Assembly: GCF_030161575.1 (NCBI RefSeq)
Contig: NZ_BSUL01000001.1
Location: 1,054,001 to 1,118,000 of the forward strand
Source of the DNA: Arenivirga flava
GTDB lineage: Bacteria > Actinomycetota > Actinomycetes > Actinomycetales > Microbacteriaceae
Reading direction: 5' to 3'
DNA: 64,000 bases
How positions within the stretch are numbered: position 1 is the first letter of the stretch; each line of letters starts with the position of its first letter. The position numbers were made by a program, and so were the translations under genes. The notes under the pieces are model-generated. The model ran no database searches. It worked only from the letters and a program-made list of their open reading frames with translations, and was not told the DNA's origin. Shown piece by piece: positions 1-64,000 of the stretch.

Positions 1-948
1 GACGTTCACCGGCTTCAGCGGGGTGCCCGGGTGGTAGAAGCGGATGCCGTCGTCCTCGATGTCGAAGGCGCCCCCGGCCTTGCGGAACACGTTGAGGAAG
101 GTCATGAGCTCGATCTGGTGCGCGCCCTCGACGAAGATGTCGCCGCGGGTCGCCAGCGCGGCCGAGGCCCAGCTGGCGGCCTCGTTGCGGTCGAAGAGCG
201 CGGTGTGCAGGTAGCCGCCGAGCTCCTCGACACCCTCGATGAGGATGACGCGGTTCGGCTCGACCGAGATGATCGCGCCCATCTTCTGCAGGATCGCGAT
301 GAGGTCCATGATCTCGGGCTCGATCGCCGCGTTCTTCAGCTCGGTGGTGCCCTTCGCCAGCACCGCCGTGAGCAGCACCTGCTCGGTGGCGCCGACGCTC
401 GGGTACGGGAACTCGATGTTCGCGCCCTTCAGGCCGTCGGGGGCCGTGAGGTGGATGCCCTCGTAGGACTTGTCGACGACCGCCCCGAAGGCGCGCAGCG
501 CGTCGAGGTGGAAGTTGATCGGGCGGTTGCCGATGCGGCAGCCGCCGAGGTCGGGGATGAACGCCTCGCCGAGCTTGTGGAGCAGCGGGCCGCAGAACAG
601 GATCGGGATGCGACTGGAGCCGGCGTGCGCGTCGATCTCGGCGAAGTGGGCCTGGAGCACGTTGCGCGGGTCCATCTCCAGCACACCGGGCGCGGTCTCA
701 GTGACGATGACGCCGTGCACCTCGAGCAGATCGCGGACGACCTTGACGTCGCTGATGTTGGGCACGTCGCGCAGCGTGCTCGTCGAGCTGCCGAGCAGCG
801 CCGCGACCATGGCCTTCGTCGCGAGGTTCTTCGCGCCTCGCACGCGGATCCGGCCCTGCAACGGCTTGCCGCCGTGGATGGTGATCGTGTCGGAGATCAG
901 TCCGACGCGCTCACCGGCCTTCTTCGCATCCTTGACGAGGGAATTCAC
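1..948 (-). CDS. murA: UDP-N-acetylglucosamine 1-carboxyvinyltransferase (C-terminus cut by window edge)
   Basis: MurA transfers enolpyruvate from PEP to UDP-GlcNAc, the first committed step of peptidoglycan precursor synthesis in the cytoplasm. 316 of the usual 420-450 residues are present; the C-terminal part lies beyond position 1. Visible motifs are GAKN (Lys40-Asn41, substrate binding) and GGCRIGNRP, where Cys137 corresponds to the catalytic, fosfomycin-reactive cysteine. The start is GTG at 948, overlapping the leuD stop in a GTGA, which suggests translational coupling. No other start fits as well. The leuC-leuD-murA order is, as far as I recall, common in actinobacteria. Identification is firm. 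Confidence 0.95.
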
Positions 949-1559
949 TCAGCACCTGCACTCTGACGGACGGGCAGCGTTCGCGGTCGCCAACGCTCGC
1001 GACGGGATTCGAACTCGCTGATCGCCTGCTCGTTGCGGAGCGTGAGGGCGATGTCGTCGAGGCCTTCCAGAAGCCGCCACCGAGTATAGGCATCGATGTC
1101 GAAGCCGATGCTGAGCGCGCCGACCGACACGGTCTGCGTCTCGAGATCCACGGTCATCTCCCGGCCGGGCTCCGCCTCGAGCTCCGCCCAGATGCGCTCG
1201 ATGTCGGCCTCGGGCACCTGTCCGGCGAGCAGTCCCTGCTTGCCCGAGTTGCCCCGGAAGATGTCGGCGAAGCGCGGGCTCAGCACCACGTCGAAGCCGA
1301 AGTCGCGCAGCGCCCACACGGCGTGCTCGCGGCTCGAACCGGTGCCGAAGTCGGGGCCGGCGACCAGGATGCGGGCGCCCTGGTAGGCGGGCTGGTTGAG
1401 GATGAACTCCGGGTCCTGCCGCCAGCCGTGGAAGAGGGCGTCGTCGAAGCCGGTCTTGGTGACCCGCTTGAGGAAGACGGCGGGGATGATCTGGTCGGTG
1501 TCGACGTTGGAGCGCCGGAAGGGCACGCCGACTCCGGTGACGCTGCTGAACTTCTGCAT
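945..1559 (-). CDS. leuD: 3-isopropylmalate dehydratase small subunit
   Basis: Small (swivel-domain) subunit of isopropylmalate isomerase, which converts 2- to 3-isopropylmalate in leucine synthesis. It is 204 aa, normal for the family. The N-terminus carries NVDTDQIIP, and [17 protein letters not shown] is the typical LeuD core. An open frame extends upstream of 1559, but the ATG at 1559 overlaps the leuC stop as ATGA and matches the family N-terminus. It is co-transcribed with leuC and coupled to murA. Confidence 0.96.
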
Positions 1560-3055
1560 CAGGCCTGGACCTCCTGGTTCCGCTGCTGGCCGGCGGGGGC
1601 GAACGCCGTGTCGATCGAGAGATCCCACGGGCTGGAGAGGGTGCCGCGGATGGCGGTGGCCGCGGCCACGAGCGGCGAGACCAGGTGCGTGCGACCGCCC
1701 TTGCCCTGACGGCCCTCGAAGTTGCGGTTGGAGGTGCTGGCGCAGCGCTCCCCCGGCGCGAGCTGGTCGGGGTTCATGCCGAGGCACATCGAGCAGCCGG
1801 CGAAGCGCCACTCGGCGCCGAAGTCCTTGATGACCTGATCGAGGCCCTCGGCCTCGGCCTCCAGGCGCACGCGAGCGGAGCCGGGGACCACCATGACGCG
1901 CACCCCGTCCGCCTTCTTCTGCCCCTGGATGATCGAGGCGAAGGCGCGCAGGTCCTCGATGCGGCTGTTGGTGCAGGAGCCCATGAAGACCGCGTCGACG
2001 CGGATGTCCTTCATCGGGGTGCCGGCCTCGAGGTCCATGTACTCGAGCGCGCGCTGGGCGGCGACCTTCTCGTGCGGGTCGTCGAAGTCGTCCGGCCCCG
2101 GAACGGCCTCGCTGAGCGACACGCCCTGACCGGGGTTGGTGCCCCAGGTGACGAAGGGCTCGAGCTCGTCCGCGTCGATGAAGATCTCCGCATCGAAGAC
2201 GGCGCCCTCGTCGGTCGGCAACGTCTTCCAGTACGCGACCGCATCCTCCCAGTCCTGGCCGGTCGGCGCGTGATCGCGGCCCTCGACGTAGTCGAAGGTG
2301 GTCTGATCCGGGGCGACCATGCCGGCGCGGGCACCGGCCTCGATCGACATGTTGCAGATCGTCATGCGACCGTCCATCGAGAGCGAGCGGATGGCGCTGC
2401 CCCGGTACTCGAGCACGTAGCCCTGCCCGCCGCCGGTGCCGATCTTCGCGATGACGGCGAGGATGATGTCCTTGGCCGTCACGCCCGGGCGCAGCGTGCC
2501 CTCGACGTTGATGGCCATCGTCTTGAACGGCTTCAGCGGCAGCGTCTGGGTGGCCATGACGTGCTCGACCTCGCTCGTGCCGATGCCGAAGGCCATCGAG
2601 CCGAAGGCGCCGTGCGTGGAGGTGTGGCTGTCGCCGCAGACGACCGTGATGCCCGGCATGGTGAGCCCGAGCTGCGGGCCCACGACGTGGACGATGCCCT
2701 GCTCCTTGTCGCCCAGCGAGTGGATCCGCACGCCGAACTCCTCGGCGTTGCGGCGCAGGGTGTCGATCTGCAGGCGGCTCGTCGGGTCGGCGATGACCCG
2801 GTCGATGTTGAGCGTCGGGGTGTTGTGGTCCTCGGTCGCGATCGTCAGGTCGAGCCGGCGCAGCGGCCGGTCGTTGACGCGCAGGCCGTCGAAGGCCTGC
2901 GGGCTGGTGACCTCGTGCACGAGGTGCAGGTCGATGTAGATGAGGTCGGGTTCGCCGTTCTCGCCTTTGACGACCACGTGGTCGTCCCAGACCTTCTCAG
3001 CGAGAGTTCTGGCCTTCTCAGCGAGGGTGCGGGGCTTGGCTTCGGTGCTGTTCAT
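1559..3055 (-). CDS. leuC: 3-isopropylmalate dehydratase large subunit
   Basis: Large subunit of isopropylmalate isomerase, an aconitase-fold enzyme with a [4Fe-4S] cluster. It is 498 aa. The cluster cysteines are visible in GSCTNSR and in [11 protein letters not shown]. The N-terminus is longer than usual and holds a perfect seven-residue tandem duplication ([14 protein letters not shown], from a 21-bp DNA duplication at 2992-3033). The ATG at 3055 lies just downstream of a leucine-rich leader peptide and alternative stem structures, so expression is probably controlled by leucine attenuation. Confidence 0.96.
2992..3033. repeat. 21-bp tandem duplication in leuC N-terminus
   Basis: Two adjacent 21-nt units, 2992-3012 and 3013-3033, differ at only a few bases and encode RTLAEKA then RTLAEKV. 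The unit is in frame, so it lengthens the poorly conserved LeuC N-terminus by seven residues without damaging the enzyme. Confidence 0.8.
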
Positions 3056-3056
3056 A

Positions 3057-3143
3057 TGACTCGTCGGTTCCTTCAGTCCGTTGCGTGCCGGCCCACGTCG
3101 AGACTCCGCGACGAGTCAGGCCGTGAATCGAGCCTCGTCGCGG
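3057..3143 (-). promoter_or_regulatory. Candidate leucine attenuator of leuC
   Basis: On the transcript, segment 1 (3143-3134, CCGCGACGAG) is perfectly complementary to segment 2 (3115-3106, CTCGTCGCGG). Segment 2, read as TGACTCGTCG (3118-3109), is also perfectly complementary over 10 bp to segment 3 (3066-3057, CGACGAGTCA), which ends one base before the leuC ATG. The two pairings exclude each other. Pairing 2:3 would mask the region just before the start codon, so translational control of leuC seems more likely than transcript termination; no U-tract is visible. The four Leu codons of the leader peptide lie immediately upstream of segment 1. Confidence 0.6.
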
Positions 3144-3172
3144 CGGCGAAGGAGGAGCAGAGCCGTGCGCAC
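3116..3172 (-). CDS. Leucine-rich leader peptide upstream of leuC
   Basis: An 18-codon reading frame from GTG at 3172 encodes MRTALLLLRRRDEARFTA with four consecutive Leu codons (CTG CTC CTC CTT). It ends in the loop between two complementary segments. Leu runs in a short peptide ahead of leu genes are the hallmark of ribosome-mediated attenuation. There is no well-spaced Shine-Dalgarno. A TAGCCT -10-like hexamer about 7 nt upstream (3185-3180) would fit a leaderless transcript; alternatively it is translated by coupling to the FHA gene that stops at 3177. Too short for statistics, but the context is persuasive. Confidence 0.6.
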   Translation of the reverse strand: MRTALLLLRRRDEARFTA

Positions 3173-3176
3173 CTCG

Positions 3177-3734
3177 TCAGGCTACCACCGGGCCGTGCGG
3201 GGCGGCGTCGTCCGCGCCGGGCTCGATGCGCAGCGGGCAGTGGCCCAGCTCGAGGTGCGCGGTCGCGGGCACCTCGCTGAACGCCGTCGAGGAGACCTCG
3301 TCGACCCGGCCGTCGGCGTGCACGATCCAGGTGCCGTTCGTCGACCCCAGGTCCCGCACCAGCACGCGACCGGCCTCGGCGCGCAGCAGCGCGTGGGTCT
3401 TGGAGACGGAGCGGGCGGCATCCGTCACGGGTACCGGCACGGCCTGCCCGAGGTCATCGCGTGCGACGGGCGCGCGCCCGAGCAGCAGGCCGCCCACGAT
3501 GGGCAGGCGGCGGCCGTCCTGCAGCACCAGCACGGCGGGGCGTGCGGGCTCCGCCGCCAGCGGTCCGCCGAAGACCGCCCCCGGGGCGGGCGTCGCGAAG
3601 CCGCGGGCCGGCACGGGCGCCGTGCCCGTGTGGAGGGGCGCCGGTGCGTGGGCGGGCGGAGCGTCGGAGGGAGGCGCAGGCGGCAGCAGTCCCGGCGGCG
3701 GCGTGATCAGGTAGCGGTCGCCCTCGTCGGTCAT
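3177..3734 (-). CDS. FHA domain protein
   Basis: 185-aa cytoplasmic protein. After a proline/alanine-rich N-terminal stretch (to about residue 60) comes one forkhead-associated domain (residues about 65-165) with LLLGRAP, SVSKTHALLR and VRDLGSTNGTW, the residues that bind phosphothreonine peptides. An upstream in-frame ATG exists at 3764, but the ATG at 3734 has a strong AGGAAGGGGAG site 6-7 nt before it. It is the last gene of the kinase/phosphatase/MoxR cluster and probably reads phosphorylation by the kinase at 15993-17615. The specific partner is unknown. Confidence 0.88.
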   Translation of the reverse strand: MTDEGDRYLITPPPGLLPPAPPSDAPPAHAPAPLHTGTAPVPARGFATPAPGAVFGGPLAAEPARPAVLVLQDGRRLPIVGGLLLGRAPVARDDLGQAVPVPVTDAARSVSKTHALLRAEAGRVLVRDLGSTNGTWIVHADGRVDEVSSTAFSEVPATAHLELGHCPLRIEPGADDAAPHGPVVA

Positions 3735-3785
3735 CGGCGCTCCCCTTCCTCGCCCTCCCATCATCGCAGAGGTGCGGGGCGAGGT

Positions 3786-4403
3786 TCAGCGGCCGGGGGC
3801 CCAGAGCGAGAGCGGCACGTTCGCGAGATCGATCGCCCAGCCCAGGGGCACGGGCATCGTCTCGAACGGTGGGCACCGTGTCTCCATCCCGCCCTCGTCG
3901 ACCAGATAGGTGCCGTTGGTCGAGCCGAGGTCCTCGATGGTGAGCATGCCGCCGAGCAGCGACAGGCGTGCGTGGGTGCGCGAGACGCCCGACTCCGGAT
4001 CGGGCACGACCAGGCGCTGCGCCGTCTTCTCGGCGCGCGGGGAGCGCCCGAGCAGCACCGTGCCCTCGAGCGGATGCTCGGACCCGTCCGGCAGCCGCAG
4101 CACCCAGTTCGGCTCGTCCCACGCGCGCGCCGGCGCCGGGCGCGTCACGACATCGATCTCCGCGAGCGCCCGCACGGAGCCGACGACGGTCACGGGACGG
4201 GTCGGGGACTCCGGGCTGCGGCGGGTCTCCGTGGTCTCCGCGACGTCGGAGGGCAGCGCCGCGTCGTCGTGTTCGGGCGTCTGCGGGGTGGCGTGCACCG
4301 CTGGCAGGTTGCCACGGCCGAAGACGATCTCGTGGAAGTCCCATTCGGAGACGTCCGCCGGCTGATCGACCGGGACGCCGGCCGCCTCGTCGCGCTGCGT
4401 CAT
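3786..4403 (-). CDS. FHA domain protein
   Basis: 205-aa protein with an acidic/threonine-rich N-terminal half (possible phosphorylation sites, inferred) and a C-terminal FHA domain: VLLGRSP, GVSRTHARLS and IEDLGSTNGTYLV. Two ATGs lie close together (4409 and 4403); the second has GGGGG at ideal spacing. Because of a one-base frameshift in the upstream transglutaminase-like gene, that gene's frame runs open through the gap and into this gene in phase, so a naive prediction would give a fused protein. I consider that an artefact. Confidence 0.87.
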   Translation of the reverse strand: MTQRDEAAGVPVDQPADVSEWDFHEIVFGRGNLPAVHATPQTPEHDDAALPSDVAETTETRRSPESPTRPVTVVGSVRALAEIDVVTRPAPARAWDEPNWVLRLPDGSEHPLEGTVLLGRSPRAEKTAQRLVVPDPESGVSRTHARLSLLGGMLTIEDLGSTNGTYLVDEGGMETRCPPFETMPVPLGWAIDLANVPLSLWAPGR

Positions 4404-4587
4404 CCTCATCCCCCTTCTGCCCCGCTGCGGGGTTCCCCCGACACTATGGGCGACTCGTCCGGCCCGCGATGGGGAGCTGTGCCCACCCGTCGCGGTGCCG
4501 GAAGGCGCCGAGCGCTCCTCAGGACCGCCGCGGAGGCGTCGCCCGTGGCGGGCATGCCTCCCAGAGCTCCGTTCGGGCGGCGGAGCA

Positions 4588-6935
4588 TCAGCTCCAGCGA
4601 GACCGGTTCTTCCTCTCCTTGCGATCCAGGCGGGCCAGCACGCGGCGGCCCGCGCCCGCCGGGTCCCGCCTGGTGTTGATGCGGAACTTCGCGAGCTCGC
4701 GGCGCAGCCGTGTGGTGGACCGACGAGCGACCTCGACGGCGGCCTGCGCCTCCGTCCAGATGGCGTCGGACTCCTCGACCGGAACCCCCTGCCGGAGAAC
4801 ACCGCGTCGTCCGCGCGGGCGGCGAGCGCGCCGAGCGGAGCTTCAGCCTTCGTCTCGAGCAGCTGCGCCGTCGCCGTACGGGTGCGTCCCACGGGCGCCG
4901 CGTAGCCGAGCTCGGCGAAGCGGTCGACGAGCTCCTCCCAAGCGCCCGCGGCCTGCCGGTCGCCGGTGCCCGAGCGCCGCCGGCGCTCGCGCAGGCGCTT
5001 GAACAGCAGCACGAGCAGCAGCGGGATCGTGTAGAGCAGCACCGGCACGGCGAGGATCGTGAGCAGCGTCGCGAGCCACGCCGGCAGCTGGAAGCCGTCG
5101 TCGCGGTCCTCGTCCTCGGTGTCGTCGATGTCGACCGGGGTGAGCAGGTCCTCGTTGGCGCTCTCGTCCGGCGGCGGCTGGCGCACCTGGGGCTGCGGCT
5201 CCGACTGCGGCTTCGGCTCCTGATCCTGGGGCACGTCGGTCTCGTCGGGCGTCGGGAAGAACGGCACCCAGCCGACGCCCTCGAACGGCACCTCGACCCA
5301 TGCGGTCACGTCGTCGCCGGTGACCACCACCTCGCCGCCGCCCTCGGGCACCTCAGGCGCGAAGCCCATGACGACGCGCGCCGGGTAGCCGAGGTCGTCG
5401 GCGATGAGCGCCATCGCCGAGGCGTACTGCTCCTCGTCGCCGACCATGAACGACTGCTCGACGAGCAGGGTCATGCGGTCGGCGCCGTGACCCGCGCGGC
5501 TCGGCACCGCGTCGCTCGCGAGCCCGTGGCTGAGGAAGCCGTTGGTCTTGAAACCGGACTCGACCGCGCGCAGCTGGTCGATCGGATCGGAGGTGGACGC
5601 GGCCGCGGCGTACTCGCGGCCCCGGGCGACCAGCAGGTCGGCGGTGCCGTCGATCGACGACCGGGCGAAGCCCTCGACCGGCACCCCGGCGAGCTCCGTC
5701 GGCTCGGGGCTCTCCTGGATGCGGGTGTCGATGCGGTACGTCGTGCCCGCATCCGCTCCGCTCGTCAGCACGGCGGTGCCGGACTCGCTGTTGAAGCGCA
5801 GGGCGTCGCCCTCGGCGGCGCTCCGCTCGTCGAGCAGCTCGATGCCGCGCGCGTAGCCGACCTGCGGCAGCCAGACGTCGTCGTACTCGAGCACCTCGAC
5901 GGTGACCGACTCGACGGAGGCCGGCGTGAGCAGGGTCGGGTCGGGGATGGTGCGCCCGACGAGCCGGAAGGTCCCCGCGGCTTCGGGCGTCTGCGGGCCC
6001 GGGCTGGAGACCTGCCAGAGCTTGCCGTTGTAGCTGTCCATGCTCGCGAGGCGCACGAGGTCGCCGGTCTGCAGCCCCTCGATGCGGAACAGCTCCGTCT
6101 CCGTGAGGTCCTTCGTGTACTTGCGGTACCCGGAGAGCGGGCTCGGGAAGCGCTGCGGGTCGAAGGGCGGCTGGATCTCCTCGCGCAGCACGAAGCGCTC
6201 CTCCTGCGGCGGGGTCACGAGGACCCCGCCGAGGCCGCCGAGCACGAGCGCCGCGACGATCACGATCGCGGAGCCCGCCAGTTTCTTGCGCACGAGCACG
6301 CGCTGCGCGTTGGCCGCCGTCGCCGTACCGCGCTGGCGCCAACCGAGCCAGAGCAGCGCGAGCGCGCCGAAGCCCGCGCCGCGCAGGATGGCGAAGTACG
6401 GCTCATCCGTGCCGATGAGCACGCTGGCGACGTAGAGCGCCAGCGGCGCGAGGAGCGCCAGCAGCAGCGTGCCCGCGTTGCGGTGGCCGCGGCCGATCCA
6501 GCGCAGCAGCATCGTGCCGCTCAGGATGGCGACGAACCAGGTGGCCGCGTAGGGCAGCACGTTGATGTAGTCGGGCGCACCGGCGGGCGCGGCCAGCGTC
6601 ACGATATCGGCCCAGCCGAACACCGCGCCGATCGCGAGCCCGGAGATGGTCTGCAGGTTCGGGATCACGAGCGCGATGCCGAACTGCGGCATCGCGAAGG
6701 CGGTGCCGAGCAGGAAGTAGGCGACCACGCCGCCCAGCACGCTCGGCAGCAGCGGAAGGCGCAGCAGGAAGGCGCCGACGGCGGCGCCGAGACCGACGAT
6801 CACACCGCCGATACCGGCGAGCAGGAAGCCGAGGTCCTCGTAGCTGGTCGCGAAACCCGCCAGCCCGAGCAGGACGAGCAGCGTCAGCACGACCAGGTCC
6901 GCCCAGGTCTGCTTCGAGATGCGCTCCGCGGGCAT
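4588..6935 (-). CDS. Transglutaminase-like membrane protein, triad lost (frameshifted at 4785-4789)
   Basis: TgpA-like architecture: about six N-terminal membrane helices (residues 12-215), an extracytoplasmic transglutaminase-like core (to about 545), a Pro/Glu linker, one more helix near 605-630 and a DUF4129-like cytoplasmic tail. The core keeps GYPARVVMGF and GWVPFFPTP. The catalytic Cys, His and Asp positions read Glu (GDEEQYASA), Thr (DVTAWVEV) and Phe, so it is probably not a peptidase or transglutaminase. The normal tail (ESDAIWTEAQAAVEVARRS..., stop at 4588) is in the -1 frame; one extra G in the run at 4785-4789 restores 782 aa. ATGA overlap with the DUF58 gene supports the start. 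Confidence 0.85.
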
Positions 6936-8233
6936 CAGATCACCCTCCGCAACGTCTTGGGCAGGTCGGTGAGCTCGCCGATGGTGATGATCTGCAGGCC
7001 GGCGACGCTCGACACGCGGGGCTGGGCCCCGAGCTCGACGCGGAAGGCGACGACGCGGGCGTCCTGACCGAACAGCGACTCGATCGCACGGAAGTCGGTC
7101 GGTCCCATCCGGCTGCCCGCGACGATCATGACCACGCTGGGCGGAGGGAGGCGCTTGGTGGTCTCGCGCGCGAAGTCGCGGGGTGTGGCGTAGCGGCGGC
7201 CGACGAGCTCGAGCCGGCACGAGTCGTCGAGCATGGCGGTGACCGAGTGGGTGCGCAGCTGGTGCGTGTCGGTGACCACACTCATCTGGGTGCCGTCGCG
7301 GATGACCTGCGCGCCCAACGAGGCGGTGACGGAGACGGCGAGCTCGAACTCCTCGGCCGTCTCGTAGTAGCTGTTCTGCACGGTCTGGATGATCGTGAGC
7401 TGACTGCGCCGCGTCTCCTCGAACTGGCGCACCATGAGCACGCCCGTGCGCGCGGAGGTGCGCCAGTGCACGTAGCGCCGGTCGTCGCCGGGCTCGTAGG
7501 GGCGCAGCGCGTGGAACGCCAGGTCGTTGTTGGTGATGGTCTTGGTGGTCTGGCCCTCGAGGTCCTTCACGAGACCCGCCGCCGTGGGATCGAGGCGGGC
7601 GGTGACCGGATGTACGAACAGCTCGGTGGGCTCCGTCCAGCGCACGACGCGCCGCAGCAGGCCGAGCTGGTCGCCGCGCACCGAGATCGCCGGGCCCGCC
7701 GTGATGACCGCGCGGCGGTTCGTGGGCACCGCGAAGAGCTCGTCGTGGCGACCGCGCGGCTCGATGGCCGGCAGGCTGAACTCGGCGAGGCCGCTGCCGA
7801 CGGGCAGCTCCATGCGGCCCGGCGTCGACCTGCGGGTGCCGACGTTGACGACGACGAGCTCGCCGAGCGCCCGGTCCCCCACCGTCACGCGTCGAGGGTT
7901 GAGCCCGATCGTCACGTCGTAGCTGGCGCGTCCGAACAGGAACGCCGCGGCCACGAGCAGCGCGCCGAGCAGCGTCGCGGCGACGAAGGTCAGCTCCGCC
8001 CAGCCGAGCACGCGGCCGGCGACCATCGCGGCGATGCCGAGCAGCAGCACGATCCAGCCCACGGGGCTGACGGTGCCGAGCACCGGCCCGAGGTAGCGCC
8101 AGGCGACCCGGAACCACGGACCGACCGCGTCGCGCACCGTGAGCGCGACGACGGCGATGCGATGGCGGAGCCCGCCCAGCAGGCCGAGGTCCCGCGGTTG
8201 CTGGAGGTCCCGCGCAGGGGCGGCGGCGGTCAT
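6935..8233 (-). CDS. DUF58 domain membrane protein
   Basis: 432 aa. Two membrane helices at about residues 53-95 are followed by a beta-rich region and the DUF58 signature LRPYEPGDDRRYVHWRTSA near residue 245, which leads into a von Willebrand A-like domain. DUF58 proteins are habitually encoded after MoxR AAA+ ATPases and before a transglutaminase-like protein, exactly as here, and are thought to work with MoxR in assembling surface or envelope complexes. It overlaps both neighbours by four bases (ATGA), which indicates an operon. Confidence 0.93.
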   Translation of the reverse strand: MTAAAPARDLQQPRDLGLLGGLRHRIAVVALTVRDAVGPWFRVAWRYLGPVLGTVSPVGWIVLLLGIAAMVAGRVLGWAELTFVAATLLGALLVAAAFLFGRASYDVTIGLNPRRVTVGDRALGELVVVNVGTRRSTPGRMELPVGSGLAEFSLPAIEPRGRHDELFAVPTNRRAVITAGPAISVRGDQLGLLRRVVRWTEPTELFVHPVTARLDPTAAGLVKDLEGQTTKTITNNDLAFHALRPYEPGDDRRYVHWRTSARTGVLMVRQFEETRRSQLTIIQTVQNSYYETAEEFELAVSVTASLGAQVIRDGTQMSVVTDTHQLRTHSVTAMLDDSCRLELVGRRYATPRDFARETTKRLPPPSVVMIVAGSRMGPTDFRAIESLFGQDARVVAFRVELGAQPRVSSVAGLQIITIGELTDLPKTLRRVI

Positions 8234-9198
8234 GCCGCGCGGTAGGTGGGCGCTGCGATGTCGAGCAGGATCCGCGAGACGACGTCCTCGGCCTTGACGC
8301 CGGCGAACTCGCTCTCGGGGTCGACGATCATGCGGTGCGCCAGCACGGGCACCGCGAGTTCGCTGACGTCGTCGGGGGTCACGTAGGTGCGGCCCTTCGA
8401 CAGCGCCCAGGTCTTGATCGCGCGGGCGAGCGCGAGCGCTCCTCGCATGCTCACGCCGAGCTGCACGTCCTGGTGCGCGCGGGTCGCATCGACGATCGCG
8501 CTGAGGTACTGCATGACGCTCGGGTCGACGAAGACCTCGCTGGTCAGCTCCGTCATCTGCGGGATGGAGGTGGAGGAGATGATCGGCTGGATGCGCGCGG
8601 CGCGCTGGCGGTTCGACGCGTCGAGCAGCAGCTGCACGCTGGTCTCGGAATCGGGGTAGCCGAGGCTGGTCTTGATGAGGAAGCGGTCGAGCTGCGCCTC
8701 GGGCAGCTTGTAGGTGCCGGCCTGCTCGACCGGGTTCTGGGTCGCGATGACCATGAAGGGCTTGCCGACCGAGTGGCCGACGCCGTCGATCGTGACGGCG
8801 CCCTCCTCCATCACCTCGAGCAGCGCCGACTGCGTCTTCGGCGAGGCGCGGTTGATCTCATCCGCCAGCACGATCGACGCGAAGATCGGGCCCCTGTGGA
8901 ACTCGAAGACGCCCTTCTGCTGGTCGTAGATCGTGACGCCGGTGACGTCGGAGGGCAGCAGGTCGGGGGTGAACTGGATGCGCGAGTGGGTGCCCTCGAG
9001 CGTGTTCGCCAGCGCCTTGGCCAGCACCGTCTTGCCGGTGCCCGGGTAGTCCTCGAGCAGCACGTGGCCGTCCGAGAGCAGGGCGGTCACGACGAGCCGG
9101 ATGACGTTCTTCTTGCCGAGGATCGCCAGGTCGACGTTGCCGACCAGCTTCTCGAAGGCATCGGAGAACCAAGCGGCTTGCTCCTGGGAGACGGGCAT
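8230..9198 (-). CDS. MoxR-family AAA+ ATPase
   Basis: 322-aa AAA+ ATPase of the MoxR branch, a chaperone-like class that helps mature partner complexes. Walker A is EDYPGTGKTVLAKAL (residues about 50-64), Walker B is SIVLADEINRASPKTQSALL, sensor 1 is IATQNPVEQAGTY, and the arginine region is PEAQLDRFLIK. All expected residues are present, so it should hydrolyse ATP. It starts the MoxR-DUF58-transglutaminase-like block and sits 56 bp downstream of the giant surface protein gene. Confidence 0.95.
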   Translation of the reverse strand: MPVSQEQAAWFSDAFEKLVGNVDLAILGKKNVIRLVVTALLSDGHVLLEDYPGTGKTVLAKALANTLEGTHSRIQFTPDLLPSDVTGVTIYDQQKGVFEFHRGPIFASIVLADEINRASPKTQSALLEVMEEGAVTIDGVGHSVGKPFMVIATQNPVEQAGTYKLPEAQLDRFLIKTSLGYPDSETSVQLLLDASNRQRAARIQPIISSTSIPQMTELTSEVFVDPSVMQYLSAIVDATRAHQDVQLGVSMRGALALARAIKTWALSKGRTYVTPDDVSELAVPVLAHRMIVDPESEFAGVKAEDVVSRILLDIAAPTYRAA

Positions 9199-9254
9199 TC
9201 TTCGGGCTCCTTCGTGCGGGGTGGGTGGTGCGGGTTCGGGGTGAGCGGATGTGG

Positions 9255-12200
9255 TCAGCAGCGACGGATGCCGCCGGGGGCGTTCACCGTGCCGCCCGCG
9301 ACATCCCAGCTGCCGTCGTTGTAGCGCCCCTGGGGGCGCCGGAGACGATGCGATACCACACCGGGTACTGGGCGGTCGTGCGGTTGGTAATGCAGGCGAC
9401 CGTCAGCGTCGTTCCGCGCGGGATGAACCCGTCACGGCAGGTGCGATTCGGGACGTTGAAGTTGCCCCAGTTGTCCGCTGCACCCTGTTCCGGACAGGTG
9501 TCCTGATGGACGGAGACCTGCCAGGTGGTGGGCGCGGGTGCTCCGGGCGTGCGACCTGTCGCCGTCGACCAAACGTCACTGAAGCGCCGTTCGCCCCCGG
9601 GGTAATCGATGTAGGCCCGGACCCGGAGCGTCAGGTCTTGATTTGGACCGCCCGCGAATCCGGGCGTGCTCGTACCATTTCCGGAGCCGCCGTTCCCGCC
9701 CAGCTCCCACTGGTAACCGCTAGCCCCGCTGACGGAGCTCCAAGAACCGCTGTACCCGTAGTTGCCAGCAGTTCCGCTTGTGATGACGGATGCGCCGTCG
9801 ACGCGGCCGGGCGCAGGCCAATCGCGCAGGGTGATCTGGTTCGACGTGGAGACGAAGGCTTCCTGGCTCGGCGTTCCGTTCTTGCGGGTCTGCACCTGGA
9901 AAGAGATCTGCTCGCCCCGGCTTCCCGTTTGGTCGAACTGCCGCGCGGCGCTCCAGCCGCTCCAGGGGCCGCCGTTGATGCGGTAGCGGTAGTCGTCGGC
10001 GCCGCCGCTCGAGGCGGGGACCTCGTTCCAGGCGATGCGGTACCTCGCCTCGCCGGCGGAACCGGTCTCGGCGACGTTGAGCCCATTCGCCTGGGAGGGT
10101 GTCGCCGTCGCCTGCCCGCTGGTTTCCGACCACGCGCTCCACTGGTCAGCGGTGTTCTGGGCGCGGACCTCGAAGCTGTACGCGGTACCGATCTGCCCCT
10201 TCCAGGAGGCGGTCGTCGTCGAGCCGGAGTTCACGGTCCCCGACGCGGCACCCCCGTTGACTCGCCACTCGAATGCCCGAAGGTCACGGCCGCCGTTGTA
10301 GCCCGGTGCTGCCCAGCGCATGGTGATGGTCCCTTGGCCATCGTTTGAGGCGCTGATCTGTGTCCCGGTCGGCGTGCCCGGTTCCTCATAGGGCACGACA
10401 GGGTTGCTCGGCGTCGAAGCCTGGCTATTGCCGATCGCGTTGTGGGCGATGATCGTGAAGCGATAAGTGTCGGACGCTCGCAGCCCGGTGACGGTCTGGA
10501 TGGTGCTGGTCGGAGAGTCGAGCTGACCAGGCCCCCAACTCCCTCGATGACCTCCATCGGACGAGTACTGGATCGTGTATCCGGTGATCGGCGAGTTGTT
10601 GCTGGACGGGGCGCGCCAAGAGACTGTGGCGGTCCTCAGGCCTCCACCGTCGACCTGCGGCTGCGTCGGCTGGTCCGGGGCGTCGCGCACGTCGACGAGC
10701 AGGCGCCCGTTGACGTTGCGGTCGGGATCGCCGGTCGGGTCCTCGACCGTGTAGACGATCTCGGCCGACTGCGCGTTGATGCCGGCGGCGGCGCTCACGC
10801 GCACCTGGCGATCGCCGACGACCTGCACGTCGACGTCGGCGCCGTTGTTCAGGCGCGCGTCCGTGACGCGCAGCGGCTCGTCGGCGGGGAAGCCGCTGAC
10901 GTCGTTGGCGAGCACGTCGATCGTCTCGCTCGATCCGCGCTCGATGGTGTCGATGCGGTCGTCGACGGTGCGGGTCAGCGGGCGCTGCGAGGCGACGACC
11001 ACGACCTCCACGCTGCCGGGCACCGTGAAGTCCTCGAACACGACGTCGAAGCTCACGGTGGTGGAGGTGCCCTTGCGCGTGTCCCGGGAGGCGGACATGG
11101 TGAGCTCGTTGCCGCTGAGCCCCACGTCGATCGCGCCGCCGGCGCCGCGCAGGTTGGTGTAGCGCAGCTCGTTCTGCAGCACGTCGGGGTTCTCGTGCCC
11201 CGAGGCGTCGCGGAGATCGAACACCCGGGGCGCCTCCCCCGCCTCGATCTCGAGGCGCTGGTCCGAGAACGTCGGCGGGGTGTCGCGGAAGTCCGGGTCG
11301 CCGACCAGGATCGGCACCGTGATGAAGGCGGTGCGGCCGGTGGCGTCGTTCACGTCCTCGCCGTCAGTGACCTCGAAGGCGATGCTCGCGGAGCCGCGGT
11401 AGTCGGTCCCCGGGCGGAAGATCAGCGTGTCCTCGTCGACGATCGGATTCGTGCCGTCCGAGTTGAGCGCCCGGGCCTCGCCGGCGTTGATGACGATGGC
11501 CTTCTGGCCGCTCGGCACCGTGAGGATGTCCTCGAGCTCGAGACGCAGCTCGCCGTTCATCTCGACGCGCTGCTCCCCGCCGCTGTAGAAGGGCGGCGGG
11601 AAGGTGTCTGCCGATGCGGATGCGGGCGGGACGATGATGAACGCGCTCGCCGACAGCTCGTCGACCTCGTTCGTCAGCGTGTAGGTGATCGCGACCCGGC
11701 GATCCCCCGGCGTGACGCGGACGGTGCGCCCGTCGTCGAGGATGCTCGCCTGATCGGCGTACGGACCGCTGAGACTCGCGACCAGGTCCCGGACCCGGCC
11801 ACCCGGGTTCTGCGCGCCGTCGAGCAGATCGATCTCGACCGTGTCCGCGCCGACGACGTCCTCGGGCTCGATCACCTTGTCCAGCGCCGTCGGATAGAGG
11901 GCGCGTGCGTCAGGGGTCACGTTCACCTGCACGTAGGCGTCCGCGACGCCTCCCTTGCCGTTCGTGACCTCGTAGCGCAGCGAGTAGAAGCCGGGCGTCT
12001 CCGGTGCCTCGATGACCACGCGGGGGCCGTCGAACTCGGTCACCAGCGCCTCGTCCACCTCCAGCAGCGGGTCCTGCAGCCGCAGCTGGTAACCGTTGGG
12101 GTCGGAGTCGTTCGCCAGCACCGGCACGGACGCCGTGCGGCCGGGGGCCACCTCCACGTTATCGTCGCGGGCGATCGGGTTCGCGACCGTCTCGGGTCGC

Positions 12201-15106
12201 GGCACGACGCCGATGCTGATCTCGCCGATGCCCGTGAGACCCAGCGTGTCCTGCACGCGGTAGCGGAAGGTGTCGGTGCCGATGCTGTTCGCGAAGGCCT
12301 CGTAGACGAACCCGGTGCTGTCGCGCTCGGTGATGCGGCCGAGCGACGGAGCGCTGGTCTCCCCGAGCAGCACGACGGAGTCGCCGTCGGGGTCGATGCC
12401 GTCGAGCGGGACGTCGATGCGCACCGTGTTGCCGGCGAAGGTGCGCGAGGTGAGCGGCAGCGGCAGCGGGGCCCGGTTGGTGGACTCGTCGGCGGGACTC
12501 ACGCGATACTCCACGCGCGCCATGGCCGTCTCGCCGAACTGGTCGGTCACACGGTAGCTGACGCTGAAGACTCCGGCTTGCAGGGGCGCCTGGTAGCGCA
12601 CCTCGCCGTCGGTGATGAACGCCTCCCCGTCCCCGGCGGCCGAGATGTCGACGAGCTCCGGCTCGAGCTCGATCGGCACCCCGTCGGGGTGGTAGTCGTT
12701 GTCGAGCACGTCGACGGTCACGATGTCGCCGGCCCGCACGTTCACGATGTCGTCGACGGCGACCGGAGGCTGATGCCGCACCAGGGCCGGGATCGGCACG
12801 ACCGAGATGGTCGCCGACGCCGTGTTCAGGCCATCCGAGATGGTGTAGAGGAGCTCGATGGGCTCGGTCAGCTGCGCGGTGGAGGTGAGGCGCACCTGGG
12901 AGAGCTCGAGGGTCTCGACGGCGACCTTGCCCAACGCGGCCTCGGACTGCACGGACTGCACGGCCAGGACGCGTCCGCTCGGAGAGATGTCGTTGGCGAG
13001 CACCGGGATCGTCACCGGCTCCTCGGCGCGCAGGTAGGCGATGTCCTTCACCGCGATCGGCGGCAGCTCGTTGTCCGGATCGGGCTTGACGTCGACGCGC
13101 ACGATGCCGACGCTGCTCATCGCCCCCGCCCCGACCGAGTAGATGAGGTAGTACGTGCCCGCGCGAGCGGCCTCGGCGACGATCTGCGACCGATCGGTGT
13201 TGACCGTGACCTCGAGGCCCTCGTCGACCTGGTCGGTGCCGAGGAGCTGCAGCGGCGCGCCGGAGGGTGAGATGTCGTTGAGGAGCGGCTCGATGCGGAC
13301 CGACTGACCGACGTAGGTCTCGGCGAAGTCAGGGGTGCCGATCGGGTTGAGCGTGCCGGCCTGCACGACCTCGATCGCGAGGGTGCCGGTCGCCTCGAGG
13401 CGGCCGTCGGAGACGACGTACTGCACCTCCTTGACCCCGATCTCGCCGGAGAGGTGCTGGAAGGTCACGTCCCCGTCGGAGGAGCTCTGCACCGCATCGC
13501 CGGAGGTGGGCGTGGCGGAGACGAGGTAGATCTCGTCGCCGTCCGGGTCGAGCCAGTCGGTGAGCACGTTGTAGGTGACCGATTGGCCCTGCTCGACCTG
13601 GATCTGCGAGTTGCGCAGCGACTCCGGCGCGCTGTTCTCCTCGGAGCCGCGGATGTTGACGGTCACGTTCGCCGTCGCGACGCCGCCGCGGCCGTCCTCC
13701 ACCGTGTAGGTGAACCGCACCTGCCCGGTCAGACCCGGCGCCGGGGTGAACTGCAGCGTGCGACCGCCGTCGATGAAGTCGAGCACCCCCGAGGCCTCGC
13801 TGATCGGCGCCTCCGTGACGACGAGCACGTCGCCGTCTGGGTCGGTGTCGTTCTGCAGCACCGGCAGGATCGTCGTGCGCCCCGGGCGCGCGCCGAACAC
13901 GTCGTCGCGGGCCACCGGAGGACGGTTCTCCTCCGTGCGGTCGGCGAGCGTGTCCTCGAAGGACTCCGTCGTCGTCTTCTCGTCGCCCTCCTCCTCTTGC
14001 TCGACCTCGGGCGGCGTGACCTCGTCCCAGTTGTCGACGAGGCGCATGTTCGCGTCGACCAGCCAGACGTCGCCTGAGGTGACGTTGTTGAGCGCGATGA
14101 CGTCGCGGTTCACGCGGAAGACCAGCTCCGCTCCCGCGGTCGGCTCGGGGATCCGCTGGGTCGCCGGCGCCTCGTCGGTGCACACGGCCAGGTACTGCTG
14201 CGCGGCGGCCCAGGCACCGTGCGCGCATCCGTTCAGCCAGACCGGCTGGGTGACGTCGCGTTCGTCGTTCGCCGGGGCGTCGAGCTCGGCGTCGACCACT
14301 CGAACCTCGCCGCCGCTGAGCGGCGCGAGCAGCAGACCCGTCGCCGTCGCGAGCACGACGTCGCCGTTGGGCCCACCGACCTGCTGCAGGCGCAGCGCCG
14401 TCTCGGGCAGCTCGATCACGCGGTCCCGCACCAGCACGCGGTTGTCGTCCTCGTCGAGGATGACGGGCGTGTCCCCGACCGTCGTGAGCTGCACCGAACC
14501 CAGCTCGTCGATGCGCTCGACCTCGGGCTCCGAGGCCGGGTCGGTGATGGTCAGCAGCTCGCCCTCGCTCGGGTTCACGGCGAAGACCGTGCCGTCCTGG
14601 GCGGTGACGGCCACGCCGCCACGACCGAGCTCGGCGTGGGGTTCGGTGGTCGCGGGGTCGAAGTCGAGGTTCTCGCCCGCGGGGACGACCCAGAGGGAGC
14701 CCGACTCGGGGTCGACCACGCTGAGCACGTCGTTGCCGTAGGAGACCTCGGAGCCGATGGGCAGCTCCGCACGGCCGGCGAGGGTCGTCGTAGCGGGATC
14801 CACCTGCTCGATGGCGCCGGTGTCCTCGCCGTAGAGAAAGACGTCCTCGCCCTGCTGCACGACGTCGAAGACCGCGGAGGAGGCGAAGACGGCGCCGTTG
14901 AGCTCCTCGATCTGACGGTTCAGCCGCCCGGAGACGAGCTCGGACTGGTTGGTGACCCAGACGTCGCGCGCGTTGAGGTCGACCTCGGTGACCGGGAATC
15001 CGTCGTGTAGGGCCGCGACGCCGACGAGACCGCTGACCGTGACCGCGAGTGCAGCGGTTGACGCGATCGCCTTGCGGCGCAGCCGCCACCAGTCCCTCGC
15101 CCCCAC
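9255..15106 (-). CDS. Giant Ig-like/fibronectin type III surface protein (frameshifted near 9327-9336)
   Basis: About 1950 aa. GTG at 15106, 9 nt after GAGAGAGG, gives a basic N-terminus and one membrane anchor (about residues 10-35). A propeller-like region of short repeats follows (to about 330). Next come about eleven cadherin/Ig-like repeats, each opening with a P-x-A-x-DD...VLxND-x-D-P-D-G signature, then four fibronectin III domains (from about 1475) and a cysteine-containing C-terminal domain. As sequenced the frame stops early at 9284. One extra base near GCCCCCAGGGGCGC restores a natural tail ending GGIRRC at 9255. It is a likely long extracellular adhesin or sensor; function unknown. 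The neighbouring kinase and MoxR suggest regulated surface display. Confidence 0.87.
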
Positions 15107-15288
15107 GCTGCTGCCTCTCTCACGCCGTTCGCCGAGGACCCGACCGTCGGCGAAGCCACCATAACAGCGGGGCCGGACCATACTCCATGGGCAGCGGTCC
15201 CCATGGCTTCCCGGGTCCAGTCGACCGGACGGCGAGGCGGTGGACAGCCGGGTCTCGGCTGGTCCTCAGTCAATCGGCCCGGCGCGGG

Positions 15289-15996
15289 TCAGTCCGACGC
15301 GCCGGCATCCGCGGCTCGGTCGAGCAGGGGCAGATCGTCGGCGCTCACGAGCCGCGTGCCGACGGCGTACTCGACGAGGCGCGCGCGTCGGTTCGTCGCC
15401 AGTCTGCCCTTGCCGCCGCGCAGCCCCGCGACGCCGATCTTGTCGAGCTTGTCGCAGACGTTGTCGAGCTTGCGGTTGAACGTGGTCATGCTCCAGCCGA
15501 GGCGCTCGGCGGCCTGCGCGGAGGTGGGGATCTCACCCCGGCCCGGCACGTCCTGCTGCAGCACCCGCTCGGCGAGGGCGAGGATGAGCATCCGCTGCGT
15601 CGTCGTGAGCGTGACCGGCATGATCGTCGTCTGCCCCACCTCGTCGACGCGCAGCTGCGACGTCGTGAACACGTCGCTCTCCGCGTGCACGGTCAGGTCG
15701 TAGGTGGTCGACCCCGCGCTGAACATGATGTGCATGCGCTCGAAGACGATGGGCAGCCGCGCTCCGGGCGCCAGCCACGCCTGCACCTGACCGGTCGCAT
15801 CGGTGACGGTGGCGGAGAGGAGGTTGCCGACGTTGCTGAGCCACCAGAGCCCGGCCTCGCTGTGGATGCAGAGGAACCGACGGTGCAGGTACGGGTTGTC
15901 GTCCACGACGAGATCGGCCTCGCGCCCGATGAAGAACTCCGTGCCCTCCTCGATCGGGTACCACTCGCCGACGAACTCGAGCTCGAGCCGGCTCAT
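15289..15996 (-). CDS. FHA-like protein with C-terminal helix-turn-helix-like region
   Basis: 235 aa. Residues 1-110 resemble a divergent FHA beta-sandwich (EFFIGREADLVVDD, then HRRFLCIHSEAGLWWLSNVG) but lack the full SxxH/N-G-T pattern. Residues about 125-215 are helical, with AQAAERLGWSMTTFNRKLDNVC resembling a winged helix or helix-turn-helix. It may be a transcription factor fused to a phosphopeptide reader. It starts within the stop of the kinase gene (ATGA overlap) and precedes the giant surface protein gene, a plausible target of its control (inference). Confidence 0.78.
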   Translation of the reverse strand: MSRLELEFVGEWYPIEEGTEFFIGREADLVVDDNPYLHRRFLCIHSEAGLWWLSNVGNLLSATVTDATGQVQAWLAPGARLPIVFERMHIMFSAGSTTYDLTVHAESDVFTTSQLRVDEVGQTTIMPVTLTTTQRMLILALAERVLQQDVPGRGEIPTSAQAAERLGWSMTTFNRKLDNVCDKLDKIGVAGLRGGKGRLATNRRARLVEYAVGTRLVSADDLPLLDRAADAGASD

Positions 15997-17615
15997 GGTG
16001 CGCAGACCTCCAGGGGGTTCGCGCTGGCGGCGCCGTCGCGGATGATCCAGACCTTCACGCAGACCGAGGACGCCCCCTCCGTGCCCTCCACGGTGAAGGA
16101 GGCCGCCTCCGTGGACCCGTCGATGAGGCGGGCGCCGCCCGCGATGGACTCGGGCACGTCGACGCGCTGCCAGCGGAAGCGGTCGCCGTCCTCGAACTCG
16201 GGGTTCGCGACCTCGAAGGACGCGCTGGGATCGCCGGCGGCGAAGGCGCTGGCGACCAGCTCAGGGGTGGGGGTCAGCGGTCCGACGGCGCTCTGCTCCT
16301 CCGGGTCGACGGGCGCGGAGCTGCTCGGCTCGGGGTTGGGCTGACCGCCGGTGAGGACCACCCCGGCGGCGACGGCGCCGCCGATCACCAGCACCGCCGC
16401 GCCGGCGACGATGCTCGCGATCAGGCCGCGCCGGGAGCGCTGCGGCTGCACGACCCGCTCCGGCTCCTCGGCGCCGCGCCGCTGGTCGGAGGCGGCCGAG
16501 CGGATGATGGTGCTCTCGTCGACCGGCGCAGGTTGCGCCACCTGCTGCACGCCGCGCACGGTCGTCGGCTGCTCGGCCGGCGACGGGGGTGCGGGCGGGG
16601 CCGCCGGCTGCGGTTGCGCCTCGACGGTGGCGACGGAGCGCACGCGCGTCTCGTCGTCGCCACCGGCAGGGCCGCGCTCCGGCTCGGGCACGAACAGGTT
16701 GGGAACGTCGATGGCCGTCGGCGCGTACCCGAGCTCGAGCTCGATGCGCTGCAGCGCCCGGGCGAAGTCCACGGCCGAGTCGAAACGCTGCGCCGGGTCG
16801 ACCGACATGGCCTTCTGCAGCACCGCGACGAGCGAGCGGGGCAGGTCGGTGCGCTCGAACGGGGTGATCTGCCCGCGCTCGATGCGGCCCACCAGGTCGA
16901 GCGTGCCGTTCGAACGGCCGCGGAGCTCGAACGGGGTCCGCCCGGCGAGCAGCGTGTGCACCGTCGCGGCGAGCGAGAAGACGTCGCTGCGCACATCCGG
17001 CCGCGGGTCGTCCTCGAACATCTCGGCCGGCGACCACGGGATCGACATGCCCACCGACTGATTGCCGCCGGTGCCCGTGGCCTCGAGGTCGCCCGCGCCG
17101 GCGGTCGTCGTGTGCACGGGCAGCTCCTCGAGCTGCGAGGCGATGCCGAAGTCGGTGAGCGCCGGCCAGCCGAAGCTGTTCGTGAGCACGTTCGCCGGCT
17201 TGATGTCGCGGTGCAGGATGCCCGCCTGGTGCGCGGTCGCGACGGCGCTGGAGACGCGGATGGCCACGCGCAGCGCATCGACCACCGCGAACGGGCGCTG
17301 CTTGTACTGCTCGCCGAGGTTCGGGCCCGAGCAGTACTCCATGATGAGGTAGGGCCGCCCGTCGGGCGCGACGTCGGCGTGGTAGATCGAGACGATGTAC
17401 GGATGCGCGCTGAGCTGCGCCATGAGGTTCGCCTCCGCCACGAAGGCGGCGCGGTTGGCCTCGGTGAGCTCCTCGGTCAGGAGCACCTTCACCGCGACCT
17501 GGCGGCGCGGGAGCTGCTGCTCGTAGAGGAAGACGTCGGCGAAGCCGCCCGAGCCGAGCAGGCGGACGAACTCGAAGCCCGGGATGTCGGGCGGTGTGGA
17601 GGGCGCGCGGCGCAT
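15993..17615 (-). CDS. Membrane Ser/Thr protein kinase (PknB family)
   Basis: 540 aa. The kinase domain spans residues about 12-275: glycine loop LGSGGFADVF, ATP lysine in VAVKVL, catalytic loop ILHRDIKPANVL, DFG in LTDFGIAS, and an APE-like SPAEMF. A Pro/Thr-rich juxtamembrane linker, one membrane helix (about 400-422) and a C-terminal extracytoplasmic domain of about 115 residues follow; that domain has two cysteines near the end and is not a PASTA domain. It probably phosphorylates FHA ligands or the MoxR partners. Transcribed after an FHA gene (TGATG overlap) and before another. Confidence 0.95.
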   Translation of the reverse strand: MRRAPSTPPDIPGFEFVRLLGSGGFADVFLYEQQLPRRQVAVKVLLTEELTEANRAAFVAEANLMAQLSAHPYIVSIYHADVAPDGRPYLIMEYCSGPNLGEQYKQRPFAVVDALRVAIRVSSAVATAHQAGILHRDIKPANVLTNSFGWPALTDFGIASQLEELPVHTTTAGAGDLEATGTGGNQSVGMSIPWSPAEMFEDDPRPDVRSDVFSLAATVHTLLAGRTPFELRGRSNGTLDLVGRIERGQITPFERTDLPRSLVAVLQKAMSVDPAQRFDSAVDFARALQRIELELGYAPTAIDVPNLFVPEPERGPAGGDDETRVRSVATVEAQPQPAAPPAPPSPAEQPTTVRGVQQVAQPAPVDESTIIRSAASDQRRGAEEPERVVQPQRSRRGLIASIVAGAAVLVIGGAVAAGVVLTGGQPNPEPSSSAPVDPEEQSAVGPLTPTPELVASAFAAGDPSASFEVANPEFEDGDRFRWQRVDVPESIAGGARLIDGSTEAASFTVEGTEGASSVCVKVWIIRDGAASANPLEVCAP

Positions 17616-19056
17616 CAGTCCTCGCTCACGGTGAAGGTCACCCCTCCCCCGAGGTCGACGACGGTGCCGACGATCACCGCGGTGGGCTCGCCCTGGCGCA
17701 GCTTCTGCGGGCTCTTCCCGGGCAGCACGATGAAGGTTCCGTTGCGGGAATGCAGGTCGGTGACGACGACCGTGCCGCCCTCTACCGTGAACTGCGCGTG
17801 ATTGCGCGAGATGTCCTGGCCGAGCGAGCTGACCGTCACGAGGCGCGGCATCCGTCCAGCGGAGACCTGGCTGACGCTCGGCGCGCGCCCGACGAGCACC
17901 GGCTGATCGAGCGACTCGACGACACCGTCGTGCCGCAGCAGGTGCAGCGCTGGCGCGGGCGCGGGAGGGGGCACCGCGGCCCCGTGCTCGCGGCGACGGG
18001 CGCGCAGCTCGGCGAGATCGGCCGCCATGACCGTGTGCCCGTCGTGGTCGCCCTCGGCGGGCACGTCGAGGGCCCGCGTGACCGGGGTCGGCTCGGCACC
18101 CGGCTGCGGCGCCGGCTCCGAGTCCTCGGGCTCGTCCTCGCGCACCGCGGCGTCAGCCACGGTGCGCACGACGGTCGAGCCGAAGAGGGAGTCGTCGTCG
18201 TCCCCGCCCTCGGCGGCCCGCTCCGCGGGCGCCGCCTCGGGCCGCACGTCGGCCGGGGGCAGGATGGTCTGCTCGGGCACCACGGTGAGCTCGTGGACGG
18301 CCTCGGACTGCGCTGCGGGGCGGCGCCGCGGCAGGACCGTGGTGCGCTCGTCGATCTCGTCGTCCTCGTCGATCTCGTCGGTCTCGGGCTCGGCGGGTCG
18401 ATCCGGTACGGCGGCCGCCTCGTCGGGCTCGATCGGCGTGGCGGCGGACTCGGAGGCGGCGGGCGCCGGGGCGGCTGCGGGCGCCGGAGCGGCAGCGGGC
18501 AGCGGGGCGACAGCGGGCGCCGGGTGGGCAGCCGGCACCGGAGCGGCAGCCGGCACCGGGTCGGCAGCCGAGAAGGGGGTATGGAGGACGCGGCGCCGAC
18601 GGATGGTGCTGCGACCTCGGTGCGCTCGAGGTCCACGTCGAGCTCGGACGCGGCGACGACGCCGGACACGACCGGCAGCGGGGCCCCGCCCATCGGTGCA
18701 CCGTCGTGACGGAGGCGGACGGCGGTGGCGGACGCATCCGCATCCTCCCGCCAGGTGGCGACGCCGGAGCCGGAGCGCTCGGTGGCGCCGCTCGCGGACG
18801 AGATCGTCGCGGCGACCGGGCCGCGGAGGATCGTGCGCAGGCCGCCCCGCGCATCCGCCTCGGCGAAGGCGAAGGTGGGCGCCGAGGAGAGCCCGGTCGC
18901 GGTGAGCCGGTCGAGCAGCGCGTCGGCGCCCTCGACGAGCGCGGGCCAGAGCTCGAGCGCCCGTTCGGCCGTCGCCTCGACGAGCAGGGCGCGGCCATCG
19001 TGCACGAGGGCGAACCAGCCGCCCCCGTCGGTGAGCCGGTAGTGCGTCGTGGTCAT
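17615..19056 (-). CDS. FHA domain protein with novel N-terminal domain (frameshifted near 18580)
   Basis: With one added base the gene encodes 480 aa. Residues 1-100 form a compact domain I do not recognise (starts MTTTHYRLTDGGGWFALVHDG). A long low-complexity Ala/Pro then acidic/Thr linker follows. The C-terminal FHA domain shows LVGRAPSVSQ, DISRNHAQFT and DLHSRNGTF. Two in-phase halves overlap around 18575-18582, where one base seems lost beside a G run; the tandem GTGCCGGCTGCC-like repeats just after it would also be error-prone. It lies one base after the PP2C gene and overlaps the kinase start. Confidence 0.84.
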
Positions 19057-19057
19057 C

Positions 19058-19948
19058 TCATCCCCTCGCTTCGTCCCTGGGCTGCGTCTGCTCGAGGTGC
19101 TCGAGCACCTCCGCCGTGTCCATGGAGCGGTCCTCGTCGTCGCCCGTTCCGTGCAGGTGCGAGCGCACGGCGACGACCGTCACGTTGTCCGATCCGCCGG
19201 CCTCGACCGCCGCGGCCACCAGCAGCTCGGCGAGGCCGTCGAGGCCGTCGCCCGGTCGATCGCGCTCGAACTCGAGGATCGCCCTGGCGATGAGGTGGTC
19301 GTCGAGCTCCTTCGTGAGCCCGTCGGAGCAGATCAGGAAGCTCTGCACGCCGCCGGCCGGCAGCAGCCAGACGTCGGCATCGACCTCGGCGTCGACGCCC
19401 AGCGCACGGGTGATGATGTTGCGCTCGGGATGGTCGGCCATCTGGGCGCGGCTGATCGCGCCGATCTCGAACAGCTCCTGCACGGCCGAGTGGTCGACGG
19501 TGACCTGGTGCAGGCCCGTGTCGGACCACGAGTAGACGCGCGAATCGCCGATGTTGAAGGCCATCCAGAGGTGCCTGGTCGGCTCGCCCATGGCGACGAA
19601 GGCGAGACCTGCGAGGGTCGTGCCGGCGAGCGCCTGCTCGCCGCCGGGACCGCGGATGGCGTGGATCCGCTCGTTCGCCTCGCGGATCGCGGCGAGCACG
19701 GTGTCGGGGTCGGAGGGCCCGTCGGCAGCGATGCGCTCCTGGAAGACCTCGACGACGGCCCGGCTGGCGCGGTCCCCGAACGCGTGACCGCCCATGCCGT
19801 CGGCGACCAGCACCACCGGCGGCAGCACGAAGTGGCTGTCCTCGTTCACCCGGCGCACCGAACCCAGATCGGTGGCGGCGCTCAGCGAGAACGTCACGGA
19901 GCCGTTCGGCAGCGCGAACGACACCTCCGGTACAGCGACCAATGGCAC
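19058..19948 (-). CDS. PP2C-family Ser/Thr protein phosphatase
   Basis: 296 aa. Metal-binding motifs of the PPM/PP2C fold are in order: RRVNEDSHF, VADGMGGHAFGDRAS, FLICSDGLT and GGSDNVTVVAV. It should reverse phosphorylation by the co-transcribed membrane kinase. GTG at 19948 has a Shine-Dalgarno directly against it; TTG at 19942 is 5 nt from GAGGGG and may be the real start. It is the first gene of the signalling cluster, with a 193-bp divergent region upstream. Confidence 0.94.
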   Translation of the reverse strand: MPLVAVPEVSFALPNGSVTFSLSAATDLGSVRRVNEDSHFVLPPVVLVADGMGGHAFGDRASRAVVEVFQERIAADGPSDPDTVLAAIREANERIHAIRGPGGEQALAGTTLAGLAFVAMGEPTRHLWMAFNIGDSRVYSWSDTGLHQVTVDHSAVQELFEIGAISRAQMADHPERNIITRALGVDAEVDADVWLLPAGGVQSFLICSDGLTKELDDHLIARAILEFERDRPGDGLDGLAELLVAAAVEAGGSDNVTVVAVRSHLHGTGDDEDRSMDTAEVLEHLEQTQPRDEARG

Positions 19949-20141
19949 CCCTCGACCCGACGGCGTCGCGCCGCCGAGCGGTTGCGGCGGCGCGGGAGCC
20001 GGGCATCACCCGGCGCGCGTCAATGCTAGCGGTCGTCCGCTCGTCGGGAAGGGGCAGGGGTGCCCATGGCGCGCCGCGCGCGCGGACCCCGTTCCCGGCG
20101 AGGGTGCACCGCTCCCCGGCCGCGGGCGGTAGACAGGAGCG

Positions 20142-21662
20142 ATGAGCGCCAGCACCGGGATCGAGATCGAGCGGAAGTACGACGTGGAGGACGGTGCGGC
20201 CCTGCCGGACCTCGTCGGAGCCACCGCGGCGGTGGCCGCCGTGGAGGACGAGGGCGTGCGCGAGCTGGTGACCGTCTACCTGGACACCGCCGACCTCGCC
20301 CTCGCCCGCCGCGGGGTGGTCCTGCGGCGCCGCACCGGGGGGCCGGACGCCGGATGGCACGTCAAGACGAGCGGCGACGGCCGAGGCCGGGTGGAGCACC
20401 GCCTGCCCCTCGACGACGCCGCGGCCGCAGCGGACGCCGAGCTGGGCGCCCCGCCCGCCGAGCTGCTCGACCCGCTGCGCGGTCTCGTGCGAGGACGGCC
20501 CGTCGAGGCGATCGCGACGCTGGCCGTGCAGCGGCGTGCGCTGATCCTGCGCGACGCCGACGGACGCGCGCTGGCCGAGGTCGTCGACGACCACGTGACG
20601 GCGACCCCGCGCCGCGGCGAGCCGAGCTCGTGGCGCGAGTGGGAGGTGGAGCTCGCCCCCGGCTCCGACGACGACGCGCTGCTCGACGCCGTCGAGCAGC
20701 GGCTGCTCGCGGTCGGTGCCGCGGTCTCGGGGTCGGTGGCCAAGGTGGCGCGCGCGCTGGGAGCGGCCGTGCCCGCCGCCCGGGAGGGCGCATCCGCTGC
20801 GCTGAAGCCGAAGGCTGGCCTCGACCGCTTCGCGACGGACGCGGTCGGCGCACTCGTGTCGCGGCTGGTCGCGCTCGACGAGTCGGTGCGCCGCGGCCAG
20901 GAGGATGCCGTGCACCAGCTGCGCACGACCGCGCGGCGCCTGCGCTCGGTGCTCGGCGCGGTGGAGCCCGCCTACGAAGCCCAGGCGGTCGACGCTCTGC
21001 AGAACGGCCTGCGCGAGCTCGGACGGTCCCTCAGCGCGGCGCGCGACGCGGAGGTGCGCCGCGAGCGGTTGACCGCTGCGGTCGCCGACGAGCCCGAGGG
21101 GCCGGCGGTCGAGCACCTGCTGCGGCTCGCCGCCGACCACGAGGAGACGGCCCGCGAGGCGGCGGTGGCCGCGCTCGACGGCGAGGAGTACTTTGCCCTG
21201 CTCGACGCGCTCGAGGCGCTGACCCCGCTCGAGGGCGTGCGGCATCCGCGGGCCTCGAAGGCGCTGCGCGAGCGGATGCGGCGCGAGCACCGCCGCGTGC
21301 GCCGGGCCGCGATCCGCTTCGACGAGGCCCCCGGGCCCGCGAGCTCGGGCGAGGCGCTGCACGATGCGCGCAAGGCCGCCAAGCGGCTGCGCTACGTGAT
21401 CGAGGCGGCCAGGGCGCTGCCGGGATTCGGCGGCACCGGCCTGGCGCGCCGGGCCGAGGCCGTGCAGGACGCGCTCGGCGAGCATCTCGACGCCGTGGCG
21501 GCGGCGGCGGCGATCGTCGAGGCCGTGCCGCTGGCGCAGCGGCTCGAGCCGGCCGGGCTCTTCTCGCTCGGGCGGGCGCACGCGCAGGAGGAGCGCCGCG
21601 CGGCCGATGCGCTCGACGCGGGCCTGCTGGCGCTGTGGGAGCTGTTCGACCGGGAGCCGTGA
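20142..21662 (+). CDS. CYTH and CHAD domain protein
   Basis: 506 aa. The N-terminal CYTH domain (residues about 5-200) has the ExExK signature (EIERKY) of the triphosphate tunnel metalloenzymes, which bind inorganic polyphosphate or other triphosphates. The C-terminal CHAD domain (about 215-500) is helical with conserved basic and histidine residues (EDAVHQLRTTARRLRS; ALHDARKAAKRLRYV) and is known to bind polyphosphate. Stand-alone plus-strand gene, divergent from the PP2C gene. Its physiological substrate cannot be told from sequence. Confidence 0.93.
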   Translation: MSASTGIEIERKYDVEDGAALPDLVGATAAVAAVEDEGVRELVTVYLDTADLALARRGVVLRRRTGGPDAGWHVKTSGDGRGRVEHRLPLDDAAAAADAELGAPPAELLDPLRGLVRGRPVEAIATLAVQRRALILRDADGRALAEVVDDHVTATPRRGEPSSWREWEVELAPGSDDDALLDAVEQRLLAVGAAVSGSVAKVARALGAAVPAAREGASAALKPKAGLDRFATDAVGALVSRLVALDESVRRGQEDAVHQLRTTARRLRSVLGAVEPAYEAQAVDALQNGLRELGRSLSAARDAEVRRERLTAAVADEPEGPAVEHLLRLAADHEETAREAAVAALDGEEYFALLDALEALTPLEGVRHPRASKALRERMRREHRRVRRAAIRFDEAPGPASSGEALHDARKAAKRLRYVIEAARALPGFGGTGLARRAEAVQDALGEHLDAVAAAAAIVEAVPLAQRLEPAGLFSLGRAHAQEERRAADALDAGLLALWELFDREP

Positions 21663-21726
21663 TCGGGGTGCCGCGTGCGCGGCGCGCATGGTCGGCGCCC
21701 GCGCGCAACCCGCTTCTGAGGCGCGT

Positions 21727-21844
21727 GTTCGATTCGGAGGAGATCCGGCGTCGGAGCTCATCCGCTCGGGGGCTGAGGTGCGGGAAGTCGGGGACTGCGG
21801 CCTGCGCCGCAGCTCGACGGCGCGGTTCCTCCTCCGAATCGCAC
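21727..21844. repeat. Long imperfect palindrome (element 1)
   Basis: Left arm 21727-21758 (begins GTTCGATTCGGAGGAGATCC) and right arm 21811-21844 (ends CCTCCTCCGAATCGCAC) are imperfect inverted repeats of about 32 bp around a 52-nt centre that has its own small stem (GCGGC-CTGC-GCCGC). It lies just after the CYTH-CHAD stop, facing the tRNA terminator. It could act as a terminator or be a non-autonomous repetitive element. Similar structures occur at 33917, 34160, 44756 and 58285. Confidence 0.55.
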
Positions 21845-21887
21845 ATGGGCGGACGCGGCTGAACGGGCGGTCGGCGGGCCGGGAACG

Positions 21888-21924
21888 ACGAACGCCCCCG
21901 GAGCAGCACTCCGGGGGCGTTCGT
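21888..21924 (-). terminator. Terminator hairpin of tRNA-Glu
   Basis: Perfect 16-bp inverted repeat: 21888-21903 (ACGAACGCCCCCGGAG) pairs with 21909-21924 (CTCCGGGGGCGTTCGT) around a 5-nt loop. It begins nine bases after the tRNA 3' end. There is no good T-tract, as is common in actinobacterial terminators. It could also terminate plus-strand transcription from the CYTH-CHAD gene. Confidence 0.85.
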
Positions 21925-21932
21925 GTTGTCGG

Positions 21933-22005
21933 TGACCCCAGCGGGATTCGAACCCGCGTTACCGCCGTGAGAGGGCGGCGTACTAGGCCGCTATACGATG
22001 GGGCC
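21933..22005 (-). tRNA. tRNA-Glu (anticodon CTC)
   Basis: 73-nt cloverleaf. Acceptor GGCCCCA (22005-21999) pairs with TGGGGTC (21940-21934), including one G-T pair, and the discriminator is A. The T arm contains GGTTCGAATCC. The anticodon stem CCGCC/GGCGG frames the loop CTCTCAC, giving anticodon CTC, which reads GAG. The 3' CCA is not encoded. An excellent terminator follows. Confidence 0.96.
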
Positions 22006-22042
22006 GGTCTTGCGAGGCTTTCCGTCTCGCGACAACTCAATG

Positions 22043-22072
22043 AGTATGACACGGGGCCGAAGGAGCGGCCAA
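22043..22072 (-). promoter_or_regulatory. Probable tRNA-Glu promoter
   Basis: On the minus strand, TTGGCC (22072-22067) and CATACT (22048-22043) are separated by 18 bp, and the tRNA 5' end lies about 38 bp downstream. This fits a housekeeping sigma promoter by eye only. Confidence 0.4.
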
Positions 22073-22150
22073 ATCGAGGCTTGCTCCCCGGGCGTGTCGC
22101 GCCCTTCCTCCGCACCCGGCCCGCGCGCGCACCGGAGTCCCGCCCCCGGC

Positions 22151-22240
22151 ACGGGCGCTCAGCGCCGGGCGGGCTCGGGCACGGGCGCTCAGCCCCGGGC
22201 AGGCTCGGGCACGGGCGCTCAGCGCCGGGCGGGCTCGGGC
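22151..22240. repeat. Three 30-bp tandem repeats at the lipid kinase 3' end
   Basis: Units 22151-22180, 22181-22210 and 22211-22240 begin ACGGGCGCTCAGCGCCGGGC. Units 1 and 3 are identical and unit 2 differs at two bases. The third unit encodes the EPARR-stop tail of the lipid kinase, so the array looks like repeated duplication of the gene's last codons. Each unit holds a small GGCGC-TCA-GCGCC stem. Confidence 0.9.
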
Positions 22241-23157
22241 GCGGGCGGCGCGAGCACGCGCAGCGCGCCCGGCTCGACGCGCACGTCGAGGGGCAACGGG
22301 CCGACGCGCTCGCCGTCGGCGTAGCCCACCGCATCCGCATCCATCCGCACCCGGTGCACGCGCTCGATGCTGACGCGCGGGTCGCCCACGTGCGTGCCGG
22401 CGAAGACCCGCGGGAAGATGCGCAGGAACGACAACCGCCCCATCGGCGCCACGATGAACAGGTCGAGCAGGCCGTCGTCGAGCAGCGCCTTCGGCGTGAT
22501 GAGCATGCCGCCGCCGAGCGAGGTGTTGTTCGCCACCGACACGAGCAGCGCCTCGACCGAGCGCCGCTGCCCATCGACGACGAGGTCGTAGCGGCGCGGG
22601 CGCAGACGCAGCAGCTCGAGCAGGATCGCGACGTTGTAGCGCTGTCGACCCCGCGGCCAGCGCAGGGCGTTCGCCCGCTCGTTGACGATCGAGTCGAAGC
22701 CCGCGGAGAGCACGCCGGCGAAGCGGCGCTCCGTGGAGCCGTCCTCCGCGCGGATGAGGCCGGCGTCGATGGTGCGGGCCGGATGCTCGAACGCCTCCAG
22801 CAGCACCGCGACGGCGCGCTGCGGGTCGCCGAGCGGGATGCCGAGGCCGCGCGCGAAGTCGTTGCCCGTGCCGCTCGGCACGAGGCCCAGCGGCACGCCG
22901 GTGCCGGCGAGCAGGCCGGAGGCGAGATGCACCATGCCGTCGCCGCCGACCACGACGAAGGCGTCGAGCGGCTCCTGGACCAGCAGCTCGCGGCAGCGCG
23001 CCTCGAGCCGCGCCATGCTCGACTCGAGCACCCGTGTGACGCGGTGGCCGGCGGACTCGAGCGCGCGCACGACCTGGTCGCCCGTCGAGCGGCGGGCTCC
23101 GAACGAGGCAGCGGGGTTGACGGCGACGACGACGTGTCGCGGAGTCCGGGCGCTCAT
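22219..23157 (-). CDS. Diacylglycerol/lipid kinase family protein (YegS/DagK type)
   Basis: 312 aa. The DAGK catalytic N-terminal half shows VAVNPAASFG, VVVGGDGMVHLASGL and GTGNDFARGLG (nucleotide and substrate binding). A beta-rich C-terminal half follows with LSAGFDSIVNERAN and LGGGMLITPKALLDDGLLDLFIV. It probably phosphorylates a membrane lipid such as diacylglycerol; the exact substrate is not deducible. Its last codons are part of a 30-bp tandem repeat. Confidence 0.92.
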   Translation of the reverse strand: MSARTPRHVVVAVNPAASFGARRSTGDQVVRALESAGHRVTRVLESSMARLEARCRELLVQEPLDAFVVVGGDGMVHLASGLLAGTGVPLGLVPSGTGNDFARGLGIPLGDPQRAVAVLLEAFEHPARTIDAGLIRAEDGSTERRFAGVLSAGFDSIVNERANALRWPRGRQRYNVAILLELLRLRPRRYDLVVDGQRRSVEALLVSVANNTSLGGGMLITPKALLDDGLLDLFIVAPMGRLSFLRIFPRVFAGTHVGDPRVSIERVHRVRMDADAVGYADGERVGPLPLDVRVEPGALRVLAPPAPEPARR

Positions 23158-23295
23158 CCGCTCAGTATGGCCGTGCGGATGCGCGCTCGGCGAGCCCTGG
23201 GGCGCGGACGGCCTGCGGGCACTGGGTCGCGGACGCCGGCGGGATCGTGCGGCGGTGTCCCTCGGGCGCCGGGCGCGGTGCGGCGGGGAGCCGGG

Positions 23296-23565
23296 TCAGG
23301 AGTCGGAGCGGGGTGCCGCGTCGGGTGCCGGCAGGCCGAGGGCGGCGCGCAGGCGGGCCTCGGCGTCGCCGGCGTCCTCGCGAGGTCGGCTCGCGGCCTG
23401 GTTCGCCTCGGTGACGGCCCTGAGCACCTCCTCGCGGTGGATGCGGACGCCGCGGGGCGCATCGATGCCGATGCGCACGCCGTCACCGCGCGACTCGATG
23501 ATCGTGACGACGATGTCGTCGCCGATCAGCACCCGCTCCCCGGGCTTGCGCGTCAGCACCAGCAT
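23296..23565 (-). CDS. csrA: Carbon storage regulator CsrA
   Basis: 89-aa RNA-binding translational repressor. The core MLVLTRKPGERVLIGDDIVV...GVRIGIDAPRGVRIHREEV is complete; the arginine of VHRE-type motifs is present as IHREE. The C-terminal tail (about residues 60-89) is longer than in the 61-74 aa Gram-negative and Bacillus proteins. In flagellated Gram-positives CsrA represses flagellin translation and is neutralised by FliW, which is encoded at 52251-52637. Candidate targets with ACGGA in hairpin loops lie ahead of fliC and flgB. Confidence 0.96.
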   Translation of the reverse strand: MLVLTRKPGERVLIGDDIVVTIIESRGDGVRIGIDAPRGVRIHREEVLRAVTEANQAASRPREDAGDAEARLRAALGLPAPDAAPRSDS

Positions 23566-23870
23566 CCGCCCAGCGTATCGGCTCGCGCGCCGAGCGCTCC
23601 GAGGCGGGCGGGTGTTTCTCGGCGGACGAGGGATGAGCGCGGTGCGCGACGGGTCCGATGCGATCGCCTGCGGCTGACCGTGCTCGACAGGGCGCATCCG
23701 CTCGGCTGGTCGGCGTGGCGCGCAGCCCGGACCGCCCACGCACCCGACCCGTCGCGGATGGGAGGCGCGGGCCGCTCACGGCGATCGGTGCGAGTCGTGG
23801 CGGCCCGGCCTCGCCCGGCGCCGCGACGAGTCGCACCGCTGCCGCGCGGCGGGTTCAGAGGGCGGTGGGT
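23566..23870. other. Intergenic gap upstream of csrA
   Basis: 305 bp between the FlhF-like gene and csrA. I see no convincing gene, no FliA-type promoter of the kind found elsewhere in the locus, and no terminator. The csrA promoter presumably lies here. Confidence 0.5.
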
Positions 23871-24867
23871 TCAGAGGGTCGGGGCCGTCGCGGGGGCGGT
23901 CTCGATCCAGCCGACGGGGATGCGCAGCTCGTTGACCGTGGCGGGGCTGGCGGTGCCGGTGAGGCCGACGAGCGCGAGGGCGTCGACGGGGAGCGCCGCG
24001 GCGACGGCGCCGACCCAGCGGGCCGTGTCCTCCGGCTTGCGGCCCGGGTCCACCACGACCCAGACCTGGTCGGCCGGCACCGCGCGAAGACCCTCCAGGC
24101 GGGCGGGGTCGACGGGGAGGAAGCGGGCAGCCCGGCCGCGACGATGCCGGCCCTGCCGTGCTGCACGCCGTCGGCGCGGAAGGCGTTGCCCGAGCGGCGG
24201 TCGTCGACGCGCGGCAGCCCGGGCTCCTCCAGGGCACCGGAGACGGCCAGGCGGGCTCCCCGGCGACGGACATGGTGCGGGCGATCGCGAGCGGCACGGC
24301 GCCGAGCCCGATGACGAGCACGAGGTCGCCGGCGCTGGAGCGCAGCGCGGGCACCGGGGCCTGCGGCGGCTCCGGCGCGGTGACGGCGACGATCTCGTCG
24401 AGCAGGCGCGCGAAGTCGGGGCGCTCCGTGGAGACGTGCGCTGGCGGGGCGAGGGGTTCGCCGGCCGGGGCGCCGTGCATCCGCTCCTCCGCCCGCTCCG
24501 CACGATCGAGCAGGGCGTCGATGCCCGAGGCGTCTTCGGGGACGTGGGAGCGGCGGCCCGCAGCCGCGATGACGTGGTCGGGCCCCAGCCCCTGGCCGGA
24601 GCCGCGGGAGCGGTCGCCCGCAGCCGCCTCGGACGCCGAGCCGGCTCCCGGGACCGGTTCGGCGCGCAGAGCGGACGCCTGCGATGCCGGGCCGTCCGGG
24701 ATCTCGATCTCGGCCTCGAAGTAGGCCTTGCCGAACAGGCCCCGCAGCCCGCCGGCGGTCACCCGCTCGGCGCTGAGGATGCGCGCGCGCGGTCCGAACT
24801 CCCGCTCGACGCGCTCGGTGAGCTCGGTGAGCGAGGGCGCGTCACGCCGCAATCGTCTCGGAGACAC
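23871..24867 (-). CDS. FlhF-like protein with degenerate GTPase domain (two frameshifts)
   Basis: Placed where flhF is expected, directly after flhA. The N-terminus (SLTELTERVEREFGPRARIL) resembles the FlhF B domain. The rest (VLVIGLGAVPLAIARTMSVAGEPA ... DQVWVVVDPGRKPEDTARWV ... ALALVGLTGTASPATVNELRIPVGWIE) has the order of an SRP-type G domain but no P-loop lysine/threonine and no TKLD motif, so GTP hydrolysis is unlikely. Single bases appear to be lost at 24248-24255 and 24121-24129; restoring both gives 332 aa in one frame. The GTG start at 24867 lies inside the flhA 3' end. Confidence 0.72.
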
Positions 24868-26902
24868 GCACCACCCCCACGGTCTCGATGCGGCTGCCGG
24901 CGCTCGTGGCCTCCTGGTAGGAGAGCACCGCGACGCCGTCGGCCTGGGTGCCGGCCAGGCGGCGGACGGCGGGGCGCAGCGCCGGCGCGCAGACCAGCAC
25001 GGGCGCGATGCCGCGCGAGTCGACCGAGCGGATGGTGTCCGCCAGCGCCGCGATGACCTGCTCGATGCGGCTCGGGTCGAGCACGATCTGCGTGCCGTGC
25101 TCGCTGGGTCGCAGCCCCTCGAGCATCGACTGCTCGAGCGCCGGATCGATCATGACGACGCGCAGCACGCCGTCGTCGAGGTGCTTGGCCACGAGCGCCG
25201 GTCCCAGCGCCGTGCGGGCGGCCTCGATGAGCCCCTCCGGATCGGAGGACTGATTGGCGCGCAGCGACAGCGCCTCGTAGATGCGCGGCAGGTCGTTGAT
25301 GGCGACCCGCTCCGCGAGCAGGCCCTGCAGCACCCGCTGCACCTCGGCGAGGCTGAGCACGTTCGGCACGAGCTCGTCGACCGCCGACGGGTTGACCTGC
25401 TTGACGCCCTCGGTGAGCACCCGCACGTCCTCGCGGCTGAGCAGCCGGGCGGCGTTCTGGTTGATCACCGCGGAGAGGTGCGTGACGATGACCGAGACGC
25501 GGTCGATGACCGTGGCCCCGGCCATCTCGGCGGCGTGGCGCATCTCGGCGGGCACCCACTTGCCGGCGAGCTGGAACACCGGCTCGACGGTGGCCTGGCC
25601 GGGCACGTCCTCGAGCCCGTCGCCGAGGGCCAGCAGTCGCCCCGAGGGCGCGGTGCCCCGGCCGACCTCGACGCCGGCGACCCGGATGGCGTAGGTGGAG
25701 CGGGGCAGCTCGATGCTGTCGCGGGTGCGCACGGCCGGCACGACCACGCCCAGCTCCGCGGCGACCGTGCGCCGCAGCGCCTTGACCCGGGCGAGCAGGT
25801 CGTCGCTCTGACCGCTGACGAGGTCGACGAGGTCGGGGGCGAGCTGAATCTCGAGCGCGTGCACCCGCATCTGCTCGATGAGGTCCTCCGTCGTGTCCCC
25901 GCTCGGCGCCGGCGGCATCGCCTCGGCGATGCGCTTCGCCGCCTCGGCCCTCTTCTCGCCGGCCGCGATGCGCCGGCTGGCGATGATGAGGCCGACGCCG
26001 ACGACGATGAACGGGATCGGCGGCATGCCGGGGATCAGCGCCATCACCAGCGCCGCGCATCCGGCGATCATCAACGCCATCTGCGACTGCGACAGCTGCT
26101 TCGACGCCTGCGAGCTCATCTCCTGGTCGGAGGTGGAGCGCGTGACGATCATGCCGGTCGCGACCGCCATGAGCAGCGCGGGGATCTGCGTGACGAGCCC
26201 GTCGCCGATGGTCAGCAGCGTGTAGGTCTCGACGGCCTCACCGATCTCCATGCCGCGCTGCAGCATGCCGAGGGCGATGCCGCCCACGACGTTGATGATG
26301 ATGATGATGATGCCGGCGATCGCGTCGCCCTTGACGAACTTCGACGCACCGTCCATCGCGCCGTAGAAGTCCGCCTCCGCAGCCACCTCGGCACGGCGCT
26401 CCTTGGCCTGCTGCTCGCTGATCATGCCGGCGTTGAGCTCGGCGTCGATGGCCATCTGCTTGCCGGGCATCGCGTCGAGGGTGAAGCGGGCGCCGACCTC
26501 CGCGACGCGCTCGGCGCCCTTCGTGACGACGACGAACTGGATGACGATGAGGATGAGGAACACGACCGCGCCGATGACGAGCGAGCCGCCGACGGCGACG
26601 TGCCCGAAGGCGGCGATGACCTCGCCGGCGTAGCCCTCCCCCAGCACCAGGCGCGTCGAGGCGACGTTGAGGCCGAGCCGGAACAGGGTGGCCACGAGCA
26701 GCAGCGATGGGAACACCGAGAAGTCGAGCGGCTTCTTTGCGAACATCGTCGTGAGCAGGATCACCAGCGCGAAGAGGATGTTCACGATGATGAGCAGGTC
26801 GAGCAGCGGCGCGGGCACCGGCACGACGAGCAGCAGGATGATGCCGACGACCCCGACGGGCACGCCGAGCATCGTGAGCAGGGACTTCATGCGCGCGGTC
26901 AT
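24842..26902 (-). CDS. flhA: Flagellar export gate protein FlhA
   Basis: 686 aa inner-membrane component of the flagellar type III export gate. Eight N-terminal helices (residues about 5-325) contain the FHIPEP-type loop (DAMPGKQMAIDAELNAGMI). The cytoplasmic export-platform domain follows. ATG at 26902 overlaps the flhB stop (ATGA). The frame is intact, and it also runs on upstream through flhB into the end of fliR; that is frame coincidence. Confidence 0.97.
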   Translation of the reverse strand: MTARMKSLLTMLGVPVGVVGIILLLVVPVPAPLLDLLIIVNILFALVILLTTMFAKKPLDFSVFPSLLLVATLFRLGLNVASTRLVLGEGYAGEVIAAFGHVAVGGSLVIGAVVFLILIVIQFVVVTKGAERVAEVGARFTLDAMPGKQMAIDAELNAGMISEQQAKERRAEVAAEADFYGAMDGASKFVKGDAIAGIIIIIINVVGGIALGMLQRGMEIGEAVETYTLLTIGDGLVTQIPALLMAVATGMIVTRSTSDQEMSSQASKQLSQSQMALMIAGCAALVMALIPGMPPIPFIVVGVGLIIASRRIAAGEKRAEAAKRIAEAMPPAPSGDTTEDLIEQMRVHALEIQLAPDLVDLVSGQSDDLLARVKALRRTVAAELGVVVPAVRTRDSIELPRSTYAIRVAGVEVGRGTAPSGRLLALGDGLEDVPGQATVEPVFQLAGKWVPAEMRHAAEMAGATVIDRVSVIVTHLSAVINQNAARLLSREDVRVLTEGVKQVNPSAVDELVPNVLSLAEVQRVLQGLLAERVAINDLPRIYEALSLRANQSSDPEGLIEAARTALGPALVAKHLDDGVLRVVMIDPALEQSMLEGLRPSEHGTQIVLDPSRIEQVIAALADTIRSVDSRGIAPVLVCAPALRPAVRRLAGTQADGVAVLSYQEATSAGSRIETVGVVRVSETIAA

Positions 26903-27996
26903 GCGTCTCCTCCGGTGAGGACGGGGGTCATGGTCTGGATGCCGGATGCGCCGCCGCGGCGCTGCAGCGCCATCACGAAGGCGAGCAGGCGGGCTACGGC
27001 GGTGTAGAGCTCGGCCGGGATCTCCTGGCCGACGTCGCAGGCGGCGTGCAGGCCGCGCGTGAGCGCGACCTCGCGCACCATCGGCACGCCCGACTCCTCG
27101 GCCTTCTCGCGGATCCGGCGGGCGATCTCGTCGACGCCCTTCGCGACGACGCGCGGTGCGCTCTTGCCGGGCTCGTAGCGGAGGGCGACGGCGTAGTGGG
27201 TCGGGTTCACGACGACGACGTCCGCATCCGCCACCGAGGCGATCATGCGGTTGCGGCTCATCGCGAGTTGGCGGGCGCGGCGCTGCGACTTGATCAGCGG
27301 GTCGCCCTCGCTGTTCTTCGACTCGTCGCGCACCTCCTTCTTGGTCATGCGGGTGTGCTTGCGGTTGCGCCGGGCGATGACGAGCATGTCGAAGACCGCG
27401 AGCGCGAGCCCGGCGAGGACGCCCGCCTGCAGCAGGGCCACGACACCGCCGCTGGCGACCCCCATCACCGCGGAGAGCGGGAGCGAGGCGCTCGCGGCGA
27501 GCGTGGGCAGCAGCCCCGTCACCACGATGGCGAGCACCCCGCCGACCACGGCGGTCTTGAGCAGGGCCTTGACGCCCTCCCAGAGCGCCTGCGCGCCGAA
27601 GGTGCGCTTGACGCCGTTCACGAGGTTGAACTGGTCGAAGCGGCCCTTGAACTGCTTGAGGTGGATGCCGCCCTGCACGAAGGCCGCGGCGACGGCGACG
27701 ATCGCCACCACCGCGAGCACCGGCGCGATGAGGCCGAGCACGGTGCCGAGCCCCTCGCCGAGCATCTCGAGCGCCACCCGCGGATCGGGCTGCGCGATGA
27801 TGCGCGGCACGTTCAGCAGCTGGTCGGTGCCGCCGTCCGCCGCCTGCTGCACGACCGCCGGCAGCATCGCCCCGACCGCGCCGATGCCGATCCAGGCGGA
27901 GAGGTCCTGGCTGCGGGAGAGCTTGCCCTCGCGGCGCACCTCGCGCATCCGCTTGTCGGTGGCGAGCTCGGTCCGCTCTTCGGAGGAATCGGACAT
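26899..27996 (-). CDS. flhB: Flagellar export switch protein FlhB
   Basis: 365 aa. Four membrane helices (about 30-210) precede a cytoplasmic domain with the autocleavage motif NPTH in VVVNPTHYAVAL, where cleavage switches export from rod/hook to filament substrates. The N-terminus EERTELATDKRMREVRREGKL is typical. The start at 27996 overlaps the (frame-corrected) fliR stop as TGATG. Confidence 0.97.
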   Translation of the reverse strand: MSDSSEERTELATDKRMREVRREGKLSRSQDLSAWIGIGAVGAMLPAVVQQAADGGTDQLLNVPRIIAQPDPRVALEMLGEGLGTVLGLIAPVLAVVAIVAVAAAFVQGGIHLKQFKGRFDQFNLVNGVKRTFGAQALWEGVKALLKTAVVGGVLAIVVTGLLPTLAASASLPLSAVMGVASGGVVALLQAGVLAGLALAVFDMLVIARRNRKHTRMTKKEVRDESKNSEGDPLIKSQRRARQLAMSRNRMIASVADADVVVVNPTHYAVALRYEPGKSAPRVVAKGVDEIARRIREKAEESGVPMVREVALTRGLHAACDVGQEIPAELYTAVARLLAFVMALQRRGGASGIQTMTPVLTGGDA

Positions 27997-28753
27997 CAGC
28001 GAGCACCCCCATCAGCTCGAGCGCATCGCCGGTGAGCGACTCGACGATGGCGGGGAGGCCGACGAAGGTCGTGACCGCGAGCACGAGGGTGAGGAGCACC
28101 TTGAGGGGGAAGCTCAGGGCGAAGGCGTTGAGGGCGGGCGCGACCCGGGTGAGCAGGCCCATGCCGACGTCGGCGAGGAAGAGCACGACGATGAGCGGGC
28201 CGGCGATCTGCACGGCCGCGAGCAGCATCTGCCCGGTGCCCTGGATGAGCAGCGGGCCGGTGACCGCCGCGGTGAGCGCCGAGCCGACCGGCAGCGCCTC
28301 GAAGGAGCGGACCAGGCCGCCGACGACGAGCAGGTAGCCGCCGGAGGCGAACAGCAGCGCGATCGCGGTCATCTGGAACAGGCGGGCGAACTGGGCGCCG
28401 TTGACCATCGACTGCGGGTCGAAGCCCTGCGCGAGCGAGAAGCCGCCGAACAGGTCGATGAGGCTGCCCGCGGACTGCACCGCGGCGAAGGCGACGAAGA
28501 CGAGGAAGCCGAGCAGCGCGCCGGCCACCAGCTCGAGCACGAGCGCCACGAGGAAATCGCCGGGGCTGCCCTGCACGTAGCCCTCGGCGGCGCGCGGCGA
28601 CACCGCCAGCGCCAGGCCGACGGCGAGCATCCCCTTCACCCGGATGGGGAACGCGCCGGTCGAGAACGGCGGGGCGATGACGAGGAACGCGACCATGCGC
28701 ACGGCCGCGAGGCCGAAGGCCTCCAGCCAGCCGAGGTTGATCGCGAGGGTCAT
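27996..28753 (-). CDS. fliR: Flagellar export gate protein FliR (frameshifted at 28006-28010)
   Basis: Six-helix export gate subunit. As sequenced the frame misses its stop and runs on through flhB. Adding one G to the run complementary to 28006-28010 gives LELMGGAR-stop and a 252-aa protein, the usual FliR length, with a TGATG overlap to flhB. The rest matches FliR (GGFSLAQGFDPQSMVNGAQFARLFQM). Confidence 0.92.
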
Positions 28754-28763
28754 GGTCGGTGCC

Positions 28764-29039
28764 TCAGACGGTGCCGAGCAGGCCGGGGATGCGGTCGAAG
28801 AGCTGCGTCGTGAAGCTCACCATCTCGGTGATCATCCAGTTGCCGGCGATGACGAGCGCCGCCGAGACGGCCACCATCTTGGGCACGAAGGAGAGCGTGA
28901 CCTCCTGCACCTGGGTGATGGACTGCAGCAGCGAGATGGCGAACCCGACCACGAGCGCGGTCACGAGCATCGGAGCGCTGAGCTTGGCGCCCATGAGGAT
29001 CGCCTGCATGGCGATGTCGAGCACGCTGGCGGTGTCCAT
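28764..29039 (-). CDS. fliQ: Flagellar export gate protein FliQ
   Basis: 91 aa with two membrane helices (about 15-40 and 50-75). The core GFAISLLQSITQVQEVTLSFVPK is the FliQ signature. It overlaps the fliP stop (TGATG) and precedes fliR by 10 bp. Confidence 0.96.
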   Translation of the reverse strand: MDTASVLDIAMQAILMGAKLSAPMLVTALVVGFAISLLQSITQVQEVTLSFVPKMVAVSAALVIAGNWMITEMVSFTTQLFDRIPGLLGTV

Positions 29040-29842
29040 CAGGCCGCCCCGGAGTAGCTCTGCACGAGCGCGGTCACGATGAGCCCCCAGCCGTCGACGA
29101 GGATGAAGAGCAGGATCTTGAAGGGCAGCGAGATCATCACCGGCGGCAGCATCATCATGCCGAGCGACATCAGCGCCGCCGAGACCACGAGGTCGATGAC
29201 GAGGAACGGCACGAAGATGACGAAGCCGATGATGAAGGCCGCGCGCAGCTCGCTGATCATGAACGCCGGCACGAGCTGGGCCAGGTCGACGTCCGCCGGC
29301 GAGGCCGGGTTCTCGATGCCGGCCGCCCGCGACATGAGGGCGATGTCCTCCTGCCGGGTGAGGCCGAGCATGAACTCGCGCAGCGGCCCGGTGGCGGTCT
29401 CGAAGGTCGTCGTGACGTCCATCTCGCCGGCCAGGTAGGGCTGGATGGCGGTCTCGTTGATCTCGCTGATCACGGGGCTCATGATGAACAGCGACAGGAA
29501 CAGCGCCAGCCCGGCGAGCACCTGGTTGGGCGGCACGGTCGGCAGCGAGAGCGCGTTGCGGGTCATCGCGAGCACCACGAAGATCTTCGTGAACGAGGTC
29601 ATCATGATGATGAGCGAGGGCGCCACGCCGAGCAGGGTGACCGCGAGCAGCGTGACGATCGCCTGCGAGGGCGTGCCGTTGGGGCCGTTGACCTCGACGC
29701 TCACGCCGCCGAGCTGCAGCGCATCCGGGTTGGCTTGGGCGGATGCGGGAGCGGCGACCGCGAGGACCGCCAGGAGGGCGCCGCCGAGCAGCGCGAGGGC
29801 GGAGCCGAGGAGCAGCCGACGCGCGGTGGGAGCGGCCCTCAT
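29039..29842 (-). CDS. fliP: Flagellar export gate protein FliP
   Basis: 267 aa, with a cleavable signal peptide (basic start, LLLGSALALLGGALLAVLAV, cut near ASAQA) as in other FliP. Four helices follow with FTKIFVVLAMTRNALSLPTVPPNQV and the C-terminal SLPFKILLFILVDGW. FliP, FliQ and FliR form the export pore. Confidence 0.97.
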   Translation of the reverse strand: MRAAPTARRLLLGSALALLGGALLAVLAVAAPASAQANPDALQLGGVSVEVNGPNGTPSQAIVTLLAVTLLGVAPSLIIMMTSFTKIFVVLAMTRNALSLPTVPPNQVLAGLALFLSLFIMSPVISEINETAIQPYLAGEMDVTTTFETATGPLREFMLGLTRQEDIALMSRAAGIENPASPADVDLAQLVPAFMISELRAAFIIGFVIFVPFLVIDLVVSAALMSLGMMMLPPVMISLPFKILLFILVDGWGLIVTALVQSYSGAA

Positions 29843-30243
29843 CGCAGCTGCTTGATCGCGCGGGCGGCCTGGCGCCAGGTGGATGCGGCGAGGATCGAGC
29901 CGTGCAGCGCGCCGCCCGGGGCGGGCAGCACGGCCTGCTCCTGCTTCGCCCGCTCGAGCTTCTCGGAGAAGTCGGCGACGTTGCCGGCCGGCTCCTCGGG
30001 CGCCTCGCTGGTGTGCAGCAGGTTCACGCTCTGCTCGGTGACGCCGAGCAGGAAGCGCTGACCGTCGAGGTCGACGACGACGACCTGCGCCTTCGCGCCG
30101 ACGCCCTGGCGGCCGCGCACCTGCAGCGGGTTCGCGGGACGGCCCGCGCGACCGCGCAGGACGCGGCGCTGCACGTACCAGAGCAGCGCGACGACGACGC
30201 CCAGCGAGAGGGCGACGCGCAGCACGACGAGCACGGTGTCCAC
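29839..30243 (-). CDS. fliO: Flagellar biosynthetic protein FliO
   Basis: 134 aa: a single N-terminal membrane helix and a basic cytoplasmic domain (QGVGAKAQVVVVDLDGQRFLLGVTEQSVNLLHT), the FliO/FliZ pattern. FliO assists FliP assembly. Located between fliN and fliP as usual. Confidence 0.9.
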   Translation of the reverse strand: MDTVLVVLRVALSLGVVVALLWYVQRRVLRGRAGRPANPLQVRGRQGVGAKAQVVVVDLDGQRFLLGVTEQSVNLLHTSEAPEEPAGNVADFSEKLERAKQEQAVLPAPGGALHGSILAASTWRQAARAIKQLR

Positions 30244-30245
30244 GG

Positions 30246-30947
30246 TCAGCGCAGCCCGTCCTGCACGTCGAGGATCTTGGTGACGCGCACCGCGTAGTCC
30301 TGGTCGACCACGACGATCTCGCCGAGGGCGATGCGGCGGCCGTTGAGCAGGATGTCGGCGGGTGCTCCCGCGGAACGGTCCAGCTCGACGACGGCGCCGG
30401 GCTCGAGGCCGAGCACGCTGCGCACCGGCATGCGGGTGCGGCCGATCTCGACGGTCAGCACCATCTCGACGTCGTTGATGCGCGCCAGGCGGTCCATCGC
30501 ATCCGACGGTCCGGCGTCCAGCTCGCGGGTCGGCTCCGCGTGCGCGGTGAGCCGCACGGCGAGCCAGCCGACCACGCCGAGGGCGGTGCGCAGCTCGAAG
30601 AAGCCGGCCTGCGCATCCGCCATCAGGGCGCTCGCGTCGTCGCGGCGCACCTCGCCGAGCACGCCCGCGCCGAGCGTGTCGACGGCGGCCTCCAGGGCCG
30701 GGCGCAGGATGGTCTCGAGCGGCAGGCTGTCGCCGCCGTCGAGCCCCTCGATGCTCAGCGGGTCCTTCAGCACGAGGCCGACGTCGGCGCTCGTGGCTCC
30801 GACGAAGGACGCGACCACGGCGCTCGCGGCCTGGGCGGCGAGGCCGCGGGGGCGCGGCGCGGCGCTCGCGGTCACACCCGCGATGGGCAGGGACTGCGCG
30901 AGCGCCTCCGCCGCGGCGGCGGTCGAGCTGGCGGTGGCGACGGTCAC
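30246..30947 (-). CDS. fliN: Flagellar motor switch protein FliN (long form)
   Basis: 233 aa. The C-terminal SpoA domain (about residues 155-230: DVEMVLTVEIGRTRMPVRSVLGLEPGAVVEL ... GEIVVVDQDYAVRVTKI) is FliN. An N-terminal Ala-rich region of about 140 residues resembles FliY/CheC-like extensions but is not clearly a CheC phosphatase. The GTG start at 30947 overlaps the fliM stop (GTGA). Confidence 0.92.
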   Translation of the reverse strand: MTVATASSTAAAAEALAQSLPIAGVTASAAPRPRGLAAQAASAVVASFVGATSADVGLVLKDPLSIEGLDGGDSLPLETILRPALEAAVDTLGAGVLGEVRRDDASALMADAQAGFFELRTALGVVGWLAVRLTAHAEPTRELDAGPSDAMDRLARINDVEMVLTVEIGRTRMPVRSVLGLEPGAVVELDRSAGAPADILLNGRRIALGEIVVVDQDYAVRVTKILDVQDGLR

Positions 30948-31798
30948 GATGACTCCTCGGTGTCGACGATCACTCCGGCGAGTCGGCTTCCGACGGCGCC
31001 GGCGGCGGCCCGGGCGATGGGCGTGCCGTGCACGCTCACCTCGAACGGGCGGTGCTGGGCATGGGGCAGGGAGAGTACGTCGCCGACCGCGAGATCGAGG
31101 ATCGCGCGGGGCGTGACGGCGAGCGGGGCGAGGCGCAGGGCGACCTCGACCGGCGCCCAGTCGAGGTGCTCGCGCAGGCGCTCGGGCGCATCCGAGATCC
31201 GCTCGACGGCGTTGGCGTTGCCGAGCCGCGGCAGCACCGCGCCGAGCGGCAGGGCGACCGTGGCGGGCGAGGAGCTGTCGCCGACGCGCACCTCGAACTC
31301 GGCGACGAGCATGAGGTCGCTGGGGGCCGCGGCCTGCGCGAACTGCGAGTTGTAGTGGATCGAGTCGATCGACACGTTGTCGGTCAGGAGCGCGCCGAAG
31401 GAGTACTCGAGGTCCTCGATCGCGTCGTCCATGAGGTTGCGGATGAGGGACTGCTCGATGGGCGTGAAGCGCCGGTCCGGCGGCGCCACGACCCCGGAGC
31501 CGCCGAGCATCGACGAGATCCACCCGAGCGCCGCCGCGGTCGGGAACTGGATGACGGCGCGGGCGGACTGCCCCTCGAGGTCGAGCAGCACCATGGCGGT
31601 GATCGACGGCAGCGACGCGGCGAAGGCGTCGTAGGTCTGCACGGTGAGCTGGCTGAAGCCGACCTGCGACATGACGCGCACCTTCGCGGTGAGCTCGGTG
31701 CCCCACTGCCGGGCGAAGGTCTCGAAGGCGACCTCGAGCACGCGCGACTGGTGGCGGGCGAGCGTGGTCGGTCGACTGAAGTCGTAGACCTCGATCAC
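30944..31798 (-). CDS. fliM: Flagellar motor switch protein FliM, no CheY-binding peptide
   Basis: Middle domain (YDFSRPTTLARHQSRVLE, ISSMLGGSG, FTPIEQSLIRNLMDDAIEDLE) and C-terminal SpoA domain are FliM. The N-terminal LSQxEIDxLL peptide that binds phospho-CheY in other bacteria is missing. GTG at 31798 (MIEVYDF, 284 aa) has GAGGA 4 nt upstream. GTG at 31816 would lie almost on the expected transcript start of the FliA-type promoter at 31826-31854 and has no ribosome site, so I prefer 31798. No chemotaxis genes occur in the window. Confidence 0.9.
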   Translation of the reverse strand: MIEVYDFSRPTTLARHQSRVLEVAFETFARQWGTELTAKVRVMSQVGFSQLTVQTYDAFAASLPSITAMVLLDLEGQSARAVIQFPTAAALGWISSMLGGSGVVAPPDRRFTPIEQSLIRNLMDDAIEDLEYSFGALLTDNVSIDSIHYNSQFAQAAAPSDLMLVAEFEVRVGDSSSPATVALPLGAVLPRLGNANAVERISDAPERLREHLDWAPVEVALRLAPLAVTPRAILDLAVGDVLSLPHAQHRPFEVSVHGTPIARAAAGAVGSRLAGVIVDTEESS

Positions 31799-31825
31799 GC
31801 GTTCCTCATCCGTCACATGAGGGCA

Positions 31826-31854
31826 CTATCGGGCGCCGGAGCGCTCGGGTTAGC
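31826..31854 (-). promoter_or_regulatory. FliA-type promoter of fliM operon
   Basis: Minus strand GCTAAC (31854-31849), 15-bp spacer, CCCGATAG (31833-31826) then TGCC. Same spacing and near-identical boxes as the promoters of fliC, flgB, flbD and flgN. It makes fliM-N-O-P-Q-R-flhB-flhA independently transcribable. Confidence 0.8.
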
Positions 31855-31884
31855 GTCCGGTGCAGCCCGCGTTCGGGGGTGCGG

Positions 31885-32754
31885 TCAGTGCGACTCCTCC
31901 TCGGCGTGGGTCTCGACGGGCTCGGGGGCCGGCTCGGCGCCGCTCCCCTGCTGGTTCAGGTACTCCTGCGCCGCGCCGAACAGGGCGCGCACATCCTCCG
32001 GCTGGTCCGAGAAGACGACGATGTCGGTGCGGCGGTTCGCGGCGAGCGCGTCCGCCGAGTCGCCGTCCATGATCGGCCGCGCGTCGCCGTAGCCGATGGC
32101 GCCGGCGCGGCTCGACGGCAGGCCGGCGCGCTCGACGAGGTAGCGCACGACCTCGGTGGCCCGCGCCGCCGACAGCTCCCAGTTGGTGGCGTAGGGAGCG
32201 CTCGAGGCCCGGTAGTCGGCGTGGCCCTCGACCGCGACCTCCCAGGTCGCGGCCGCGAGCTCGCGTCCGATGCCGCTGAGCACCGACTCGGCCGCAGGGG
32301 TGAGCCGGTTGCTGTTGGCGTCGAAGAAGGTCTGCGTGCCGACGAGGCGCACCGTGAGACCGCGGTCGTCGAGCTCGAAGCTCACCGTGTCGTCGAGGCC
32401 CTGCGCCACGAGGGTGCTCGAGATGCGCTCGCGCAGCTCGGTGAAGTCCTCGACCTCCTGCAGTGCCAGGTCGAACGGCGTCGGGTCCTCGGTGTCCTCC
32501 GACACGAGGTCCTCCGGCACCACGGTGCCGGTCGCGGTGTCGGCGAAGCTCGTCTCCGTCTGACCGAAGCCGGTCGCCAGCGAGTTCTTGAGCTGGATGT
32601 ACTTCTCCTCGTCGACCGTCGAGATCGCGTAGAGCACGATGAAGAGGCACATGAGCACCGTCACCATGTCCGAGTAGGAGACCGCCCAGCGCTCGTCGGG
32701 ACCGTCGTGACCGTCGCCGTGGTCGCCGCCCTTGCGGCCGCGCCGGCGGCTCAT
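31885..32754 (-). CDS. motB: Flagellar stator protein MotB
   Basis: 289 aa. A short cytoplasmic N-terminus leads into one helix with the proton-path aspartate (YSDMVTVLMCLFIVLYAIS), then a plug region and an OmpA-like peptidoglycan-binding domain (EGHADYRAS ... SAARATEVVRYLVERAGL). It anchors the stator in the wall. The tail is Glu/Pro-rich. Pairs with MotA 28 bp upstream. Confidence 0.97.
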   Translation of the reverse strand: MSRRRGRKGGDHGDGHDGPDERWAVSYSDMVTVLMCLFIVLYAISTVDEEKYIQLKNSLATGFGQTETSFADTATGTVVPEDLVSEDTEDPTPFDLALQEVEDFTELRERISSTLVAQGLDDTVSFELDDRGLTVRLVGTQTFFDANSNRLTPAAESVLSGIGRELAAATWEVAVEGHADYRASSAPYATNWELSAARATEVVRYLVERAGLPSSRAGAIGYGDARPIMDGDSADALAANRRTDIVVFSDQPEDVRALFGAAQEYLNQQGSGAEPAPEPVETHAEEESH

Positions 32755-32782
32755 GCGCTCGCTCCCGCATCCGCTCGCATGG

Positions 32783-33559
32783 CTAGGCCGCTTCCTTCTG
32801 CTGCTTGGGCTGCGAGCTCGGCGGGATCATGGCGCGCAGCCGCTCACCCAGCACGCGCGGCTGGCTGCCGGCCTGCACGGCGAGCATGCCCTCGATGACC
32901 AGGCCGAGGCGCTGCTCCTCGAGCTCGGCGAGGCGGCCGAGCTTGCTGCCGATCGGCGCCCAGAAGAAGTTGGCGCTGAGCAGGCCCCAGAGGGTGGCCA
33001 CGAACGCCGCGGCGATCATGTGGCCGAGCTCGTCGGGCTTGTCGAGGTTCTCGAGCACGTGGGTGAGCGAGACCACCGTGCCGACGATGCCGATGGTGGG
33101 CGCGTAGCCGGCCATCGACATGAAGAACTTGCCCGACTTCTTCTGCTCCTGCACCGTCGAGTCGACCGTGTCCTCGAGGATGATGCGCAGCTCCTCGGCG
33201 TCGGTGCCGTCGGCGATGTTCTGCAGGGCGTCGCGGATGAGCGGATCGTCGACCTCCGCCGCCTCCTGCTCGAGGGCGAGCAGACCGTCCCGGCGGGCGC
33301 GCTCGGCGTAGCCGACGATCGCCTCGATGGTCGCGGCCGGCGGGTTCACCTTGCCGACGAACGCCTTCGGCACGGCGAACAGGGCGCGCTTCGCGTCGCC
33401 GACGGTGCCGCTCGCGATGGTGACGGCGATGGTGGCGCCGAAGACCAGGATCATGGGCGCCGGCAGGAAGAGCGCGCCGACGTGCGCGCCCTCGAGGGTG
33501 ATCATCGCGTACAGGGCGCCCAGCGCCAGCAGCATGCCGATGATGGTGGAGGGGCTCAT
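32783..33559 (-). CDS. motA: Flagellar stator protein MotA
   Basis: 258 aa, four membrane helices. PTIGIVGTVVSLTHVLENLDKPDELGHMIAAAFVATLWGL is the conserved MotA helix 3-4 block, and the cytoplasmic loop holds the charged rotor-facing residues (RRDGLLALEQEAAEVDDPLI). ATGA overlap with the flbD stop. Confidence 0.97.
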   Translation of the reverse strand: MSPSTIIGMLLALGALYAMITLEGAHVGALFLPAPMILVFGATIAVTIASGTVGDAKRALFAVPKAFVGKVNPPAATIEAIVGYAERARRDGLLALEQEAAEVDDPLIRDALQNIADGTDAEELRIILEDTVDSTVQEQKKSGKFFMSMAGYAPTIGIVGTVVSLTHVLENLDKPDELGHMIAAAFVATLWGLLSANFFWAPIGSKLGRLAELEEQRLGLVIEGMLAVQAGSQPRVLGERLRAMIPPSSQPKQQKEAA

Positions 33560-33810
33560 CGCTCGTCCTCCGGCAGGGGGCGGACCGCGGTCAGCGGGGC
33601 GGGCGCCGACTCCTCAATGCGACGGGCCATCGCGATGACGCGGGCGCGGAAGGCGACGATCTCGTCGATCACCTCGTCGAGCGTCTCCGTGACGACGTAG
33701 CTGACGCCGTCGACCATCACGAGGGTCGTGTCCGGGCTCGCGTGCAAGCGCGCGACGAGGTCCGGGTTCACCGCGAAGCGGCTGCCGTTCAGGCGCGTGA
33801 CCATGATCAT
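33556..33810 (-). CDS. flbD: Flagellar FlbD family protein
   Basis: 84-aa FlbD-type protein (MIMVTRLNGSRFAVNPDLVARLHASPDTTLVMVDGVSYVV), a small conserved protein encoded before motA in many Gram-positives; role unclear. An upstream ATG at 33822 exists, but GGAG sits 6 nt before 33810 and homologues begin MI-VTRLNG. Confidence 0.93.
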   Translation of the reverse strand: MIMVTRLNGSRFAVNPDLVARLHASPDTTLVMVDGVSYVVTETLDEVIDEIVAFRARVIAMARRIEESAPAPLTAVRPLPEDER

Positions 33811-33854
33811 CCTGATCTCCAAGCTCGCCCGCCATCCATAGCAGGCACTGCGTA

Positions 33855-33883
33855 CTGTCGGCCGGGGCGGGCGGCCGGTTAGG
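33855..33883 (-). promoter_or_regulatory. FliA-type promoter of flbD-motA-motB
   Basis: Minus strand CCTAAC (33883-33878), 15-bp spacer, GCCGACAG (33862-33855) then T. Matches the other four FliA-type promoters in spacing. The predicted leader before flbD is about 37 nt. Confidence 0.8.
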
Positions 33884-33916
33884 CGGGGACGGGTGGGAGG
33901 GGCTTCTCGAGCTGCG

Positions 33917-33978
33917 AGTCAGCAGCGTCGCGACATCTCAGCACCGAACACGGGGCCGAGTTGTCGCTTCGACGCTGA
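33917..33978. repeat. 62-bp direct repeat, copy A (imperfect palindrome)
   Basis: Identical to copy B at 34160-34221 except at two positions (60/62). Each copy is itself an imperfect inverted repeat: the left side GTCGCGACATCTC faces the right side GAGTTGTCGC...GACGCTGA. Both copies have the same orientation. Confidence 0.85.
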
Positions 33979-34159
33979 CTTCCGGCGGGATCAGGCCCGG
34001 GGCAGCTTGCGGCTCGGGCTCGTGGGGACAGCTTGGGCTCGTGGGGGGCAGCTCGGGCTCCTGGGAGGGAGGCAGCTCGGGGTCGGCGCGGGGGCGGCGC
34101 GACTGCTCAGAGCTGCTCGAAGGTCGAAGCTCGAAGCCCGGAGGTCGAAGGTTGCCGCA

Positions 34160-34221
34160 AGTCAGCAGCATCGCGACATCTCGGCACCGAACACGGGGCC
34201 GAGTTGTCGCTTCGACGCTGA
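34160..34221. repeat. 62-bp direct repeat, copy B (imperfect palindrome)
   Basis: Second copy, 243 bp from copy A, just past the flgE stop. It could act as a 3' hairpin for flgE mRNA. Conservation of 60/62 bases in non-coding DNA suggests recent duplication or a repeated element. Confidence 0.85.
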
Positions 34222-34356
34222 GTCCCGCGCCAGATCGCCGCGCGCGCCCGGGACGCCGCGGGCGCGGGATGCCGCGCGGGCGCGGGACGCCGCGCGGCGC
34301 CGCCCCGCGGGACGGCGCCGTGCGGCCGCGGCGCGTCGGGTGCGCCGCGGGCGGGG

Positions 34357-35534
34357 TCAGCGCTTGAGGTTCGACAGCTCTTGCAGCACCTCGTCGCTGG
34401 TCGTGATGATGCGGGCGTTCGCCTGGAAGCCGCGCTGCGCGACGATGAGGTTGGTGAACTCCTGCGAGAGGTCGACGTTGGACATCTCGAGGGCTCCGGT
34501 CTGCAGGCCTCCGCGGCCGTCGGTGCCGGGGGCGCCGACGGTGGCCGCGCCGGAGTTGACGCTGGCGCGGTAGGTTGAGCCGCCGGCCTTCTCGAGCCCG
34601 GCCGGGTTGATGAAGGTGGCGACCGCGACCTGGCCCAGCACCTGCTGCTCGCCGTTCGAGAACATGCCCAGGATGCTGCCGTCGTTCGCGATCGAGTAGC
34701 TCTCCAAGGTGCCCGCTGCGTTGCCGTCCTGCTCGGCGATCGAGATCGTCGACAGCTTCGGGAACGTCGTCACGGCGCCCAGGTCGACGTCGATGCCGGC
34801 GACGGTGAAGGCCCCGCCCGCGGTGAGCGCGCTGCCGGTGAAGGCGAGCGTGCCCGTGTAGGCCGTGGCGGGGTCGCCGGTCGAGGCGTCGACGGCCCAG
34901 TTCCCATCCGCCTGCGCGGTCATGCGCAGCGTGAGGGTCAGCTCGTTGCCGGCCGCGTCGTAGACGTCGATCGTGCGCACGAGCTCGGTGCCCTCGGCGG
35001 AACCGGCGGGCAGCGCACCGGTGACGGTGGCGCTCTGCGTGGCGGCGGCGGGGTTGATGACGCCGTAGGGCAGCTGGATGCTCTCGAGCTGGCCGCCCCG
35101 CTGCACCACGCCGTCGACGGCGTTCCAGCCCTGCACCATCTCGCCGTTCGGGCCGACGAGGCGGCCGTTCGAGTCGAACTCGAAGGCCCCGGCACGGGTG
35201 TAGAGCGTCTCGTTGCCGGACTGCACCATGAAGAAGCCGTCGCCCGAGATGAGCAGATCGGTGCCCTTGCCGGTGGTCTGCGTCGAGCCCTGGCCGAAGT
35301 TGGTGGTGATCGCGGCGACCTGCACGCCCAGGCCGACCTGCGCGGGGTTGGTGCCGCCGATCTCGCCCTGCGGGTGCCGGCGGCGCGGGTGAGCTGCGAC
35401 AGCGTGTCCTGGAACTGCGTGGCGGAGCTCTTGAAGCCGACGGTGTTGACGTTGGCGATGTTGTTGCCGGTCACGTCGAGCATGGTCTGGTGCGAGCGGA
35501 GTCCGGAGATGCCGGAGTAGAGCGAGCGGAGCAT
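34357..35534 (-). CDS. flgE: Flagellar hook protein FlgE (frameshifted near 35372)
   Basis: Hook subunit. The N-terminal [35 protein letters not shown] and C-terminal [35 protein letters not shown] rod/hook signatures are complete, but they lie in different frames. Adding one C near 35372-35375 joins them ([20 protein letters not shown]) as 392 aa. A real break would abolish the hook, so this is probably a sequence error. Confidence 0.93.
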
Positions 35535-35561
35535 GGCTGTCGCCTTTCGGTGGGAGCGGAT

Positions 35562-36026
35562 TCAGGCGGTCGCCGCACCCGGGGCGGCGTCCGTGGTGGG
35601 GGTGGTCGAGGGGGCGACGCCGCTGACGGCGTCGAGCGCGACGGCCTTGCCGGCGACGTTCACGGTGGGCGGGCTGGTCGCGAAGGAGATGGACTCGGCG
35701 AGGCCGGTGACGGTGGCGCCGTCGGCGCCGACGTAGCTCACCTGCTGGCCGACGAGCGAGGCGGCGGCGGAGCGCATCTGCAGCCCGAAGCTCTCCTCGC
35801 TGAGTCCCTGCAGCGTGGTGAGGCTCTCCATCATGGCGAGCTGCGTGGTCTGCGCCATCATCTCGTTCGTGTCCATGGGGCTGGAGGGGTCCTGGTTGCG
35901 CAGCTGCGTGACGAGCAGCTCGAGGAACACCTCGCTGTCGAGCGCCTGCTTGGGGCCGGCGGCGTTCGGCGCGGCGGCGGCCGCACTCGCGGCGCCCGGG
36001 GCGCCGACGGGGGTGACGATGGTCAT
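35562..36026 (-). CDS. flgD: Flagellar hook assembly protein FlgD
   Basis: 154 aa hook-cap scaffold. The conserved block FLELLVTQLRNQDPSSPMDTNEMMAQTTQLAMMESL is complete. The C-terminal Ig/Tudor-like part is short, as in several Gram-positive FlgD. Located between fliK and flgE. Confidence 0.95.
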   Translation of the reverse strand: MTIVTPVGAPGAASAAAAAPNAAGPKQALDSEVFLELLVTQLRNQDPSSPMDTNEMMAQTTQLAMMESLTTLQGLSEESFGLQMRSAAASLVGQQVSYVGADGATVTGLAESISFATSPPTVNVAGKAVALDAVSGVAPSTTPTTDAAPGAATA

Positions 36027-36040
36027 GACGTTCCTCCGGC

Positions 36041-37688
36041 TCAGGCGAGCAGATCGATGGTGGAGAGCGGATGCGCGGTGCGCGCCCCGAGGTCGGTGCC
36101 GGTCGCGGGGCGGTGCGGCTGCGGGCCTTCGTGTCCGTCGTCGTCGCGGGTGGCCGCCGCGCCGTCGCGCGCGGCGCCCTCGCGGCCGGACGTCTCGCGA
36201 CTCTGCCCGTCGCGGGCGCCGCGACCCGGTGCGTCGTCGGCGGAGACGTCGAGTCGGGTGCCTGCACCGGCGTCTCCGAGGTCGCGGCGCAGATCGGCGG
36301 CGATCGCGCGCAGCGCCTCACGGCCGGCGTCGTTCGGAGCGAAGAGCTCGACCCGCAGCTGGCCGTCGGCGCCGATGAGGGCGCGCACGGTGACCGGTCC
36401 GAGCCGCTCGGGCTGCACGGTGAGGGTGACGATGCTGTCGCCGCCCTCGGCCGCGGCGATGGCGAGCACCGGCGCCTTGAGCTGCGCGCGGAACGCAGCC
36501 GGGTCCACCGGCGCCGCCGGGCCGGCGGCAGCGGGTGCGACGGTCGAGGTGAGGGACTGCACGGACGGCTGCCCGCCGACGCCGGCCGCGGTCGGGACGG
36601 CCTGCGTCGCAAGCAACTCCGCGGAGGGTGTCGCGGTGCCGACCGTCGCGGTGGCACCGCCGCTCGTGCCGCCCGCCGCGGTACCGGCCGCCGACGCACC
36701 GACCGCCCGGGCGGTGCCTGCCGAGGCCGAGCCGCCGGCGGATGCCGGGGCGCCGGGCGCCGTGAGCGCGGCGCTCGGGCCGCCTGGCTCCGGCGCCTCC
36801 TGCTCCGACCCGGCGGCCGTGGCGACGAGCGGAGCTGCCGCAGGTCGCACGGACGCGACGCTCTGCGCAGCCGGGGTCGACGCCTGCCCCTCGCTCGGCA
36901 CGGCGGCGCCCTCCACCGATGCCGCGGGGCCCGCGGGCGCGGTGCCCGGTCGCAGGGTCCGTTCGGGTGTCGCCGTCGTCGGCGAGGCCGCGTCGGCCTC
37001 GGCCGCACGCGGCTCCGGGGCGACGGCTGCGCCGTCGGGCGCCGGAGCCGCGATGGCGGTCGCTCCGCCCGAGCCCCCGCGGTCGTCTCGGCCGCGGGCC
37101 CCGCGGGCGGGTCGACCGGAGGCGACGCGACGGCCGCAGCGGTGCCGTCGGCCGCGACGGACGGTGCGGCTCCAGCCGTCGCCGTCGCGGAAGCAGCCAC
37201 GAGCGCGGGAGCGGCGGCGTCGGGTCGCCGGTCCTCCCCGCGATCGCGGTGGTCGTGATGGCCGTCGTGTCGGCGGCGGGCGCCGCCTCGACGACGAGCG
37301 TCGCGGCAAAGCCGAGCTGCGCGGTCGCGAGCGCGGCGACGGTGCCGGACGCGGCGTCGACATCGGCCGCGGCGTCGGAACCGGATGCAGTCACGGAGCC
37401 GGACGCGGCGTCGGAACCGGATGCGGGTCTGGAACCGAGCGCGGTCCCGGAACCGGTCTCTGGCGCGGACGCCTGCTGCGGGCCGGCCTCGGCGGACGAC
37501 GCGGCGTTCGCGGCACCGGCCGCGGTGCGCATCCGCTCGTCGCCCCCGGCCTGCGCGGACGGACCTGCGGGATGGCCGCGCAGCGCCGCGTCGAGCAGGG
37601 AGCCGAAGACGTCGGGTCGGGCGGTGGAGCCGGCTTCCGCGCGGGACGCGGGACGCGACGGCACGGAAGGAGCGGGGGCGAGCGGCAT
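36041..37688 (-). CDS. fliK: Flagellar hook-length control protein FliK (two frameshifts)
   Basis: Ala/Pro/Gly-rich ruler protein, about 549 aa once two bases are restored (C runs at 37236-37239 and 37074-37078 on the plus strand). The C-terminal FliK domain is clear: IVTLTVQPERLGPVTVRALIGADGQLRVELFA ... REALRAIAADLRRDL. The ATG at 37688 overlaps the peptidase stop (TGATG). FliK is secreted and triggers the FlhB specificity switch. Confidence 0.88.
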
Positions 37689-38388
37689 CACGCGGCGCCC
37701 CCGGCGATGAGACGCTGCAGGGCGGCCTGCACGAGGTCGGTGCCGCCGGCGCCCGCCGTGCCGCCCAGCGCACCGGTGAGCCCGGCGAGACCTCCGGCTC
37801 CGGTCAGGCCGGCCAGCGCGGCGGTCGGGCCCGTCGCCGCCTGCGCCGTGCTCGCGCCCTCGGCGGGCACGATGCGCCGGATCGTGTCGATCTGCGCATC
37901 GCTGATGCGCACGGGGACGAACTCGACCTCGCCGCCGGGTCGGGGGCGTGGATCTTCATGCCGTTGCCCGCGTAGATCGCGATGTGGCCGTAGTCGGCCG
38001 AGACGATGAGGTCGCCCGGCTGGGCCTCGGCGAGCGAGCCGACCTCGGTGCCGAGCTTCGCCTGATCGGGCACGACCCGCGGCATCTCGATGCCGAGGTT
38101 CGCGAAGACGCGCTGCACGAGGCCCGAGCAGTCCATGCCGCTGGCGTCCTCACCGCCGAAGACGTACGGCACCCCGAGGTACTGCATCGCGTCGTCGACG
38201 ACGGCCTGGCCGGTGACCCCGCCGGATGCGGGCGCGCCGGTGGCCGTTCCCAGCGCCTCCGCGAAGGCGGTCGCGGTCGCGGCGCCGCCCGCGGTGCTGG
38301 CCGGGGCGGCGGACCGCGTCGCGCTCGAGAGCTGGCTGATCTGCGTGCGGATCTCGTCGATCCGGGCCAGGGCGTCCACCACGCTCAC
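37688..38388 (-). CDS. C40 (NlpC/P60) peptidase in flagellar operon (frameshifted at 37937-37939)
   Basis: 233 aa after adding one base. A coiled-coil-like N-terminus (VDALARIDEIRTQISQL) precedes an NlpC/P60 domain with catalytic Cys in MDCSGLVQRVF, His in YGHIAIYAG and a third polar residue near MKIHAPD. The C-terminus carries an Ile-rich helix and a Gly/Ala tail. No signal peptide is seen, so export through the flagellar apparatus is possible (inference). The position between fliJ and fliK suggests a wall-opening role like the muramidase domain of FlgJ. Confidence 0.88.
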
Positions 38389-38804
38389 GAGCGGTCACCG
38401 CCCGTGCGTCCGGCGATCTCGTCGAGCTCGATCTGGCCGAGGCGCAGCTCCTCCGCCGCGACCGCATCACGGTGGCGGGTCTCGAGCTTCTCGATGCCGC
38501 GGGCGCGGCGCACGGCGTCGCGCACCTCCGCGGCCGCCCGCTCCTCCTCGAGGCGCTGCTCCTGCTCGCGCGCGTCCAGCGCGGCGAGCATGCTGCCGGC
38601 CGCCGCCCGCGCGGCGGCGATCGCGGTGAGGCTGGCGGCGTCGACCGCGTCGGTGCCGGACGCGGCGAGGCCGCCGGCCATGCGCATCCGCTGGTCCGTG
38701 GTCGCCTGGCGCAGCGCCGTCGTGCGTCCGAGCCGCGAGACGGCGGCGTCGTGCTCGACCTGCCGCACCCGCAGCAGGCCGGCGAGCGGGAACTGGCGGT
38801 TCAC
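38385..38804 (-). CDS. fliJ: Flagellar export chaperone FliJ-like
   Basis: 139-aa helical, coiled-coil protein (LRVRQVEHDAAVSRLGR ... EEERAAAEVRDAVRRARGIEKLETRHRDAVAAEE). FliJ proteins are poorly conserved; the call rests on position directly after fliI, length and helical character. The GTG at 38804 overlaps the fliI stop (GTGA). Confidence 0.85.
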   Translation of the reverse strand: MNRQFPLAGLLRVRQVEHDAAVSRLGRTTALRQATTDQRMRMAGGLAASGTDAVDAASLTAIAAARAAAGSMLAALDAREQEQRLEEERAAAEVRDAVRRARGIEKLETRHRDAVAAEELRLGQIELDEIAGRTGGDRS

Positions 38805-40123
38805 GGGGCACCTCCGGGGGTGGCGAGACGGGCGACGAGCGACCCGAGGCGCTGCCACGACTGCTCGAAGGGGGCGGCCTCGTCGAGGCCCTGGCGCAGG
38901 AGCGCGTTGATCGCGTCCTGGTGCGCGAGCGCCGCGTCGACGCGCGGGTTGCTGCCGGGCTGGTACGCGCCGACGTCGATGAGGTCCTGGGCGCTGCGCT
39001 GCGCGGCGAGCACCGCACGCAGCTCGGAGGCCGCCTGGCGCCGGGCCGGCTCGACGACCCGTCCGGCGAGCCGCGAGACCGAGCCGAGGGCGTCGACCGA
39101 CGGGAAGTGGCCCAGCGTGCCGAGCTTGCGGTCGAGCACCACGTGCCCGTCGAGGATCGAGCGGGCCGCGTCCGCGACGGGCTCGTTGTGGTCGTCGCCG
39201 TCGACGAGCACGGTGTAGACGCCGGTGACGGAGCCGTGCGCGGCGGTGCCGGCCCGCTCGAGCAGTTGCGCGAGCACCGAGAAGGTGGAGGGCGGGTAAC
39301 CCCGGGTGGCCGGCGGCTCGCCGGCGCTGAGGCCGATCTCGCGCTGCGCCATCGCCACGCGGGTGAGCGAGTCCATCATGAGCACGACGTCCTCGCCCTG
39401 CTCGCGGAAGTCCTCGGCGATGCGGGTCGCCAGGAACGCCGCGCGCTTGCGCAGCAGCGCCGGCTCGTCGCTCGTCGCGACGACCACGATCGAGCGGGCC
39501 AGCCCCTCCGGGCCGAGGTCGTCCTCCAGGAACTCGCGCACCTCGCGACCGCGCTCCCCCACCAGCGCGATGACGGTGAGGCGCGCATCCGTGCCCCTGG
39601 CGATCATCGACAGCAGCGAGCTCTTGCCGACACCGCTGCCCGCGAAGAGGCCGATGCGCTGACCGCGCCCGAGGGTCGTGAGGGTGTCGAGCACGCGCAC
39701 GCCGGTGGCGAGCGGGGTGAGGATGCGCTGGCGGGCCATCGCGGCCGGCGGCTCCTGCTCCACGGCCACCCAGCGGTCGATGCGGATGGGCCCCTTGCCG
39801 TCGATCGGACGCCCGGAGGCGTCGATGACGCGACCCAGCAGTCCCAGCCCGGTCGGCGCGAGGGCCTGGCCGGAGCGACGGCGCACGATGGCGCCGGCCC
39901 GCACGCCGGTGAGGCTGGCGAGCGGCATGCAGCGCACGGAGCCCTGGGCGGTGGCGACGACCTCGGCCGCGATGACGCGGTCGTCGGCCTGGATCTCCAG
40001 CTGCTCGCCGAGCCCGGCCGCGATGCCGCGCACCTCCACGCCGAGGCCGAGCACGGCCGAGACGACGCCGGTGCGCACGGGGCGCGCGGCGGCGAGGGCG
40101 GCGGCGTGCCGCGCCGGCCTCAT
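38801..40123 (-). CDS. fliI: Flagellar export ATPase FliI
   Basis: 440 aa F1-like ATPase that energises export. Walker A is GLFAGSGVGKSSLL, Walker B is DVVLMMDSLTRVAMAQREIGLSAGEPPATRGYPPS, and a conserved C-terminus follows. ATG at 40123 overlaps the fliH stop (ATGA); the open extension upstream is a shadow of fliH. Confidence 0.97.
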   Translation of the reverse strand: MRPARHAAALAAARPVRTGVVSAVLGLGVEVRGIAAGLGEQLEIQADDRVIAAEVVATAQGSVRCMPLASLTGVRAGAIVRRRSGQALAPTGLGLLGRVIDASGRPIDGKGPIRIDRWVAVEQEPPAAMARQRILTPLATGVRVLDTLTTLGRGQRIGLFAGSGVGKSSLLSMIARGTDARLTVIALVGERGREVREFLEDDLGPEGLARSIVVVATSDEPALLRKRAAFLATRIAEDFREQGEDVVLMMDSLTRVAMAQREIGLSAGEPPATRGYPPSTFSVLAQLLERAGTAAHGSVTGVYTVLVDGDDHNEPVADAARSILDGHVVLDRKLGTLGHFPSVDALGSVSRLAGRVVEPARRQAASELRAVLAAQRSAQDLIDVGAYQPGSNPRVDAALAHQDAINALLRQGLDEAAPFEQSWQRLGSLVARLATPGGAP

Positions 40124-40719
40124 CGCCAGGCCCCTTCGAGCGCGGCGCGGGCGCGGGTCATCGCGCCGGCGATCGTGGCCTCGACGACGCCGTCCGGGCA
40201 CTCGCCGATCGCATCGCCGGGGCGCACGGAGGGGTCGGCCACGAGCGGCACGCCGGTCTCGGCGCGCAGGGCGGGATCGAGCATGCCGAGGTCGTCGGGG
40301 TGCAGCCGCACCCGTACGACCTCAGCGGCGCTCTCGTGCGCGAGCACGCGGGCGAGGGCGGCGCGGGCGCCGTTGGGCGCATCGTCCAGCTCGACGCCGA
40401 CGATCGCCTCCGCGAGCTCGAGACCGCCCTCGACGAGCGCGTGCTCAGCCTCAGCCAGCACGGGCTGCGCGACCAGCGACACCCGCTGGGCGGCGGTGCG
40501 CAGGGCCTGCGCGGCCTGGTGCAGCTCGGCCATCGCGGCGGCCAGCGCCTGCGAGGCCTCCGCCTCGAGGCGCGCCTCGCGGGCCGCGACCTCGGCCGCG
40601 CCGGCCTGCAGCCCCTCGGCGTAGCCGACGGCGCGGGCGCGTTCGCGCTCGCCCCGCAGCACGTCGCTGCGCGGGTCGAGGCTGGGGAAGGCGATGCGCG
40701 CGAGGCGGGACTCAGACAT
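40120..40719 (-). CDS. fliH: Flagellar assembly protein FliH
   Basis: 199 aa. An Ala/Glu-rich helical N-terminal half (YAEGLQAGAAEVAAREARLEAEA) and a C-terminal FliH/V-ATPase E domain (VVRVRLHPDDLGML ... SVRPGDAIGECPDGVVEATI). It regulates FliI. It starts 8 nt inside the fliG 3' end. Confidence 0.93.
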   Translation of the reverse strand: MSESRLARIAFPSLDPRSDVLRGERERARAVGYAEGLQAGAAEVAAREARLEAEASQALAAAMAELHQAAQALRTAAQRVSLVAQPVLAEAEHALVEGGLELAEAIVGVELDDAPNGARAALARVLAHESAAEVVRVRLHPDDLGMLDPALRAETGVPLVADPSVRPGDAIGECPDGVVEATIAGAMTRARAALEGAWR

Positions 40720-41737
40720 AGTCGTCCGCCTCCTCGTCCTCGAACTGCAGGCTGATGACGCCCTCCGCGTCGAGCGAGCGCATGGCGCCGACGATGGCGG
40801 CGCGCGCCTCCTCCACCTGCGAGAGCCGCACCTGGCCGAGCAGGCCGATCTCGTCGTCGACGAGCTCCTTCTGGCGTTCGGAGATGTTGCCGCGGATGGT
40901 CGTCTCGATCCGCTCGGACGCGGCGCGCAGGGCGAGCGCCAGCACGGCGGGCTCGATGCCGCGCAGCACGGCCTGCACGTCGCGGTTGGTGAGGCGCAGC
41001 AGGTCCTCGAAGGTGACCATGCGGGCGCGCACCTCCTCCGCCAGCACCGGGTCGCGCACCTCGAGGGCCTCGAGCATGGCGCGCTCGGTGGCAGCATCCG
41101 CTCGGTTCAGGATGTCGACGAGCGGCTGCACGCCGCCGGTGACGGAGACGGCCTCGCGCGGCGTGATGACCGCGGCGATGCGGCTGCGCAGCGAGTCGGC
41201 GACGATCGCCACCGCCTCGGGGGTGGCCGCGCCCATCGTGGCGATGCACTGCACGACGTCGGCCCGCACGTCGTCCTCGAGCCCGGCGAGCACCGCCGAG
41301 GCGAGATCGGGGCGCAGGTGCGTCAGCACCAGCGCGATGGTCTGCGGCAGCTCGGCGTCGAGCAGGGTGCGCAGGTGGCTGGCCTCCGCCTGCTCGAGGA
41401 ACTCGAAGGAGCGGCCGTTGAGCGTCGAGGCGACCCGGTCGAGCACGCCCGCGGCGCGCTCGGCGCCGTACGAGGCCTCGAGCAGGCCGACCGCGACGTC
41501 GCGGCCGCCGCGGGAGAGGCGGCGCCCCTCGGTCGTGAGGTCGTAGAACTCGTCGACGGCGCTCTCGGCGATGAAGCTGTCGACCCGCTGCATGGCCAGG
41601 ATCTCGGCGGTGACCGCCTCGGCCTCGTCGTCGGTGAACTCCTTCATGACCTCGGCCGCGTGCTGCTGGTCGAGCTGCATGAGGATCACGGCGACGCGCT
41701 GCGCACCGCTCAGGGTGCCGGGCCGCTGCACGCTCAC
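40712..41737 (-). CDS. fliG: Flagellar motor switch protein FliG
   Basis: 341 aa rotor protein. The N-terminal domain binds FliF (MQLDQQHAAEVMKEFTDDE), and the C-terminal torque helix has charged residues (EDLLRLTNRDVQAVLRGIEPAVLALALRAASERI ... NISERQKELVDDEI). EHPQ-type motif region degenerate but present. GTG start overlaps the fliF stop (GTGA). Confidence 0.96.
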   Translation of the reverse strand: MSVQRPGTLSGAQRVAVILMQLDQQHAAEVMKEFTDDEAEAVTAEILAMQRVDSFIAESAVDEFYDLTTEGRRLSRGGRDVAVGLLEASYGAERAAGVLDRVASTLNGRSFEFLEQAEASHLRTLLDAELPQTIALVLTHLRPDLASAVLAGLEDDVRADVVQCIATMGAATPEAVAIVADSLRSRIAAVITPREAVSVTGGVQPLVDILNRADAATERAMLEALEVRDPVLAEEVRARMVTFEDLLRLTNRDVQAVLRGIEPAVLALALRAASERIETTIRGNISERQKELVDDEIGLLGQVRLSQVEEARAAIVGAMRSLDAEGVISLQFEDEEADDYV

Positions 41738-43338
41738 GAGCGGTTCCCGTCATCCATCATGGCGCGCAGCAGGTCGGCGGTGCGGGCCGGATCGCGCTGC
41801 GCGAGCGCGTTGAGCTCGGCGCGCTTGATCTCGTTGCTGGTCGGCTCCACGGGCTGCAGCTGGGTGAGCGGCACGGTCGGCGGCTCGGCGGGACCCGCGA
41901 TCAGCTCGTCCCACTGCGCCTGGCCGTCGAGCTCGGCGCGCTGGTCGCGCAGCTCGCCGATGTCGACCGGCTCGCGGCGCGGCTTGCGGGCCGCGCGGGC
42001 GACGATGATCGCGACCACGATGGAGCCGATGAGCACCGCCAGCGCGATCGCGCCGGTCCGGATGAGGGACTGCACCTGCTGCTCCTGCTCGGCGGCGCGC
42101 GCCTCGGCCAGCGCCGTCTCGGCACCCTCGGCGGCCGTGGTGTCGAAGTCGACCACCTGCACGGCGACCGCGTCGCCGCGGGCGGCGTCGATGCCGGCGG
42201 CAGCTGCCACCAGCTGCTCGATGTTCCCGACGTCGGCACCGCCGAGCGCGGCCTGGTTCAGCGCGACCGAGACGGTCTGCCGCTCGACGCCGCCGGCGGG
42301 CGTGGTGACGGTCTCGACGGTGCGGTCGATCGCGTTGGTGCGGTTCGACGACTCGTTGACGTAGGCGCCGTCGCCCTGGTTGCCCTCGGCCTGCGGCACC
42401 GCGATGTTGTCCGGCCCCAGCACGCCCGCGGCGCCCTGCTGCTCGCCGGTGTAGCTCTCGGTGTCGGTCGTCTCCGTGAGCGCGGGCGCGCCCTCGGGCA
42501 CGCCGTAGCTCTCGCTCGTGCGCTCGCTCACGCCCTGCGCCACGTCGGCGGAGACGACGACCGAGCTGTTGCCCGCCCCGACGATGCGGTCGAGCATCGT
42601 GGTGACGGCCGCGGCGACGCGGGTCTCGTACTCGTTCGCCTGATCGCCCGAGCTGCCGGTGGCGCCGCCGCCGACGGTCGAGAGCACGGTGCCGTCGGCG
42701 TCGATGACCGCCACGTCGGTGCTCGCCATCCCCTGCACGGCGGCCGAGACGAGGTGCACGATCGCCTGCACCTGCTCGCCGGAGAGCGTCGTACCGCTGC
42801 GGGTGGCCACGAAGACGGATGCGGTCGGGTCGCGCTGCTCGCTCACGAACACCGTCTCCTCGGGCAGCGCGAGGCGCACGGTCGCCGTCTCGACGCCGCT
42901 GATCGCCGCGATGGTCGCGGCCAGCTCGCCCTCGAGCGCGCGCTGGTAGGTCACGTTCTGCTGGAACTCGCTGGCGGTGACGCCCATCTGGTCCAGCAGG
43001 TTGTAGCCCTGCGAGTTGTCGCCGGGCAGACCGGCCGAGGCGAGCGCGAGGCGCTGGTCGTACACGTCGCCCTCGGGCACGAGCACGGTCGAGCCGCCGT
43101 CGGCGAGCTCGTACGAGACACCGCTCGCCTGCAGCTCCTCGACGACCGCGCTGGCGTCCGTCGCGCTGAGGCCCGAGAACAGCGGGGTGAGGGTCGGGCG
43201 CGCCAGCCAGCTGGCCAGCGCGACGCCGCCGAGCACGACGGCGGCCAGGCCGATGATCGCGATGGTCATCTGCGCGGGGGTGAAGCCGCGCACCCATCCG
43301 CTCAGCCGCTGCCAGAGGTTCTGCACTGCTGCCGGCAT
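41734..43338 (-). CDS. fliF: Flagellar MS-ring protein FliF
   Basis: 534 aa. Two membrane helices (about 24-46 and 440-462) flank the ring-building domains (LFSGLSATDASAVVEELQASGVSYEL; LALPEETVFVSEQRDPTASVFV). The C-terminal tail (PARTADLLRAMMDDG) binds FliG. Intact frame. Confidence 0.97.
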   Translation of the reverse strand: MPAAVQNLWQRLSGWVRGFTPAQMTIAIIGLAAVVLGGVALASWLARPTLTPLFSGLSATDASAVVEELQASGVSYELADGGSTVLVPEGDVYDQRLALASAGLPGDNSQGYNLLDQMGVTASEFQQNVTYQRALEGELAATIAAISGVETATVRLALPEETVFVSEQRDPTASVFVATRSGTTLSGEQVQAIVHLVSAAVQGMASTDVAVIDADGTVLSTVGGGATGSSGDQANEYETRVAAAVTTMLDRIVGAGNSSVVVSADVAQGVSERTSESYGVPEGAPALTETTDTESYTGEQQGAAGVLGPDNIAVPQAEGNQGDGAYVNESSNRTNAIDRTVETVTTPAGGVERQTVSVALNQAALGGADVGNIEQLVAAAAGIDAARGDAVAVQVVDFDTTAAEGAETALAEARAAEQEQQVQSLIRTGAIALAVLIGSIVVAIIVARAARKPRREPVDIGELRDQRAELDGQAQWDELIAGPAEPPTVPLTQLQPVEPTSNEIKRAELNALAQRDPARTADLLRAMMDDGNRS

Positions 43339-43721
43339 CAGGCCTGCATCCTCATGATCTCGTTGAAGGCCTCCACGCCGCGGTTGCGCATCGTGGCGAT
43401 GACCTCGAGCGTGAGGCTCGAGCGCGCGGCGGCGATGGTGGCGTCGTGGATGTCGGTCAGGTCGCCGGTGACGGCCGCGATGGCGAGCTCGTTCGAGACG
43501 CCGGACAGGCGCTGCGCCTCGTCGACCGCGCCGGTCAGCTGGGTGGCGAAGCTGCCGCCGCGCTCGGCGGCCGCGGCCGCCTGCGCCGAGGAGACGCCGA
43601 CGGGGGCGGTCGTGATCGGGGCGATCGGGGCGAAGCCGGCACCCGCATCCGCTCGTTCGAAGGGGTTCACGGCACCGACGCCGCCGATGGCGCCGAGCAT
43701 CTCGCTGCCGAAGAACGCCAT
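43338..43721 (-). CDS. fliE: Flagellar hook-basal body protein FliE
   Basis: 127 aa. The C-terminal region SFATQLTGAVDEAQRLSGVSNELAIAAVTGDLTDIHDATIAAARSSLTLEVIATMRNRGVEAFNEIMRM is classic FliE, linking MS ring and rod. ATG at 43721 overlaps flgC (ATGA). Confidence 0.95.
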   Translation of the reverse strand: MAFFGSEMLGAIGGVGAVNPFERADAGAGFAPIAPITTAPVGVSSAQAAAAAERGGSFATQLTGAVDEAQRLSGVSNELAIAAVTGDLTDIHDATIAAARSSLTLEVIATMRNRGVEAFNEIMRMQA

Positions 43722-44110
43722 CACTGCCTGCCGATCTGGATGCCGGCGAGGTACGTCTCGCGGGCCCGGTCGACGACCGCGGCGCTGGCCTGGTAGCCGC
43801 GCTGGGCCATGATCAGGTTGCCCATCTGCTCGGCCATGTCGATGTCGGGGTAGCGCACGTAGCCCTCCGCGTCGGCGAGCGGATGGTCGGGGCTGTAGAC
43901 CACGCGCCCCTCGGCGTCGCCGAACGCGGCGCTCGCGAAGGCGCCGGTCGTGCCCTCGCCCGCCTGGATGGCCACGTAGCGGGTCTGGAAGGCGGCCCCG
44001 TCGGTGCCGGTGACGGTGTTGACGTTGGCGAGGTTGTCGCTGACCGCGTCGAGCCACTTGCGGTGCGCGGTGAGTCCGGTGCCGGCGATGCCGATCGCGT
44101 CGAAGGGCAT
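43721..44110 (-). CDS. flgC: Flagellar rod protein FlgC
   Basis: 129 aa proximal rod subunit. N-terminal GIAGTGLTAHRKWLDAVSDNLANVNT and C-terminal MAEQMGNLIMAQRGYQASAAVVDRARETYL rod signatures flank a short middle. Slightly shorter than the usual 135-150. Confidence 0.95.
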   Translation of the reverse strand: MPFDAIGIAGTGLTAHRKWLDAVSDNLANVNTVTGTDGAAFQTRYVAIQAGEGTTGAFASAAFGDAEGRVVYSPDHPLADAEGYVRYPDIDMAEQMGNLIMAQRGYQASAAVVDRARETYLAGIQIGRQ

Positions 44111-44448
44111 CAGCTGCCCCGCAGGGCGGTGCGCACGCCGGAGAACTGGCCGTCCATGGCGTTGGCCGCGAACTGGTAGCGCAGCACGGTGTCGACGTTC
44201 GAGAGCGTCTCGGTGTCGAGGTTGACGTTGCCGCCGTCGGTGCGGGTCGGCTCGAGCGAGAGGGAGGTCGTCGCCTGCACCCGGCCGTCGCCGCGCGAGG
44301 CGGAGCGGGCGAGCTCCTCCTCGAACCGCACCCGGCCGGCCTGGTAGCCGGGGGTGTTCACGTTCGCGATGTTGTCCGCGATCTGCCGCTGCCGCTGCGC
44401 GAGGCCGTCGAGCGCGCTGTGCAGCACGTTGAAGGTCACCGAGGTCAT
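44110..44448 (-). CDS. flgB: Flagellar rod protein FlgB
   Basis: 112 aa proximal rod subunit (LHSALDGLAQRQRQIADNIANVNTPGYQAGRVRFEEEL). First gene of the twelve-gene flgB-flgE operon. ATG at 44448 lacks a clear Shine-Dalgarno, which fits control by RNA-binding proteins on its structured leader. Confidence 0.95.
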   Translation of the reverse strand: MTSVTFNVLHSALDGLAQRQRQIADNIANVNTPGYQAGRVRFEEELARSASRGDGRVQATTSLSLEPTRTDGGNVNLDTETLSNVDTVLRYQFAANAMDGQFSGVRTALRGS

Positions 44449-44480
44449 GGAGGTGCTCGTCTTCCCGAAAAGAGCGAAGC

Positions 44481-44523
44481 GGCCGATCCGTGGCCTACCC
44501 GAAGCGGGACGATCCGTGTCCCG
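44481..44523 (-). promoter_or_regulatory. Two ACGGA loop hairpins in flgB leader (candidate CsrA sites)
   Basis: On the mRNA, CGGGAC-ACGGATC-GTCCCG (44523-44505) forms a 6-bp stem with ACGGA in the loop. 9 nt further on, GGCC-ACGGATC-GGCC (44495-44481) repeats the same loop on a 4-bp stem. ANGGA in a hairpin loop is the established CsrA recognition pattern. Both lie between the FliA-type promoter and flgB. Confidence 0.6.
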
Positions 44524-44532
44524 CATCAGGCA

Positions 44533-44561
44533 CTCTCGGCTCGGGCCGGCGGCCGGTAAGC
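44533..44561 (-). promoter_or_regulatory. FliA-type promoter of flgB operon
   Basis: Minus strand GCTTAC (44561-44556), 15-bp spacer, GCCGAGAG (44540-44533) then TGCC. Aligns base for base with the fliC promoter. It would drive flgB to flgE. Confidence 0.78.
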
Positions 44562-44638
44562 GACGCTCGTGGCCCACTTCGGGGGTCAGTGGCTCGGCGG
44601 GCGAGGTTCCGCGTCGCCCGGGGTGCATCCGCGCGCGG

Positions 44639-44740
44639 GCGCTGTCGCGACCGTGCGCATCCGCTCGTCGGCGCTGTCGCGTCCCTGCGCATCCGCTCGT
44701 CGGCGCTGTCGCGTCCCTGCGCACTCGCGCGTCGGCGCTG
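44639..44740. repeat. 32-bp tandem repeat array
   Basis: Units beginning GCGCTGTCGCG start at 44639, 44671, 44703 and 44735 (period 32). The units share GCGCATCCGCTCGTCG; the last is partial and diverged. Non-coding, upstream of the flgB promoter. Confidence 0.88.
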
Positions 44741-44755
44741 CGGGTTCGGCCCACC

Positions 44756-44857
44756 TTCTTGCCGAACGACGGAGATCTCGGGCCGATGCCGTCGCATCGG
44801 GCGAGGTGCAGCGCTGCACATGGTGCCGGGGCAGGTTATCTCCGTCGTTTGGCGAAG
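44756..44857. repeat. Long palindrome with two internal hairpins (element 4)
   Basis: Outer arms GCCGAACGACGGAGAT (44761-44776) and ATCTCCGTCGTTTGGC (44838-44853) match at 15 of 16 positions. Inside are CCGATG-CCGTCG-CATCGG (44783-44800) and the perfect palindrome GTGCAGCGCTGCAC (44806-44819). Either strand could fold as a three-way junction. It may be a terminator for fliT, a structured RNA or a repetitive element. Confidence 0.6.
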
Positions 44858-44881
44858 GGCCTCGGGCGCCTCGCGGTCGAG

Positions 44882-44960
44882 CGGATGCGGGCGGGTGGGC
44901 GGATGCGGGCGGGTGGGTGAGTGAGTGAGTGAGTGAGTGAGTGAGTGAGTGAGTGAGTGA
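44882..44960. repeat. 18-bp duplication followed by (GTGA)11 microsatellite
   Basis: GGATGCGGGCGGGTGGGC-like units occur twice (about 44882-44917). They are followed by eleven perfect GTGA copies (44917-44960). Tetranucleotide tracts are prone to slippage; here the tract is non-coding, downstream of the fliT-like stop. Confidence 0.9.
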
Positions 44961-44994
44961 GTGGGCGCGGGTGCGGGCGGATGCGCCCCGCGCG

Positions 44995-45288
44995 TCAGGC
45001 TGAGACGTCGAGGTAGCGGGGCACGGCCGCTCCCCCGGTTGCCTCGACCGCGTCGATCGCGACGCGCTGGCGGTCGAGGTCGAGCAGCTCGGCGCGCAGC
45101 GCCGCGATGTGCTCGGCCTGCAGGGCGAGCAGCCGCTCGGCACGGCCTCGCAGTGCCTCGGGCAGCGGGCCGGCGAGCGCCGGCGGGCTCCAGCGCTCCA
45201 GCGTCGTCGTGCTCAGCGCCGCCTCGAGCTCGTCGAGGGCACGCGACCATGCTCGGGCGGCGAGGTCTGGGGCTGCGGTGGTGGTCAC
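44995..45288 (-). CDS. FliT-like flagellar chaperone (hypothetical)
   Basis: 97-aa helical protein (AWSRALDELEAALSTTTLERW ... RAERLLALQAEHIAALRAELLDLDRQRVAI). No clear family motif. Its place right after fliS and its size match FliT, the filament-cap chaperone. The GTG at 45288 follows a weak GGAA site. Confidence in the gene is good, in the function modest. Confidence 0.7.
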   Translation of the reverse strand: MTTTAAPDLAARAWSRALDELEAALSTTTLERWSPPALAGPLPEALRGRAERLLALQAEHIAALRAELLDLDRQRVAIDAVEATGGAAVPRYLDVSA

Positions 45289-45346
45289 GGTCGGGTTCCC
45301 ATGCTGTCGGGACGAGCGGATGCGGGTGGCGGCGGCGCAGCGCCGC

Positions 45347-45772
45347 TCAGGCGATGCCGCGCGCGGCGAGCTCGGGCGAGGCCGTCGCCGTCGAGGTCGC
45401 CGCCGCGGCCTGCCGGAAGCCGTCGGCGACGGGCTCGAGGATGCGGAGGCACTCGCGGGTCCGCCGCGCATCGCCCTCCACGTTGGCCCGCACCATCTCG
45501 CTGCCGACGAAGGTGTAGATCGACAGCAGCTGCGCCGCGCCGTCCCAGGTCTCCGTGTCGAGCGCGCTCGCGAGCTCCGCGACGATGGCCTGCGCGTGGA
45601 TGAGCTCGGTCGACGCCGTGACGAAGTCCCCCTGCTGCTGCGCCCGCTCGGCGCGGGACAGGTCGAGCAGCATCCGGTCGAAGAGCATGACCACGAGCTG
45701 TGCGGGCGTCGCCGACTGCACGGACTTGCGGACGTACTCGGCGCGGGCCCGCTCGGGGTTCAGCAGTGTCAT
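45347..45772 (-). CDS. fliS: Flagellin export chaperone FliS
   Basis: 141 aa helical bundle (YVRKSVQSATPAQLVVMLFDRMLLDLSRAE ... ELIHAQAIVAELASAL). FliS holds flagellin unfolded before export. ATG at 45772 overlaps the fliD stop (ATGA). Confidence 0.96.
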   Translation of the reverse strand: MTLLNPERARAEYVRKSVQSATPAQLVVMLFDRMLLDLSRAERAQQQGDFVTASTELIHAQAIVAELASALDTETWDGAAQLLSIYTFVGSEMVRANVEGDARRTRECLRILEPVADGFRQAAAATSTATASPELAARGIA

Positions 45773-47145
45773 CGGTTGCTCCCTGCATTGAGGTTGGGCA
45801 GCGTGGCGAGCTGGCCGGCGAGCCAGTTGCCCTGGGACTGGAGGTTGGAGAGGGTGACCTCGAGGGTGGCGTAGGTCTTCTCGAGCGTCGCGCGGCGGGT
45901 CGCGAGGCTCACGTCCCACTGCTCGATGCGCTGGGTGAGGCTCTTCGAGAGCGACTGCTGCCCGGTCACCTTGGCGGTGATGATGCCCTCGCGGGGGTCG
46001 GACAGCCCCTTCGCCGTCTCCTCGACGCGGGCGCCGAGCGTCGCGACGGCGGCGAGGGTCTTCTGCGGGTCCTTCGCGAGCGCCGCCTCGAACTCGGCCG
46101 CGTCGAAGCTGAACACGCCTGCTTTGTCGACGGTGATGCCGTATTCGCTCGGCGAGACGCCGTCGATCGGTGCGATGAAGGCGGTGGTGAGCTTGTTCTT
46201 GGTGTCGCGGGCCGTGCTGTCGCCGGCCAGCGTGCCACCCGTGGTCGCTCCGCCGTCGGTGGCCGAGGTGATGCGGCTGTTGCTCGTGATGTAGCTCAGC
46301 GTCGAGCCGAGGTTCGTGACGAGGCCGGCGACCTTGGCGCTGACCGCCTTCGCGTCGCGCGAGACGGTGACCGTGGTCGGCGTCTCCGACGCCTCGGTCA
46401 CGGCGAGCGTCACGCCGGGCAGCACGTCGGCGAAGGTGTTGCCGGCGGAGGTGACGGCCTGCGCCGCCGCGGTGCCGGGCCAGAGGGTGAGCTGCGCGTC
46501 CTGCGCTTCGCTGACGACCGCGGCGCCGTCGGCGGCGAAGAGGTCGGCGGCGCCGGCCGGATGCTCGAAGGAGGCGCCCGCGTAGACGGAGAACCTGGCC
46601 GCCTCGCCGGTCTCGCTCGACGCGAACTGCAGGCGGTAGAGCGCGGTGCCGTCGGCGTCGGTGCCGGCCGCCACGCGGGTGGCGGAGATGCCGAGCCCCG
46701 CCTTGTTCACGGCGGAGGCGATGTCGCTCATCGAGCTCGAGGCCGCGGTGAGCTCGTGCCGCTCGCCGTCGATCTCGATCGTGATGAGACCGGAGGCGTC
46801 GGCCCAGGCTGCGGACTTCGCCGTCACGGCCGTCTGACCCTGCGCGAGGCGGTCGACGGTGAACTTCAGGGTGCCGGACGCGGCGCCGTCGCCGAGGGTC
46901 GCGGTCACGGCGGTGCTGCTGCTCGTCGCGGCCGCCGCGTCGACCTTCGCGGCGCTCGTGAGCTTGCCGGCGTTGGTCGCGAGGTTCGCGACGGTGGAGT
47001 TGAGGGTCTGGTACGCCGAGATGAGGGTGCCGACCTTGACCTGCTTCTGCTTCAGCAGCGTCTGCGGGTTGGCCTCGAGCTGGATCAGCGAGTTGATCAG
47101 CGCAGCGGTGTCGAGTCCGCTCGCGAGTCCATCGATCGCGGCCAT
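45769..47145 (-). CDS. fliD: Flagellar filament cap protein FliD
   Basis: 458 aa. N-terminal IDGLASGLDTAALINSLIQLEANPQTLLKQKQ and C-terminal YATLEVTLSNLQSQGNWLAGQL are the FliD helical ends that interact at the filament tip. The variable middle domains are intact. Encoded 97 bp after fliC. Confidence 0.96.
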   Translation of the reverse strand: MAAIDGLASGLDTAALINSLIQLEANPQTLLKQKQVKVGTLISAYQTLNSTVANLATNAGKLTSAAKVDAAAATSSSTAVTATLGDGAASGTLKFTVDRLAQGQTAVTAKSAAWADASGLITIEIDGERHELTAASSSMSDIASAVNKAGLGISATRVAAGTDADGTALYRLQFASSETGEAARFSVYAGASFEHPAGAADLFAADGAAVVSEAQDAQLTLWPGTAAAQAVTSAGNTFADVLPGVTLAVTEASETPTTVTVSRDAKAVSAKVAGLVTNLGSTLSYITSNSRITSATDGGATTGGTLAGDSTARDTKNKLTTAFIAPIDGVSPSEYGITVDKAGVFSFDAAEFEAALAKDPQKTLAAVATLGARVEETAKGLSDPREGIITAKVTGQQSLSKSLTQRIEQWDVSLATRRATLEKTYATLEVTLSNLQSQGNWLAGQLATLPNLNAGSNR

Positions 47146-47242
47146 GGTCTCCTCCTGAGCTGCCGGTGGTCAGTGGGCGCTGCGCCCGGAGGCGGCGACG
47201 ATCGACGCGCCGCCACCTCCGGGTGCTCGAGTTCCGGAGAAC

Positions 47243-48139
47243 TCAGCCGAGCAGCGAGAGCACGCTCTGCGGGAGCGAGTTCGCCTGCGCGAGCATCGAG
47301 GTGCCCGCCTGCTGCAGGATGTTCGAACGGGTGAAGTTCGCCATCTCCGCCGCCATGTCGGTGTCGCGGATGCGCGACTCCGACGCCGACAGGTTCTCCT
47401 TCGAGATGTTGATCGAGTTGATCGCGGTCTCGAAGCGGTTCTGCTTTGCGCCGAGCTCAGAACGGGCACCGGCCACGTCGGTGATGGCCTTGTCGAGGTT
47501 GACGATCGACATCTGAGCCGACTCGTGGCTGGTGAACTGCAAACCGGTGCCGGCTGCAGCGCCGGTACCGTCAGGCCCCGCGAGCGTCGCCGCGGCCGTA
47601 CCGACAGCGAGGTTCGTCGTAGCCAGGGCAACGATGTCGAACTTGTCATCGCTGAGACCGACGCTGATCGAGTTCGACGAACCTGAGTTGGCGCCGACCT
47701 GGAAGGTGAGGTCGTCCCCGCCCGCGAGGAGCTTGGTGCCGTTGAAGTTCGTCGAGTTGCCGATACGAGCGATCTCGGCAACCAGCTCGGTGGCCTCCGT
47801 CGTGATGGCCGCACGCGAGTCGGCGTTGTTCGAGTCGTTACCCGCCTGCACCGCCAGGTCGCGCAGACGCTGCAGGTTCGAGTGGACCTCGCCCAGCGCG
47901 CCTTCCGCGGTCTGCACGACCGAGATGCCGTCCTGCGCGTTGCGAGCGGCGACGTTGAGGCCGCCGATCTGGGCGCGCAGGCCCTCCGAGATGGACAGGC
48001 CGGCTGCGTCGTCAGCGGCCTTGTTGATGCGCAGACCGCTCGAGAGCTTCTCGAGCGAGCCGGTCAGCGAGTTCTGCGTGCTGGAGAGGTTCCGGTACGC
48101 AGCCATGGCGCTGACGTTGGTGTTGATCTGAAAACCCAT
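47243..48139 (-). CDS. fliC: Flagellin
   Basis: 298-aa flagellin of the short type: conserved N-terminal D0/D1 (MGFQINTNVSAMAAYRNLSSTQNSL, SSGLRINKAADDAAGLSIS) and C-terminal D1/D0 (AEMANFTRSNILQQAGTSMLAQANSLPQSVLSLLG) with a small variable core. ATG at 48139 has GGAGGA 4-5 nt upstream. Translation is probably gated by CsrA at the leader hairpin and Shine-Dalgarno, with FliW as release factor. Confidence 0.97.
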   Translation of the reverse strand: MGFQINTNVSAMAAYRNLSSTQNSLTGSLEKLSSGLRINKAADDAAGLSISEGLRAQIGGLNVAARNAQDGISVVQTAEGALGEVHSNLQRLRDLAVQAGNDSNNADSRAAITTEATELVAEIARIGNSTNFNGTKLLAGGDDLTFQVGANSGSSNSISVGLSDDKFDIVALATTNLAVGTAAATLAGPDGTGAAAGTGLQFTSHESAQMSIVNLDKAITDVAGARSELGAKQNRFETAINSINISKENLSASESRIRDTDMAAEMANFTRSNILQQAGTSMLAQANSLPQSVLSLLG

Positions 48140-48143
48140 GATG

Positions 48144-48189
48144 TCCTCCGTGGAATTGGGTGGTGAAGCGCCACCCCGTCCGTGGGGTG
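48144..48189 (-). promoter_or_regulatory. fliC leader with candidate paired CsrA sites
   Basis: On the mRNA, CACCCC-ACGGAC-GGGGTG (48189-48172) is a 6-bp stem with ACGGA in the loop. About 20 nt downstream ACGGAGGA (48151-48144) merges an ANGGA core with the Shine-Dalgarno. Bacillus subtilis hag has the same arrangement: an upstream loop site plus a site on the ribosome binding site, both bound by one CsrA dimer. Confidence 0.7.
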
Positions 48190-48199
48190 ACAAGGGGCA

Positions 48200-48228
48200 C
48201 TGTCGGCCCCTCGACCGGCTGCGTTAGC
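48200..48228 (-). promoter_or_regulatory. FliA-type promoter of fliC
   Basis: Minus strand GCTAAC (48228-48223), 15-bp spacer, GCCGACAG (48207-48200) then TGCC. The predicted start site near 48193 puts the whole CsrA hairpin inside a leader of about 54 nt. Confidence 0.83.
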
Positions 48229-48246
48229 CGGAAGTCTCGGAAAATC

Positions 48247-49122
48247 TCACGAGGCGATCGCGGCCCGCGCGCGCCGCGCCTCGACCGCATCCGCCATCAT
48301 CAGGTCCGCGACCTGCGAGCGGTACGCCGCCCGGCGCGCCTGCACCGCCGCGGTCGCCGTCTCGACGACCGGAGCGGGGTCCGCCGCGAGCAGATCGCCG
48401 ATGGACTCGCGCATGAGCTTCATCGCCGCCGTGCGCTGCTGCGACACCGCGGAGTGGGTGACACCGAGCTCGTCGGCGATCTCGCCGACCGTGCGGCCGC
48501 CGAAGTAGAGCTGCTCGACGATGGCGCGCATCCGCTCGGGCAGTGCGGCGACGGCGCTGCGCAGGGTGCGGTCGCGCTCGGCGTCCGCCGCCTGGTCCTC
48601 GGGCGTCGCCTGCTCGGCGGCGAGGCCGTTCTCGACGATCTCGTCGATGACGCCGACGGTGCGGCCGGCGTCGGCCATCGCCTCGCGCACGCCGGCGCGG
48701 TCGGTGCCCATGGCCGTGGCAATCTCGTCGATCGTGGCGGCGCGGCCCAGGCGCGCGGCGAGCGTCTCCTGCACCTCGAGCGTCGCCTTGATGCGCTTGC
48801 GCGTGCCGCGGCTGGCCCAGTCGGCCGAGCGCATGTCGTCGGCGAAGGCGCCCATGATGCGGCGCCGCGCGTAGGCGCCGAACGGCACCCCGAGCGCGGG
48901 GTCGAAGGCGTCGGCCGCCTGCACCAGCGCGAGCGCGCCGGCGCTGGCCAGATCGTCGCGCGACAGGTGCGTGGCGCGGGCGCAGACCTCGGCGACGAGG
49001 TAGCCGACGAGCGGCAGGTTGTCGACGACGAGAGCGTTCCGATGCGCTCGCGAGGTCGTGGTGGTGTTGTCGTTCCGAGTCGCGTCCGTGCTTCCCGAAG
49101 CAGCGTCATGAGTCCCGATCAT
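48247..49122 (-). CDS. fliA: Flagellar sigma factor FliA (sigma-28 family)
   Basis: 291 aa. Sigma-70 region 2 (LSRDDLASAGALALVQAADAFDPALGVPFGAYARRRIMGAFADDMR), region 3 and region 4 (LPERMRAIVEQLYFGGRTVGEIADELGVTHSAVSQQR) are clear. Size and sequence resemble FliA/WhiG. It stands next to fliC and to five matching promoters. No FlgM anti-sigma gene is visible in the window. ATG at 49122 follows GAGGGGG. Confidence 0.93.
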   Translation of the reverse strand: MIGTHDAASGSTDATRNDNTTTTSRAHRNALVVDNLPLVGYLVAEVCARATHLSRDDLASAGALALVQAADAFDPALGVPFGAYARRRIMGAFADDMRSADWASRGTRKRIKATLEVQETLAARLGRAATIDEIATAMGTDRAGVREAMADAGRTVGVIDEIVENGLAAEQATPEDQAADAERDRTLRSAVAALPERMRAIVEQLYFGGRTVGEIADELGVTHSAVSQQRTAAMKLMRESIGDLLAADPAPVVETATAAVQARRAAYRSQVADLMMADAVEARRARAAIAS

Positions 49123-49346
49123 GAGGCCCCCTCAGGTGTGTGCAGTTGTGGGTCGTGCTGGCGGGCCCCCGATAGGCCCTGGTCGGCCTTCCTGGCCAGC
49201 AGCTACTGTCTCGTCCACCGAGCGATCGGGGCCACTCCCCCTTGTGGTCGGCCCACTTCGGGGGCTCCCCGCAGTGGGGGCAGGCGTGGCCCGAGTGATT
49301 TCGGGCGGATCCCCGCCAACGCTGGGATGGGAGCGGATGCAGTCCT

Positions 49347-49375
49347 CCTAACGACCGACCGGCGGGCGTCGATAG
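49347..49375 (+). promoter_or_regulatory. FliA-type promoter of flgN-flgK-flgL-fliW
   Basis: CCTAAC (49347-49352), 15-bp spacer, GTCGATAG (49368-49375) then TGG. The only plus-strand copy; it serves the late hook-filament junction operon. Confidence 0.78.
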
Positions 49376-49387
49376 TGGTCTGCGAAG

Positions 49388-49407
49388 CGGAGGTTGTTTC
49401 ACCTCCG
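49388..49407 (+). promoter_or_regulatory. 5' leader hairpin of flgN operon
   Basis: CGGAGGT-TGTTTC-ACCTCCG, a perfect 7-bp stem starting about 6 nt after the predicted transcript start. The real flgN ribosome site is about 65 nt further downstream, so this is more likely a 5' stabilising stem or protein site than a start-blocking structure. Confidence 0.5.
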
Positions 49408-49478
49408 ACCACCATGCACAGCCGGCTCGCAGGTCCCGACCGCGAGCCGAGGTGCCCGATGCCGGAGCGGGAGGAAGC

Positions 49479-49964
49479 GTGAGCGCCAACGAACTGTCGG
49501 CCGCGCTGTGGCGCGAGCGGGAGCTGCTCGAGCTGCTCGCGTTCAAGCTCGAGGAGGAGCATCTGCTGCTCACCGCGGGCCGGACGCGATGGCTGCCGTA
49601 CGCCACCCGCGAGGTCGAGCAGGTGGTGGAGCGCCTGAGCGGCGCGAGCCTCGCCCGGTCCATCGCCGCGACCACGCTCGCCGAGCTGTGGCGGGCCCCG
49701 CACGACGCGACCCTGCGGCAGCTCATCGAGCACGCCCCCGACGAGACATGGCGCGAGATCCTCACCGGGCACCTCGCAGCCCTCACCGAGCTCACCGGGC
49801 AGATCCGCGAGCTGCGCGACGGGAACGAGCGCTTCCTGCGCCAGGCCGCGCGCAGCGCCGAGGAGACGCTCGCGGCGACCGATGGTCTCGGCGACCGCTA
49901 CGACGCCTCCGGCGGTCAGACCGCATCCGCTCGCGGTGGCGACCTCTTCGTGAAGGACCTGTAG
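49479..49964 (+). CDS. flgN: FlgN-like export chaperone for hook-filament junction proteins
   Basis: 161-aa helical protein (LWRERELLELLAFKLEEEHLLLTAGRTRWLPYATREVEQVVERL) with the FlgN pattern, directly before flgK. GTG at 49479 follows GGGAGGA; an upstream ATG at 49452 has no site. It should bind FlgK and FlgL before export. Confidence 0.87.
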   Translation: MSANELSAALWRERELLELLAFKLEEEHLLLTAGRTRWLPYATREVEQVVERLSGASLARSIAATTLAELWRAPHDATLRQLIEHAPDETWREILTGHLAALTELTGQIRELRDGNERFLRQAARSAEETLAATDGLGDRYDASGGQTASARGGDLFVKDL

Positions 49965-49967
49965 ACC

Positions 49968-51356
49968 ATGAGCACCTTCGGCGGGCTGAACACCGCCTAC
50001 ACCGGACTCGTCGCCGCCCGCCGCGGCCTCGACGTGGTCGGCCAGAACATCGTCAACGCCAACGTCGACGGCTACACCCGTCAGCGGGTGACCCTCGGCT
50101 CGGTCGAGGCCGTCGGCAACCGGTTCAGCACCGGCGCCGCCGCCGGTCAGGGCGTGAGCGTGACCGGCATCGCCCGGCTCGGCGACGTCATGCTCGACAA
50201 TCAGGTGCGCAGCACCGCCGGAGCCTATGGTCACGCGAACGTGCGCGCCACGAGCTTCTCGCGGTTGGAATCCTCGCTGCGCGAGCCCGGCGAAGGCGGC
50301 CTCTCCGCTCGCTTCGACGCCTTCGCGGCGGCCTGGCAGGGCGTCGCCAACCAGCCGGGCGAGGCTGCGCCGGCCGCCGTGCTCCTCGGCGAGGCGAAGG
50401 CGCTCGCCAGCAGGATCGCGGCCGGTCACGACGAGGCGTCCGCCGAGTGGACCCGCGTGCGCGCCGACGTCGACGGCCTCGTCGCCGAGGTGAACAGCAC
50501 CGCGGCCGGGGTGGCCGAGCTCAACGACCGGATCCGCAAGGGCGCCGCGCAGGGTGTCGGGGTCAACGAGCTCGTGGATCAGCGCGATCGACTCGCGGCG
50601 AGCCTCGCGGAGCTGACCGGCGCATCCGTCCGCCACGGCGAGGGAGGCATGGTGGACGTCGTCGTCGACGGGAACAGCCTCGTCGCCGGCACGAAGGCGC
50701 ACGCGCTGCGCGCCGAGGGCGGCCGGTCGATGTCCGACACCGAGGGCGGCCCCGTCCGTGTGACCTGGGCCGATTCCGGCCGCTCGGTCGCGGCGGGCGG
50801 CGAGGCCGGCGGGCTCGTCTCGCTGCTCGCCTCCGTTCGGGACGGCGGGCCGATCGCCTCCGCGGCCGCGCAGTACGACGCCCTGGCGACGAAGCTCGCG
50901 GACGCCGTCAACCGCCTGCACGCCTCCGGCACCGCACCCGACGGCTCGCAGGGCGCGCCCTTCTTCGCCATCGGCGCGCCTCCGGCGACGACGCTGACCG
51001 TGCTGCCGACCGGCGCCTCCGGCATCGCGGCGGGCATCGGCGGCGCGGATGCGAGCATCGCCGACCGCATCGCCGACCTGTTCGGCGGCCCCGGCTCGGT
51101 CGACGAGGACTGGTCGAGCTACGTCACGACCTTCGCCGCCGCGTCGAAGGCTGCGACCTCGTCGGCGAAGCTCGCGCAGACGGCCGCGACCAACGCGCTC
51201 GGCGCCCAGGCGGCCGGAGCCTCCGTCGACATGGACGAGGAGAACATCAACCTGCTGATGTACCAGCAGGCCTACCAGGCCTCGGCGCGCGTGCTCTCCG
51301 CCGTCGACGAGGCGCTGGACACCCTGATCAACCGAACCGGAGTGGTGGGACGCTGA
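49968..51356 (+). CDS. flgK: Flagellar hook-associated protein FlgK
   Basis: 462 aa. N-terminal FGGLNTAYTGLVAARRGLDVVGQNIVNANVDGYTRQRV and C-terminal MDEENINLLMYQQAYQASARVLSAVDEALDTLINRTG are the HAP1 signatures; the middle region is complete. Three bases after flgN. Confidence 0.97.
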   Translation: MSTFGGLNTAYTGLVAARRGLDVVGQNIVNANVDGYTRQRVTLGSVEAVGNRFSTGAAAGQGVSVTGIARLGDVMLDNQVRSTAGAYGHANVRATSFSRLESSLREPGEGGLSARFDAFAAAWQGVANQPGEAAPAAVLLGEAKALASRIAAGHDEASAEWTRVRADVDGLVAEVNSTAAGVAELNDRIRKGAAQGVGVNELVDQRDRLAASLAELTGASVRHGEGGMVDVVVDGNSLVAGTKAHALRAEGGRSMSDTEGGPVRVTWADSGRSVAAGGEAGGLVSLLASVRDGGPIASAAAQYDALATKLADAVNRLHASGTAPDGSQGAPFFAIGAPPATTLTVLPTGASGIAAGIGGADASIADRIADLFGGPGSVDEDWSSYVTTFAAASKAATSSAKLAQTAATNALGAQAAGASVDMDEENINLLMYQQAYQASARVLSAVDEALDTLINRTGVVGR

Positions 51357-51357
51357 C

Positions 51358-52254
51358 ATGGACCGCGTGACGAATCAGACCATGGCCGCGACCGCGCAGC
51401 GCAACCTGCAGGCGAGCCTGCAGCAGATGGCGCGGCTGCAGGAGCAGGGCTCCTCGCAGAAGCGCATCCTCACGCCGAGCGACGACCCGCGCGGCACCGC
51501 CGACGTGATCGCCGTCCGCTCCCAGCAGCGCGCCGCCGAGCAGCACGGGCGCAACATCGACAACGGCACCGGCTGGCTCACCACCGTCGACAGCGCACTC
51601 GGCAACGCCACGGACATCCTGCAGAGCGCGCTGCAGCGCACCCTGCAGGGCGCGAACGACGGAGCGCTCGGTCAGGAGGCGAAGAACGCGCTCGCCATCG
51701 AGATCGACGGCCTGCGCGACGCGCTGCTCAAGGAGGCGAACGCCACGTACCTGGGCCGCAGCGTCTTCGCCGGCAGCTCGGATGCGGGACGCGCGTTCTC
51801 GGACGCGGGCGCGGAGCCCCCGTACGCGTGGACCGGCACGCCCGGCCGCACCGTGGACCGGAAGGTCGCCGAGGGCGTCACCGTGCGCGTCGACGCCGAC
51901 GGCGCCGCCGCCTTCGGGGAGGGCGAGGCCTCGGTCTTCGCGCTGCTCGACGGCATCGCCGCGGACCTGCGCGCCGGCACCCCGGTCTCGGGCCGCATCG
52001 ACGCGGTGCGCGACGCCCTCGACGGCGTCATCGCCGCCCACGCCACGGTCGGCGCGCAGCACGGCCAGCTGCAGCGGGCCGAGTCCGTGCTGAAGACCAC
52101 CGAGGTGGATCTCGAAGCCCAACGATCGAAAGCGGAGGACATCGACTTGGCCAAGGTCATCCTCGACCTCAACGTGCAGAGCACCGTCTACCAGGCGGCG
52201 CTCAACGTCACGGCTCGCGTCCTGCAGCCCAGTCTGATGGACTTCCTGCGATGA
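51358..52254 (+). CDS. flgL: Flagellar hook-associated protein FlgL
   Basis: 298 aa HAP3 (VTNQTMAATAQRNLQASLQQMARLQEQGSSQKRILTPSDDPRGTADVIAVRSQQ). Flagellin-like D0/D1 ends with KAEDIDLAKVILDLNVQSTVYQAALNVTARVLQPSLMDFL. Overlaps fliW by ATGA. Confidence 0.97.
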   Translation: MDRVTNQTMAATAQRNLQASLQQMARLQEQGSSQKRILTPSDDPRGTADVIAVRSQQRAAEQHGRNIDNGTGWLTTVDSALGNATDILQSALQRTLQGANDGALGQEAKNALAIEIDGLRDALLKEANATYLGRSVFAGSSDAGRAFSDAGAEPPYAWTGTPGRTVDRKVAEGVTVRVDADGAAAFGEGEASVFALLDGIAADLRAGTPVSGRIDAVRDALDGVIAAHATVGAQHGQLQRAESVLKTTEVDLEAQRSKAEDIDLAKVILDLNVQSTVYQAALNVTARVLQPSLMDFLR

Positions 52255-52637
52255 GCGCCCCGATCACCTTCGTCACGCCTCCGCTCGGTCTCGGCGACGC
52301 GCGCGAGTTCACGCTGCGCGGCATCGACGGCGCCGACGGCCTCTTCGCCCTCGAGGCCGCCGACGGCGCCCGCCTGTTCGTGCTCGATGCGGCGCGCTAC
52401 GTGCCGGAGTACTCCCCCGAGATCAACGACGCGCAGGCCGGCCTCATCGGCCTCGAGCGTGCCGAGGACGGGCTCGCCCTCGTCGTCGCCAACCCCGCGG
52501 AGGGCGGCACGACGGTGAATCTGCTCGCCCCGATCGTGCTCAACCTCACGAACGGCCTCGCGGCGCAGGTGATCCTCGACGACCAGGATCAGCCGCTGCA
52601 GCACCGGCTCACGACGACGCAGCGCGCGGCGAGCTGA
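52251..52637 (+). CDS. fliW: Flagellar assembly factor FliW
   Basis: 128 aa. FliW fold motifs: RLFVLDAARYVPEYSPEIND, ALVVANPAEGGTTVNLLAPIVLN and GLAAQVILDDQDQPLQHRL. FliW binds either flagellin or CsrA and so relieves CsrA repression when flagellin is depleted. Both partners are encoded in this window. Confidence 0.95.
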   Translation: MSAPITFVTPPLGLGDAREFTLRGIDGADGLFALEAADGARLFVLDAARYVPEYSPEINDAQAGLIGLERAEDGLALVVANPAEGGTTVNLLAPIVLNLTNGLAAQVILDDQDQPLQHRLTTTQRAAS

Positions 52638-52683
52638 GGCCATCCCGAGCGGATGCACGGAGCAGCCGCCTAGGCTCGGCACC

Positions 52684-53316
52684 ATGCGAGTCACCAAGCG
52701 CGAGCACGCCTGCCAGATCCTCGAGAAGGACGGCCGCCGCCTGGTCATCGACCCGGGGACCTTCACGGCGCCGTTCCACGTCGAGGACGTCGCGGCCGTG
52801 GTGATCACCCACGAGCATCCGGACCACTGGACGCCGGAGCACCTGGAGCGCATTTTCGCGGCGAACCCCGAGGCGCGCCTCTACGGCCCCGCCGGGGTGG
52901 TCGCCGCCGCCGAGGGCTTCGATGTGGGCGAGATCGAGGCGGGCGACGAGCTGCAGAGTGGCCCGTTCGCGCTCGAGTTCTTCGGCGCCGAGCACGCGGT
53001 GATCCACGAGTCGATCCCCGTGATCGACAACGTGGGCGTGCTCGTCGACGACGCCTACTTCTACGGCGGCGACGCGCTGCTGCCGCCCGGGCGCCACGTG
53101 CGCACCCTCGCGGCGCCGGCGGGCGCCCCGTGGCTCAAGATCGGCGACGCCATCGACTACGTGCTCGCGGTGCGACCCGCCCTGGTGATCCCCGTGCACG
53201 AGGCCGTGCTCAGCGACGCCGGCCACGGCTTCGCGGACCAGCGCCTCGCCTGGGCGGCGGAGCAGGGCGGCGGGCGCTACACCCGGCTGGCCGCCGGGGA
53301 CTCGCTGGAGGTCTGA
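52684..53316 (+). CDS. MBL-fold metal-dependent hydrolase
   Basis: 210 aa. The metallo-beta-lactamase HxHxDH site is VVITHEHPDHW (His-x-His-x-Asp-His); further ligands are plausible at EHAVIH, YFYGGDAL and VIPVHEAVL. Resembles the UlaG/YtnP-like cytoplasmic group; substrate unknown. Independent of the flagellar genes in theme, though only 46 bp after fliW. Confidence 0.9.
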   Translation: MRVTKREHACQILEKDGRRLVIDPGTFTAPFHVEDVAAVVITHEHPDHWTPEHLERIFAANPEARLYGPAGVVAAAEGFDVGEIEAGDELQSGPFALEFFGAEHAVIHESIPVIDNVGVLVDDAYFYGGDALLPPGRHVRTLAAPAGAPWLKIGDAIDYVLAVRPALVIPVHEAVLSDAGHGFADQRLAWAAEQGGGRYTRLAAGDSLEV

Positions 53317-53388
53317 GCCGCGCACGCGGGCGCGGGTTCGGAGCGGCCGCCCAGCAGCTCGGGGCCGCGCCTGGGGCAGACTCGCCGC

Positions 53389-53856
53389 ATGACGGTGACC
53401 CTGCGCCCCATGCCTGCCGAGCGGATCCCGGCGTGGCTGCGAGCCTCGCAGACCGCCTACGCCAGCGATCGCGAGCGAGCCGGAGAACCCGCGCAGCTCG
53501 CCCGGCGCACCGCGGAGCGCTCGATGGCCGCGTACTTCCCCGACGGCGAGCCCCTCGCCGGCCACCTGCTCTTCGAGGCGCTCGCCGAGGACGAGCCGGT
53601 GGGCGTGCTGTGGCTCGGCCCGCACCCGCAGCGCCCCGATGGGCTGTCCTGGTGGGTCTACGACATCGAGATCGCGCCGCAGCACCGGCGCCGCGGCCAC
53701 GGCGCGGCGACCATGCGCGCCGCCGAGGCCGAGGTGCGCCTGCGTGGCGGCCGCGAGCTGGCGCTCAACGTGTTCGGCTTCAACACGGGCGCGATCGCGC
53801 TCTACGAGGAGCTCGGCTTCGCGGTGACCAGCCAGCACATGGCGAAGACGATCTGA
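53389..53856 (+). CDS. GNAT family N-acetyltransferase
   Basis: 155 aa. The acetyl-CoA site lies in YDIEIAPQHRRRGHGAATMRAAEAEVRLRGG, with LNVFGFNTGAIALYEELGF as motif B. The substrate cannot be told. Ends 34 bp before the convergent sulfurtransferase gene. Confidence 0.92.
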   Translation: MTVTLRPMPAERIPAWLRASQTAYASDRERAGEPAQLARRTAERSMAAYFPDGEPLAGHLLFEALAEDEPVGVLWLGPHPQRPDGLSWWVYDIEIAPQHRRRGHGAATMRAAEAEVRLRGGRELALNVFGFNTGAIALYEELGFAVTSQHMAKTI

Positions 53857-53890
53857 TCGAGCGAATGCGGGCGGTCGCCTCCGCCCCTCC

Positions 53891-54736
53891 TCACGCCCCC
53901 GTCGCCACCGGCAGCTCGGGGTGGTTCGCCCACTGGCTCCAGGACCCGGGGAACAGCAGCGGCTCGTAGCCGGCGAGCGTGAGCGCCACGGCCTGGTGCG
54001 CGGCGGTGACGCCCGAGCCGCAGTAGACGCCGACCGCGTCGGCGGCGCCGAGGGCGGCGAAGCGCGCGCGCAGCGCCTCGGGCGCGAGGAAGCGCCCGTC
54101 CGGGCCGACGTTGCCGGTGGTGGGCGCCGACACCGCGCCGGGGATGTGGCCGGCGCGGGGATCGACGGGCTCGACCTCCCCGCGGTAGCGCTCCCCCGCC
54201 CGCGCATCGAGCACGAGGCCCTCCCGCGCCAGCACCGCGACGTCCTCGAGGCGCAGGGTCGGCAGGCCGCCCCAGGCGAGCGTCGCGGAGCCGGGGGCGG
54301 CGGGTGCGGGCTCGCCCTGCTCGAGCGGGTGGCCCGCCTCCGTCCAGGCGCGCAGCGCGCCGTCGAGCAGGCGCACGTCGGCGAGGCCGGCGGCGCGTAG
54401 CAGCCACCAGGCGCGGGCGCTCGAGAGGTTCTGCAGGTCGTCGTAGACCACGACCGTGTCGCCGTCGTCGACGCCCCAGGCCCGGACGCTCTCCTGCAGC
54501 GCCTCGAGCGTCGGCAGGGGGTGGCGGCCGTCGGTCGGCGCACCGTGCGCGGCGAGCTCGGACTCGAGGTCGACGTAGCGAGCGCCCGGCACGTGGCCCG
54601 CGAGATGCTCAGGCCGCCCGTCGGGGCGGTCGAGCCGCCAGCGCACGTCGAGCACCCTGACGGGACCGCCGTCCGGGTAGCGGCCGGTCTCGATCGCGGC
54701 GGCGAGCTCGGCAGGGGTCGTGAGGATGCGGCTCAT
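53891..54736 (-). CDS. Two-domain sulfurtransferase (rhodanese / 3-mercaptopyruvate type)
   Basis: 281 aa with tandem rhodanese domains. The first (about 1-130) is inactive; the second has the active Cys in VYCGSGVTAAH, the CGSGVTA loop typical of mercaptopyruvate sulfurtransferase. It transfers sulfane sulfur to cyanide or thiols. The ATG at 54736 fits the family N-terminus; the open frame extends further upstream. Confidence 0.93.
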   Translation of the reverse strand: MSRILTTPAELAAAIETGRYPDGGPVRVLDVRWRLDRPDGRPEHLAGHVPGARYVDLESELAAHGAPTDGRHPLPTLEALQESVRAWGVDDGDTVVVYDDLQNLSSARAWWLLRAAGLADVRLLDGALRAWTEAGHPLEQGEPAPAAPGSATLAWGGLPTLRLEDVAVLAREGLVLDARAGERYRGEVEPVDPRAGHIPGAVSAPTTGNVGPDGRFLAPEALRARFAALGAADAVGVYCGSGVTAAHQAVALTLAGYEPLLFPGSWSQWANHPELPVATGA

Positions 54737-54750
54737 CCCGGCAGTCTGCC

Positions 54751-55659
54751 TCAGCGCGCGTCGCGGTAGCGCCACATGGTGAGCGGCCCGAACACGAGCA
54801 CCAGGCCGGCGGACCAGAGCAGCACGACGAGGAACGACGAGCCGAGCTCCTGACCGCCCATGAGCTCGCGCGCCGAGGTCACGACGTGCGAGAGCGGGTT
54901 GACCCCGACGAACGCCTCGAGCCAGTCGGGCAGCGTGGTCGGCGAGACGAAGATGTTGCTCGCGAAGGTCAGCGGCATGAGCACCATCATCGAGGTACCC
55001 ATGACCGCGCCGGACGAGCGCATGAGCAGGGCGATGAAGGTCCAGATCCAGCCGATCGAGAACGAGAAGAGCAGGACCACGAGGATGCCGAGGATCACGC
55101 CGACCGGTCCGCCCTGCGGCCGCCAGCCGAGCAGCAGGCCGACACCGACCATGATCGTGGAGGCGATGAGGAAGCGCACGGTGTCGCCGAGCAGCATGCC
55201 GACGAGCGCGCTGGGACGCCAGATCGGCAGCGAGCGGAAGCGGTCGAAGACGCCCTTCTCGATGTCGTTGCGGATGGTCGTGCCGGTGTACATGGTGATC
55301 ATGACGACCGACTGCACGATGACGCCCGGCATGAAGAACTGGATGTAGTCCTCGACGCTGCCGGCGAGCGCGCCGCCGAAGATGAAGGTGAACAGCAGCG
55401 TCATGATGATCGGGAACAGCGTGACGTCGAACAGCTGCTCCGGCACGTGCCGGATCTTGAGCAGCGCCCGGTGCCCGAAGGTGAGCGAGGTCGAGAGCGC
55501 GCTCGGCGCCGGCGGGCGCTCGCCGCTCACGAGCACGGCGAGCAGAGCCTGCTGCGCCGGGGTTCCGGTGTTCGCGCCGGTCGGCGCGGTCTCCGTGCGC
55601 GTGCCCCGCCGGCCGTCCCGCTGCACAGCCGTCCCGTCCGCGCCCATCCGCTCGCTCAT
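54751..55659 (-). CDS. ABC-2 type exporter permease (DrrB-like)
   Basis: 302 aa, six membrane helices, an ABC2 signature in the C-terminal half ([40 protein letters not shown]). It pairs with the ATPase encoded just upstream (ATGA overlap). DrrAB-type pairs export drugs, lipids or antibiotics; the substrate is unknown. The N-terminal 50 residues are low complexity. Confidence 0.93.
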
Positions 55660-56620
55660 GCCGCCGCCTCCTCGTCCTCGTCCTCGGCGGTGTGCCCGGT
55701 GATCGACAGGAACACCTCGTCGAGCGTGGGCTGCCCCAGCGAGAACTGCGCCAGGGTGATGCCGTCGTTCTCGAGCGCCGTCAGCGCCCGGGTCACCCCG
55801 GCGCTGCCCGCCACGTTGGCGGTGAGCGCGCTCGGATCGATCTCCTCGCGCACCTCGACGCCGAGCTCGCGGGCGAGCACCGCGCGGGCGGCGGGCCGGT
55901 CGGCGCGGTCCATCACGCGCACGACGAGCGTGCCGCTGCCGACCGAGGCCTTGAGCTCGGCGGAGGTTCCCTCCGTGATGACCCTGCCGCGGTCGATGAC
56001 CGTGATGCGGTCGGCGAGCTGGTCCGCCTCCTCCAGGTACTGCGTCGTCAGCAGCACGGTGGTGCCGCCGGCGACCATCGCGCGCACGATGTCCCACACC
56101 TCGTTGCGGCTGCGCGGATCGAGGCCCGTGGTCGGCTCGTCGAGGAACAGCAGCTCGGGCGTCACGACGATCGATGCGGCGATGTCGAGGCGGCGGCGCA
56201 TGCCGCCGGAGTACTTCTTCACCTGGCGGTCGCCCGCATCCGTCAGCGAGAACGCATCGAGCAGCTCCTCGGCGCGGTCGCGCGCCCCCTGCCCGAGTAG
56301 CCGAAGAGCCTGCCGATCAGGCGCAGGTTGTCGCGCCCGGTGAGGTCCTCGTCGAGCGAGGCGAACTGGCCGGTGAGGCTCACCCGGCGGCGCACCTCCT
56401 TCGAGTCGGCGATCACGTCGCGGCCGAGCACGACGGCGGTTCCCGCGTCGGGCCGGGTCAGGGTGGCGAGCATGCGCATGACGGTCGTCTTGCCGGCGCC
56501 GTTGGGCCCGAGCACCGCGTGCACGCCGCCGCGGGCGATGGCGAGGTCGACGCCGTCGACGGCGACCGTGCCGCCGAACGTCTTGACGAGACCGGCGGTC
56601 TCGATGGCGAGGTCGTTCAC
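55656..56620 (-). CDS. ABC exporter ATP-binding protein (DrrA-like, frameshifted at 56285-56289)
   Basis: 321 aa after one base is added. Walker A ([15 protein letters not shown]) lies in the first frame; the signature ([16 protein letters not shown]), Walker B ([20 protein letters not shown]), H-loop region and DrrA-like C-terminal domain lie in the second. The two join naturally as [16 protein letters not shown] if the run at 56285-56289 has one more G. GTG at 56620 has GGAGG 5 nt upstream. Confidence 0.92.
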
Positions 56621-56700
56621 GATGCCTCCGTGGTTCCAGGTGGTGCGGTGCCGGAGCGGATGGACGTGCCGAGCGGATGCACGACTGCGCCGCATCCGAT

Positions 56701-56735
56701 GTGGACACCGTACACATATCACGGACCGCCGACAA
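56701..56735 (-). promoter_or_regulatory. Candidate promoter and operator of the ABC exporter
   Basis: Minus strand TTGTCG (56735-56730), 17-bp spacer, TACGGT (56712-56707). The interrupted palindrome GTGTAC-GGT-GTCCAC (56715-56701) overlaps the -10 box and would suit a TetR- or GntR-type repressor. No regulator gene lies next to it. Confidence 0.4.
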
Positions 56736-56886
56736 GAGCGGCGAGGACCGCATCCGCCACCCGGCTCCCCCGCCCCGCCGTGGCGGACGGCGGCGACCGC
56801 ATCCGCTCCCCGGATTTCCCGCCGTGCCGCCGCGGGCGGAGAATGGTGCGGATGCGCCGCGCACCGCGGCCGGACGAGGAGGCCGT

Positions 56887-57503
56887 GTGACCGTCAGCGA
56901 ACCGCGCACCGGCATGATCATCAGCCGCGGCTTCGGCGACCGCCGGCGCACCCCCGACCCGTCGCTGCCGCCGGGCCAGCGCACGACCGACGACTTCCCG
57001 GTCATGTCGGCGGGCCCGACCCCGGTGGTTGCCCCCGCGGACTGGCGCTTCGCGATCGCCACCGAGCGCGGCACCGCCGAGTGGGGCTGGGACGACCTCA
57101 TGGCCCAGCCCATCGACGACATCACCACCGACATCCACTGCGTCACGCGCTGGTCGAAGCTCGGCACCCGCTGGCGCGGCGTGAGCGTCGACCACGTGCT
57201 CGCCGCGGCCGGCGGCACCGAGCAGGTCTCGGCCATGATCGACTGCCACGGCGACTACACGACGAACGTGCCCATCGCCGACCTCACGGACGGCAAGGCG
57301 TGGCTGGCGTTCGAGTTCGAGGAGAGCCGCTCGAGCCCGAGCACGGCTTCCCCGTGCGGCTGATCGTGCCGCACCTCTACTTCTGGAAGAGCGCCAAGTG
57401 GGTGCGCGGGCTGCGCACGCAGGCCACCGACGAGCCCGGGTTCTGGGAGGTCAACGGCTACCACCAGTACGGCGACCCGTGGCGGGAGCAGCGGTACTGG
57501 TGA
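56887..57503 (+). CDS. Sulfite oxidase-like molybdopterin oxidoreductase (frameshifted near 57318-57326)
   Basis: 205 aa after one base is added. The molybdenum-ligand cysteine lies in [20 protein letters not shown], and the C-terminal part [20 protein letters not shown] ... [18 protein letters not shown] is typical of short YedY-like cytoplasmic enzymes. No Tat signal is seen. GTG at 56887 follows GAGGAGG. It overlaps the reductase gene by GTGA, so the reductase is its likely electron partner. Substrate unknown. Confidence 0.9.
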
Positions 57504-58216
57504 GCGGCGACTGGCTGCCCGCGACCGTCATCGACGCCGACTGGCCGATCCCAACCGGGCGCTCGCTGTGGGTGCGCGTCGACGGCTGGCCGGGCAACCT
57601 CGCCGGCCAGCACGTGGATGTGCGGCTCACAGCCGAGGACGGATACCGCGCCGAGCGCTCGTACTCGATCTCGACGCACGGGCCGAGCCCGGTGCTCGAG
57701 TTCGCGGTCGACGAGCTGCCCGACGGCGAGGTGTCGCCGTACCTCGTGCACGACATCGAGGTCGGCGACCGCTTCGAGGTGCGCGGCCCGGTCGGGCGCT
57801 ACTTCGTCTGGGAGCCGCAGCAGACCGGCCCCGTGCAGCTCATCGCCGGCGGCTCGGGCATCGTGCCGCTCATGGCGATGGCCCGAGCCCGCCGCGACTC
57901 AGGCAGCGACGCACCGTTCCGGCTGCTCTACTCGGTGCGCGGCGAGCCGTACGCGTACTTCGCCGAGGAGCTCGAGCAGCTGCGCGACGAGCGCTTCGCC
58001 ATCGACTGGGTGTACACGAAGCGGGCGCCCGAGGGATGGCACCGACCGCCCGGCCGCATCGACCGCGAGCTGCTCGCCGAGCTGGTGATCCCCGCCGAGG
58101 AGCGCCCGGCCGTCTACCTCTGCGGCCCGACGCCCTTCGTCGAGGTCGCGGCGAACCTGCTCGTCGATCTCGGGCACGACCCGTCCCGCATCCGCACGGA
58201 GCGTTTCGGCGGCTGA
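57500..58216 (+). CDS. FAD/NAD(P)-binding ferredoxin reductase-type oxidoreductase
   Basis: 238 aa. The flavin site [12 protein letters not shown](P) loop [18 protein letters not shown] and C-terminal [16 protein letters not shown] define the ferredoxin-NADP reductase superfamily. No iron-sulfur domain. Translationally coupled to the sulfite oxidase-like gene, to which it probably passes electrons. Confidence 0.92.
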
Positions 58217-58284
58217 CCTCGCCGTGCGCCGCGCCCGGACGACCCCCGGGGCCGAACACGAACACGAACACGAACACCAAAGCG

Positions 58285-58362
58285 AAAATGAAGGAGTTTG
58301 TCGCGACACGCCGCGATCTCTCGCGCCTGACATCGGCGCGTCGCGACGAAGTCCTTCGTTTT
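58285..58362. repeat. Long near-perfect palindrome (element 5)
   Basis: Arms 58285-58313 and 58334-58362 (29 bp each) differ at only four positions, two of them G-U compatible, around a 20-nt loop. Both contain GTCGCGAC. It lies between convergent genes, so a bidirectional terminator is likely, but 29 bp is long for one. Just before it are tandem GAACAC units (about 58255-58277), and after it GGTGCGGCC repeats (about 58363-58392). Confidence 0.7.
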
Positions 58363-58463
58363 GGTGCGGCCGGTGCGGCCGGTGCGGCCGGGACCGCTGG
58401 CGCGGCTGGTACGGATGGTGCGGCAGGTGCGGCCGGGACGGATGAGCGGGGGCGGCCGGTGCC

Positions 58464-58940
58464 TCAGGCCTGCTCCTCGAACACCGAGCGGATGAGCGGG
58501 GCCACGCGGCTCGGCACCGGCGAGCGCAGCGCGATCGAGGTGCTGCTGCGCGTGACCCCCTCGATCGCGACGATGCGCTCGGTCAGCTCGTAGAGGTGCC
58601 CGGTGTCGCGCGCCACCACCTTGAGCAGCAGATCGAGGTCACCGGTCGTGGCGTGCAGCTCGAGCACCTGCGGGATCTGCTCCAGCTCGCGCATGGCCGC
58701 GTCGCTGCCGCGCTGCGCGATGGCGAGCGAGACGAACGCGACCAGCCCGTGTCCGAGCGCCGCCGGATCGACACGATGGCTGAAGGAGCGCAGCGCGCCG
58801 CCGGCGAGCAGCCGCCGCAGGCGCGCGTGCGCGGTGTTGCGGGCGATGCCGAGCCGGCGCGCGAGGCCGAGGGTCGTCGCATCCGGATCGTCGTCGAGGG
58901 CGAGGAGGATGCGCGCATCGAGGGCGTCGAGACCGGTCAT
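58464..58940 (-). CDS. Lrp/AsnC family transcriptional regulator
   Basis: 158 aa: an N-terminal helix-turn-helix (LDARILLALDDDPDATTLGLARRLGIARNTAHARLRRL) and a C-terminal RAM effector domain (QIPQVLELHATTGDLDLLLKVVARDTGHLYELTERIVAIEGV). It probably senses an amino acid. Divergent from the YitT-like gene with about 90 bp between, so that gene is a candidate target. Confidence 0.94.
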   Translation of the reverse strand: MTGLDALDARILLALDDDPDATTLGLARRLGIARNTAHARLRRLLAGGALRSFSHRVDPAALGHGLVAFVSLAIAQRGSDAAMRELEQIPQVLELHATTGDLDLLLKVVARDTGHLYELTERIVAIEGVTRSSTSIALRSPVPSRVAPLIRSVFEEQA

Positions 58941-59030
58941 ATCGTCACTCTACGGTTCGCTGGAGAGCGGATGTGCGCAGCGCACCTCCGCTCGCTTGCG
59001 CAACATATGCGGCGGCCCGAGGATCGTGCG

Positions 59031-59668
59031 GTGCGACTGGCGACCAAGGACCCCGAGACCCTGGCGGCTCGCGCCCGCTTCCACTCCCCGTCGAGGACGT
59101 CATCGGCATTCTCAGCGGCACGCTGCTCGCGGCGTTCGGGGCGCACCTGCTGCACGCGGCGCAGCTGGTCACCGGCGGTGTCGCCGGCCTGGCGCTGCTC
59201 GTCGACTACGCCGGAGGCCCCGTCTTCCCGGTCGCCTTCGCCCTCGTCAACCTTCCCTTCTTCGTGCTGGCGTGGCTGCGCCGCGGTGCCGCGTTCACCC
59301 TGCGCTCGCTCCTCGGCGTCGGCCTCGTCTCCGCCTTCGCGGCGCTCATCGGCCCGCTGCTGGGCCCCGTGCATCCGCATCCGGCCCTGGCGCTCGTGCT
59401 CGGCAACCTGCTCGCCGCCGTCGGGATCCTCATGCTCTTCCGCCACGGCGCTTCGCTGGGCGGCTCGGGCATCCTCGCTCTCGTCGTCCAGGACCGCTGG
59501 GGCGTGCCGGCCGGCTGGACCATGTTGGCCTTCGACACCGCCGTCGTGCTCGCCTCGCTCAGCGTGAGCGGATGGTGGACGGTGCTGCTCTCCGCCGTCG
59601 GCGCGGCCCTGCTCGGGGTCGTCATCGCGCTGAACCACCGGCCGGGGCGCTACGCCGTCGGCAGCTGA
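59031..59668 (+). CDS. YitT/YczE-type membrane protein (frameshifted at 59086-59089)
   Basis: About 212 aa with five to six membrane helices. From EDVIGILSGTLLAAFGAHLLHAAQLVTGGVAGLALLVDY onward it matches the YitT-like family. The family N-terminus (ARFHSP before the ED motif) is in another frame and joins if the C run at 59086-59089 has one more base. GTG at 59031 follows GAGGA by about 9 nt. Overlaps the convergent gene by 19 bp. Confidence 0.82.
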
Positions 59669-62310
59669 CCCGCGGCGGGCGGCAGCCGATCGCCGATGAG
59701 CGCGAGGTTCTGGATCGCGGCCAGCGAGTACTGCGCGGCGTCGTTGGTCGAGACGCTCGCGATCTCGTCGACCGGATGCAGGACGTCCGGCGGCAGCACC
59801 CGCCGTCGCTGCAGCGCGCTGCGATGCAGCAGCCATTCGCCGCCGCCCTCGAAGGCCTCCCAGGCGCGTGCGGCGGCGGCGTCGTCGTCGGAGCGCGCCG
59901 CCACGTAGGCGGTCAGCCTGCTGTGCGCCTGCTCGAGGTGGATGCCCCGCAACGGCGCTCCGAGCTCCGCCGCCTGTTCCTCGGGCGTGGCGGTGTAGAG
60001 CCTGCAGTAGCGCTCCCAGGCCCGGGCGAAGTCCGGCACGTCGAGCAGGTCGATCAGCTCGCTGCAGATCTCGACGAGGCCGAAGACGGCGCTCAGATGC
60101 GACACGGCGATGTCGTCGCGACGCCGATCGAAGCGGCCGCGTTCGAGATCGTACGAGCCGACCCCGGTGAGGAAGCCCTGCGGCATGGCCGCGATGTCCG
60201 CCATCGTGCCCAGCAGCCGGTCCCGTGATCGCTCGTCGCCGCTGCGCTCCCACGCGGTCAGCCAGGTGGCCGCGAGCGCGCCCCAATCGGTGCCGAGGGA
60301 GACGGACAGCGCAGCCGCGTCGGGACGGTACCGTCCCGCGTCGTCGCGCACCTTCCGCAGCGGGTCGAGCTGCAGGAAGGTCCGATCGCTGTCCACCAGT
60401 TCGTCGAGGAGGTCGCCGACGCGCTCGTCCGCGGTGAGGTAGTGGAAGATGCGCCGGTAGATCGGGCTACTGATGCGCAGCTGCTTGGCGCTGCATCCCC
60501 AGTGCTGCACACCGTGGCGGGTCCCGAGCCCGGCCCAGCGCCCCAGGTGGTAGACGTCGACCTCCCCGGTGTGGCGCGTCATGGCCTCGGCGAGGCGGAA
60601 CACGTCGGCCCGCCCCGAGCGCAGGTAGGAGTACCACAGCCAGAGATCGGTCGACAGCTCGCTGTTGTCCCAGGCGTACCCGCCCACGTCGTAGCGCCAC
60701 GCGTGACGATCGAGGTCGTAGGAGTGCATCACGTCGCCGTAGTCCCAGAAGCCGTACCACCGTCGCTGCTCCACCTGACCGAGGTAGAAGTCCAGCAGCG
60801 CGTCGAGGCTGTCCTCGATCTCCGCCCGCGCCGGCTCCAAGCGGTCCACCGGCGCCCAGTCGCCGAAGACGCCCGCCGCGTGCAGGTGCTGCGGCGTCGG
60901 CTGGAGCAGCGGAGGCGCATGCAGGTCCCGCACGTCGAGCGCGAGCCGCTGCAGTCCCGGTGTCGCGGCGTGCGCGACGAGCACGAGCTCGTGGGTGCGA
61001 GCGATGCCGTGCGCATCGCCGAAGCCCGGCTCGTAGTCCTCGTAGGTGATCTCGAGCCCCTCGAGCTGCTCGGCGTGATCGGTCTGCCCGAGCCCGTCGT
61101 GATAGAAGCGCAGATCCATCGGCGGCGCCTGCGGGGCGTGCAGCCACGCGGTCACCGTGGCGCTCGCCGTCGCCATGCCCCGCACATCGAGCTGCGCCGG
61201 GTACGACTGCCAGAAGCCGCGCACGCCCAGGCCGATGCCGCCCTCGGGGTCGCTGAGCGACACGAGGCCCTCCGAGCGGCGTCCGGCCCCGGCCCGCACC
61301 CATGCGTGCCCTTCGCCGGTGCGCTTGGTGATGACGTAGCCGTCGGGGCTGAGCTGCGCGAGGGTCGCATCCGACCATGCGGGGACGAGGTGCAGCCGTT
61401 CGGCGACGCGCGCGTCCCACTCCTCGACGGGCGCGGTGGCCTCGCCGGCGACCTGCGCCCGGCGCACACCGGCGCCCGGGTCGCGGCGCAGGCCGGTCAC
61501 ACCGCGCACCGCCTCGGCGAGGAATCCGCCGTCGTCGCCGGCGAACCGCAGATGCCGGTCGTGCAGTCCGGCTCGGAGCGGCACGCCCACGGTGACGCCG
61601 AGGCCGGTGAGGAAGTCCGCCTGCGGGTCGCCGTCCCACACGAAGGAGTGCACGATGCGGATGCGGTCGGAGCCGGCGGCCAGGACCACGCGCACCGTGA
61701 AGGGGAGCCAGGTCCGCACGCCGTCGTCGGCCCGATGGACGCCGTCGAGCCGCACGACGCAGCGGATCGGGCCGCGCTGCTCGACGGTGACGCGGTCCAG
61801 GCGCGAGGAGTAGGGGTGCCGCTGCCCTCCGCCCAACTCCGGCAGCTCGTGCTGCACGCTGCTCACCAGACGCAGGTGCTCGGCGACCGTCGTGCTCCCG
61901 CGCTGCACCCTGCGCAGCAGGGCGCCGTCCGATTCCCCGGGCGCGGCGATCTCGATGCGGATCACGCCGTTGCGCACCACGACGCCCGCGGGCGTCTCGT
62001 CGACGGCGACCGGCTGGGCCGCCTCCGCCTCGTCCCGGCAGTCCGCGAGCACGACCGAGCAGGCTGCCGGCGGCCGGCCGGCCCCGATCGCGGCGCCGGC
62101 CCACTTGAGCGAGCCGTCCGGCCACGTGGCCAGCGGCCAGAACTGCGCGGGCACGGCGGCCCCGGACGGGTCCGTCAGCCGCAGCCCGGCGGCATCGGCG
62201 ACCGTTCCGCGCGGCAGCGGCAGCCCCCAGGTGGCGCCCGCGGGCAGCCACGCCGGCGGCTCGCCGTCGAGCCAGCGCAGGGGCGCATCGAGTTCGGCGT
62301 TCTCGTTCAC
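59650..62310 (-). CDS. Exo-rhamnogalacturonan lyase-like protein (YetA family)
   Basis: 886 aa, close to the size of Bacillus YetA. Beta-rich N-terminal half with LPRGTVADAAGLRLTD and PAQFWPLATWPDGSLKWA, then an alpha-toroid-like C-terminal half (WYGFWDYGDVMHSYD, GGYAWDNSELSTDLWLWYSYLRSG). No signal peptide, so it acts on imported oligosaccharides. GTG at 62310 overlaps the DUF1961 stop (GTGA). Context with the DUF1961 and sugar ABC permease genes supports pectin (rhamnogalacturonan) breakdown; catalysis is inferred. Confidence 0.85.
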   Translation of the reverse strand: MNENAELDAPLRWLDGEPPAWLPAGATWGLPLPRGTVADAAGLRLTDPSGAAVPAQFWPLATWPDGSLKWAGAAIGAGRPPAACSVVLADCRDEAEAAQPVAVDETPAGVVVRNGVIRIEIAAPGESDGALLRRVQRGSTTVAEHLRLVSSVQHELPELGGGQRHPYSSRLDRVTVEQRGPIRCVVRLDGVHRADDGVRTWLPFTVRVVLAAGSDRIRIVHSFVWDGDPQADFLTGLGVTVGVPLRAGLHDRHLRFAGDDGGFLAEAVRGVTGLRRDPGAGVRRAQVAGEATAPVEEWDARVAERLHLVPAWSDATLAQLSPDGYVITKRTGEGHAWVRAGAGRRSEGLVSLSDPEGGIGLGVRGFWQSYPAQLDVRGMATASATVTAWLHAPQAPPMDLRFYHDGLGQTDHAEQLEGLEITYEDYEPGFGDAHGIARTHELVLVAHAATPGLQRLALDVRDLHAPPLLQPTPQHLHAAGVFGDWAPVDRLEPARAEIEDSLDALLDFYLGQVEQRRWYGFWDYGDVMHSYDLDRHAWRYDVGGYAWDNSELSTDLWLWYSYLRSGRADVFRLAEAMTRHTGEVDVYHLGRWAGLGTRHGVQHWGCSAKQLRISSPIYRRIFHYLTADERVGDLLDELVDSDRTFLQLDPLRKVRDDAGRYRPDAAALSVSLGTDWGALAATWLTAWERSGDERSRDRLLGTMADIAAMPQGFLTGVGSYDLERGRFDRRRDDIAVSHLSAVFGLVEICSELIDLLDVPDFARAWERYCRLYTATPEEQAAELGAPLRGIHLEQAHSRLTAYVAARSDDDAAAARAWEAFEGGGEWLLHRSALQRRRVLPPDVLHPVDEIASVSTNDAAQYSLAAIQNLALIGDRLPPAAGQLPTA

Positions 62311-62948
62311 AGGGTCCTGACCTCCAGGTCTCGGTAGTGGGCGACGAGCGGGGCCATCTGACGGAAGCCGATGCGCCCTGAGCCGATGAGGGGGCCGTCG
62401 ACCTCGTCGTCCCGCCAGTCGAACAGGGGCAGCCCATCGATCGCGAGGCGCACCCTCGCCCCGTCCTTGAGCACCTCGACCCGGTAGAAGCGCCCGTCGG
62501 CATCGAGCGCCGGCGGAACGGGGTCGGCGCCGCTGGCCACCAGCTGGAACCCGGGCGACTTGCGCAGATTGCAGGTGTGGAACGAGCGCTCGTCCGGCCA
62601 TCGCCGTCGGAAGTAGGACGCGTGCAGCGTGCGCAGCTCGCCGGAGTGGTACTGCGGGTACCCGCCGTCCCGAGGGCTCAGCGAGGGGTCGAAGATGCTG
62701 CCGCCGAGCAGCGAGGTCGCCCCGAAGAACAGCATCGCGAGGCCCGGCTCGGCTCGGGGCGAGAAGTCCCAGGAGATGGCGATCCGATCGCCGAACTCCT
62801 CGGGGCACCACAGCGTCCAGTGCGCCTCCGGGCCGCCTGCTGAGGCCAGCCGCAGGCCGTCCTGCGCTCGCCGCGCATCCACCGGACCTTCCGCGATCCA
62901 GCCGACCAGATCGTCCGGACCGCGCAGCGCGTTGCTGTAGACGCTCAT
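62307..62948 (-). CDS. DUF1961 family protein (YesU-like)
   Basis: 213 aa concanavalin-like jelly-roll protein (EAHWTLWCPEEFGDRIAISWDFSPRAEPGLAMLFFGA ... GRIGFRQMAPLVAHYRDLEVRTL). YesU of the Bacillus rhamnogalacturonan operon is the best-known relative; its role is unsettled. ATG at 62948 overlaps the permease stop (ATGA). Confidence 0.87.
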   Translation of the reverse strand: MSVYSNALRGPDDLVGWIAEGPVDARRAQDGLRLASAGGPEAHWTLWCPEEFGDRIAISWDFSPRAEPGLAMLFFGATSLLGGSIFDPSLSPRDGGYPQYHSGELRTLHASYFRRRWPDERSFHTCNLRKSPGFQLVASGADPVPPALDADGRFYRVEVLKDGARVRLAIDGLPLFDWRDDEVDGPLIGSGRIGFRQMAPLVAHYRDLEVRTL

Positions 62949-63826
62949 CCCTTCACCGAGCCGATCAGCATGCCCTTGGCGAAGTGCTTCTGCAGGAAGG
63001 GGTAGAAGAGCAGGATCGGCACGGTCGCGACGACGATCACCGCGAACTTCACCCCCTGCGCCGGTGGCAGCGAGCTCGGATCGGACTCGAGCATCGACAG
63101 GTCGGTGGCGGCGGTCACCTGCCGCAGGAACATCTGCAGCGTCCACATCGAGTTGTCGTTGAGATAGAGCAGCGGGGACATGAAGTCGTTCCAGATGCCC
63201 ACGGCGTAGAACAGCGCGAAGGTCGCCAGCACCGGCTTGGACAGCGGCAGGATCACGTTCCACAGCGTCTGCAGCTCGTTCGCGCCGTCGATCTTGGCCG
63301 ACTCCTCCAGCTCGGCGGGCAGCTGCTGGAAGAAGTTCTTGATGATGATGAGGCTGAACGGGTTGATCGCCATCGGCAGGATCAGCGCCCAGTAGGTGTC
63401 GAGCAGCCCGAGATCCTTCACCACCAGGAAGGTCGGGATCATGCCGCCGGAGAAGACCATCGTGATCACGACCAGCGACACCAGGGTCTTCCGCCCCGGC
63501 AGGCCGACCTTGGAGAGCGGATACGCCATCGAGGCGGTGAGGAGCAGCTGCACGACCGTGCCGACGGCCGTGACCGCGATCGTGGTCAGCAGCGCCCGCA
63601 GGAAGGTCGGGCTCGTGAGGATGGACGCGTAGGCCTCGAGGCTGACCGTGTTCGGCCACAGGAAGAAGGACCTCGAGGCCAGCTCGGCCTCGGTGGCGAA
63701 GGACCCGGCTGTGACGAAGACGAAGGGCAGCAGCGCCACGACCCCGAGGGCGCTCAGCAGGACGATGTTCAGCACGTCGAAGACCCGGCCGGCCGGGGTG
63801 TTGAAGCGGTACGGCTCTCGCGCCAT
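62945..63826 (-). CDS. Carbohydrate ABC transporter permease (LplC/YtcP type)
   Basis: 293 aa with six membrane helices. The EAA loop is EESAKIDGANELQTLWNVILPLSKP. The C-terminal LQKHFAKGMLIGSVKG is typical of MalG/LplC permeases in polygalacturonate or rhamnogalacturonan oligosaccharide importers. Coupled to the second permease upstream (TGATG). Confidence 0.95.
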   Translation of the reverse strand: MAREPYRFNTPAGRVFDVLNIVLLSALGVVALLPFVFVTAGSFATEAELASRSFFLWPNTVSLEAYASILTSPTFLRALLTTIAVTAVGTVVQLLLTASMAYPLSKVGLPGRKTLVSLVVITMVFSGGMIPTFLVVKDLGLLDTYWALILPMAINPFSLIIIKNFFQQLPAELEESAKIDGANELQTLWNVILPLSKPVLATFALFYAVGIWNDFMSPLLYLNDNSMWTLQMFLRQVTAATDLSMLESDPSSLPPAQGVKFAVIVVATVPILLFYPFLQKHFAKGMLIGSVKG

Positions 63827-64000
63827 CAGAAGATCCCTGTCTGCTTGAAGCGGCGGGCCACCCAGTTGGCGCCGAAGATCAGCACCACGCCGACGACGGC
63901 CTTGAAGAGCCCGACGGCGGTCGAGTAGCTGTAGCTGCCCTGCGTGATGCCCATGAAGTACACGTAGGTGTCGAACACGTCGGCCACCTGCCGGTTGAGC
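63826..64000 (-). CDS. Carbohydrate ABC transporter permease (LplB/YtcO type), C-terminal fragment
   Basis: The last 57 codons before the window edge read LNRQVADVFDTYVYFMGITQGSYSYSTAVGLFKAVVGVVLIFGANWVARRFKQTGIF then stop, the typical end of LplB-type permeases. The N-terminus lies beyond 64000. Confidence 0.9.
   Translation of the reverse strand, partial: LNRQVADVFDTYVYFMGITQGSYSYSTAVGLFKAVVGVVLIFGANWVARRFKQTGIF

Follow-up and report, generated by a model that had tools for sequence, protein, structure and literature searches.

A candidate CsrA–FliW control site in the flagellin leader of Arenivirga flava and its actinobacterial relatives

The leader of the flagellin gene fliC in Arenivirga flava is most likely the RNA control site of a feedback switch formed by FliC, FliW and CsrA. 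It carries two GGA sites of the kind that CsrA binds, one in the loop of a hairpin and one merged with the Shine-Dalgarno sequence. Both sites are conserved, the hairpin stem covaries in the manner of an RNA, fliC is inherited together with csrA and fliW, the CsrA residues concerned are intact, and the flagellin leaders of Bacillota have a matching layout. Since this layout is kept in nearly all flagellated relatives checked, Actinobacteria very probably also control the making of flagellin through a CsrA feedback switch. That CsrA binds and represses here, that one dimer bridges both sites and that FliW acts as antagonist we infer from the precedents in Bacillus and Campylobacter.

RESULTS

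Anatomy of the fliC leader

The window, i.e. the whole 64-kb stretch of DNA analysed, carries fliC on its minus strand (47243..48139; flagellin, 298 aa; ATG at 48139). Directly upstream on the same strand is fliA (48247..49122), which encodes a FliA/WhiG-type sigma factor (TIGR02479 E 1.8e-38, below the curated cut-off). Direct reading of the window located all the minus-strand leader elements at the coordinates given here. A FliA (sigma-28)-type promoter is predicted for fliC at 48227-48200 (CTAACG at 48227-48222, 14 nt, then GCCGACAG at 48207-48200); it is one of three promoters of this type found by pattern in the window. CTAACG/GCCGATAG elements occupy the matching position in nearly all Microbacteriaceae fliC leaders, and elements of the same type also precede flbD.

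Between this promoter and fliC lies hairpin 1 (48192-48169, minus strand), the candidate CsrA site 1, with stem TGTCACCCC/GGGGTGGCG and hexaloop ACGGAC at 48183-48178. The earlier note had placed a hairpin with an ACGGA loop at 48189-48172, which is right to the base for the core CACCCC-ACGGAC-GGGGTG; the CACCCC/GGGGTG stem is present as described, but the full stem is longer than the six pairs stated, with TGTCACCCC pairing GGGGTGGCG over 9 bp. The second ACGGA reported there, merged with the Shine-Dalgarno sequence at 48151-48144 (minus strand), is also present (ACGGAGGA) and makes up the candidate CsrA site 2.

Counting ACGGA by itself is uninformative, since the pentamer is depleted in the window (106 occurrences vs 156 expected). 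Hairpins of at least 6 bp with an ANGGA or AGGAN loop number exactly two on both strands of the 64 kb, one before fliC and the other before flbD; on such stems the ACGGA form of the loop occurs only at fliC and the ATGGA form only at flbD. The fold of the fliC leader region beats all but one of 200 shuffles (z −2.5). Folded from the predicted transcription start, the pairs of hairpin 1 have a probability of ∼0.95; for a transcript begun 2–4 nt earlier the best fold is a different one, without hairpin 1. Rfam covariance models gave no match to the leader at E-values up to 1. With a model of the leader itself, fliC was the sole strong match in its own genome (E 2e-12; next match 0.97), the top match in each of 13 flagellated relatives was always a fliC leader, and the matches in seven non-flagellated genomes were no better than E 0.004.

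Conservation and covariation of hairpin 1

We searched 300 Microbacteriaceae genomes for fliC and found it in 91. Hairpin 1 is present in 94 of the 95 leaders of these genes, with the loops ACGGAT, ATGGAT, ACGGAC, ACGGAA and ATGGAC and with a C-G closing pair in 93 of the 94. An ANGGA in the Shine-Dalgarno zone accompanies the hairpin in 93 of the 94 leaders; the commonest form of this second site is TCACGGAGGA, matching the full [AU]CANGGANG[UA] form, and the spacing between the two GGA sites is mostly 28–32 nt. In about a quarter of the family leaders the third pair from the loop is an A-G, A-A, G-A or C-A mismatch with well-kept pairs on either side; such an internal mismatch may be tolerated or may serve a function.

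The lone family leader without hairpin 1 (L084_2) belongs to a second flagellin paralogue. Another such paralogue, L125_2, likewise has no CsrA-type hairpin, and the sister genes of both retain it; the two genes are possibly flagellins outside the feedback.

In the rest of the class, fliC was found in 45 of 394 genomes searched, and 47 of 50 further leaders have hairpin 1 on very different stems, e.g. GGGGAGCC/GGCTCCCC, CCGCAGC/GCAGCGG and GCGGCTC/GAGCCGC. An ANGGA is found in the Shine-Dalgarno zone of 40 of these 47; several f30 genomes have a Shine-Dalgarno sequence without a good CsrA consensus. The total of 141 leaders with the hairpin out of 145 compares with 2.6% of dinucleotide shuffles and 1.8% of random 100-nt windows from the same loci. 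The CANGGANG loop is found in 138 of the 141, and the pattern A-N-GGA is kept across leaders.

Covariation was counted at eight stem positions in 70 leader pairs that are phylogenetically disjoint on the flagellin tree. Both partners had changed and were still paired at 54 stem positions (against 4–7 in the control with the partner slid by 1–3 bases), while a control with permuted partners gave a mean of 7.4 double changes and a maximum of 14 in 300 permutations. The pair count on the family alignment gave 34 double-changed cells, a count reached in none of 500 shuffles (mean 10.4), and hairpin 1 is the sole helix that RNAalifold predicts from this alignment. The hairpin position in each leader was taken as the best-paired ANGGA; the resulting selection bias is small because most leaders have just one upstream candidate. 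Where a Watson–Crick pair had changed on one side only, the outcome was G-U in 37 cases and A-C in 14 (p 0.0009), a preference that argues for an RNA-type constraint rather than a DNA operator. Stem covariation around an invariant loop, given there as ACGGA, is what the earlier note had proposed to look for in relatives, and the stem does covary strongly around an invariant A-N-GGA loop; loss of the hairpin from relatives that keep csrA and fliW, named there as an outcome that would speak against the idea, is not what we see, the 141 hairpin-bearing leaders of the 145 being from genomes that carry both genes.

Co-inheritance of fliC, csrA and fliW

The single csrA of the genome (23296..23565, minus strand) encodes a protein of 89 aa with a C-terminal extension (PF02599 E 8e-24; the NCBIfam equivalog cut-off is reached) and with R44, V51 and N55 present. 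The fliW gene (52251..52637, plus strand; 128 aa; PF02623 E 2.9e-19) encodes a divergent protein that scores under the NCBIfam cut-offs; its closest solved structure is 5dmb, the FliW of the FliW–CsrA complex. The two genes had been described as lying in one locus with fliC. This holds for fliW, 4 kb from fliC, but csrA is ∼25 kb off, with flagellar genes including flbD and motA in between. Other flagellated genomes of the family have fliW mostly inside an 18-kb locus.

Among the 300 Microbacteriaceae genomes, csrA and fliC occur together in 90 and are both absent from 208; the exceptions are one draft with csrA only (G209) and one 63%-complete draft with fliC only (G299). FliW was found in 40 of 41 tested genomes bearing csrA or fliC, G209 alone being without it, and in none of 39 tested genomes without flagellin. 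In the rest of the class csrA is present in 37 of 39 fliC-bearing genomes; in the two without it (G541 and G645) the matches resemble flagellin only distantly, and for one of them, G645, the region upstream of the flagellin-like gene was read and has no hairpin.

The G209 draft retains csrA (L282) with no detectable fliC or fliW, which reflects either sequence missing from the draft or a leftover from flagella that were lost.

Across 53 aligned CsrA proteins (the Geobacillus CsrA of 5dmb counted) the RNA-binding residue R44 is invariant and N55 is kept in 52, while position 51 varies among V, I, L and M, with V in the window CsrA. V51 and N55 are FliW-binding residues of Campylobacter CsrA, and the change N55D abolishes FliW binding in Bacillus CsrA (PMC7829508).

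Comparison with known flagellin leaders

Control of the B. subtilis hag leader by CsrA and FliW is described in passages of PMC7652899 and PMC8523840 that cite Yakhnin 2007 and Mukherjee 2011. The sites BS1 (A51-A55) and BS2 (C75-G82) of hag (PMC8523840) have the same two-site layout as the fliC leader described here. Both leaders have two GGA sites with the downstream one on the Shine-Dalgarno sequence, both follow a FliA/sigma-D-type promoter, a predicted one in the case of fliC, and both genomes encode fliW and csrA. Among 77 distinct hag-type leaders of Bacillota, 58 passed a hairpin test (first two pairs formed and at least 5 of 8), typically with CCAC-AAGGAU-GUGG, and 75 have an ANGGA at the Shine-Dalgarno sequence, typically TCAAGGAGGA; as in fliC, the upstream GGA of these leaders is in a hexaloop hairpin. 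The letters of stem and loop differ, GNCC-A[C/U]GGA here vs CAC-A[A/U]GGA in Bacillota, as does the spacing of the sites, mostly 28–32 nt here vs 20–26 nt. Unlike in B. subtilis, csrA does not adjoin fliW here, lying ∼25 kb from fliC, and the flbD-motAB leader has a hairpin too. The Bacillus-hag-like reading of the fliC leader, put forward in the earlier note, is well supported by its sequence.

The flaA leader of Campylobacter jejuni forms two stem-loops that each present ANGGA in the loop and of which the second lies at the ribosome site, shows compensatory changes among relatives and is controlled by a CsrA whose antagonist is FliW (PMC4894983). It differs in the length of the leader (45 nt), in the spacing (21 nt) and in that binding and repression, predicted here, are proven there. 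Compared with the ANGGAX hexaloops bound by RsmE in RsmZ and hcnA of Pseudomonas, the fliC loop has the high-affinity form, with A-N-GGA-X set directly on the stem; those are sites in an sRNA and an mRNA of Pseudomonas, and many of the flbD hairpins discussed below have the lower-affinity AGGAX form (PMC4005645).

Two side observations concern single records. The record titled Arthrobacter beigongshangensis REN13 (L231) contains a hag gene and leader of Bacillus type and is probably mislabelled. In genome G193, an ORF of ∼112 aa (L048, 9983-9602, minus strand) has a flagellin-type CsrA leader and only flagellin-like N- and C-terminal pieces; located upstream of four flagellins, each with its own leader, it is a mini or decayed flagellin.

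A possible helix at the fliC start codon

Downstream of hairpin 1, ACCCA (48161-48157, minus strand) may pair with the UGGGU of the AUGGGU start (48138-48134, minus strand). This proposed start-codon helix was assessed by folding, segment swaps, shuffles and pair counts. Folded from the predicted transcription start, its probability is 0.83–0.94. The pairing energy of the segment ahead of the Shine-Dalgarno sequence with the start region is −7.81 in the family vs −6.35 in shuffles (sd 0.20), and −9.17 vs −6.28 (sd 0.36) in the class; in Bacillota leaders pairing with the start region shows no gain over shuffles (−1.45 vs −1.46). Swapping the segments between disjoint relatives with differing start contexts weakened the pairing by a mean of 0.99 kcal/mol (23 pairs, Wilcoxon p 0.029), and GCCA/UGGC, AUCCC/GGGAU and GACUCA/UGAGUC are suggestive compensations. 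The count of longest helices in the family is hardly above chance (4.90 vs 4.71, sd 0.09), and RNAalifold does not predict the helix from the family alignment; because of this omission we treat it as a lead and not as a result. A start-codon helix in Actinobacteria and not in Bacillota has modest support from these comparisons.

The flbD-motA-motB leader as a candidate second target

A weak match of the leader model in genome G006 (E 0.0015) fell on the leader of flbD. In the window, flbD (33556..33810, minus strand; PF06289 E 7.6e-22) is followed by motA (33559-32783) and then a motB-like gene on the same strand, both named by sequence motifs. A FliA-type promoter is predicted for the three genes at 33882-33855 (minus strand; CTAACC ... 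GCCGACAG), and a second CsrA-type hairpin, TGCCTGCT-ATGGAT-GGCGGGCG, lies at 33847-33826 (minus strand) with its loop at 33839-33834. Across the flbD start codon, GATC-AGGAT-GATC (33805..33817, minus strand) is possibly a second GGA site (CAGGAUG), weak when taken alone.

A loose GGA-hairpin test was too permissive for flbD leaders (30% positive in shuffles) and was replaced by a strict one, which demands an ANGGAN hexaloop or AGGAN pentaloop on at least 4 bp. By this test the hairpin is present in 32 of 69 flbD leaders (1.0 expected) and absent from 37, with stems that vary by genus. ANGGA or CAGGAH near the flbD start is found in 27 of the 32 leaders with the hairpin and in 22 of the 37 without it; being common in both, this near-start site is uninformative. 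Many flbD hairpins have an AGGAX pentaloop in which the N is omitted, and since this omission lowers the affinity of RsmE (PMC4005645), the sites in many flbD leaders may bind more weakly than the fliC site. In Campylobacter, motA mRNA co-precipitated with CsrA, 10-fold enriched once and at most 1.8-fold in other experiments (PMC4894983). In the open-licence literature we found no paper that names flbD-motAB of Actinobacteria as a target of CsrA.

The third FliA-type promoter (31853-31826, minus strand; region 31853-31798), before a fliM-like gene, was rejected as a CsrA target. In relatives the GTG start of the fliM-like gene comes no more than ∼15 nt after the −10 element, and its mRNAs therefore look leaderless and offer no hairpin site.

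DISCUSSION

In the switch that we propose, FliA would transcribe an fliC mRNA whose leader holds little beyond hairpin 1 and the Shine-Dalgarno site. One CsrA dimer would hold both the ACGGA hexaloop of hairpin 1 and the Shine-Dalgarno ACGGA ∼30 nt downstream and, placed on both sites, would exclude ribosomes. While flagellin export is under way, free FliW would bind CsrA near N55 and the mRNA would be released; once flagellin backs up, it would sequester FliW and repression would return. Points against this reading are the spacing of mostly 28–32 nt, which exceeds the 18-nt optimum for one CsrA dimer cited in PMC4894983, the different fold of a transcript begun 2–4 nt earlier, and the Shine-Dalgarno sequences of several f30 genomes with their poor CsrA consensus.

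The hairpin might instead have nothing to do with CsrA and merely protect or stabilise an abundant mRNA at its 5′ end, or serve for ribosome standby. Its place at or a few nucleotides from the predicted 5′ end would suit such a role, as would the hairpins that some flbD leaders have at the equivalent place with no GGA in the loop. A stabiliser has no need, however, of an A-N-GGA-N loop that stays constant except at just those positions where CsrA/RsmE tolerates change (PMC4005645), nor does it give a reason for strict co-inheritance with csrA, and we regard it as very unlikely. Another idea, that a transcription factor binds the palindrome as a DNA operator located shortly after the transcription start, draws on the presence of a conserved inverted repeat beside the promoter ahead of two FliA-type transcription units. 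It is hard to reconcile with a stem sequence that drifts freely while the pairing is retained, with the excess of G-U over A-C changes (37 to 14), with the asymmetry of the conserved core ACGGA and with the shared layout that Bacillota build on another stem sequence; we give it hardly any credence.

It is also conceivable that CsrA binds the leader but has its activity set by something other than FliW, be it a different protein, an sRNA or the mRNA. FliW accompanies csrA and fliC throughout and CsrA retains N55 with V, I or L at position 51, and for this reason the variant seems rather improbable to us, even with a divergent window FliW that stays under the NCBIfam cut-offs, a csrA that is not beside fliW (so that the two genes lack the translational coupling that they have in B. 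subtilis, PMC6529632) and the titration of CsrA by flaA mRNA in Campylobacter (PMC4894983). The FliC–FliW–CsrA switch is thus the reading that we retain.

The remark in the earlier note that CsrA–FliW control has little published support in Actinobacteria is borne out for experiments: we found no data on binding of CsrA to the leader, on expression or on mutants from any actinobacterium in the open-licence literature. The idea itself is older. The Kineococcus radiotolerans genome paper of 2008 noted that the ribosome site of the flagellin gene shares 9 of 12 bases with hag BS2 and raised the possibility of control by CsrA (PMC2587704), and Zere 2015 counted Actinobacteria among the phyla that may use FliW (PMC4682653). 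The Kineococcus remark agrees with our reading in placing CsrA on an actinobacterial flagellin gene as on hag; unlike the present analysis it concerned one genome and the Shine-Dalgarno site only, with no hairpin 1, comparative test or FliW (PMC2587704). In a 2023 survey of actinobacterial flagella, CsrA and FliW are merely query proteins (PMC10746217), and a search of the open-licence literature for Microbacterium papers that treat both CsrA and FliW found none. Four things appear unreported in that literature: the covariation across the class, the comparison between phyla, the hairpins before flbD-motAB and the helix that may form at the start codon.

More tentatively, and with somewhat less than even confidence, we suggest that actinobacterial CsrA may be a small switch dedicated to the flagellum, acting in graded fashion on two targets, the high-affinity hexaloop of fliC and the flbD-motA-motB hairpin, often of the weaker AGGAN form, with a start-codon clamp ACCCA/AUGGGU as part of the fliC switch. 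If true, stator supply would be linked to flagellin export through the flbD-motA-motB hairpin. The flbD-motAB hairpins predict a second CsrA target that was not found in the Bacillus literature examined.

CsrA–FliW control of flagellin in Actinobacteria, in 2008 a remark on a single genome and in 2015 a guess from phylogeny, now has a testable RNA element that is found across the class and covaries. With one architecture in two phyla on unrelated stems, the choice between a very old control and repeated convergence becomes directly testable.
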